A stretch of DNA of 41,290 bases, taken from an uncultured SAR86 cluster bacterium (lineage in GTDB: Bacteria; Pseudomonadota; Gammaproteobacteria; Magnimaribacterales; D2472). The notes beneath the pieces were generated by a model, which was not told the DNA's origin, did not search any database, and saw nothing but the letters and a program-made list of their open reading frames with translations. The stretch spans positions 1-41,290 of the forward strand of contig CABXJR010000006.1 of the NCBI GenBank assembly GCA_902512655.1, given 5' to 3'. How positions within the stretch are numbered: the stretch's first letter is position 1; the number at the start of each line of letters is the position of its first letter. The position numbers and the translations under genes were made by a program. Of the stretch, positions 1 through 41,290 are shown one piece after another.

Positions 1-1
1 T

Positions 2-373
2 GCAAATGAAAGGTTAAAAATTTACCGATCTTTAAATGATGCTATAAATAATGAAGAAGTTAATAAGATTCTAGAAGATCTCAAAGATCGATGTGGCAAA
101 CCAAATGATGATTTTTTAAATCTAATTGAAAGTTCAAAGCTACGGATACTTGCAAATAATATAGGTATTAAAAAGATCTATTCGAATCTAGAAAAGGCAA
201 TGATTACATTTAATAGTAATTTAAGCGATCAAGTTTATAAAAAATTAATTGGATTGATTCAAACTGGATCAGCTAAGATAAAACTTGATAACGAAAATAA
301 AATAACTCTTGATGTATCTGAGACTAATAATAAAAGAATTGCTGTTGCAGGGTTGCTGAATGAACTCATTTAG
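2..373 (+). CDS. mfd: Transcription-repair coupling factor Mfd, C-terminal fragment (5' truncated by window edge)
   Basis: Open frame from base 2 to TAG at 371-373: ANERLKIYRSLNDAINNEEVNKILEDLKDRCGKPNDDFLNLIESSKLRILANNIGIKKI..., resembling the TRCF C-terminal domain; overlaps the csiV start, and mfd-csiV adjacency is known in gammaproteobacteria. Confidence 0.8.
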   Translation, partial: ANERLKIYRSLNDAINNEEVNKILEDLKDRCGKPNDDFLNLIESSKLRILANNIGIKKIYSNLEKAMITFNSNLSDQVYKKLIGLIQTGSAKIKLDNENKITLDVSETNNKRIAVAGLLNELI

Positions 374-1232
374 ATTGATTGTAATATTATTTATTTTTAG
401 CTTGAGCTCCATTGCCCAAGGTGAAAATCTAGAAGAGTATATGATTGAGGTTATTGTCTTTGAGCAACTTGAAATAATTGGTAATGAAAAGCTCGAGCCA
501 AAAGATTTGAATCTAATAGATCTTAATACCATCGCTTTGCTGGATAAGCCTAAAATTGTTCTTAATAAAAAAACAATTCTCCAATCTTTTAACTATGAAG
601 ACACTGAATTATTAATTAGTCAGATAATCATTGATAAAAATATAAATGAACAAATACAAGCCAATGATCCTCCAATATCAGCAAAGAAAATAAATGAAAG
701 CAAATGGTATGAAAGACAAGAAAACCTTAACCAACTCGATAATATTTATCGTAGACTTGATCGAAGAAATGAGTATCGAATCCTACATAAGTTATCATGG
801 CTTCAGCCTGCACTTGGAAAAGTCGAATCGCCCTTTGTGCATGAGATATTTGATGATAACGGATTTTTGATTAGGCTTTATAAAAGCAGATACTTGCATC
901 TTGATGTGATTGCTTATATTGAAAGTAATCTTAGAACGGACAACAATCCAGATGTAATAAAAGAAATAAAATTTGACGCTTTAAAAAACTCAATTCCTGA
1001 TAATGTTACACATCATAAGATTGAGATAGGTGCTGAGATAATAAACTCCGATGAAATCTACAAAACTGATCAAGAAATAACTCAAGCCAGACCCGATGCA
1101 CCCAAATCTATAGAAGTCGGCAAAGTAAAATATTTATTAAATGAAGAAAGAAGGATTTTTAAAAATGAATCTCATTATTTTGATCACCCAAAAATAGGGA
1201 TCATCATTTCAGTTTATGACTCATCTTTGTAA
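360..1232 (+). CDS. csiV: CsiV-family (peptidoglycan-binding) periplasmic protein
   Basis: Signal peptide, N-terminal 'YMIEVIVFEQ', 'YRILHKLSWLQP' motif, position directly downstream of mfd. Confidence 0.7.
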   Translation: MNSFRLIVILFIFSLSSIAQGENLEEYMIEVIVFEQLEIIGNEKLEPKDLNLIDLNTIALLDKPKIVLNKKTILQSFNYEDTELLISQIIIDKNINEQIQANDPPISAKKINESKWYERQENLNQLDNIYRRLDRRNEYRILHKLSWLQPALGKVESPFVHEIFDDNGFLIRLYKSRYLHLDVIAYIESNLRTDNNPDVIKEIKFDALKNSIPDNVTHHKIEIGAEIINSDEIYKTDQEITQARPDAPKSIEVGKVKYLLNEERRIFKNESHYFDHPKIGIIISVYDSSL

Positions 1233-1816
1233 AATGCGTTTTCATCTAGGCTATGATCTGTCATATCTTTAACGCCTACTAATTCTGGCAAGGTTTCTAA
1301 GAGAGTTTTTTCAATACCATCTTTCAAAGTCACGTCAACCATTCCGCAACCCTGACACCCTCCTCCAAATTGAAGAATGGCATACATATCATCAGTTATT
1401 TCCATTAAACTCACAACGCCTCCATGGGACTCGAGCATGGGATTAATTTCATTGTAAATAACATAATTGACCCGATCCTCTAATGGACTATCAGACGAAA
1501 TGTTTGGCAGTCTTGCATTTGGTGCTTTAATTGTTAGCTGACCACCAAAATTATCAACATCGTAGTTAACCTCTGCATCCACAAGAAAAGGAATGCTTCT
1601 CTCTTCAACATAAACAGACAGTTTTGGTAGTGAGATTAAACTATCGGAAGCAACAATTTCATCTGGTTTGCAATAAGCCAAGCAAGTTTCAGCATTCGGA
1701 GTGCCGGGATCAGAGATAAAAACTCTTACAGCAGTGCCAGGCTCATTTTTCTCATCTATTAACTTAGACAGATAATCTTCGGCAGTACTGGTAATTGTGA
1801 TAATCTTGCTTGTCAT
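1214..1816 (-). CDS. nfuA: Fe-S biogenesis protein NfuA
   Basis: Degenerate A-type N-terminal domain plus NifU-like domain with GGGCQGCGMVDVTLKDGIE (CxxC). Confidence 0.92.
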   Translation of the reverse strand: MTSKIITITSTAEDYLSKLIDEKNEPGTAVRVFISDPGTPNAETCLAYCKPDEIVASDSLISLPKLSVYVEERSIPFLVDAEVNYDVDNFGGQLTIKAPNARLPNISSDSPLEDRVNYVIYNEINPMLESHGGVVSLMEITDDMYAILQFGGGCQGCGMVDVTLKDGIEKTLLETLPELVGVKDMTDHSLDENAFYKDES

Positions 1817-1819
1817 AGT

Positions 1820-1981
1820 ATGTGGCTCAAAAGAATATTAGCTTCGTTAATGGGTATTCGCACCTCAAAAGATTTAGAGAATGATCTAAGCAATCTCAGT
1901 ATTCCAAAATTTATTATTCTATTTTTAACCTTAAATGTAGTGTTTATAAGTCTGATTATACTCGCAATTAATTTGATATGA
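1820..1981 (+). CDS. Small membrane protein, DUF2970-like (53 aa; not in the supplied ORF track)
   Basis: ATG 1820: MWLKRILASLMGIRTSKDLENDLSNLSIPKFIILFLTLNVVFISLIILAINLI, TGA 1979-1981; one TM helix; ATGA overlap with the trmA start. Confidence 0.7.
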   Translation: MWLKRILASLMGIRTSKDLENDLSNLSIPKFIILFLTLNVVFISLIILAINLI

Positions 1982-2985
1982 ATAAGTTGTCTAAATTCTG
2001 TCATGAACTAAGCGACCTCACGGGAATTAAGCCTAAAATTTATTTGTCACCAGCAACAGGTTATAGAGCAAGAGCCGAGTTCGGTTTTAGCAAAAACTCT
2101 TACACAATGGTAGAAGATAAACAGAAGATATACATGGATAATTCATCAATTCCTCATCCAAGTATTCAACGGCTAATGCCAAATTTGCTATCTAAAATTA
2201 ACGATTCTGAGGTGTTGAAAAAGAAATTATTTCAAATAAATTTTAGAACATCCGGGACAAAAGTATTGGCCTCACATATTTACCATAAACCACTTCAGGA
2301 AGAATGGATTTTAGCTGCAAAAGAAATTCAAGATAGCCTAGAAAACCTATCTATCACTGGAAGAAGTAAAAAACAAAAAATATTAATTGGCGAAGAAGAT
2401 CTAGAATTGATTTGCAATTACGATAACTCTAGTTTTAAGATCCTGCAAAATGATTTGGTTTTTTTTCAGCCTAATTTTTATCTTTACTCTTTAATGATCT
2501 CATTCATTGTTAAGCAAATTGAGAATCCCAAGGATTTATTGGAGCTATATTGTGGCTGTGGCGGCTTTACCCTTCCCTTGGCATCAAAATTTAATAAAGT
2601 ATTTGCAACAGAAAATAATAGACATTCAATTAGATTGCTGAAAGATTCCATCAAATTAAATAATCTTTCCAATATTGAAACTGTAAGACTCTCAGACGAT
2701 GAAACAGCATCTGCAATTGCAAATGAACGGCCATTTAGAAGATTAAAAAATATTGATATGCAATCCTATCAATTCAGCCATATTTTAGTAGATCCACCTC
2801 GAGTTGGGTTAAGCGCTCAAACAATCAAACTATCAAGGCAATTTAAAAACATGATTTATATTTCATGTAACCCAGAAACATTTCTAAAAGACATGGTTAA
2901 GGTAGACAGAAAGATTGAATCTATTGGTATTTTTGATCAATTTGCTAATACGCAACACTTAGAAGTTGTTGCATTGCTGAAATAG
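1978..2985 (+). CDS. trmA: tRNA (uracil-5-)-methyltransferase TrmA
   Basis: SAM motif LLELYCGCGGFTLPLA, ILVDPPRVGL, catalytic ISCNPETF. Confidence 0.92.
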   Translation: MNKLSKFCHELSDLTGIKPKIYLSPATGYRARAEFGFSKNSYTMVEDKQKIYMDNSSIPHPSIQRLMPNLLSKINDSEVLKKKLFQINFRTSGTKVLASHIYHKPLQEEWILAAKEIQDSLENLSITGRSKKQKILIGEEDLELICNYDNSSFKILQNDLVFFQPNFYLYSLMISFIVKQIENPKDLLELYCGCGGFTLPLASKFNKVFATENNRHSIRLLKDSIKLNNLSNIETVRLSDDETASAIANERPFRRLKNIDMQSYQFSHILVDPPRVGLSAQTIKLSRQFKNMIYISCNPETFLKDMVKVDRKIESIGIFDQFANTQHLEVVALLK

Positions 2986-3007
2986 TAAAAGTCTAGACTG
3001 TATTATT

Positions 3008-3172
3008 TTATTTATTTTTATCTGAAGTTATATTTTGACTATTCTTTTCTGCAGTCTGCTTTAGCTTGGCTTCGGCAAGCATCCAGTCAACTATTTTATC
3101 CTCTTGATATTTTGTGGTAGCTTGCAAGAGCTTTTTGTGTAGAAAGTCCATTGTTCGAGAGTAGCTAGCCAT
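3008..3172 (-). CDS. Small hypothetical protein (54 aa; not in the supplied ORF track)
   Basis: ATG 3172 to TAA 3008: MASYSRTMDFLHKKLLQATTKYQEDKIVDWMLAEAKLKQTAEKNSQNITSDKNK; fills an otherwise unexplained 200-bp gap. Confidence 0.45.
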   Translation of the reverse strand: MASYSRTMDFLHKKLLQATTKYQEDKIVDWMLAEAKLKQTAEKNSQNITSDKNK

Positions 3173-3232
3173 AGCTAAATAATACACTAAGATATTGCCT
3201 TGAGAAATGGAGATGAGATACTAAGATCTAAA

Positions 3233-4414
3233 ATGTTAATACAGTTAAATCAAAAACAAATAAAACTCCAAAATGAGCTTCAAGAATATTTTGAAAGCTT
3301 GATTACGCCTGCCCTCAGAGCAGAGTTAAATGAACCAGAACACTTCGAAGGGGGTGGACCCGAATTTAAAAAAGCCATGAGAACCATGGGGTCTGATGGA
3401 TGGATAGGCTTAAGCTGGAAAAAAGAATTTGGTGGCAAGGAGTTGAGTCCGATTGAGCAATACATCTTTGTAGAGACAGTCATGAGAACTGGCTTCCCCT
3501 TCCCCTTTTTAACGACTGAATCTGTTGGTCCTATGATTGCAGAACATGGTTCTGCATGGGCAAAGGAGGAAATAGCAACCAAGATTCTTAAAGGTGAGCT
3601 AATTTTTGGAATTGGATACTCGGAACCAAATTCAGGTACTGACTTAGCATCATTGCAAACAAAAGCAATTAAACAAACCGATGGATACTTAATCAATGGT
3701 CAGAAGATGTGGACAAGTTTAGCTAATTTCTCTGACTATATTTGGTTAGCAACAAGGACTGATTTTGAAGTGAAAAATCACAAAGGAATCTCAATGTTCA
3801 TTGTTCCAACAGATGATCCTGGATTTTCCATGTCTGCAATAAATACATTGGGAGATGTAAGAACCAATGCAACATTTTATGACAATATTCATGTACCAGA
3901 AACTCACCTAGTGGGAGAACTCAATCAAGGTTGGTCATTGATAACAAGCCAGCTCAACTTAGAACGCCTAGCGCTTGTTAATCATGGACCCGTAGAAGAA
4001 CTTTATAAGGATGTCTTAAAAACTGCTCGATCTACAAAAATTAACAATGACCAATATTTAAGTGATCTGTCATGGGTTAAACATAATTTTGCTCAAGTTC
4101 ACTCAGGCATTGAAGCTCTTAAACTTATTTGCTGGAAACAAACTTGGATTATGGAATCAGACCAGTTAAATATGGCTGAGGCATCTGTTGCTAAGGTCTA
4201 TGGATCTGAATTTTTTATTGAGGCCTACAGACTTATGATGGAAATCATGGGTGAGCTCAGCATTCTAAAAAATAACTCTGAATTAAGAATCTTAAATGCG
4301 AGACTTGAACGCATGTACAGAACCGCTTCAATTCTAACGTTTGGTGGCGGAACCAATGAGGTCCAGCGAGATATTATTGCCATGGCTGGATTGTTAATGC
4401 CAAGGACACGCTAA
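3233..4414 (+). CDS. Acyl-CoA dehydrogenase (FadE/IVD-like, catalytic-type subunit)
   Basis: ACAD motifs (GYSEPNSGTDLAS, NGQKMWTS, LNLERLAL, FGGGTNEVQRDIIA); ATG 3233 preferred over the TTG at 3200. Confidence 0.88.
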   Translation: MLIQLNQKQIKLQNELQEYFESLITPALRAELNEPEHFEGGGPEFKKAMRTMGSDGWIGLSWKKEFGGKELSPIEQYIFVETVMRTGFPFPFLTTESVGPMIAEHGSAWAKEEIATKILKGELIFGIGYSEPNSGTDLASLQTKAIKQTDGYLINGQKMWTSLANFSDYIWLATRTDFEVKNHKGISMFIVPTDDPGFSMSAINTLGDVRTNATFYDNIHVPETHLVGELNQGWSLITSQLNLERLALVNHGPVEELYKDVLKTARSTKINNDQYLSDLSWVKHNFAQVHSGIEALKLICWKQTWIMESDQLNMAEASVAKVYGSEFFIEAYRLMMEIMGELSILKNNSELRILNARLERMYRTASILTFGGGTNEVQRDIIAMAGLLMPRTR

Positions 4415-5520
4415 TGGATTTTTCTGAGCTATCACATCAAACTGAAATCAGGGATTCATTGGACAAGATCCTTAACGAGCATTGCTCACAAGAACGCTTA
4501 AAAGATTATGATTCAAACTTCAAACATGATGAAAATTTACTTTCTTTATTATCTACCAATGGTTTTCTAGGATTAGGTCTAAATGAAAAATACGGCGGCA
4601 GTGGAGAAGATCTTTATGATCTGGGCATATTATTTGAGCGACTTGGATACCACGCTGCGCCATTGAGTTTAAGTGGTTGTTTGGTAGATGTAGCTCAAAC
4701 AATTCAAAAATTTAGCAATGAAGAATCTTGTAATGAAATACTCAGCTCAATCATTGCAGGTGAAGTCTACACCTCAGCAATTTTAGAACCCTCCAACCAA
4801 GATCCTGAAAATCCAATTACTACAGCTAAAATGGATGATAATCAGCTGATAATTTCAGGAACTAAATATTTATCTGAGATAACCTCAATAGCTAAAAGCC
4901 TTCTTATTTCAGTTAATTCAGATGAGGGTGTGTTATTAGTTCTAGTTGATTCAGATCAAGTTCAGTTAACTGAGTTAACTAGCACGGCCAACTCTCCTCT
5001 TTTTAAAGTAGAACTAGATTCAGTCAGAGTAAATAGAGAATCTATTATTCACGAGAAAGGTAGAGGTTTAGAGGCTTTGAGGTACCTTATTCAAATAAAC
5101 ATGGTAATGAGAAGTTATATTGCTCTAGGTGTGACTGAAAAAATGACATCATTAATAGCGGGATATACATCTGAGAGAGAACAATTTGGAAGAGTCATTG
5201 GAACTTTTCAAGCTGTATCGCATAAAGCTGCAGATTGTTTTATAGAACTTGAATGCTTAAGGCTTGTTAATCAACAGGCTTCTATAAACTTAAATTCTAA
5301 CCTTGATTGTGAAAATGAGGCCTTGGTATCGAAAATTTGGGCTGGTAATGCCTGTCATAAAATTAGCTACTCAGCCCAACACCTGCATGGAGGGATGGGA
5401 GTTGATAAAGATTATGTGCTGTGGAGATATTGTTTACTGGCTAAAGAATGTGAGCTAATTAACGGTTCATCCAGCCAAAATATTGACAGACTGGGCAAAA
5501 ATTTAACTACAAATCAGTAA
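4414..5520 (+). CDS. Acyl-CoA dehydrogenase-family protein (possibly non-catalytic partner subunit)
   Basis: ACAD fold sequence with GYTSEREQFGRVIGTFQAVSHKAAD and HLHGGMGVDKDYVLWRY; start overlaps the stop of the preceding ACAD gene. Confidence 0.85.
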   Translation: MDFSELSHQTEIRDSLDKILNEHCSQERLKDYDSNFKHDENLLSLLSTNGFLGLGLNEKYGGSGEDLYDLGILFERLGYHAAPLSLSGCLVDVAQTIQKFSNEESCNEILSSIIAGEVYTSAILEPSNQDPENPITTAKMDDNQLIISGTKYLSEITSIAKSLLISVNSDEGVLLVLVDSDQVQLTELTSTANSPLFKVELDSVRVNRESIIHEKGRGLEALRYLIQINMVMRSYIALGVTEKMTSLIAGYTSEREQFGRVIGTFQAVSHKAADCFIELECLRLVNQQASINLNSNLDCENEALVSKIWAGNACHKISYSAQHLHGGMGVDKDYVLWRYCLLAKECELINGSSSQNIDRLGKNLTTNQ

Positions 5521-5521
5521 G

Positions 5522-6451
5522 TTATAACTGTTCAGCTAGCTCAGGTAATGCGTTAAATAAATCAGCGACCAGGCCGTAATCAGCTACTTGAAATATAGGT
5601 GCGTCTTCATCTTTGTTTATTGCAACGATTACTTTTGAATCTTTCATACCGGCTAAATGCTGAATGGCTCCGCTAATACCAACTGCAATATATAAGTCTG
5701 GAGCAACAATTTTCCCTGTTTGACCAACCTGATAATCATTTGGAACAAATCCCGCATCAACAGCGGCCCTTGAAGCTCCAACTGCAGCCCCCAGCTTGTC
5801 AGCAATAGTTTCCAAGAGATGGAAATTATCTCCTGATTGCATGCCTCTTCCACCAGAAATGACAATACTTGCAGCGGTAAGTTCTGGTCGATCACTTTGT
5901 GCAATCTCTTCATTTACAAATGAAGATAAATCAGAGACACCATCTGCAGATATGGATTCAACAGATGCGGATCCACCACTAGCATTTACTGGATCAAAAG
6001 CAGTGGCTCTCACAGTGATAACTTTTATTGCATCGCTAGATTTAACTGTTGCTATACAACTTCCAGCATATATTGGCCGTTTAAAAGTATCCTCTGATAC
6101 AACTTCAGTAATTTCAGAAATTTGCTGAACATCAAGCAATGCGCTGAGTCTGGGTAAAACATTCTTACCAAAAGTTGTTGCTGGAGCGAGAATATGAGAA
6201 TAATCAGCTGCAATTGATTTAATTAAATTTGCTGTGCTCTCAGCTAATTGATTTTCGTATGCAGAGTCATCGGTTAAAATAACTTTTGCAACGCCCTCTA
6301 CGGCTGCAGCTTCATCTGCTACAGACTGACAAGCATTGCCAGCTATTAGTATGTGAACCGCGCCACCAATTACATTTGCTGCTGCTACAGTGTTAAGTGT
6401 TGCTGGCTTAAGATTAGTATTATCGTGTTCTGCTATAACTAATGTACTCAT
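5522..6451 (-). CDS. etfA: Electron transfer flavoprotein alpha subunit
   Basis: C-terminal FAD domain [58 protein letters not shown]. Confidence 0.95.
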
Positions 6452-7200
6452 GAAATCACCTTTGCTTCATTTTTTAATTTGCCAACCAATTCTTCAACTG
6501 ACTCAACCTTAATACCTTCTTGTCTTGCGGCTGGTAATTCAACCGATATTAATTCCATGCGAGGTGCTGAATCAATGCCCATAGCATCAATTGGTTGAAC
6601 ATCTAATTCTTTTTTCTTTGCCTTCATGATATTAGGCAATGATGCATAACGTGGTTCGTTCAATCGAAGATCAGTTGTAATAATGGCTGGAAGTGAAACT
6701 TTAATAGTTTGGAGACCTCCATCAATCTCACGAGTAACAGAAGCAGAATCTCCATCAATAGAAATTTCTGAGGCAAATGTAGCTTGGCCATAATTTAATA
6801 GAGCTGCAAGCATCTGACCTGTCTGGTTGTTATCTCCATCAATGGCTTGCTTGCCAAGTATCACAAGTTGAGGGGATTCTGCCTCAATAACTTTTGCTAA
6901 TGCTTTAGCAATCGCAAGTGGTTCAAGCAATGAATCTGATTCGACTAATATCGCTCTATCCGCACCTAAGGCTAAAGCAGTTCTGAGCTGCTCCTGCGAG
7001 TCTGATTTACCAACAGTTACAGCAATAACTTCAGTTGCTATTCCAGCTTCTTTTAATCTTACAGCTTCTTCAATGGCAATTTCACAAAAGGGATTCATTG
7101 CCATTTTGACGTTGTTAAGATCAACGTCTGATTGATCTCCAAGAGGTCTAACTTTCACGTTGTAATCAACAACACGTTTGATTGGTACTAATATTTTCAT
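6448..7200 (-). CDS. etfB: Electron transfer flavoprotein beta subunit
   Basis: [58 protein letters not shown]. Confidence 0.95.
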
Positions 7201-7342
7201 ATATAGGGCTCGCTAATTTTGATACTATTATATTTCGTTATAATTATTTATCAATTTTTAATATAATAATATTCGTTCGATAGTTATGTAAGGGATATAA
7301 TTGTAATGTTTTTTTACCACTAAAAAAAGAGGGAGCTGGCTC

Positions 7343-8968
7343 ATGGAAAGAGAAGTAATGGAATACGATGTTGTTATAGTTGGAGGGGGTCCCTCGGGGT
7401 TAAGCGCAGCAATAAAACTTGCACAACTTTCCAAAGAAAATAACAAACCGCTTGAAATATGCTTGATTGAAAAAGGCTCTGAAATTGGAGCTCATATTCT
7501 TTCAGGGAATGTTTTTCAACCAACGGCCTTAAATGAATTAATCCCTGACTGGAAGGAAAAAAACTGTCCTTTAAATGTTCCAGTTAAAAAAGACAAGTTG
7601 ATGTTCCTCTTCAAAAAATTTGGAATATCTATCCCCTCCTTTGTTATGCCTCCTATGAATAACCATGGTAACTATGTTACAAGTTTAGGAAATCTTTGTC
7701 GCTGGCTTGCTACGCAAGCTGAAGATTTAGGCATAGAGATCTTCCCTGGATTCCCAGCCAGCGAGATTCTTTACGAAAATGATAAAGTTGTTGGTGTTCG
7801 AACTGGTGATATGGGGGTTGGCCTAGATGGTGAGCAAAAGCCTGGATTTGAAGCTGGCATAGATATCAAGGCTAAATACACAATTTTTGGAGAGGGTTGT
7901 CGTGGTCATCTAGGGAAGCAACTTATAGCTAAATATGAATTGGATAAGGATAAAGATCCTCAGCACTATGGCATTGGTTTTAAAGAAGTCTGGAAAATAA
8001 AAGATAAGGTTCATGAAGAGGGATTGGTTATACACACCAATGGATGGCCTAGCGCAAAAAATACCCCAGCTGGATCCTATCTTTACCATGCTGATAATAA
8101 TGAAGTCTACCTAGGTTATGTGGTCCCTCTTGATTATGAAAATCCTCATTTAAGTCCTTTTGATGAATTTCAAACATGGAAAACACATCCCTCAATTAAA
8201 CCATACTTAGAAGGCGGTGAAAGACTGACTTATGGAGCAAGAGCTCTGATCAAAGGCGGCATTCAGTCTCTTCCTAGCATGGAATTCCCAGGTGGAGTGC
8301 TGGTAGGAGATAATGCAGGAACACTTAATTTCTCAAAAATTAAAGGTTCTCATACTGCAATGAAATCAGGAATGCTAGCTGCAGAAGCAATTTTTAATAA
8401 CATTGATTCTGAAGATGCTTTGGAATTTGATGAAATGATTGCAGAAAGCTGGATACATACAGAACTTCAAAAATCTAGAAATTTTGGCCCAATGTTTCAT
8501 AAATTTGGTGCGCTAATAGGAGCTGCTTTTAATGCCATTGATCAACTTATTTTTAGAGGCAAATTACCTTTTACTTTGCATCACACAACACCAGATTATG
8601 CATGCTTAAAACCTGCAGCCGATATGCCTGTGATTGAGTACCCAAAACCAGATGGAAAAATTAGCTTTGATAAATTGAGTAGTGTTTTCCTATCTAACAC
8701 CTATCATGAAGAGGATCAGCCTTGCCATCTAACATTAAAAGATTCTTCTATCCCTATCCTGCAAAATCTTCCAATGTATGCAGAGCCAGCTCAAAGATAT
8801 TGCCCTGCTGGGGTTTATGAAGTTGTTGAAAAAGACTCAGGGCCAGAATTTGTTATTAATGGGCAAAACTGTGTGCATTGCAAAACGTGCGATATTAAAG
8901 ACCCATCACAGAATATCACCTGGGTCGCACCTGAGGGAACTGGTGGTCCAAATTACCCAAATATGTAA
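7343..8968 (+). CDS. Electron transfer flavoprotein-ubiquinone oxidoreductase (ETF-QO)
   Basis: N-terminal FAD motif VVIVGGGPSGLSAAIKLA; C-terminal 4Fe-4S CPAGVYEV...NCVHCKTCDIKDPSQNITWVAPEGTGGPNYPNM. Confidence 0.95.
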   Translation: MEREVMEYDVVIVGGGPSGLSAAIKLAQLSKENNKPLEICLIEKGSEIGAHILSGNVFQPTALNELIPDWKEKNCPLNVPVKKDKLMFLFKKFGISIPSFVMPPMNNHGNYVTSLGNLCRWLATQAEDLGIEIFPGFPASEILYENDKVVGVRTGDMGVGLDGEQKPGFEAGIDIKAKYTIFGEGCRGHLGKQLIAKYELDKDKDPQHYGIGFKEVWKIKDKVHEEGLVIHTNGWPSAKNTPAGSYLYHADNNEVYLGYVVPLDYENPHLSPFDEFQTWKTHPSIKPYLEGGERLTYGARALIKGGIQSLPSMEFPGGVLVGDNAGTLNFSKIKGSHTAMKSGMLAAEAIFNNIDSEDALEFDEMIAESWIHTELQKSRNFGPMFHKFGALIGAAFNAIDQLIFRGKLPFTLHHTTPDYACLKPAADMPVIEYPKPDGKISFDKLSSVFLSNTYHEEDQPCHLTLKDSSIPILQNLPMYAEPAQRYCPAGVYEVVEKDSGPEFVINGQNCVHCKTCDIKDPSQNITWVAPEGTGGPNYPNM

Positions 8969-10707
8969 TGAACAATATTAAACTAATTGCCGCATTAATT
9001 TTTGTTGTAAGTTGCTCATCTGATTCTCCCCAAAGTAAATTTGAATCCTTACTTGATTCAGAGTGGTCTAAAATTGTTAATGATAATCCTGTTTATGCTT
9101 CAAGCATGGGGGATCTTAGTCGAAACACTGAATGGTCTGATACTTCAGTAGAAAATATTTACTCAAATCATCAACATCAATTAAATGTTCTTAATCAATT
9201 AGATGAATTAGATATAAGTAATTTCACTGAGGATAATAAAGTGAATTACTTATTGTTCAAACAACAGTATGAAAATTCCATAGAATCTCATGCATATAAA
9301 ACCTTTTTAATTCCATTTAGTCATAGAGGTGGTATTCAGCTGCAGCATGAAACTACCAGCATAGTCCCCCTCAGAAATAAGCAACACTATTTAGATTGGA
9401 TAGAAAGGATTTCAAAAATAGATGTATTGGTGGATGCAGCAATTGAAAAAGGAAAAATAGGCATTGCCGAAGACATAGTTCCTCCAAGATTTCTCATGCA
9501 AAAAGTTTATAAGCAGATCGAGCTTCAAGCTTTTGTAGAACCAAAAGACAGCCCTTTCTATAGAACATTTCTCGAGATGGATCGATCAATTAACAAGATT
9601 GAAACTGAAGAGATTCAAAAACAAGCTCTTAAGGTTATTAAGTCAAAAGTTATTCCTGCTTATTTAAAACTTCATAGATTTTTTAAAGCTGAATACCTGC
9701 CAGCCTGCAGAACCTCCATCGGCATTAAAGAAATTAAGAATGGGAAAGAATATTATGAATTCTTAGCTAGAAAATTTACAACCACAAACCTGACGCCAAA
9801 AGAAATTCATGAAATAGGTTTAGCTGAAGTTGCCAGAATTAGAGATGAAATGGATGCTATAATTAAAGAGGTTAAATGGGAGGGAAAGTTTAAATCTTTC
9901 TTAGATGACTTACGCACTAATCCTAAATTCTACTATGAGACATCTGAAGAGCTCTTTGAGTCATATCTCGCAACATCAAAAAGTATTGATCCAGAGCTAG
10001 TCAAGCTCTTTAAAGTCCTGCCATCAATGCCTTATGGGTTAAAACCCATTCCAATGGAAAGCGCACCTGACACAACGACAGCATACTATCAACGACCTGC
10101 AGCAGATGGATCTAGAGCAGGTTATTACTATGTAAACTTATATCGTCCTGAGGTAAGGCCAAAATATGAAATAGAAGTCCTTAGTGTCCATGAGGCAATG
10201 CCTGGACATCATCTTCAGATAGCCTTAGCTATGGAATTAGATTTACCTAATTTTAGAAAGTATGGCGGGATCACTGCCTTTGTTGAAGGTTGGGGACTTT
10301 ACAGTGAGAGGCTTGGATATGATCTTGGGTTATATAAAGATCCTTATTCTAGATTTGGTCAACTGACATATGACATGTGGCGAGCAATTAGGCTTGTTGT
10401 AGATACTGGAATGCACTGCTTTGATTGGAGTAGGCAAGATGCAATAAATTATTTCCTAGATAATTCCGCGAAAACCAAACAAGATGTAATGAATGAGGTT
10501 GATAGATACATCAATTGGCCTGGGCAAGCGCTTGCCTACAAAATTGGCCAGATGAAAATACTTGAACTGAGGACCAAGGCAGAATCTGAATTAGGCAACA
10601 GCTTTGATATCAAAGATTTTCATCATGAGGTACTAAAAAGGGGCGCCCTACCGCTTGATATTCTAGAAAAATATATCAATGAATGGATCGATAGCGAATC
10701 TAACTAA
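8968..10707 (+). CDS. DUF885-family lipoprotein (putative metallopeptidase-like)
   Basis: Lipobox-like FVVSC; HEAMPGHHLQIALAMEL (HExxxGHH) and FVEGWGLYSERLG motifs; start overlaps ETF-QO stop (TAATG). Confidence 0.85.
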   Translation: MNNIKLIAALIFVVSCSSDSPQSKFESLLDSEWSKIVNDNPVYASSMGDLSRNTEWSDTSVENIYSNHQHQLNVLNQLDELDISNFTEDNKVNYLLFKQQYENSIESHAYKTFLIPFSHRGGIQLQHETTSIVPLRNKQHYLDWIERISKIDVLVDAAIEKGKIGIAEDIVPPRFLMQKVYKQIELQAFVEPKDSPFYRTFLEMDRSINKIETEEIQKQALKVIKSKVIPAYLKLHRFFKAEYLPACRTSIGIKEIKNGKEYYEFLARKFTTTNLTPKEIHEIGLAEVARIRDEMDAIIKEVKWEGKFKSFLDDLRTNPKFYYETSEELFESYLATSKSIDPELVKLFKVLPSMPYGLKPIPMESAPDTTTAYYQRPAADGSRAGYYYVNLYRPEVRPKYEIEVLSVHEAMPGHHLQIALAMELDLPNFRKYGGITAFVEGWGLYSERLGYDLGLYKDPYSRFGQLTYDMWRAIRLVVDTGMHCFDWSRQDAINYFLDNSAKTKQDVMNEVDRYINWPGQALAYKIGQMKILELRTKAESELGNSFDIKDFHHEVLKRGALPLDILEKYINEWIDSESN

Positions 10708-10739
10708 TTAATCAATCCCCAAAGCTTTAAGTTCTGTAT

Positions 10740-11279
10740 TCAGATTGTTTGTCCCAAGTTAAAGTCGCAATCAAAACTTTTAAGGGTTAACTGATCTGAA
10801 GAACCGTTATCTTGCTTGAGAGCGATTTCTATCAATGAATAATATACAGAGCGAGAGATAAATCCCTCAATATTATTTCTGACATGCACAAATGGAATGT
10901 GCTCATCGCCTATGTTCTTAAGTTCTAGTTTATGATCTTTATCCAGGGGTATAGATAAATCTAAATTTGTTTTTAAAATAATATTTTTATGATCTGAATC
11001 AACTTTATAATCTACTATCATGTATGGAGCTAAGTCTACTTTCACAGGTACTTTTTCAACAGGTGTAACCAAAAAATATTTGTTCTCTTCAAGTTTTAAA
11101 ATCCTAGAAAATAAGATTTTTAATTTGTCTCTGCCAATGATTGAACCTTGATAAAACCAATTGCCTTCCCTATCAATTTTCATCTCGACACCCTCACATA
11201 AATCTGGATTCCAAAGATGTACAGGAGGGTACTTCTCCTCAATTGAGTTTACAGATTGCAAGAGATCAGAGAAGTCCAT
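10740..11279 (-). CDS. DUF1285-family protein
   Basis: PPVHLWNPDLCEGVEMKIDREGNWFYQGSIIGRDKLKILFSRIL. Confidence 0.8.
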   Translation of the reverse strand: MDFSDLLQSVNSIEEKYPPVHLWNPDLCEGVEMKIDREGNWFYQGSIIGRDKLKILFSRILKLEENKYFLVTPVEKVPVKVDLAPYMIVDYKVDSDHKNIILKTNLDLSIPLDKDHKLELKNIGDEHIPFVHVRNNIEGFISRSVYYSLIEIALKQDNGSSDQLTLKSFDCDFNLGQTI

Positions 11280-11874
11280 ACAAAGTTTGCAATAAAATTA
11301 ATAATCCTAATCCAGCAATAAAGGCTGATGAAGCAAACTGGATATTATCAGAATGCTTATTAAATATATCACCCAATGAGTGGTGAGTTAATGCATAAGT
11401 CACAAAAGAAAACCATGCTGCAGTAATGAGTGGGAAATATAACAAATAGATGATAGACATTAACGAACTTGGATCAAGATTTATAAAAGAGAACAAAGAA
11501 ACAGTAAATAAAAATGCTTTTATATTTAATAAATTAGTTACCAAACCAATCACAAAAGGATTTTTAAATATGACCTTTGTTTCATCAGATTTAGATGATT
11601 TTTTTGAAATAAAAAAGCTAATTCCAAGATAAAGCAAATATAAAGCCCCCAAACATTTAACAAAAAACTTAGCTTCTTCAGAGGTGTAAATTAATAATGA
11701 AATTCCAGAAATAGCAAAAAAACAGTGTATAAATATACCAAAACCTATACCTAGAGCTGTAAGAATTCCCTGGGTTCTGCCTTTAGCAAACGATTGATGA
11801 AAAATAATGGCAGTATCTGGACCGGGTGACATTACGGCTAATAAATGAGCTAAAGCTGCTGAAAAGAAGATCAT
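11266..11874 (-). CDS. LysE/RhtB-family exporter
   Basis: LAVMSPGPDTAIIFHQSFAKGRTQGILTALGIGFG; multiple TM helices. Confidence 0.88.
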   Translation of the reverse strand: MIFFSAALAHLLAVMSPGPDTAIIFHQSFAKGRTQGILTALGIGFGIFIHCFFAISGISLLIYTSEEAKFFVKCLGALYLLYLGISFFISKKSSKSDETKVIFKNPFVIGLVTNLLNIKAFLFTVSLFSFINLDPSSLMSIIYLLYFPLITAAWFSFVTYALTHHSLGDIFNKHSDNIQFASSAFIAGLGLLILLQTLYGLL

Positions 11875-12839
11875 GATGAAATGATCTCAGGCTCTATTTC
11901 TAATTCAACATTAAATTTATTAAATATTTTTATTACAATCTGATCTAGCAAATTCTTTACATCATCAAATGATGCTTTGCCATTATTGATAACTACAAGT
12001 GAGTGATACTCATAGATACGCAAAGTTTCAGGGATGCTTAATTCAGGCTTGATAAGCTCGATTAATCTAGCTGCACTCAGTTTAGTCATTCCATTGTCTT
12101 GCTCCCACCTATGCCCAATTAAAAAATTTCTATCAAAATCATTGGTTTTTACTAAAGGATTTTTAAAAATGCTACCGACATTTGGCTCTAACCGCGGATC
12201 AGGCAATTTAGAATTTCTTATATTTCTTACAGACTCAGAAAGCAATTGTGGGGTAAGAGAATTTGTATCAATAGAATTATCTATTAAATAATTAGCTAAA
12301 GCTGGGTAACTTAAATTGGGCTCAAATCTTTTATGAAAAATAAAATTAACTTTTAAAATAATATAATTATTTGATTTAAAGATTGAATTTCGATATTCAA
12401 ATTTACATTCCTCCCTTTCAATGGTTTCTTGTTGCTGTGTAAGCAAATTAAAACATTCAACACTATGAATAAATGAACTGACCTCAACTCCATATGCACC
12501 AATATTTTGAACAGGCGCGGCACCCACAGATCCAGGAATATGAGTTAAATTTTCTATTCCGTATAAATTATTGTTTAAGCAGTATTCAATAAAATCAGCC
12601 CAATCCACTCCCCCGCCTACTGAAAGGTAATCTTCATACATTTTTATATCTTTAAAATTAACTTGAACAATAGTTTTATCAATATCTTTGTTCAATATTA
12701 CGTTTGTACAAGCGCCAAGAATTAATATCGAGTTATCTTTGATTGAATCTAATTTAGATAAATCCTCAGAAGTGTCTATGCTTAAGAAATTTTTTGCATT
12801 TACTGTTAAGCCAAAAGAGTTAGGAATAAGCATAATCAA
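11871..12839 (-). CDS. murB: UDP-N-acetylenolpyruvoylglucosamine reductase MurB
   Basis: ILGACTNVIL, GIENLTHIPGSVGAAPVQNIGAYGVEVSSFI, PNVGSIFKNP. Confidence 0.93.
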   Translation of the reverse strand: MIMLIPNSFGLTVNAKNFLSIDTSEDLSKLDSIKDNSILILGACTNVILNKDIDKTIVQVNFKDIKMYEDYLSVGGGVDWADFIEYCLNNNLYGIENLTHIPGSVGAAPVQNIGAYGVEVSSFIHSVECFNLLTQQQETIEREECKFEYRNSIFKSNNYIILKVNFIFHKRFEPNLSYPALANYLIDNSIDTNSLTPQLLSESVRNIRNSKLPDPRLEPNVGSIFKNPLVKTNDFDRNFLIGHRWEQDNGMTKLSAARLIELIKPELSIPETLRIYEYHSLVVINNGKASFDDVKNLLDQIVIKIFNKFNVELEIEPEIISS

Positions 12840-13573
12840 TCATTCTTCTTAGCAAATGCTCTCGCGACCTCTAAATCTTCGGGAGTATCAATACCAATAG
12901 GAGCTTCACATTTAAAATCTTGTACAAAGATATCAAATCCATTATCTAAAAAACGTAATTGTTCTAATTTCTCTGATTCTTCATTTGCGGTTGGCTTGAG
13001 CGCACTTAATGCTTGAAGAGTTTTATTGGTGTAAGCGTATATCCCAAGATGCTTCAAATGATTTTGAGAGCCTTCGTTAGGTGAGTTTGGTATAACGGAC
13101 CTAGAAAAGTACATGGCTTTTTTTGAAACTGATCTAACAACTTTCACCTCATGAGGGCTATTTATATCCATATTATCTGTAAATTTAATGCATGCTGTAG
13201 ATATGGGAAAATCATCGCTTAAAAGCGTAGGTAGTTGATTGATGATCTCTAAAGGCATGAAGGGTTCATCTCCTTGAAGATTAACAACTGGGACATCATC
13301 TGGTAAATCAAGTGTTTTTGCAGCTTCAGCAATTCTATCCATGCCAGAAACATGATCTGATGAAGTCATCACGACATTCGAACCGCAGGATCTACAATGG
13401 TCTGCTATATCTGTGCTATCAGTTGCAATATAAACACTTGCAGCATTAGATGAATTTGCTAAATCTATGATGTGAGAAATTACAGTGCTCTCATTAATCA
13501 GCGCTAATGGTTTATTAGGTAAACGAGTAGAGCCGGCCCTAGCCGGGACAATAATTACAAAAGAATCAGTCAT
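12836..13573 (-). CDS. kdsB: 3-deoxy-manno-octulosonate cytidylyltransferase KdsB
   Basis: VIIVPARAGSTRLPNKPL, VVNLQGDEPFMP, HLKHLGIYAYT. Confidence 0.94.
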   Translation of the reverse strand: MTDSFVIIVPARAGSTRLPNKPLALINESTVISHIIDLANSSNAASVYIATDSTDIADHCRSCGSNVVMTSSDHVSGMDRIAEAAKTLDLPDDVPVVNLQGDEPFMPLEIINQLPTLLSDDFPISTACIKFTDNMDINSPHEVKVVRSVSKKAMYFSRSVIPNSPNEGSQNHLKHLGIYAYTNKTLQALSALKPTANEESEKLEQLRFLDNGFDIFVQDFKCEAPIGIDTPEDLEVARAFAKKND

Positions 13574-13730
13574 TCAAGGAAAAAATTCTTTCCTCAATCA
13601 TTCTAGGGATATCGTCTTCAACTGGATAGCCAATATTGCACTGAGAACACTCCAAATGATTCTCTTTATCAATTAGTTTTGACTTGCATCTAATGCATCC
13701 CATAATATTTAAAATATCCTTATCTATCAT
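13566..13730 (-). CDS. Trm112/YcaR-family zinc-ribbon protein (54 aa; not in the supplied ORF track)
   Basis: MIDKDILNIMGCIRCKSKLIDKENHLECSQCNIGYPVEDDIPRMIEERIFSLND; CxxC...CxxC and 'YPVEDDIPRMI'; located between lpxK and kdsB as ycaR is elsewhere. Confidence 0.88.
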   Translation of the reverse strand: MIDKDILNIMGCIRCKSKLIDKENHLECSQCNIGYPVEDDIPRMIEERIFSLND

Positions 13731-16476
13731 TTAACTTCTCCTCTAGCCTATCAACAAACTGGGATTCTATTTTAGACTCAATACTAAGATACCAAATCTT
13801 TGAGTTATTAAAATGTTTACATTTAGAAGCATCTTTCTCAGTCATTAAAATAGGAAGATGATCAAGATAATATAAGTCCCTTTTATTATATTTATGATGA
13901 TCGGGAAATGGATTTTTATCAAACTCAAAACCTAACCTTAACAATAAATCAAAAAACCTATTCGGATTACCAACTCCGGCAATCGCATGGACTTGATTAT
14001 GCATAGGCCACTTATCTACAGAATACTCTTTACCAGAATTTAAGTGAATGAATTTAGCAGGACTAAGGGTCATTAAAATTTCATCTCCTTCTGTTGGGCC
14101 ACCATTGTTAACAATAAAATCAACTTCTGAAAGTCTAGACTTAGGCTCCCTGAGTGGGCCTGCAGGAAAAGCCAAACCATTTCCTAGCCTTCTTGCTCCA
14201 TCAATGACAGCAATTTCAATATCCCTGCCCATTGCATAATGCTGAAGGCCATCATCAGAAATAATTACATCCACATTATGTTTGTCTTGCAATTTTCTTG
14301 CTGCCCTAGACCTATTTTTATCAATAAAAAATGGGATATTTAATTTAGCTAAAATTTGAGCTTCATCTCCCGTTTGTTTGTATGTGGTTTCAGAAGTAAC
14401 TTCTAGCGTTCCAGAATACTTACCACCATACCCCCTGCTTACTAGTCCAGGTTTAAAGCCTCGTTTAGCTAGTTCATTTGCAATAAATTTAACTAAAGGG
14501 GTTTTGCCGGTTCCGCCCATTGAAATATTGCCAACAACAATAATAGGTTTAGAGGAGTTCCAAACTTTTTTAGGGTTCCTTATGTAAGAATTCCTTCGTA
14601 CCTTAACCAAGGATGAAAATAATAAAGTAAGTGGAGCCAAAATATATAACCAAAAGCTTTTGTTGTACCAGGCATCAATTAGATAGCCTTGCTGAGATGG
14701 CTCTTCAGTAAATGTTGGAAGGTACTCCTTGCTAACAGATTTTTTTGATGGCTTTTTTGGATCTCCAGAATCATTGAATTTATTTTGATATAGGCTCTTG
14801 TAGATACCATCCTGATCTAATAACTCATCATGAGTTCCTGACTCAGCAACTGAACCATTATCTAAAACTATAATTTTGTCTGCATTTTCAATAGTTGAAA
14901 GTCTATGAGCAATAACGATAGTGGTTCTATTATTTATTAATTGCTCTATTGCCTCTTGCACAATTAATTCAGATTCATTATCTAGCGCTGAAGTAGCTTC
15001 ATCTAAGATAATAATTGGTGAATCTTTATAAAAGGCTCTAGCTATTGCTATTCTTTGTCGTTGACCGCCAGATAACAAGACACCATCATCGCCTATTTCA
15101 GATTTAAAGCCCTCCGGAAGCCTTGAAATAAACTCATTGCAGCCAGATATTTTAGCTGCCTCTTTTAATTTTGCTTGATCAATATCGTTATCACCATAGG
15201 CAATATTTTTTTCAATGGTGTCATTAAATAAAGTTGGTGATTGATTGACTATTGAGATGGATTTTCGGAGATGGGATAACTGATAATCTAATATACTTAC
15301 ATCATCTATAGAGATTTTTCCCGAGTAATCAGAATAAAACCTTGAAATCAAATTAGCAATTGTCGATTTCCCTGATCCAGATTTCCCAACAATAGCAATT
15401 GTTTCATTTTGAATAATTTCAAAATTTAAATTATCTAAGACAGATTCTTTGGAGTTATATGCAAAAGAAACATCTGAAAACGTAATATTTCCTATAATAT
15501 CTGAGTCTAACTCGCCTGTGTCTTGTTCTTCTTTTGCGTCCAATTGATCAAAAATTTCTACGGCTGCTGCTAACCCTTTTTGAATTACAGCATTAATATT
15601 TGAAAGTTGCCTAATCGGTTTTGCCATTAATCCCGCTGCAGTTATAAAAGCAACAAAATCTTCAGCGCTTAGCTCTATACCTAGTTGTGAGCCCAATGCA
15701 AAATAAGCAACAATAGATAATGAAACTGAAACTAGAAGCTGAATAATAGGTGTTGCTAAATTGCTGGTTGCTTCAAGTTTTAAATTTTGATTTTTATTTG
15801 AAGCATTGGCAGCTAGGAATCTATCTTTTTCATATTTTTCAGCATTAAATGACTTAATTTCTAGATTTCCATCAACTGCTTCAGATGCAAGATGGGTTAC
15901 ATCCCCCATGGCTGTTTGAATTCTTTTCGCCAATTTTCTTAATCGTCGACCAGCAACATATACTATTAATGCTATAAATGGGGTGGTGATTAACAAGAGC
16001 AGTGTTAACTTCCAGTTTAAAGTAAGCATATAGGCTAGTAAACCGACAAGAAGAAACCCCTCTCTTACGAAAGTCTTAATAGCATTTGAGGCAGCACCTG
16101 AAACTTGCGTAGTGGTAAAAGTAATTCTATTAATCAGTTGGCCTGATTGATTTTGATCAAAGAAATTCTTAGGAAGGTTAATTAGTTTTGAGAATAGCTC
16201 AGATCTAAGATCATGGACAATGCCGAACCCAACCCTAGACATAAAATAATTACCAATAAAAAAGCCTGAACCTCTTCCCATTGCAATAAAAATTAATGCT
16301 AGGACAAGATATATGCTGAAATCATCTTGATCAGAATTGATATATTCAATAATTCTTCTAATCCATTCAACAGCAGCAATGTCTGCCGATGCAAAAAGAA
16401 TAAAGCCAAAGATACTTAAGATAAATGAAAATTTAAATCTAAAGGTATACGAAAATAGTCTCTTTAAGGGATTCAT
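13720..16476 (-). CDS. msbA-lpxK: MsbA (lipid A ABC flippase) - LpxK (tetraacyldisaccharide 4'-kinase) fusion
   Basis: One 918-aa ORF: ABC TMD/NBD (VGKSGSGKSTIANLI, LLSGGQRQRIAIARA, IIILDEATSALD) followed by full LpxK (YLIDAWYNKSFWLYILAPL, IIVVGNISMGGTGKTPLV, SRGYGGKYSG, DDGLQHYAMGRDIEI, FPAGPLREP, AIAGVGNPNRFFDLL, FPDHHKY, LMTEKDASKC). Confidence 0.93.
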   Translation of the reverse strand: MNPLKRLFSYTFRFKFSFILSIFGFILFASADIAAVEWIRRIIEYINSDQDDFSIYLVLALIFIAMGRGSGFFIGNYFMSRVGFGIVHDLRSELFSKLINLPKNFFDQNQSGQLINRITFTTTQVSGAASNAIKTFVREGFLLVGLLAYMLTLNWKLTLLLLITTPFIALIVYVAGRRLRKLAKRIQTAMGDVTHLASEAVDGNLEIKSFNAEKYEKDRFLAANASNKNQNLKLEATSNLATPIIQLLVSVSLSIVAYFALGSQLGIELSAEDFVAFITAAGLMAKPIRQLSNINAVIQKGLAAAVEIFDQLDAKEEQDTGELDSDIIGNITFSDVSFAYNSKESVLDNLNFEIIQNETIAIVGKSGSGKSTIANLISRFYSDYSGKISIDDVSILDYQLSHLRKSISIVNQSPTLFNDTIEKNIAYGDNDIDQAKLKEAAKISGCNEFISRLPEGFKSEIGDDGVLLSGGQRQRIAIARAFYKDSPIIILDEATSALDNESELIVQEAIEQLINNRTTIVIAHRLSTIENADKIIVLDNGSVAESGTHDELLDQDGIYKSLYQNKFNDSGDPKKPSKKSVSKEYLPTFTEEPSQQGYLIDAWYNKSFWLYILAPLTLLFSSLVKVRRNSYIRNPKKVWNSSKPIIVVGNISMGGTGKTPLVKFIANELAKRGFKPGLVSRGYGGKYSGTLEVTSETTYKQTGDEAQILAKLNIPFFIDKNRSRAARKLQDKHNVDVIISDDGLQHYAMGRDIEIAVIDGARRLGNGLAFPAGPLREPKSRLSEVDFIVNNGGPTEGDEILMTLSPAKFIHLNSGKEYSVDKWPMHNQVHAIAGVGNPNRFFDLLLRLGFEFDKNPFPDHHKYNKRDLYYLDHLPILMTEKDASKCKHFNNSKIWYLSIESKIESQFVDRLEEKLNDR

Positions 16477-16478
16477 GA

Positions 16479-16883
16479 CTAATCAGTATAAGTTTTAATC
16501 TGTATGTTTTGAAATCCCAACTGTTGCAGACCATCCATTAAGCTTATGACCCACTGATGATAGGCTTTGCTTTCTATAGAGAGAACAACAACTTCTGATT
16601 TAGAAAAGGTTGCAGAAACTCCAGCCATTAATTTATCAATCTCTGTCATGGAAAATTGTTGATTATTAATTATGAGTACTCCTGATTCTAATAAAATAAT
16701 ATTTTGAGAGTTATTTGATAGAGCTGATGTAAATGATTTAGATTCAGGAAGGTCTAAAGTTAGATATTGGTTTGTTTCTATTTTTGATGTAACAACAAAA
16801 AAAATCACAAGAAGAAAAACAATATCTATCAAGGGCGTAATTTCAATTGAAAGAGCTCTTTCTTTATTATTATAAAATTTCAT
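16479..16883 (-). CDS. exbD: ExbD/TolR-family biopolymer transport protein
   Basis: [26 protein letters not shown]. Confidence 0.88.
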
Positions 16884-17482
16884 TTTTTATATAGAAAATC
16901 TAAATAAATTGACGTATTAGCTTGCAAGATTGACATCAAAATTACAGTTTTTTGCTCAAAATATCTATAAAAAACAATAGCTGGTACTGCAATAATTAAC
17001 CCAAAAGCAGTTGTGATTAAAGCTTCTGAAATTCCGGCTGCAAGCAAATCTGTATTTGCAGAGCCATTCACGTCAATATTACTAAAAACGGTTATCATCC
17101 CAACAACAGTTCCTAGAAGTCCCAGCAAAGGACTAATGCTTGCTATTGTGCTCAGCATCGATAAATTTCGTTCAAGGAGTAATTTAATTTCTGAAGCTTT
17201 CTCTTCGGCTTTTATCTCAACAAACTCTCTTGAATTTAAACGGTATTGATAACAATGCTGTAGCAAATCACCTAATTGAGATGTTGCTGCAATTTGTTGC
17301 TGATTTTGAGTGTGAAAAGAATCTTTTTGAATTAAATTTTGCGCCTGTCTTAACAATCCTTTTGGTGCAACCAACCTCCTCTGCAAAAACCAAAGTCTCT
17401 CAAGCACTATTGAAATAAGTAAGATAGAACAAACAAGCAAAGGCCAGATAAACCATCCACCGGATAATAATAAATTATTCAT
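16880..17482 (-). CDS. exbB: MotA/TolQ/ExbB proton channel family protein
   Basis: [27 protein letters not shown]...[25 protein letters not shown]. Confidence 0.88.
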
Positions 17483-17483
17483 T

Positions 17484-18161
17484 TTATGCTGACTTTAAAT
17501 CTCCATTCTCAATACGAAATACTTTGTCCAGTTTACCAGCATAATTTAAGTCATGAGTTGCAACCACAATACCTATATTATGATTTTGAGCTAATTTAAT
17601 AGTTAAGTTTTGAATTACTTCAGCATTCTCATGATCTAAGTTGCCGGTTGGCTCATCCATTAATACAAATTTTGGTTCATGGACCACAGCTCTCGCAATA
17701 GCAACACGTTGTCGCTCACCCCCTGAAAGCATATATGGGTACTTATCTTGTAATGCAGCAATTCCAAGCTCATCAAGAATCTGCATGATTTGTTTAGAGT
17801 TTTCATCCACTTTCTTATTATTGGCAATCTTAAAAACTAGATTACAGTTTTCAAATACGGTTAGATCATCTAACAAATAATGAAATTGGTATGCATAGCC
17901 AAATAAATTACCCCTCATAAAATTAAAATTCTTTGCATTATTAGATGATAGATTGATGTCATTGAAATAAATATTGCCCTGGTCAGGCATCTCCAATCCA
18001 GCAAGAATTTGCAAAAGTGTTGTTTTGCCACTTCCAGAATAGCCAATAACCCCAATTGAATCGCCCTCGGAAATAGAAAATGAGATATTTGATAAGACCT
18101 CAGTTTGATGGTCTCCCGATTGATAAGTTTTACTAATATTTGAGGCTGTAAGTTTATTCAT
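17484..18161 (-). CDS. lolD: Lipoprotein-releasing ABC transporter ATP-binding protein LolD
   Basis: Walker [52 protein letters not shown]. Confidence 0.92.
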
Positions 18162-19392
18162 GGCGTAAAATAGTTACAGGCTTCAACTTAGCTGCTCTAG
18201 CTGCCGGAAAATATGAAAATATTAAGCTCATTGCAAGAACAGAAAGGCATATATATACAAGTTGAGTTAATCTAAATTCATATGGAAAGTAATTGATGAA
18301 GTAACTATCCATTAAACTTCTGTTACTAAAAATTTCTATAATATTAATTAGCTGATCTATATTAGGAGTTAGTAAAATCCCTATCAATAACCCAATAAAT
18401 GTCCCTAAAAATCCAATAATTAGACCTAAGTTTAAAAAAATAAATGTAAGTTGATTTTTTGAACAACCCATAGTTTTTAAGATAGCAATCTCTTTTTCCT
18501 TGGTTTTAACAGTCATTACAATGGTTGAGAGGATATTAAAGGCAGCCACTGTAATAATTAAAAAGAGCATAAGACTAATTAATCTTTTTTCTAATTTTAT
18601 GGCTTGAAATAATGTTCCATGAGTCTGTTGCCAAGAAGTAAAATAATAATGGTCTTCATTTAGAAATGGTTGAGTCAGCAAATTAAAACCAAGTGAATTA
18701 GCAGCAAATAAATCATTGGTTTTAACTCTGATGCCTTGGGTAGTATTTTTTGGAAGGTTCAAAATGTTAGCTGCTAAATCATGATGAATTAAAACAAGCG
18801 ATTGATCTAATTCAGCTTTAAGTTCAAATATGCCAACAATCTTTAAATAAATAGTCCTTGGAAAAGTTCCTATAATTGAAGAACGTAAATTGGTTGTTGT
18901 GATATTGACCGTATCGCCAACCTCTACTCCTAGGTACCTAGCTAACCAAGAACCTACAATCACTCCTTTATTTGAAGAAATATTATCCAATGACCCGCTA
19001 GTCATATATTGTGGAAGAATAGACATGGAAGCTTCTAACTCAGGCTTAATTCCTGTAACAAAAATGCCTCTTGATCTATTTTTGGTGCTCATTAATCCCT
19101 GAGTTTCGATATAAGGACTCGCACTGATAACATTTTCTGCGCTGCTTATCTTAGAAATCAATTCCTCGTAATTATCAAGATTTTCATTAGATCGAATAAT
19201 CAATTGAGGAACTACGCCAAGAACTCTAGTTTGTAATTCCTTCTCAAAACCATTCATGACAGATAAGACGATAACTAATGCGGCGACACCAAGTGAAAGA
19301 CCAGCAGTAGCCATCAAAGAAGTAAAGGATGCAAATGCACCCTTCTTTGATCGAAAATACTTGTAGCCCAAGTAAATAGGCAATGAGTTCAT
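18154..19392 (-). CDS. lolC: LolC/LolE-family lipoprotein-releasing permease
   Basis: YLGYKYFRSKKGAFASFTSLMATAGLSLGVAALVIVLSVMNGFEKEL; FtsX-like C-terminal membrane domain; adjacent to lolD. Confidence 0.88.
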   Translation of the reverse strand: MNSLPIYLGYKYFRSKKGAFASFTSLMATAGLSLGVAALVIVLSVMNGFEKELQTRVLGVVPQLIIRSNENLDNYEELISKISSAENVISASPYIETQGLMSTKNRSRGIFVTGIKPELEASMSILPQYMTSGSLDNISSNKGVIVGSWLARYLGVEVGDTVNITTTNLRSSIIGTFPRTIYLKIVGIFELKAELDQSLVLIHHDLAANILNLPKNTTQGIRVKTNDLFAANSLGFNLLTQPFLNEDHYYFTSWQQTHGTLFQAIKLEKRLISLMLFLIITVAAFNILSTIVMTVKTKEKEIAILKTMGCSKNQLTFIFLNLGLIIGFLGTFIGLLIGILLTPNIDQLINIIEIFSNRSLMDSYFINYFPYEFRLTQLVYICLSVLAMSLIFSYFPAARAAKLKPVTILRHE

Positions 19393-19397
19393 AGCAC

Positions 19398-20825
19398 TTA
19401 GGTTATCTGCTTGAGGACCTTTTCAATATCACCCTTGTATGGGGGACGGATTGCAGATAACAATTTATCGAACCTTGAACCAATTTGTTTATAGACAGCT
19501 TTTGCATTGCTAAAGGTCTTAAAGCCCTCTTCGCCATGATAGCTACCTATTCCAGATGGTCCTACGCCACCAAAAGGCAGATCTTCCTGCTGAATGTGGC
19601 CCAATACATCATTGATAGTTACACCACCAGATGAGGTTCTTGTGAGAACTTGGTCTTCTTCATTTTTATTGGATCCAAAATAATATAAACCCAATGGCTT
19701 ATCATTTTTATTGACATATGAAATAGTTTCATCAATCTCAGTGAATTCTTTGATAGGCAATAAAGGACCAAAGATTTCTTCTTTCATAATTTCCATATCA
19801 TCAGTTGGATTCATTACAAGCGTAGGAGGAATCTTAAACGCTGCTTGTTGCGAAAAATCCTCATTAGCAGGATTGATCTCATCAATCTGCGCACCTTTTT
19901 CTTTTGCATCACTTAACAAACCTTGCAGACGATCATAGTGTTTTTGATTCACAATAGAAGTGTAGTCATCGTTATGCTTTAAATCAGGATAGAAATCCGC
20001 AACTGCATCTTTCATTCCAGAAACAAGCTCATCTTTTTTATCAGAATGCACCATTACATAATCCGGAGCCAAACAAATTTGGCCAGCATTCATAGTTTTG
20101 CCTAGCATAATTCTTTTGGCTGCTATAACACTATCGGCAGTATTGCTTACAATGACTGGTGACTTACCGCCAAGCTCTAGAGTTACCGGAACTAAATTCT
20201 CAGCTGCAGCTTTCATAATATGTTTTGCAACAGCGCCACTACCTGTATATAAAAGATGATCAAATTTTTGTTGTGTAAATGTTGCGCCAACATCCGGGCC
20301 ACCTAAAATGGTTGCAAATTCTTCCTCATCAAAAGCAGCATCACATAACTCTTTCATTAAATTTGCAGATTGCTCAGTATATTCACTTGGCTTATGCATA
20401 ATTTGATTTCCAGCTGCAAATATCGAGGCAGCAGGAGAAAATGTTAAAAACATAGGGAAGTTCCATGGAGATATCATTCCCACAGTTCCGAGAGGCTCAT
20501 AGTCAACAGAGGCTTTGGCACCCAAAAGACCCAATGGAAAGTTTGATTTTCTTTTAGATCCGGCCATCCATTTTTTTAAATTTTTCTTTACATATTCGAT
20601 ACTTGGAACAATTGTATAAACATCAGTAGCCATTGATTGGTTTTTAGATCTTACGCCAAAATCTTCGTTGAGAGCATCTACGATTTTATAGCGATTTTCC
20701 ATAATCAAAGACTTCATTCTGTCTAACCTATCAATACGTAGGTCATAGGATGGAGGGCCATTTTTTATAAAATATGCTTTTTGTTTCTCAAGGATATTTT
20801 GCATTTGTTGGTGTTCCATTTTCAC
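19398..20825 (-). CDS. Aldehyde dehydrogenase (coniferyl-aldehyde dehydrogenase-like)
   Basis: VTLELGGKSPVIV, NAGQICLAPDYV catalytic Cys, PFGGVGPSGIGSYHGEEGFKTFS. Confidence 0.9.
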   Translation of the reverse strand: MKMEHQQMQNILEKQKAYFIKNGPPSYDLRIDRLDRMKSLIMENRYKIVDALNEDFGVRSKNQSMATDVYTIVPSIEYVKKNLKKWMAGSKRKSNFPLGLLGAKASVDYEPLGTVGMISPWNFPMFLTFSPAASIFAAGNQIMHKPSEYTEQSANLMKELCDAAFDEEEFATILGGPDVGATFTQQKFDHLLYTGSGAVAKHIMKAAAENLVPVTLELGGKSPVIVSNTADSVIAAKRIMLGKTMNAGQICLAPDYVMVHSDKKDELVSGMKDAVADFYPDLKHNDDYTSIVNQKHYDRLQGLLSDAKEKGAQIDEINPANEDFSQQAAFKIPPTLVMNPTDDMEIMKEEIFGPLLPIKEFTEIDETISYVNKNDKPLGLYYFGSNKNEEDQVLTRTSSGGVTINDVLGHIQQEDLPFGGVGPSGIGSYHGEEGFKTFSNAKAVYKQIGSRFDKLLSAIRPPYKGDIEKVLKQIT

Positions 20826-20887
20826 TCCTTATCATTAAAATCATTTATTAGTCTAACAGTTAAACAAAACTCTAAGTCAAGTAATTA

Positions 20888-21769
20888 TCAAGTTGATCTT
20901 TTCTGTTTATCTGAATCATTTGTTTTTTTAATCATGCTTCTAATGTCAGACCAATCATCCTCTGACATTTTTGAAAGTTGCGAGAAAGTGCCTCCACCTG
21001 AAAGATATTGAGCACCATCAAGTGCAATTGTTTGTCCGGTTAAATATTCACACCCATCAGCCATTAAAAAAGTTGCCAAATTTTGTAATTCGCTCATTTC
21101 ACCAACCCGTCCCATTGGAATGGTGCTCATGGAGCTAGACTCATCATCCAAAGCTCCCTTAGGGCTGAGTCTTGCCCAAGCTCCTTCTGTTGGAAATGGG
21201 CCTGGGGCAATTGCATTAATTCTTATTCCACTAGGCCCCCATTCAACCGCAAGCGATTTTGTCATAGTGTGAAGTGCGGATTTTGACATAGCCGAGGGAA
21301 CAACAAAGGGTGAACCCGTCCAAACCCAAGTTGCAAGTATAGAAATTATTGAGCCTTTTATATTTTGTTCAAGCCATTTTTTTCCAACAGCATTGGTTAC
21401 ATAAAATGTTCCGTGGAAGACAATATTAGCAATTGCATCAAAGCCCCTTGCTGACAAATCTTTTGTTGGAGAAATAAAATTGCCTGCAGCATTATTTACC
21501 AGCCCATGAAGAGGACCTTCTTGAAATATAGATTCTACAAAATCTTCAACATCTTGAGGGGATCGAATATCAAGGGGTTGGTAACGAACATTTGCTCCAT
21601 ATTTATCCTTAAATTCCTTAGCTGTATCTGCAAGAACACTCTCCCTTCTTCCGCAAATAACTAAATCAGCACCGTGACGGATATAGTGCTCTGACATCTC
21701 TTTACCCAAGCCAGTACCTCCACCGGTAACTAATATTTTTTTTTCTTTTAATAGATCTTCTTTAAACAT
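20888..21769 (-). CDS. Short-chain dehydrogenase/reductase (2,4-dienoyl-CoA reductase/FabG-like)
   Basis: ILVTGGGTGLGKEM, LVNNAAGNFISP, INAIAPGPFPTEGAW, EYLTGQTIALDG. Confidence 0.85.
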   Translation of the reverse strand: MFKEDLLKEKKILVTGGGTGLGKEMSEHYIRHGADLVICGRRESVLADTAKEFKDKYGANVRYQPLDIRSPQDVEDFVESIFQEGPLHGLVNNAAGNFISPTKDLSARGFDAIANIVFHGTFYVTNAVGKKWLEQNIKGSIISILATWVWTGSPFVVPSAMSKSALHTMTKSLAVEWGPSGIRINAIAPGPFPTEGAWARLSPKGALDDESSSMSTIPMGRVGEMSELQNLATFLMADGCEYLTGQTIALDGAQYLSGGGTFSQLSKMSEDDWSDIRSMIKKTNDSDKQKRST

Positions 21770-21777
21770 GTAGGTCC

Positions 21778-22788
21778 TTATTTTGTATTAGTTATGTCTA
21801 TGATAGCTTGAACCCAAGCATCTGAAAAATTTAATGATGGAACGTAATCTAGCGTTTGACCACCAGCCTCGATAAAAAGTTCATGATATTCATAACCAAT
21901 TTCAATGACAGTCTCAAGACAGTCGGAAGTAAATGCTGGCGAAAAGACAAGAACTTTTTTGATGCCTTTACTTGGAAGGTCTTCTAAAACCTCATCAGAG
22001 AATGGTTTAAGCCAATTTTTAGTTAATCTAGATTGAAACGTGACCTCATACTTATCCCTTGGAAGCGACAATTTTTCTGCTATTAATTTTGAGGTTTCAT
22101 AAACCGTAGCTTTATAGCAATAGTGATTCTCATCATTTATTTCATGCTCACAGTTCTTTCCGTCGCACTGATGATCTAAATAAACTTTGTTGACCTGTGA
22201 ATTAGGCAATCCATGATAGCTAAATATAACTTTGTCATATTCTAGTAAATTAAAATCTTTTGCTGCTTCCACCCATGCATTTATAAATGAGGGATGTTCG
22301 TAGTATTGTGAGATAAATTTAAACGAAGGAATCACCCAATCTTTTGAAAGTCTCCTTGTAACATCCTCAAAAACACTCCCAGAAGTCGCAGAAGCATAAT
22401 GCGGAAAAAGAGGCAAAATAACTAACTCTGATGGATTGGACTGTTTTATCTGAGTAAGAGCTTCTTGAATGCTTGGCTTTTGATATCTCATTGCATAATA
22501 AACATCATATTTGTCTTGTTTTAGATTTAATTTATTTGTTAATTCTTGAGTATTTTTTACCAACGGAGACACTCCGCCCGAAAGATCCCAAAGTTTTTTA
22601 TAAATTTTGCCAGAGCTAAACGATCTAAATGGACAAATAATTAAGGTAACAAGCAAGAATCTAAGTGAATATGGAACATCAATCACCCTTCCATCCATTA
22701 AAAATTCTCTTAAATACTTAAAAACATCTAAGTATGAAGGAGAATCTGGTGTTCCTAGATTAATTAGTAATAACGCTGGCTTGTTCAT
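21778..22788 (-). CDS. hemH: Ferrochelatase
   Basis: ALLLINLGTPDSP, FSYHGLPNSQV, TFQSRLTKNWLKPFSDEVL, VFSPAFTSDCLETVIEIGYEY. Confidence 0.94.
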   Translation of the reverse strand: MNKPALLLINLGTPDSPSYLDVFKYLREFLMDGRVIDVPYSLRFLLVTLIICPFRSFSSGKIYKKLWDLSGGVSPLVKNTQELTNKLNLKQDKYDVYYAMRYQKPSIQEALTQIKQSNPSELVILPLFPHYASATSGSVFEDVTRRLSKDWVIPSFKFISQYYEHPSFINAWVEAAKDFNLLEYDKVIFSYHGLPNSQVNKVYLDHQCDGKNCEHEINDENHYCYKATVYETSKLIAEKLSLPRDKYEVTFQSRLTKNWLKPFSDEVLEDLPSKGIKKVLVFSPAFTSDCLETVIEIGYEYHELFIEAGGQTLDYVPSLNFSDAWVQAIIDITNTK

Positions 22789-23965
22789 GGTCTCTTAATA
22801 ATGGATGGCCTATTATAAATAATAAGGAAATAAAGCACAGAGAAGCGCTAAAAAAATATAAATACTCTGGCCCAAATTGATAAATAGGCATAGCTACTAT
22901 GGGGGTTAAAACATGTCCGATTGGTATAACAGAGCCTAAATATCCTGCTGCCTTGCCTTGATTGTCAGGAGTTTGAGCTAAAGATAAAGAGGAAGCATTT
23001 GCGGGTCTAAACATCCCTCCTCCAAATCCATTTATCATCATGGCTAAATAAAATAATGCAATAGATGATGCCAATGCCGCCATAATATATGAAATTGTTG
23101 TTAAAAAAGTACCGTATATTAGTAATTTATTATTAGCTATAGGCCTTAGATCAGTAAAAATATATTGACTGACAACCGTTGATATAGAAAGCACCACAAA
23201 AGTTAAGCTAATAACTAATGGCAAGTCCTTTTCGTCAGAAAAAACATCAGTCACAAAGAAACCTATTGATTGAAGCAAGGAAGCTTGGCAAAGAGATGAT
23301 AATGCAGCTATAAATAAAAATGGCCATACAGACTTATCTTTGTAAGATAATTTTGCAATAGCTTTTTCAATTTTTTCTTTTGGAATAATATGTTTTGGGA
23401 AACTAATATAAATACCAATAGCTGCAATGAAACCACAGAAAGCAAAAGCGTAAAAAGGCAAGCTCTTTGAATATAAAAATAAAAATCCCCCTAACATTGG
23501 GCCCACAATTGTTCCAATTAAAAAACTTGACTCCAATCTTGCAAACTTTTTAGTTCGCTTTGATCGCTCTGAAATATCTGCCATATATGCAAAGGCAGCT
23601 GGTCTTGTAGCAGAACCAATCAACCCATTAATTAATCTACCCAATATGAGCAGAGGTAAAAGATATACTAGATCTAAAATTTTCTGCTCAACAAGGAATA
23701 AAGGTGTTATTAAAGCAATGATTGAAACTGAGTAACCTATAAGACCGATAACCGCTATATTTCGTCTGCCATATTTGTCGGATGCCCTGCCCCACGAAGC
23801 GCTAGTAACTGCCCATGCAACTGCAGAAATTGAAAAGATTGTTGATGTTTCAATAACAGATAAACCTAAATCCCTTGCTAAGGGAGGCACTAAAACAAAA
23901 GCAAAAGATTGGCCCAAGCCAACTGCAAATAAACCAAACTTTAGCCAAGTTGTGGGATTATACAA
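22760..23965 (-). CDS. Major facilitator superfamily transporter
   Basis: 12-TM-like, WGRASDKYGRRNIAVIG motif; the track start (24055) overlaps trpS by ~98 bp, so TTG at 23965 within the trpS stop region is proposed. Confidence 0.75.
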   Translation of the reverse strand: MYNPTTWLKFGLFAVGLGQSFAFVLVPPLARDLGLSVIETSTIFSISAVAWAVTSASWGRASDKYGRRNIAVIGLIGYSVSIIALITPLFLVEQKILDLVYLLPLLILGRLINGLIGSATRPAAFAYMADISERSKRTKKFARLESSFLIGTIVGPMLGGFLFLYSKSLPFYAFAFCGFIAAIGIYISFPKHIIPKEKIEKAIAKLSYKDKSVWPFLFIAALSSLCQASLLQSIGFFVTDVFSDEKDLPLVISLTFVVLSISTVVSQYIFTDLRPIANNKLLIYGTFLTTISYIMAALASSIALFYLAMMINGFGGGMFRPANASSLSLAQTPDNQGKAAGYLGSVIPIGHVLTPIVAMPIYQFGPEYLYFFSASLCFISLLFIIGHPLLRDHEQASVITN

Positions 23966-24956
23966 TTTTTGAGATGCCGACAGCCTCACGTAATTTACCA
24001 ACAAGCTCTTGGGCTTGCGGGCGGACTTTACGAGCTCCATCAGAAAATAGATCATTTAGAAAATCAGGCTGATCTTTTAATTCAGTATATTTATCTCTGA
24101 TAGGAAGAATTTCATTATTAATAATGGCAAATAAATCTTTCTTAACGTCGCCCCAACCAATTCCATCTTTATATGATTGCTTCATAGAATTAATTTCTTC
24201 AGCATTTGCAAAAAATGAATAAAGTTGAAAAAGAGTGCAGGCATTATGATCCTTTGGCTCACCTGGCTCTAATGAGTTTGTAATAATTTGAGAGATAGAT
24301 TTTTGCAGCACTTTCTCTGATGATAAAAATGGAATGATATTGTTATAGGTCTTACTCATCTTTCTTCCATCATTGCCTGGCACTGATATTTCATTTTGTA
24401 TTAAAGCTTCCGGAAGAGTCAGTAAATTTGAGTAAGTATGGTTAAATTTACCTGCAATGTCTCGCGCCATTTCCATGTGTTGAGCCTGATCTGGACCTAC
24501 AGGCACATGGGTAGCATTAAAAATTAATATATCAGCAGCCATTAGAACTGGATATGAAAAGAGACCCATATTAATTGCCCTATCCTCGTCATCACCAGAT
24601 TGAACATTTTCTGCAGCCATAGATTTATATGCGTGAGCACGATTCAAAAGGCCCTTTGCAGCACTACAATTTAAAATCCATGTTAATTCATGCACCTCTG
24701 GAATATCAGATTGTCTATAAAAATAAGATTGCTCAGGATCAAGGCCAGAGGACAACCATGCTAATGCAACATTTTTGACGCTCGTCTCAACTTCATTGGG
24801 ATCATTTTGTTTAATAAGGGCATGGTAATCTGCAAGAAAAAAATAAGAATCATTATCAGGAGCAACTAATTCAAGGGCAGGTTTTATGGCACCCAAATAA
24901 TTTCCAATATGGGGAGTACCAGTTGTTGTAATTCCTGTTAAAATTCTTTTTTTCAT
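23958..24956 (-). CDS. trpS: Tryptophanyl-tRNA synthetase
   Basis: ILTGITTTGTPHIGNYLGAI (HIGH-like), GRKMSKTYNN (KMSKS). Confidence 0.95.
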   Translation of the reverse strand: MKKRILTGITTTGTPHIGNYLGAIKPALELVAPDNDSYFFLADYHALIKQNDPNEVETSVKNVALAWLSSGLDPEQSYFYRQSDIPEVHELTWILNCSAAKGLLNRAHAYKSMAAENVQSGDDEDRAINMGLFSYPVLMAADILIFNATHVPVGPDQAQHMEMARDIAGKFNHTYSNLLTLPEALIQNEISVPGNDGRKMSKTYNNIIPFLSSEKVLQKSISQIITNSLEPGEPKDHNACTLFQLYSFFANAEEINSMKQSYKDGIGWGDVKKDLFAIINNEILPIRDKYTELKDQPDFLNDLFSDGARKVRPQAQELVGKLREAVGISKIV

Positions 24957-24990
24957 TTAAAGATAATTATAAACATCAAAAGAAACTATT

Positions 24991-26421
24991 GTGGAAACTC
25001 ATAAAATTTTATTTGATTCATTAGATAAAGCCGAAAAGCATTTTGAAGCTGGAGAAATTCGTCTTGCCCAAAAACTTGTTAATGAAGTTTCAAGATCAAT
25101 GAAAGCTGACGGAAAAATATCTAACAAACTCAGGCACAGATTCAACTTCATGTCGGCTCAATCTAGGTATTTCAATGATATTTCATCTTTCGCAACGAAC
25201 CCAAAAAGAAATGAAATCATTAAAGAAATTGAAATCTTAATAGCCAATCCTCATGAGAACCCTAAAAAACAAGCAAATGAAATTCATGGACTTCAAACTA
25301 AATGGCAATTACTAGATCAATCATCCAAACCTGCTAGTCGTGAACAATGGATTACATTTAAGAACCTTACAGATAAAGCATGGGAGCCATGTGCTCAATA
25401 CTACGAAGAACTGAAGAAAATAAAAATCTCTAATGCTAAAGAGAGAGAGAAAATTATCGAATCCATTAATCAATACAGCAGCAATCATTCTGATAAGTGG
25501 CCAGGGTTGATTGATATGAGTAGATTTTTAAGCAAAGCATTTCAAAGTTGGCAAAACTATGCGCCAGTATTGGATGATGATTTTTCTAAGCTTAAGGCAG
25601 CATACCAAGAGGCAAGAAAGCCCATCAATAACGCTATCAAAGAGCAGGAAACTAAAAACTATAAAATTAAAGAATCATTGATTGAAAAAGTTATACAAAT
25701 TAGCGATGAGGATACTAAGTCTTGCATTCAAAAATTTCAAAAAATTAAACGTGAATATCAAAATACCGGGCCGTCCGGCAAAAAAAATGAGCCGATATTG
25801 TGGAGAAAATTAAATGAGGCTGCTGATAGATTCTATGATGCTGATAAAGCTCTGATAAAAAATGAGCTTATCGTAATAAATGATCTAACTAATGAGCTAC
25901 AAATAGAAAATTGCTCTATTAATGATATTAAAGAAAAAATTTCTCAACTAAATAAAACTCGCAAATCACCTGAGTTTGCTAAACTTCAAAAAGCTATAAA
26001 GAGTTTTGAAAATAAAAGGATTGATGAAATAAATGCCTCAAAGGTAGGTGTTTACCAAGGTCTTTTAGGTCAAATGGAAACACTTGATGACAATCATCAA
26101 ATCATACATAAGGAAATATTTAAAACATTAAAAAAACCACTTTATAGCGGCAATGCAGATAAGCTCCTTGAATGTACTGTTCAACTCGAGTTAATAGCAA
26201 AAATTGAGCCTCCTGCCTCTGATAAACTTATTAAACAGAAGCTAGCGCTTGAGATGCTTCAAAATAAATTCTCTGGATCTAAAAATAAAGATGATGAGGT
26301 TAAAGATTTACTTATTGATTTTATTAACAACCTTCAATCAAAAAAAATTAATGCAAGTGAAAAAAAACTATGGAAAAGAATTAGTGAAGCTATAAGTAAA
26401 TTACCTAGTCGCCTTCCTTAG
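24991..26421 (+). CDS. DUF349-domain repeat protein
   Basis: Repeated charged helical modules (KWPGLIDMSRFLSKAFQSWQNY; LWRKLNEAADRFYDADKALIKNEL) typical of DUF349. Confidence 0.65.
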   Translation: METHKILFDSLDKAEKHFEAGEIRLAQKLVNEVSRSMKADGKISNKLRHRFNFMSAQSRYFNDISSFATNPKRNEIIKEIEILIANPHENPKKQANEIHGLQTKWQLLDQSSKPASREQWITFKNLTDKAWEPCAQYYEELKKIKISNAKEREKIIESINQYSSNHSDKWPGLIDMSRFLSKAFQSWQNYAPVLDDDFSKLKAAYQEARKPINNAIKEQETKNYKIKESLIEKVIQISDEDTKSCIQKFQKIKREYQNTGPSGKKNEPILWRKLNEAADRFYDADKALIKNELIVINDLTNELQIENCSINDIKEKISQLNKTRKSPEFAKLQKAIKSFENKRIDEINASKVGVYQGLLGQMETLDDNHQIIHKEIFKTLKKPLYSGNADKLLECTVQLELIAKIEPPASDKLIKQKLALEMLQNKFSGSKNKDDEVKDLLIDFINNLQSKKINASEKKLWKRISEAISKLPSRLP

Positions 26422-27766
26422 ATTTTAAAACATTCATCCATTTATCAGACCTAAATCTCGCAATATAAAGAAACCCTTTCACAATATAATCTGCAACAAG
26501 TGTTGAGAATATAATTTCAATACTTGCATCAAGCAAAAAGAAAATTATCGCAAGAAAGACTCTGATAAATAATAAACAAGTAAGAGTAATCATAAGTGGC
26601 GTTTTTGTATCACCAGCGCCTCTCAAAGCCCCACCAAGAGAAAATTCAATTGCCATCAAAGGCTGCATTGATCCAAGCAACCAAATAAAAATTACTGTTA
26701 AACGAACAACCTCATCATTATCGATCATAAACCTTGCTAAAGGTTCTGAAAATACTGTGATGATTACGCCAAAAAATGTCATTGAAAGAATTGATAAACG
26801 CATGGCTCCCCATCCAGCACGCCTAGCTTGATCTTGATTTCTTGCGCCTAAATGCTGACCAACAAGAGTTGCTCCAGCAATTGAAAAACCAAATCCAATA
26901 ACAAATGAGAAAGATAATATTTGCACTCCTATTCCATATGCTGCATATGCTTCGGTACCGTAATAAGCAACTAAGATAAGAAATGCTGTTATTCCGATTT
27001 GAAAAATTACTTGCTCCAAGGCTGCAGGCAGTCCAACTTGAAAAATTTCTTTAACTCTTGATGTGTCAAGATTAAATATAGAACAGTATCGAACAGGCAA
27101 CTGATTTGAAAGCCAAAATACTATCAATAATACTGCCCCAATGACAAAAGATACTCCATTGCCAAAGGCTGCTCCTACTACTCCATAATTTGGAAATCCT
27201 AGCCAGCCATTCACAAAAACAAGCATAAAAAATATTGCAAAAATATTCATTATCAATCCTATAAATAATGGCGTTTTTACATCGCCAACTGCCCTTAGAG
27301 CAGTTATTAAACCCATGCCACATCCGAAGGCTACATAGAATGGAGATATTGCTTGAAGATATTCAGTAGATAGAGTTAGCGCTTGATCTTTAAGGCCAAA
27401 AAATCTTACTAAAGGTTCTGCAAATTGCCAGACAAATATTGCAGTAATTGATGATAAGAAGATTACAAGTTGAACTGTTCTTGTAAAGAAGACTCCGGCT
27501 TCTAACTTATTATTGGCTCCCCAATTTCTTGCAATAAGCGCTGTTGATCCTGCTAATACACCAGTAAGAACTGCCTGCAAAATAAAGGTTACCCTTTGGC
27601 CGGTAACTGCTGCAGCTATAGCATCAGGCCCTAGATTGCCAACAACTTTGATTGCAAAAATTGAGCTAGTTGCATAAAAGAGATTAGTTATAATTGAGGG
27701 CCAAGCAAGAGTCCAAACACCCATTGACCCTCTTGGAATTTTGGATCCCCCATCTAGGACTTCCAA
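26405..27766 (-). CDS. MATE-family efflux transporter
   Basis: Two-lobe MATE sequence (VWTLAWPSIITNLFYATSS; GLPAALEQVIFQIG; LGGALRGAGDTKTPLMI). Confidence 0.9.
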   Translation of the reverse strand: MEVLDGGSKIPRGSMGVWTLAWPSIITNLFYATSSIFAIKVVGNLGPDAIAAAVTGQRVTFILQAVLTGVLAGSTALIARNWGANNKLEAGVFFTRTVQLVIFLSSITAIFVWQFAEPLVRFFGLKDQALTLSTEYLQAISPFYVAFGCGMGLITALRAVGDVKTPLFIGLIMNIFAIFFMLVFVNGWLGFPNYGVVGAAFGNGVSFVIGAVLLIVFWLSNQLPVRYCSIFNLDTSRVKEIFQVGLPAALEQVIFQIGITAFLILVAYYGTEAYAAYGIGVQILSFSFVIGFGFSIAGATLVGQHLGARNQDQARRAGWGAMRLSILSMTFFGVIITVFSEPLARFMIDNDEVVRLTVIFIWLLGSMQPLMAIEFSLGGALRGAGDTKTPLMITLTCLLFIRVFLAIIFFLLDASIEIIFSTLVADYIVKGFLYIARFRSDKWMNVLKSKEGD

Positions 27767-27769
27767 AAA

Positions 27770-28015
27770 TTACGACTCCTTAATCGAGCTAAGATAGATG
27801 ACACCAAATATTAGGGTCATTGAAAATGCAATAAGTGGTGCATCCATAGACTTTAGTATTTTATTTCTATAAATAACGCATTCGATTAAATGAGCAACAA
27901 GCAAAAAATAAAAAATCCCAGACGATACATAAAAAATCCACCCATTAAATGGTTCAATTAAATTTACAATACCAAAGGCCCATAGGATTAATGTAATTAT
28001 ATGTGGAGCTTTCAT
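27770..28015 (-). CDS. Small membrane protein, possibly DUF1145-like
   Basis: 81 aa with several hydrophobic segments (MKAPHIITLILWAFGIVNLIEPFNGWIFYVSSGIFYFLLVAHLIECVIY). Confidence 0.55.
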   Translation of the reverse strand: MKAPHIITLILWAFGIVNLIEPFNGWIFYVSSGIFYFLLVAHLIECVIYRNKILKSMDAPLIAFSMTLIFGVIYLSSIKES

Positions 28016-28617
28016 TGGAACCTCTGGAAATTTGTTGAATACATTCTATCTATCATTTTTTCAATAAATGGCTGGATTTGCGCATATGTTTCATTATCCC
28101 TAATTGCATACCGCTGATGCAAATAGAATAAGGATCCAAAAAGAAAATTACGATACTCATCAGCATTTCCATGAATCATTGAACCGTCGACTTGGCCATT
28201 TATAAACCAGCTTGTCCAAATTTTATATTGATTAGCTTCATTAGATTTAATGACATCATATTTAACAAATTCAGATAGTGACTTTGGCAGTTGCATTAAA
28301 AGAGTAAGGCCGTTAATAGACATTGCCTTGTTAGTATAAGTTTTAATTTTTTCAAGATGTGTAACATCCATGTTATTAATGGATGCAATTAATATATCGA
28401 GTTTTGACTGAATTGAAATAACAGCTTCTAAAAATAAGTCACCCTTGCTTGAAAAATAATAGTAAATAGATTTATCAGTTAAATCTAAAGCTTTGGTGAT
28501 TTGCTCTAGTTTGGTATTGTGATAACCGTGCTGAGAAAACATTAAAACAGCTGAGTCTAAGATCAAATCCCGTTTCTTAATACGCTTGTGAGTATTTTTG
28601 ATATTTAATTCCATCAT
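28012..28617 (-). CDS. TetR/AcrR-family transcriptional regulator
   Basis: N-terminal HTH: LDSAVLMFSQHGYHNTKLEQITKALDLTDKSIYYYFSSKGDLFLEAV. Confidence 0.9.
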   Translation of the reverse strand: MMELNIKNTHKRIKKRDLILDSAVLMFSQHGYHNTKLEQITKALDLTDKSIYYYFSSKGDLFLEAVISIQSKLDILIASINNMDVTHLEKIKTYTNKAMSINGLTLLMQLPKSLSEFVKYDVIKSNEANQYKIWTSWFINGQVDGSMIHGNADEYRNFLFGSLFYLHQRYAIRDNETYAQIQPFIEKMIDRMYSTNFQRFQ

Positions 28618-28644
28618 GATTAATTATAAAACTTTGAGATTAAA

Positions 28645-30048
28645 TCACCTAGCATCTAGTTGAGATAAAATAGCATTATGTTTTTGACGATCAATATTAT
28701 ATAAAGAAAATATTCCCAATGGGACAATCATTAGCACCGCTACAAAAGGACCTTGAACCATTGCGAGGCTAAAAATTTGATCAGCATTAGGCAAAACTTC
28801 AGATCCCCCTGGGAATCCAATGAACTCTAGGGCCAAGCCAGCTACTAAAATCCCTAATCCAGTATTTAGCTTTCCAATCAATGAGCTGGAGGCAAACATC
28901 AAGCCTTGTTGACCAATTTTGCTTTCAAGCTCAACCTCATCACTGATATCTCCAAGCATAGATTCGCGAACTATAGCGCTTGATGATAAGCAAGTGTTGC
29001 CTATGTATATAAATGGAGCTAAAGCAAAAAATAGGTTCCAAGAACCTGAATCTGGAAGAATATCATTTAAATAAAGAATTATTGGTATAGGTGGAATCAA
29101 AGCAGCAAAGACTATTGAAAATAATAAAATAGATCTTTTTTCCAGGTATAAAACCAATCTTGGTATTAGTAAAAATGCCGTGAATGTTGACATGGCATAA
29201 ATACCTAGAAATGAAGCAATCATTATAGATTTGAACTCCCAAAAATAAGTATTCATATATATTTGCAGCGAGCTGTTTAAACCCCAACTAACGGCTATAA
29301 ATAAATATCCGAAGAAAAAAATTAGGAATGACCTATTTTTTAAGGCTGTAAAAATTTGAGAAAAAATTAATTCTAAATTAAAAGAAATTTGATTACCTGA
29401 TGAAATATTTCGATACTGCAATGTTCCAAAATAAGTAACAAGTACAGAAATGCTCATTAAGGTTGCACCTGTCATGCCATAATATATCCATGGCTCAGGA
29501 TTTTGAGTGCCTGGAATGTATTCAGGGGTATCTTTAAAAAAGACAGTGTAGGCTAAGAAAGCATTAAATAGGCCTCCTGCCCATCCAAACATTTCGCGTG
29601 CAGCAAATATTGAGGTTCTCTCAGTATAGGAACGTGACATTTCACTGCCTAACGATCTATGAGGCACATCAAATATTGTCATTCCTAACCTAGTAAGAAT
29701 AGTAAAAGTAAGCATCCAAAAAAATAATTGTTGTTGTGATAAATCCCAAGATACTTGGATTGAAAAAAGCATGAAGTATGAAAGCCCCATGGGAAATATC
29801 CCCAAAAGGAAATATGGATGCCTTCTGCCTAAACGATGATTAGTTCTATCTGAAATTACTCCCATAATAGGATCGGTAAATGCATCGACCATTAATGCAA
29901 TAAAAATTGCAAGACTAGCAAGGCCAGGAGTCAAACCTAGAACATTCGAATAGAAGAATAAAAGAAAGAAAGTAAAAGCATCGCCCTTTACACCATTAGC
30001 AACAGCTCCTGAAGCATAAAAAAATTTTTCTTTAGACTGAATACTCAT
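28645..30048 (-). CDS. GPH/MelB-type MFS transporter
   Basis: FYASGAVANGVKGDAFTFFLLFFYSNVLGL, DAFTDPIMGVISDRTNHRLGRRHPYFLLG. Confidence 0.85.
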   Translation of the reverse strand: MSIQSKEKFFYASGAVANGVKGDAFTFFLLFFYSNVLGLTPGLASLAIFIALMVDAFTDPIMGVISDRTNHRLGRRHPYFLLGIFPMGLSYFMLFSIQVSWDLSQQQLFFWMLTFTILTRLGMTIFDVPHRSLGSEMSRSYTERTSIFAAREMFGWAGGLFNAFLAYTVFFKDTPEYIPGTQNPEPWIYYGMTGATLMSISVLVTYFGTLQYRNISSGNQISFNLELIFSQIFTALKNRSFLIFFFGYLFIAVSWGLNSSLQIYMNTYFWEFKSIMIASFLGIYAMSTFTAFLLIPRLVLYLEKRSILLFSIVFAALIPPIPIILYLNDILPDSGSWNLFFALAPFIYIGNTCLSSSAIVRESMLGDISDEVELESKIGQQGLMFASSSLIGKLNTGLGILVAGLALEFIGFPGGSEVLPNADQIFSLAMVQGPFVAVLMIVPLGIFSLYNIDRQKHNAILSQLDAR

Positions 30049-30094
30049 AGCAGGGTATTGTAATGATATTTACAAATCATTAAACGTAAAAAAA

Positions 30095-31039
30095 TTATCT
30101 ATTTAAAAAATTAATCAATCTAAATTTAAACTTCTCATATGACTCTTCATCTAACATATGACCCATGCCTTCTACTATCTCTAGTTCGCTTGATTGAATT
30201 AATCTCTCTGCAGAGTAAGCATTTTTCACTTTAATCAAAGGATCAATGTCGCCGTGAATTATTAATGTAGGGGTAATTATTGTTTTAAGAAGCTCTTTCC
30301 TGTTTTGCGATCCAATAATTGCAGCCATTTGTCTAAGAAAGCCCCCATCATCACCTGCCCTTTCAATATAAGCTCGCATATTTTTTCTAAATTGTGGCGT
30401 ATCATAATTTTTACCGGGGGTACCAATCAACTCAAATAGTTTAATAGACTGGTCAATTCTACCCTCAATATCATTCTTAGCTGCAGATCTTTTAAGTAAC
30501 TGCTGAGTAACCTTAAACTTTGGACCATTAAATGGATTTGGCGTAGAGGCCGTTGAGGAAATCATGGTAAATGACTTGACTCTTTTTGGATGCTGGGCAA
30601 CTAATACCTGAGAGATCATTCCTCCCATCGACATGCCCAAAATATGAGCAGAATCTATCTTTAAGTGATCAAGAACAGCTATGCCATCTAATGCCATATC
30701 TTCTATGGTGTACTCAGAATTGATTGGAATAAATAGGAAATATTTTAAGTAATTTAATGTTTGAGATGGTTGAGATGAAAATCTAGTAGACAATCCTACA
30801 TCACGATTATCGAATACTATAGGTCTAAAATTATTTTCTTGTAAATCTTTGATTAAAAATTCTGGCCATAGGGTTAATTGAGCTCCAAGACCAGTTACCA
30901 AAAGAACTGGAGTGCCATTTATTGGCCCATAATCTCTGTAGGCAATATTAATAGATTGATTTTTAGCAAAGCCTTCTTCAAAAGAAGAGACATGAATACA
31001 AAATATTATAAGTAAAAAAAATATCTTTTTATGATACAT
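30095..31039 (-). CDS. Secreted alpha/beta-fold hydrolase
   Basis: Signal peptide, VLLVTGLGAQLTLWP, HILGMSMGGMISQ nucleophile elbow (SMGG), LIIHGDIDPLI, GMGHML. Confidence 0.85.
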   Translation of the reverse strand: MYHKKIFFLLIIFCIHVSSFEEGFAKNQSINIAYRDYGPINGTPVLLVTGLGAQLTLWPEFLIKDLQENNFRPIVFDNRDVGLSTRFSSQPSQTLNYLKYFLFIPINSEYTIEDMALDGIAVLDHLKIDSAHILGMSMGGMISQVLVAQHPKRVKSFTMISSTASTPNPFNGPKFKVTQQLLKRSAAKNDIEGRIDQSIKLFELIGTPGKNYDTPQFRKNMRAYIERAGDDGGFLRQMAAIIGSQNRKELLKTIITPTLIIHGDIDPLIKVKNAYSAERLIQSSELEIVEGMGHMLDEESYEKFKFRLINFLNR

Positions 31040-32135
31040 AAGCTTTTGCTCTCAACTTAACGTTATTTCTAATAGCCCCCCAAAAAAGAGACATATCAAA
31101 ATTATGAAGGTCTCCATCATTAGCAAATCTTTCAATTTTTTTAATCAAGGAGCCTCTAGTTTCAACCATAAAATTTTCAGAGACTCTTGCCTCAAAAGTT
31201 ATATCAGATATAGCTTCAATAGAAAGTTTAGAGTAAGTATTCTTAGTGGCGTAATAATCTGCAAGTGACAACTTGTCTGATTTTAGTCTAATAGGAATAT
31301 TTTTAGGATCGATAATCCAATCATGATTTGCATTCCAAGAAAATGGATTTTGACAGACCAAGGGCTGTTCCATTGGCTCGAGCATCCATCCATCTGGAGT
31401 CCAAAATAAAGACTTTGCTCTATTTCGCCTGAACCCTTCTATACCTGTACACCATGAAATAATTGTTTTTTGATCATCGTTAGACTTAGAAATAGAAAGA
31501 TCAGGATAGAGCTGATCAAAGTGTTTTGTTGGTAAAATGTATCCGATTAAATACGCTGCTATAAAGTTTTTTTTAGCATCAGATTTGGATACATACTCAT
31601 TTACTAGTCTCTGTCCATGCAAAGCTCCTTGACTATGCCCTGCAATAAAAAATGGCTTGCCGCTATTATGCCTTTCTAAAAATACTTCAAAAGCATTCGA
31701 TAAATCTGTGTAAGCCAAATCTAATGCATTACACCCATTATTAGATTCAGCATCAAAAAAAGAATAATAAGTTGCTTGGCGATAATATGGAGCATAGACA
31801 TTACAGGTTTCAGAAAAAGCTGATGCCTGTGTTGCTAAGTGACTGCCTGTTCTCTCATAAGCAGCGGATGTATCATCAATGGATCCATTCCATTGCTTTT
31901 CGAAATATCCTGTTGGATGAATAAAAAAAACATCGACCTCTTTCTCATCAAGCGCTGGGGGAGTGTCAGGGGATAAATTTTGAAACCCATCTTTACCTGG
32001 TATCGCTGCCCAACTTTTAGTCTCTAAATAATTTGGTTCTGTTGGAAGACTATCTATATTAAAGTTTTTTTCAGGTCTAAGACTTTGAATAAATTCTAAA
32101 TTATTGTTCCAGGGACTGAATTTTTTTTTAGTCAT
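31029..32135 (-). CDS. DUF3089-family alpha/beta hydrolase-like protein
   Basis: VFFIHPTGYFEKQWNGSIDD, NVYAPYYRQATYYSF, FIAGHSQGALHGQRLV; ATG 32135 preferred (the track start 32192 overlaps the thioesterase). Confidence 0.82.
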   Translation of the reverse strand: MTKKKFSPWNNNLEFIQSLRPEKNFNIDSLPTEPNYLETKSWAAIPGKDGFQNLSPDTPPALDEKEVDVFFIHPTGYFEKQWNGSIDDTSAAYERTGSHLATQASAFSETCNVYAPYYRQATYYSFFDAESNNGCNALDLAYTDLSNAFEVFLERHNSGKPFFIAGHSQGALHGQRLVNEYVSKSDAKKNFIAAYLIGYILPTKHFDQLYPDLSISKSNDDQKTIISWCTGIEGFRRNRAKSLFWTPDGWMLEPMEQPLVCQNPFSWNANHDWIIDPKNIPIRLKSDKLSLADYYATKNTYSKLSIEAISDITFEARVSENFMVETRGSLIKKIERFANDGDLHNFDMSLFWGAIRNNVKLRAKAYVS

Positions 32136-32139
32136 GTGA

Positions 32140-32544
32140 TTATAATTTGAGGAATTTATTAGTTGCTGAAGCCGTTGCAACCAGCTTTTCACCTTGATGC
32201 AATTCAGCCGAAGTAAAGGAAATGCTTTTACCGATCTTATTAATGGTTGCTGATGAGGTAAATTTGCCAGGTATGCCTGGAGCTAAAAAATTTACATTAA
32301 TGTTTAAAGTTAATGGGTTATATTCACCATTAGTTTTAAAAATCAACAGATGTGCCATAGAGGTATCAAGCATGGCTGTTATAAAACCACCTTGGACATA
32401 AGCACCATTTGAATGAGTAAGCTCTTCACCTATATCAAAATGAATAGTGATAGTTTCTTTTTTTTTATCAAAAGCAATATCACTGGCACCTAGAATAGAA
32501 AGGAATTTTGGGGGCTGACTTAGATCTATTTTTGAGGATGTCAT
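32140..32544 (-). CDS. PaaI-family (hotdog) thioesterase
   Basis: NGAYVQGGFITAMLDTSMAHLLIF...LTLNINVNFLAPGIPGKFTSSATI; ATG 32544 (MTSSKIDLSQ) preferred start. Confidence 0.82.
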   Translation of the reverse strand: MTSSKIDLSQPPKFLSILGASDIAFDKKKETITIHFDIGEELTHSNGAYVQGGFITAMLDTSMAHLLIFKTNGEYNPLTLNINVNFLAPGIPGKFTSSATINKIGKSISFTSAELHQGEKLVATASATNKFLKL

Positions 32545-32593
32545 TGGATGTTTGGTGTAATAGAATAGTTGTAATAAATTATAGGTGAAATCT

Positions 32594-33916
32594 ATGAGAA
32601 TCTTTATATCAATACTAGTATTTTTTTTCATTTCGACTCAAATAAATGCGAGCTCGCTTGATACAAATGATAAAAATAAGATAACAAAACATTTCAATGC
32701 ATATATAGATAATGGAAGTCTCCCAAACATATCAATTTTAATTAAAAAAGATAACAAAGAAATTTATCGTCATTCTCATGGGTTTGCAGATATTGAAAGA
32801 GGAATAACTGTTTCGAACAAAACAATATATAGAATATATTCAATGACAAAGCCAGTGACTGGTGTTGCAATTATGCAATTGGTGGAAAATGGGCGGCTGA
32901 GACTCAATGATAAAGTGTCAAAATACATTCCAGCATTTAAAAATACCAAAGTGATTAATCTTGATTTTCAAGATTATGTTGTAAAGCCAAAAAGGGAAAT
33001 TACCATAAGAGACCTTTTAACTCACACCAGTGGTTTGACCTATAGCTGGGCGGGAGAAGGTCCCGTTAATCAAATTTACAGAAAATATAATATTCGACCT
33101 TATTACTTTGGAGCTCTGGATGCAGAATTAAATAAATTTCCAGGTAATACCTGTCAATTTGCTGCAGCTGCAGCTAGCGCCCCTCTTCTTCATAATCCAG
33201 GTGAAAAATGGTCATATGGAATTAATATGGATATTTTAGGCTGTGTGGTAGAAGTTATCTCAAAAATGACATTTGCTGAGTATTTACAAAAAAACATCTT
33301 TGATCCATTAAATCTGAAAAGCATAGGCTTTTCTGTAAATCCTACTGATAGCGATTACTTTACAACACTCTATACCTCAGGAGCATTTTCAAGAGACGGC
33401 GAAGTTGTTGCCCCATCGGGATTAAATCAAGCTGAGCTTATGTTCTCTAAAGAGCTAAGAGCTATTGATTCATTCGATAAATCTCCATATTTATCAAATT
33501 CATCAAAATTATTTGATGGTGGATCTGGGTTAATTTCAAATATTGATGATTACAGTAAATTTGCAGAGATGCTTTTAAATGGTGGTGTTTTAGATGGCGT
33601 CAGAATCCTTAGTGAAGCATCTGTAAAATTAATGTCAAACAATCATCTTTCAGATGAGATTTTAAAAGATGGATCTGCATTTGGATTAGAGGGTGTAGGT
33701 TTCGGATTAACAGTTGGAACTATTATGAATCCTGGTGTTGCTGGTACTTATTCTTCAAAGGGTGAATTTTTTTGGGGTGGAGCAGCAAGCACAATTTTTT
33801 GGGTGGATAGAAAAAATAATGTTACAGCTACATTGATGACTCAATTTATGCCGTCAGATAAATATCCATTACGAGAAGAATTAAAAACCCTGTTGTATTC
33901 TAGCTTGAGTAACTAA
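32594..33916 (+). CDS. Secreted serine hydrolase, beta-lactamase/class C-like family
   Basis: Signal peptide MRIFISILVFFFISTQINA; SMTK (SxxK), YGIN (YxN), DLLTHTSGL; ATG 32594 preferred over GTG 32585. Confidence 0.88.
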   Translation: MRIFISILVFFFISTQINASSLDTNDKNKITKHFNAYIDNGSLPNISILIKKDNKEIYRHSHGFADIERGITVSNKTIYRIYSMTKPVTGVAIMQLVENGRLRLNDKVSKYIPAFKNTKVINLDFQDYVVKPKREITIRDLLTHTSGLTYSWAGEGPVNQIYRKYNIRPYYFGALDAELNKFPGNTCQFAAAAASAPLLHNPGEKWSYGINMDILGCVVEVISKMTFAEYLQKNIFDPLNLKSIGFSVNPTDSDYFTTLYTSGAFSRDGEVVAPSGLNQAELMFSKELRAIDSFDKSPYLSNSSKLFDGGSGLISNIDDYSKFAEMLLNGGVLDGVRILSEASVKLMSNNHLSDEILKDGSAFGLEGVGFGLTVGTIMNPGVAGTYSSKGEFFWGGAASTIFWVDRKNNVTATLMTQFMPSDKYPLREELKTLLYSSLSN

Positions 33917-33919
33917 GAC

Positions 33920-34009
33920 TGGCGGAGAGACAGGGATTCGAACCCTGGAAACCCGCGAAGGTTTGCTGGTTTTCAAGACCAGTGCATTCAACCGCTCTGC
34001 CATCTCTCC
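33920..34009 (-). tRNA. tRNA-Ser (anticodon UGA)
   Basis: Minus strand GGAGAGATGGCAGAGCGGTTGAATGCACTGGTCTTGAAAACCAGCAAACCTTCGCGGGTTTCCAGGGTTCGAATCCCTGTCTCTCCGCCA: acceptor GGAGAGA/TCTCTCC, anticodon loop CTTGAAA, long variable arm, encoded CCA. Confidence 0.96.
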
Positions 34010-34075
34010 GTTCCTTTGGATAAGGCATTTTAAAGACTTTTAGAAATAAGTAAACGATACATAATTACGTCTAGA

Positions 34076-34104
34076 TTGACATAAATGATCTATATTTGTT
34101 TAAT
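34076..34104 (+). promoter_or_regulatory. Candidate sigma70 promoter
   Basis: TTGACA (34076-34081), 17-bp spacer, TTTAAT (34099-34104). Confidence 0.6.
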
Positions 34105-34144
34105 GGATATATCGTTCATCCTATTCTTGGGACGGAAGTAAGTA

Positions 34145-34189
34145 ATGACACTGAAGGAACGCATCTTATTGCCAACCGGCAGGAGATGA
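34145..34189 (+). CDS. Candidate 14-aa upstream mini-ORF (leader peptide)
   Basis: ATG ACA CTG AAG GAA CGC ATC TTA TTG CCA ACC GGC AGG AGA TGA (MTLKERILLPTGRR), with GGAAG 6 nt upstream of the ATG. Confidence 0.35.
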   Translation: MTLKERILLPTGRR

Positions 34190-34192
34190 AAA

Positions 34193-34408
34193 ATGACTAA
34201 ATGGGAATATAAAATTGTTGATCACAGCAATTCAACTTCAATGGGATACTCTAACGAGGAAACAGAAACATTTAAAATTGAATATAAAGATGCTGTACAT
34301 TGGAAATATGAAATGTCTATGATTGAATTAAATAAGCTTGGCCAAGAAGGCTGGGAGTTAGTCACTCAAGATGGCGCAAATCAAATATATTTAAGACGGC
34401 CAATATAA
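34193..34408 (+). CDS. DUF4177-like small protein
   Basis: WEYKIVDH...MIELNKLGQEGWELVTQDGANQIYLRRPI; AGGAG 7 nt upstream of the ATG. Confidence 0.7.
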   Translation: MTKWEYKIVDHSNSTSMGYSNEETETFKIEYKDAVHWKYEMSMIELNKLGQEGWELVTQDGANQIYLRRPI

Positions 34409-34412
34409 AGTA

Positions 34413-35012
34413 ATGTCATTAGAAGAGCTTAGGGTAATAACAATTGTTTATGTTAGCGCCCTTGCTCCTCTAATTATTTATTTTTACAAAAAAGATAAAA
34501 TTCCGCTCTGGGTACCATCAGTATATTTGGGATCATTTCTTGTCTGCTCTTTAGGCTGGGAGCTTTGGTTTACCTATGGTTGGATTGAAGGCGATCCAGT
34601 TAATTTAAGAAGATCAGATACTCTAAACATATGGATTCCTTTGCATATAAATTGGCTATTAAACTCAATGGCAGATGCAGGAACTATTTCACTTGGAGGA
34701 CTCTGGTTAATGTGGAGATACAGTGGAAAAAATTTTCAAGTCTTTCAGCAATGGAGCTGGTCTGCATTTAGTATTTTATTTATCTGGTGCATTGCACAGA
34801 ATCTTTTTGTGGAGCTATTTTTGTATCATGATCAATTATCTGAGGGCAAATTACTTTCATGGGCTCCTCTGGCTCCCACAGGCCAATTTTTTAACCCACT
34901 AATATTTGAATTCAATCAAAGAAATGTAATGTTTCAAACTCAACTACCTTGGTTAATTTTGCCAGGTATTTTATATTATTCAGTTATTAAAATAGTTGGC
35001 TCAAATAAATAA
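34413..35012 (+). CDS. Hypothetical polytopic membrane protein (199 aa)
   Basis: Several hydrophobic helices; no recognised family motif; 4 nt after the DUF4177 gene. Confidence 0.7.
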   Translation: MSLEELRVITIVYVSALAPLIIYFYKKDKIPLWVPSVYLGSFLVCSLGWELWFTYGWIEGDPVNLRRSDTLNIWIPLHINWLLNSMADAGTISLGGLWLMWRYSGKNFQVFQQWSWSAFSILFIWCIAQNLFVELFLYHDQLSEGKLLSWAPLAPTGQFFNPLIFEFNQRNVMFQTQLPWLILPGILYYSVIKIVGSNK

Positions 35013-35285
35013 TTGAGCCAAACAAGCGCCCAACAACACTCCTAATAAAAAAATAAAGATCTTTGTGTGATAGTTAGTTGGATGGGGCTCAATTTTCTTG
35101 AGCAGATGTTCCTTTGGCAGATTAAATACACTTGCTAAAGCCATGGTCGTCTCAAATGAAGCACTGCCCTCTCGTTCTACCCTTTGAATAGTTCTAATAT
35201 TTATTCCACAAAGATCTGCCAAGTGCTGTTGGCTCCAGGCATTCTTCAGCCTTAGATTCTTAACAGTCTTCTTATTTAGAAACAT
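35001..35285 (-). CDS. XRE-family HTH protein with C-terminal TM helix
   Basis: LRLKNAWSQQHLADLCGINIRTIQRVEREGSASFETTMALASVF (HTH_3) followed by KIFIFLLGVLLGACLAQLFI. Confidence 0.85.
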   Translation of the reverse strand: MFLNKKTVKNLRLKNAWSQQHLADLCGINIRTIQRVEREGSASFETTMALASVFNLPKEHLLKKIEPHPTNYHTKIFIFLLGVLLGACLAQLFI

Positions 35286-35297
35286 CTAGATATAACC

Positions 35298-35678
35298 CTA
35301 GGCAACAAGGTTATACCCAATAAATGCTCCGACAAGAACACAAACTCCTATCATCAGCCAGTATTTAAAATCTCTATTGCTTAAATATTGATACACTATA
35401 CCCTCGCTATCACTAGCAGTTATAAATAAGCCGTTTATAAAAGAAAATCCAAATGCTATTTTTAAACTTTCTCCAGTTGGTATTTGAAAAGTTTCATTCA
35501 TTTGCATTGACCAACTTGTCTTATCATGAACAAGCTCATCATTGATAAATACTTGCTCCACTGCCTTCCAATTTGCGTTTCTTACAACAACCTGATTGCC
35601 TTTATAATTAAAAGCAAACGTGACCCAACCTAAGCTTTGTTTGGGGCCATTATCATTTTCTTTTTTGTTACTCATCAT
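35298..35678 (-). CDS. Hypothetical protein with one C-terminal TM helix
   Basis: 126 aa; soluble beta-rich-looking domain then YWLMIGVCVLVGAFIGYNLVA; same strand, 12 bp upstream of the HTH gene. Confidence 0.65.
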   Translation of the reverse strand: MMSNKKENDNGPKQSLGWVTFAFNYKGNQVVVRNANWKAVEQVFINDELVHDKTSWSMQMNETFQIPTGESLKIAFGFSFINGLFITASDSEGIVYQYLSNRDFKYWLMIGVCVLVGAFIGYNLVA

Positions 35679-35731
35679 CTACTCTCCAAATATTTTTATT
35701 TAATTTTATATGTAAATGATAAACATAAATA

Positions 35732-35762
35732 TGACAAAAGTATGACTGTCAGCATGATGTCA
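35732..35762. promoter_or_regulatory. Candidate nested-dyad operator
   Basis: TGAC (35732-35735), TGAC (35743-35746), GTCA (35748-35751), GTCA (35759-35762), mirror-symmetric about base 35747. Confidence 0.45.
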
Positions 35763-35833
35763 GACAGCCAGGATTAAAATCTTAAATAATACAAATCAAA
35801 GTCACCGAAAGTTGAACGGTGTATTATCAAACA

Positions 35834-37120
35834 ATGAATAGTAATAATCGAAGAATCATTGGATTTTGGCGGGGGTGGTCAATAGCGGTTGGTTGTGCGG
35901 TAGGCTCTGGTATTTTTATGATGCCAACGATGCTAGCACCATATGGAATGCTTGGATTGGGTGGATGGCTCATAGCTGGAGGAGGCTCAATCCTGGTTGC
36001 TTTAACCATGGCAAAATTGGTAAAAAGGATTCCTAAGACAGGCGGACCCTATGTTTACGTAAGTGAAGGGCTAGGAAAATTTTCAGGCTTTATAATTGCT
36101 TGGACTTATTGGGTTGCTTGCATTTCAGCAATAGCTGGAATCTCAATTGCATTCGTGGGCTATTTAGGTTTTTTTGCTCCCACAATATCAGACTCACCAA
36201 TATATTCTTTGCTTGCATCGCTAATTCTTGTTTGGGTTATTATCATTTTAAATATTAGAAGTTTAGAATATAGCTCTCAATTCCAACTTATCTCGACTCT
36301 ATTAAAATTATTACCACTTATATTTATTATTTTGCTTGGTGCAACAAACTTTAATATTGATAATTTACCAGAGTTCAACCCAACTGATCTTCATCCAATT
36401 TCTTTACTTGCAACAGTAACAACTCTTGTGATGTGGTCATTTATCGGTATTGAAACAGCAACCGTACCAGCAGACAATATTATCAATCCTCAAGAGACTA
36501 TTCCAAAAGTATTGATTGCATCGGTTTTAACAATTCTCATTTTTTATATCTTTATAAGCATTGCCATAGCTTCAATTGTGCCAGCAAATGAGTTGCTTGA
36601 CTCTTCTGCACCTTTTGCATTGGCGGCAACAAAAATTCTAGGTGTTGCCGGAGGCACCATTATAAGTATTGGAGCCTTAATTTCTACACTTGGCTCATTA
36701 AATGCAAATACGCTCACTGCTGGTAACTTGAGTCTTGCAGCTGCAAGAGATGGATTGCTTCCAAGAAAGTTTGTTATATTAACCAAAGCAGGTACTCCAA
36801 TTTTTACTTATCTACTTGCTGGATTTTTTGTAAGTATTCTACTGATATTGAATTATACAAAAGGTATTGTGAATGCCTTTGTATTTATGGCAATGCTATC
36901 AACCCTGTCTACATTAATTGCCTATGCATTCTGCGCAATAGCTGAATTTAAATTTGCTCATGCAGATCAAAGAAATCAAACAAGAAAGAATGCTCTTTTG
37001 TTATCATGTGGAACATTTTTATATGCTTTTTTTGCTATTTGGGGGGCTGGAATTGAAATGATAATCTATTCTCTGATCTTAATTATAATTGGGATACCAA
37101 TATACCTGCTTAAAAAATAA
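35834..37120 (+). CDS. APC-superfamily amino acid/amine permease
   Basis: FWRGWSIAVGCAVGSGIFMMPTMLAPYG, GGPYVYVSEGLGKFSGFIIAWTYW; ~12 TM helices; ATG 35834 preferred over GTG 35819. Confidence 0.85.
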   Translation: MNSNNRRIIGFWRGWSIAVGCAVGSGIFMMPTMLAPYGMLGLGGWLIAGGGSILVALTMAKLVKRIPKTGGPYVYVSEGLGKFSGFIIAWTYWVACISAIAGISIAFVGYLGFFAPTISDSPIYSLLASLILVWVIIILNIRSLEYSSQFQLISTLLKLLPLIFIILLGATNFNIDNLPEFNPTDLHPISLLATVTTLVMWSFIGIETATVPADNIINPQETIPKVLIASVLTILIFYIFISIAIASIVPANELLDSSAPFALAATKILGVAGGTIISIGALISTLGSLNANTLTAGNLSLAAARDGLLPRKFVILTKAGTPIFTYLLAGFFVSILLILNYTKGIVNAFVFMAMLSTLSTLIAYAFCAIAEFKFAHADQRNQTRKNALLLSCGTFLYAFFAIWGAGIEMIIYSLILIIIGIPIYLLKK

Positions 37121-37124
37121 TATT

Positions 37125-37994
37125 ATGAACACCTTTAATGAATATTCTCAAATAAAAGAGGTTGCCATAAGGTCGCCCCTCTCAAGCTTTATCGACGAGG
37201 CTAAACTTTCAAGTGAATGGGAGACCTTAAGGTTTCATTCAAAACCTGATTTAAAGCAAGCAATAATTGAATATAATTATTTCAGAGATTTGCTTGATGA
37301 TGATACCCTCACAATCATAGACTTGCCCTCCTCTAATCTGTTAACCATTGATAGTATCTATACAAGAGATAGCATGCTTATATCCAAAGGAGGATTAATT
37401 CTTTGTAATATGGGTAGATCATCCAGAACTCCTGAGGCTGAAGAAAATTATAAATCTCTTACATCTAAAGGCTATAAAATAGCTGGTCAAATAAAAGCGC
37501 CCGGAACCCTTGAAGGAGGTGATTTTATATGGATTGATGATTTTCATGCTGCCGTTGGACTTGGGCCACGAACTAATGCAGAGGGGATCCGTCAATTAAA
37601 AGAAATATTAGGCACTTCAGTCGAACTTCATGTTGTAGATCTTCCAGATCCAAGCCACCCAGATGATGTGCTCCACTTAATGTCAATAATTTCACCACTA
37701 GATAAGGATCTGGCTCTTATATATAAACCTTTGATGCCAAACTCTTTTTTAATGTGGTTGAATAATCTAGGCATAAAGTTTGTTGAGGTATCTAATGAAG
37801 AATATCCATTGATGGGATGCAATGTTTTGGCAACTTCACCAAGATCAATTATTATGCTTGAAGATTTACCAGGCGTTCAATCAGACCTTGAGCGAGCTAG
37901 ATGTAAAGTTAGAACTTACAAAGGTATGGAAGTTAGTAGAAAAGGTGAAGGTGGTCCAACCTGCCTCACGAGACCTTTAAAAAGAGCAAAATAA
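37125..37994 (+). CDS. Dimethylarginine dimethylaminohydrolase-like / amidinotransferase-family protein
   Basis: LEGGDFIWIDDFHAAVGLGPRTNAEGIRQL, HPDDVLHLMSII (His), EGGPTCLTRPL (catalytic Cys); ATG 37125 preferred over the track start. Confidence 0.85.
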   Translation: MNTFNEYSQIKEVAIRSPLSSFIDEAKLSSEWETLRFHSKPDLKQAIIEYNYFRDLLDDDTLTIIDLPSSNLLTIDSIYTRDSMLISKGGLILCNMGRSSRTPEAEENYKSLTSKGYKIAGQIKAPGTLEGGDFIWIDDFHAAVGLGPRTNAEGIRQLKEILGTSVELHVVDLPDPSHPDDVLHLMSIISPLDKDLALIYKPLMPNSFLMWLNNLGIKFVEVSNEEYPLMGCNVLATSPRSIIMLEDLPGVQSDLERARCKVRTYKGMEVSRKGEGGPTCLTRPLKRAK

Positions 37995-39170
37995 ATGGAC
38001 AATCAATTAAAAAGCTTACCAGGATGGACGTACACAAGCGAAGCATTTTTTGAGCTAGAAAAAACTGAATTAATCTTAAAAAATTGGCAATTAGTTTGTC
38101 ATATTTCCAATATACCTAAGACAGGTGATTTTTTTACATTTGAGATTTTCAATGAACGTATTTTTGTTATTAGAGATGAAGATAGCAATATTAAAGCATT
38201 TCATAATCTATGCTCTCATCGAGGCACCAAATTAATTGATGAAATATCAGGAACCTGTAATGGAAAAATAACCTGCCCATATCATGCATGGGGATATAAC
38301 TTTCAAGGAGATCTAATTAAGGTTCCATACGAAAATCAATTTACAGATTTAAATAAAGAAGATCATGGACTCCAGAGTGTGGAGTTAGAAATTTTTCAAG
38401 GGTTCATCTTCGTAAAATTGTTAGCATCAGATGCGCCAAGTGTTCATGAGCAATTTACACCATACATTGATGAGATAAAACATTACAAATTTGAAGAGAT
38501 GAAGCCCTTAGGTCGCGTCACAATGAGACCAAGAAAAGTTAACTGGAAGCAAATTGCTGATAACTATGTGGATGCTTTGCATATACCTGTAGCACATCCT
38601 GGCTTATCAAATCTGGTTGGTAAAAGTTATGGTGTTGAAGTCTCAAATAACAATGGGTATGTACATAAGATGTGGGGAGATGGAACTAATATTCGTAAAG
38701 ATAACTTATCAAATATTTTATATGACAAATATCTGCCACCTATGAATCATCTCCCTGATGATAAGCAGAGATATTGGCTTTATTATAGATTATGGCCAAA
38801 TTTAGCCTTTGATATTTACCCTGAACAAATGGATTTTATGCAATTTATCCCAATTGATGCTCAAACAACCATGATTAGAGAAATAGCATATGCATTACCA
38901 GACAATCGAAGAGAAACAAAAGCCGCACAATATTTAAATTGGAGAATAAATAGACAAGTCAACAATGAAGATACCCAACTCATTAATTGGGTACAAGAAG
39001 GTATGAATTCAAATAAATTTAAAAATGGGCCGCTGGCTGAAACAGAAATATGTTTGATTGATAGTGCTACAAAAATTAGAAAATCTTTACCAGTTGCCTC
39101 TTTACAGACGGCACCAGAAGAATCAGAGATTGCAAAAATTAATACTGAATTAATGATCCCGTCGACTTAA
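37995..39170 (+). CDS. Rieske non-heme iron oxygenase, alpha subunit
   Basis: NLCSHRG (CxH) and CPYHAWGY (CxxH) Rieske ligands; DNYVDALHIPVAHPGL (DxxHxxxxH) iron site; starts directly after the DDAH stop. Confidence 0.92.
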   Translation: MDNQLKSLPGWTYTSEAFFELEKTELILKNWQLVCHISNIPKTGDFFTFEIFNERIFVIRDEDSNIKAFHNLCSHRGTKLIDEISGTCNGKITCPYHAWGYNFQGDLIKVPYENQFTDLNKEDHGLQSVELEIFQGFIFVKLLASDAPSVHEQFTPYIDEIKHYKFEEMKPLGRVTMRPRKVNWKQIADNYVDALHIPVAHPGLSNLVGKSYGVEVSNNNGYVHKMWGDGTNIRKDNLSNILYDKYLPPMNHLPDDKQRYWLYYRLWPNLAFDIYPEQMDFMQFIPIDAQTTMIREIAYALPDNRRETKAAQYLNWRINRQVNNEDTQLINWVQEGMNSNKFKNGPLAETEICLIDSATKIRKSLPVASLQTAPEESEIAKINTELMIPST

Positions 39171-39225
39171 CAATTAATTTTTTTTCAGTAAACTTAGTTT
39201 AAATTAATGAATACAATAACCAGCT

Positions 39226-40248
39226 ATGATATTTAATGACCTATTAAGCTCCGTAGGCAATACACCTGTGATAAAGATTAAAAATATTGCGCCAGCAAAC
39301 ATCAATTTGTATGTAAAAGCTGAGTACTTCAACCCAGGTGGATCTGTTAAAGATAGGTTAGCTTTAAACATTGTCAATGAAGCTGAAAAAAATGGTGATT
39401 TACAGCCTAATCAAACAGTGATTGAAGCTACAAGTGGAAATACTGGCATAGGTTTGGCAATGGTCTGTGCAAGCAAGGGTTACCCCTGCATTATCACCAT
39501 GCCAGATAGCGCATCAATGGAAAGAAGAAAGCTTATGAGATTTCTTGGTGCTAAAGTATTGTTAACTCCAGGGCCCGAAGGAGCAACCGCAGCTTATGAT
39601 CTTGCTAAGAAACTAGCTGATAAAAATGATTGGTTTTATGCTCGACAATTTGAAAACTCAGCAAATGCAGATATTCATGAACAAACTACAGCAATAGAAA
39701 TATTGGATGATTTTAAAAACATAGGTCTAGACTATTGGGTATCAGGATACGGAACTGGGGGAACATTTAGCGGCGTATCACGTGTTCTAAGAAAGCATTC
39801 ACCAAAAACAAAGTTGATCATTTCTGAGCCTGAAAATGCTCAATTAATTAATAGCATGAAAATGCAAAATCGAAACAGTGATGGCTCACCTTCAGAATCT
39901 CATGAATCCTGGAATCCTCATCCAATCCAAGGTTGGACGCCTGATTTTATTCCTTTAGTCCTGCAGGAATCCATAGATAATGATTATTTTGATGAAAATA
40001 TCCCTGTCTCAGGTGATGATGGAATTTATTGGTCAAATCAACTTGCATCAAAAGAGGGAATTATAACTGGTATTTCTGGAGGCTCTACATTTTCTGTAGC
40101 AATGAAGATTGCAAATCAGGCTCCAGATGCATCAAATATTTTATGCATGCTAGCTGATACTGCAGAGAGGTACTTAAGCTCTCCTTTGTTTAATGATATT
40201 GATTCAGAAATGAATGAAGATGAAAAAGAAATTTTAAGCTCTATTTAA
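39226..40248 (+). CDS. cysK: PLP-dependent cysteine synthase (CysK/CysM family)
   Basis: SVGNTPVIKI, FNPGGSVKDRLAL (PLP Lys), EATSGNTGIGLA, GYGTGGTFSGVSR. Confidence 0.88.
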   Translation: MIFNDLLSSVGNTPVIKIKNIAPANINLYVKAEYFNPGGSVKDRLALNIVNEAEKNGDLQPNQTVIEATSGNTGIGLAMVCASKGYPCIITMPDSASMERRKLMRFLGAKVLLTPGPEGATAAYDLAKKLADKNDWFYARQFENSANADIHEQTTAIEILDDFKNIGLDYWVSGYGTGGTFSGVSRVLRKHSPKTKLIISEPENAQLINSMKMQNRNSDGSPSESHESWNPHPIQGWTPDFIPLVLQESIDNDYFDENIPVSGDDGIYWSNQLASKEGIITGISGGSTFSVAMKIANQAPDASNILCMLADTAERYLSSPLFNDIDSEMNEDEKEILSSI

Positions 40249-40966
40249 TTTTTTTTGCAGGAATGCCTGCAACTGTTGAATTTTCAGCAACATTGTCTAG
40301 GACTAAACTTCCTGCGGCAACAATAGAATTTCTACCTACATTAATATTGCCTAATATTGTGCTTGAAGCATAGATTGAAACTCCTTCTTCAATTTTGGGA
40401 TGCCTATCCTCTTTAGTAAAAGTATTACCACCAAGAGTAACTCCCTGAAAAATTGAAACATTTTTTTTAATATTTGCGGTTTCTCCGATCACAACTCCAG
40501 TTGCATGATCAATCATCACTGGACTATCAATAGTTGCAGCTGGATGAATATCAACACCAAAAACCTCTGATGAACGATTTTGTATGTACAGGGCCATGGT
40601 ATGCCTCTCATCATTCCATAAAATATTACTTGACCTGTAAGCTGCCAAACCTTGAAAACCTTTATAAAAAAGTAGAGGGGTCGATAGATACTTGCATGCA
40701 GGATCATTTTCACGAAAAAATATGATGTCATTTGTTAAGCTACTCTCAATAGTATTCTCTTCATTGTAGGCAGCTAAAATGATTTCATATAAATCAATTG
40801 AAGATAATGCATCATTATTCAGTTTTGAAGCTAGGATAGCTGCTGTTGCCTCAATAATATTATTCTTAGATAGTATTAAACTCTCTAAATAATCTTTTAA
40901 AGATGGCTCGGCATCAATCCTCAGACCAATTTCTTCTTTAATATTATCCCAAATAATGGTACTCAT
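40241..40966 (-). CDS. cysE: Serine O-acetyltransferase
   Basis: Hexapeptide repeats: DIHPAATIDSPVMIDHATGVVIGETANIKKNVSIFQGVTLGG...RHPKIEEGVSIYASSTILGNINVG. Confidence 0.92.
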   Translation of the reverse strand: MSTIIWDNIKEEIGLRIDAEPSLKDYLESLILSKNNIIEATAAILASKLNNDALSSIDLYEIILAAYNEENTIESSLTNDIIFFRENDPACKYLSTPLLFYKGFQGLAAYRSSNILWNDERHTMALYIQNRSSEVFGVDIHPAATIDSPVMIDHATGVVIGETANIKKNVSIFQGVTLGGNTFTKEDRHPKIEEGVSIYASSTILGNINVGRNSIVAAGSLVLDNVAENSTVAGIPAKKIK

Positions 40967-40994
40967 AATGATTAGAGCTTATGAAAAAATATTT

Positions 40995-41288
40995 TTAAAT
41001 TATTGTATGCGGAGCAGCAAAAAATTGATTTATTAGTGGCTCGAATGACTCCAATGAATCAGTTTTGTAATCTGGGTCAAATGCAGCTTGATCCCATTCA
41101 TCAGTGAATTCGATTGCTTTTGAGTACCAGGATTCGTTTTCATATTGCTTGCGTAAATCTTGCGGCTTGCCCATGTAGTGATAGTAATGCTCGCCCTGAA
41201 AATCCTGATGCGTGCGAATAATATGATATGCATCATCACTTACATAAGGCTTTATCATTTCAGATGCAATTTGGCCATGATTTGGTAC
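40995..41288 (-). CDS. C-terminal fragment of a probable HD-domain (PhnZ/TmpB-like) protein (truncated by window edge)
   Basis: Frame stays open to the window end: VPNHGQIASEMIKPYVSDDAYHIIRTHQDFQGEHYYHYMGKP...FTDEWDQAAFDPDYKTDSLESFEPLI. Confidence 0.5.
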   Translation of the reverse strand, partial: VPNHGQIASEMIKPYVSDDAYHIIRTHQDFQGEHYYHYMGKPQDLRKQYENESWYSKAIEFTDEWDQAAFDPDYKTDSLESFEPLINQFFAAPHTII

Positions 41289-41290
41289 GT

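Follow-up and report, generated by a model that had tools for sequence, protein, structure and literature searches.

The window, that is, the whole 41,290-nucleotide stretch of SAR86 DNA analysed here, carries on its minus strand an unbroken run of envelope genes (11871-19392) in the order lolCE, lolD, exbB/tolQ-like, exbD/tolR-like, msbA-lpxK, ycaR-like, kdsB and murB, several of which overlap by a few bases. The features of the fused gene and of its neighbours are as follows.

13720..16476, minus strand: msbA-lpxK fused gene (P0001), 918 aa, stop codon at 13720-13722
14773..16476, minus strand: MsbA half, residues 1-568, six-helix membrane domain and ATPase domain (TIGR02203)
15361..15387, minus strand: MsbA Walker A GKSGSGKST, residues 364-372, invariant in 25 SAR86 fusions
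14686..14772, minus strand: polar linker, about residues 569-597, placed from the SAR86 comparison and AlphaFold pLDDT
13723..14685, minus strand: LpxK half, residues 598-918 (PF02606 at 611-915, TIGR00682 at 617-906)
14599..14670, minus strand: N-terminal membrane helix of LpxK, residues 603-626, including the invariant Pro615
14500..14532, minus strand: LpxK P-loop GNISMGGTGKT, residues 649-659, from the alignment of fusions
16880..17482, minus strand: exbB/tolQ-like gene (PF01618)
16479..16883, minus strand: exbD/tolR-like gene, just upstream of the fused gene (PF02472)
13570..13731, minus strand: small Trm112/YcaR-like gene, just downstream and overlapping the end of the fused gene (PF03966, over cut-off)
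12836..13573, minus strand: kdsB, CMP-Kdo synthetase (TIGR00466, over cut-off)
11871..12839, minus strand: murB (NF000755, over cut-off)

At the upstream end of the run (17484-19392, minus strand), a single LolC/E-type permease gene (412 aa, TIGR02212) adjoins lolD. Judged at this locus alone, the lipoprotein-release transporter may use one permease in place of the LolC and LolE pair. Elsewhere in the window, the open frames at 34413-35012 (199 aa) and 35298-35678 (126 aa) had no Pfam match.

The fused frame starts with an ATG and runs for 918 codons without interruption. The original prediction had described an uninterrupted MsbA-LpxK ORF at 13720-16476, and both the frame and the coordinates were correct, the minus strand being a detail missing from it; each half scores above its NCBIfam equivalog cut-off. 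MsbA (1-568) is followed by a polar linker of about 29 residues and by LpxK (598-918), with the Pfam domains ABC_membrane at 18-284, ABC_tran at 347-496 and LpxK at 611-915. Read from its sequence, the gene encodes a single-chain MsbA-LpxK, that is, a kinase and a flippase in one protein. The source genome is fragmentary (43 contigs, 72% complete), and no second copy of the LpxK half was matched in what is present of it. Comparison with related species revealed strong purifying selection on both the MsbA and the LpxK halves (pairwise dN/dS of about 0.03-0.05), the linker values being mostly above those of the two domains.

The MsbA half is covered from residue 5 to residue 568 by the MsbA_lipidA equivalog model TIGR02203 (629.6 bits, cut-off 602), while the narrower MsbA model NF008381 stayed below its threshold (531.5 of 867). 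Its closest solved relative is the P. aeruginosa MsbA structure 9bd6 (E 2e-160). The ATPase motifs are intact (Walker A, signature, catalytic Glu and H-loop: K370, S469, Q472, E493 and H524), K370 aligning with K382 of E. coli MsbA. Furthermore, R68, R138 and R289 stand at the positions of E. coli R78, R148 and K299, basic residues that belong to the lipid A pocket, and these positions are always basic (R or K) in the SAR86 fusions aligned. Taken together, the MsbA half looks functional as a lipid A-core flippase. As a separate observation, in the aligned fusions of the SAR86 family f4 (L134-L138) LSGGE replaces LSGGQ, so that the position of E. coli MsbA Q485 holds E; f4 is also the longest branch within SAR86.

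The LpxK half scored 313.7 bits against PF02606 (cut-off 27) and 244.1 bits against the lpxK equivalog TIGR00682 (cut-off 91.95), and in the alignment it begins where E. coli LpxK itself begins. LpxK activity requires the N-terminal membrane helix (PMC6286764); in the fused protein this helix is present and includes Pro615, the equivalent of E. coli LpxK P18, found in all the fusions aligned. The P-loop residues K658 and T659 are kept by all of them, bar one ambiguous base. In A. aeolicus LpxK, mutation or structure has pointed to K51, T52, R72, D99, E100, D138, D139, H143 and H261 as catalytic or substrate-binding residues (PMC6286764). These correspond to K658, T659, R681, D704, E705, D741, D742, H746 and H860 of the fused protein, with D741 and D742 as the Walker B Asp pair, and all nine are conserved across the SAR86 fusions aligned. 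As had been anticipated, the LpxK half is complete and has its P-loop; the N-terminal membrane helix and the catalytic residues checked are also in place, and from these motifs the half looks functional as a 4'-kinase.

Since the linker exits the cytoplasmic ATPase domain, the N-terminus of LpxK is expected to be cytoplasmic. This suggests that a half-inserted LpxK helix fits better than a membrane-crossing helix that starts outside or in the periplasm. A cytoplasmic N-terminus is consistent with the published picture of LpxK, in which the enzyme associates with the membrane and has an amphipathic helix at its N-terminus (PMC6286764). The linker itself, whose sequence the original prediction had quoted exactly, is variable in sequence and nearly constant in length across SAR86, and AlphaFold confidence drops there (pLDDT 26-37 at residues 571-600). 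The whole-chain model, built with 25 close sequences, is weak (mean pLDDT 62, pTM 0.36) and does not fix the placement of LpxK relative to MsbA, so we claim no interface between the two. A structure search with this model returned, among the matches listed, only MsbA itself and ABC exporters related to it.

In the lipid A pathway, LpxK yields lipid IVA, to which Kdo is attached by WaaA and further chains by late acyltransferases before MsbA exports the product (PMC12444477). We found genes for WaaA (PF04413) and a late acyltransferase (PF03279) in all 20 SAR86 genomes checked, which supports the earlier statement that the fusion joins non-consecutive steps and rules out that LpxK and MsbA became consecutive through loss of the intervening ones. 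LpxK has no activity on Kdo-bearing substrates (PMC6286764), and the kinase is for this reason not expected to pass its product straight to the flippase. In most of the SAR86 genomes checked, waaA and the late acyltransferase gene are back-to-back neighbours on opposite strands (e.g. G000:C2:121577-123095).

SAR86 is an abundant group of ocean bacteria, and the fusion extends throughout the order. LpxK was matched in 158 of the 203 SAR86 genomes searched, in most of them once, and the genomes lacking a match were mostly incomplete. Of about 150 SAR86 LpxK rows listed, only four fall outside open frames of about 890-966 aa; three of these four shorter frames are cut off where a contig ends, and in the fourth (L146) the break is in the transporter part and the junction remains open. 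The fusion is present in all four SAR86 (Magnimaribacterales) families, and no reversal to separate genes was seen among the species of these families. The MsbA-LpxK fusion is a clean marker of the SAR86 order.

The search for the same architecture in other genomes, which the original prediction had put forward as a check, also retrieved lineages beyond SAR86. Uninterrupted MsbA-LpxK fusions were found, searching with the fused protein, in six further gammaproteobacterial families: f49 (G104), f63 (G252), f68 (G123), f89 (G144, with G568 and G569), f157 (G322, G417) and f166 (G237). Three of these families hold both states, with separate adjacent genes in G267 (f89), G212 (f157) and G118 (f63). 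A long open frame in G423 was rejected as a fusion, being an overlapping spurious frame. Most of the 369 gammaproteobacterial genomes of a class-wide draw have a separate lpxK gene, and the two genes are adjacent and separate in E. coli and many other gammaproteobacteria, as had been stated to be the normal arrangement. No fusion was found outside Gammaproteobacteria in a 398-genome phylum sample, where very distant fusions would have escaped the E-value threshold.

The fused state needs 4-5 changes on a tree built from concatenated MsbA and LpxK, with supports from a quick search. An AU test of all fused rows as one clade gave p = 0.07, and pairwise groupings gave p = 0.043 for SAR86 with f68 and p = 0.36 for SAR86 with f89. 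There were probably several independent origins of the fusion, by stop loss between operon neighbours; we grade this as probable and not as proven because the p of 0.07 does not quite reject a single clade. In many gammaproteobacteria the msbA and lpxK frames are in the same frame across a short gap with usually exactly one stop, in a set biased by the search that chose it, which read through stops. For such pairs, a single point mutation would fuse msbA and lpxK.

Considering all the above results, we think it likely that the gene encodes one bifunctional inner-membrane kinase-flippase that arose by stop loss and that brings 1:1 synthesis and co-location rather than substrate hand-over. The MsbA half would dimerise and flip lipid A-core, while the LpxK half would be anchored by its own membrane helix at the cytoplasmic side and yield lipid IVA by 4'-phosphorylation. 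The flexible linker of about 29 residues would join the ATPase domain to the LpxK helix and, by tethering LpxK to each MsbA chain, would place two kinases on every MsbA dimer. We infer that kinase and flippase are both active when joined in this way. The stop codon between the adjacent operon genes was most likely lost before the SAR86 families diverged, and the main effect would probably be a fixed 1:1 synthesis and the co-location of the membrane kinase with the flippase. A direct substrate hand-over is not favoured, since separate enzymes transfer Kdo and acylate the intermediate between the two steps, and substrate channelling by MsbA-LpxK is hypothetical.

Two readings would remove the single chain altogether. 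An assembly or sequencing error could have deleted a stop codon at the msbA-lpxK junction, and the fragmentary state of the source genome would fit such an accident; an open junction is however shared by far more than 100 independent SAR86 genomes, including single-cell and single-contig ones, which reduces the probability of an artefact to practically nil. Alternatively, the frame might give two ordinary proteins, through cleavage after translation or through a start of LpxK inside the frame. Between the linker and the P-loop this gene has two in-frame GTG/TTG codons, and a few such codons at the junction are what this reading has in its favour. It has no ATG in that stretch, though, and neither a conserved start codon (start positions vary between related species) nor a conserved linker motif was found across SAR86, where the frame is always open and the linker length hardly changes. 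Hence two separate products are very improbable, and the earlier claim that a separately initiated LpxK is unlikely holds.

The remaining readings accept the bifunctional chain and differ on what it brings. Stop loss between translationally coupled neighbours may simply have done no harm and drifted to fixation in a streamlined genome, leaving a tether with no function of its own; this concerns the benefit only, and both halves would still work. The many gammaproteobacterial pairs lying in frame and usually exactly one stop apart, even if drawn from a set biased towards read-through, speak for such a neutral history, as do the poor sequence conservation of the linker and its dN/dS, mostly higher than in the domains. 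Against it stand the lack of any reversal among species of four SAR86 families, the nearly constant linker length in SAR86 and the similar fusions in other lineages. Nevertheless, retention and recurrence fit selection and tolerance alike, because fission needs both a new stop and a new start, and we give the neutral account an even chance. At the other extreme, the fusion could be a coordinating unit that matches flux to export, either by keeping lipid IVA synthesis and the export of lipid A at one site, a tie that the original prediction had raised, here together with WaaA and LpxL, or by letting the ATPase cycle of MsbA regulate LpxK. That two steps of one pathway are joined, in several lineages and with order-wide retention in SAR86, agrees with this possibility, and LpxK depletion in Acinetobacter baumannii was reported to cause a build-up of toxic intermediates (PMC12444477). 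It is nonetheless unlikely, given that the two steps are non-consecutive, that LpxK refuses Kdo-bearing substrates (PMC6286764) with no direct hand-over expected, and that the weak AlphaFold model gives no interface. In its strong form, in which the flippase ATPase cycle gates the kinase or WaaA and LpxL gather around it, so that completion and export of lipid A are physically coupled in SAR86 and independently so in the other lineages, we regard the idea as doubtful.

On the preferred reading of a bifunctional kinase-flippase, our findings suggest that holding the kinase and the flippase in one chain is tolerated and may be of advantage to them, and nature here provides a tethered pair with which one can ask whether synthesis and export of lipid A are coupled in space. 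Magnimaribacter mokuoloeensis HIMB1674 is available as an isolate of SAR86, and the main text of its description mentions lipopolysaccharide once (PMC11582366).

We found no description of an MsbA-LpxK fusion in the open-licence literature; the combination of domains may already be on record in public annotation databases. The novelty is in the architecture, as both component families are already known. Compared with MsbA (TIGR02203), the fused protein shares the full length, all the ATPase motifs and the basic residues checked, and adds a C-terminal extension of 350 residues that is a second enzyme. Compared with free LpxK (PF02606, TIGR00682), it likewise spans the whole enzyme, N-terminal membrane helix and checked catalytic residues included, but its N-terminus is attached to the ATPase domain of MsbA. 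The E. coli locus has the operon ycaI-msbA-lpxK-ycaQ followed by ycaR and kdsB, and the order msbA-lpxK, then ycaR and kdsB, matches that of the window. The E. coli genes msbA and lpxK share a transcript (PMC10328246). They overlap by 4 bases in different frames and give two proteins, both essential in E. coli, whereas in SAR86 they share one frame. A further parallel is the LpxC-FabZ fusion of Bacteroidetes, Chlorobi and Verrucomicrobia (PMC3087551), in which neighbouring lipid A-related genes were likewise fused and fixed in large lineages; that protein, however, joins the committed-step deacetylase to a fatty-acid enzyme, whereas the one described here joins a kinase to an exporter.
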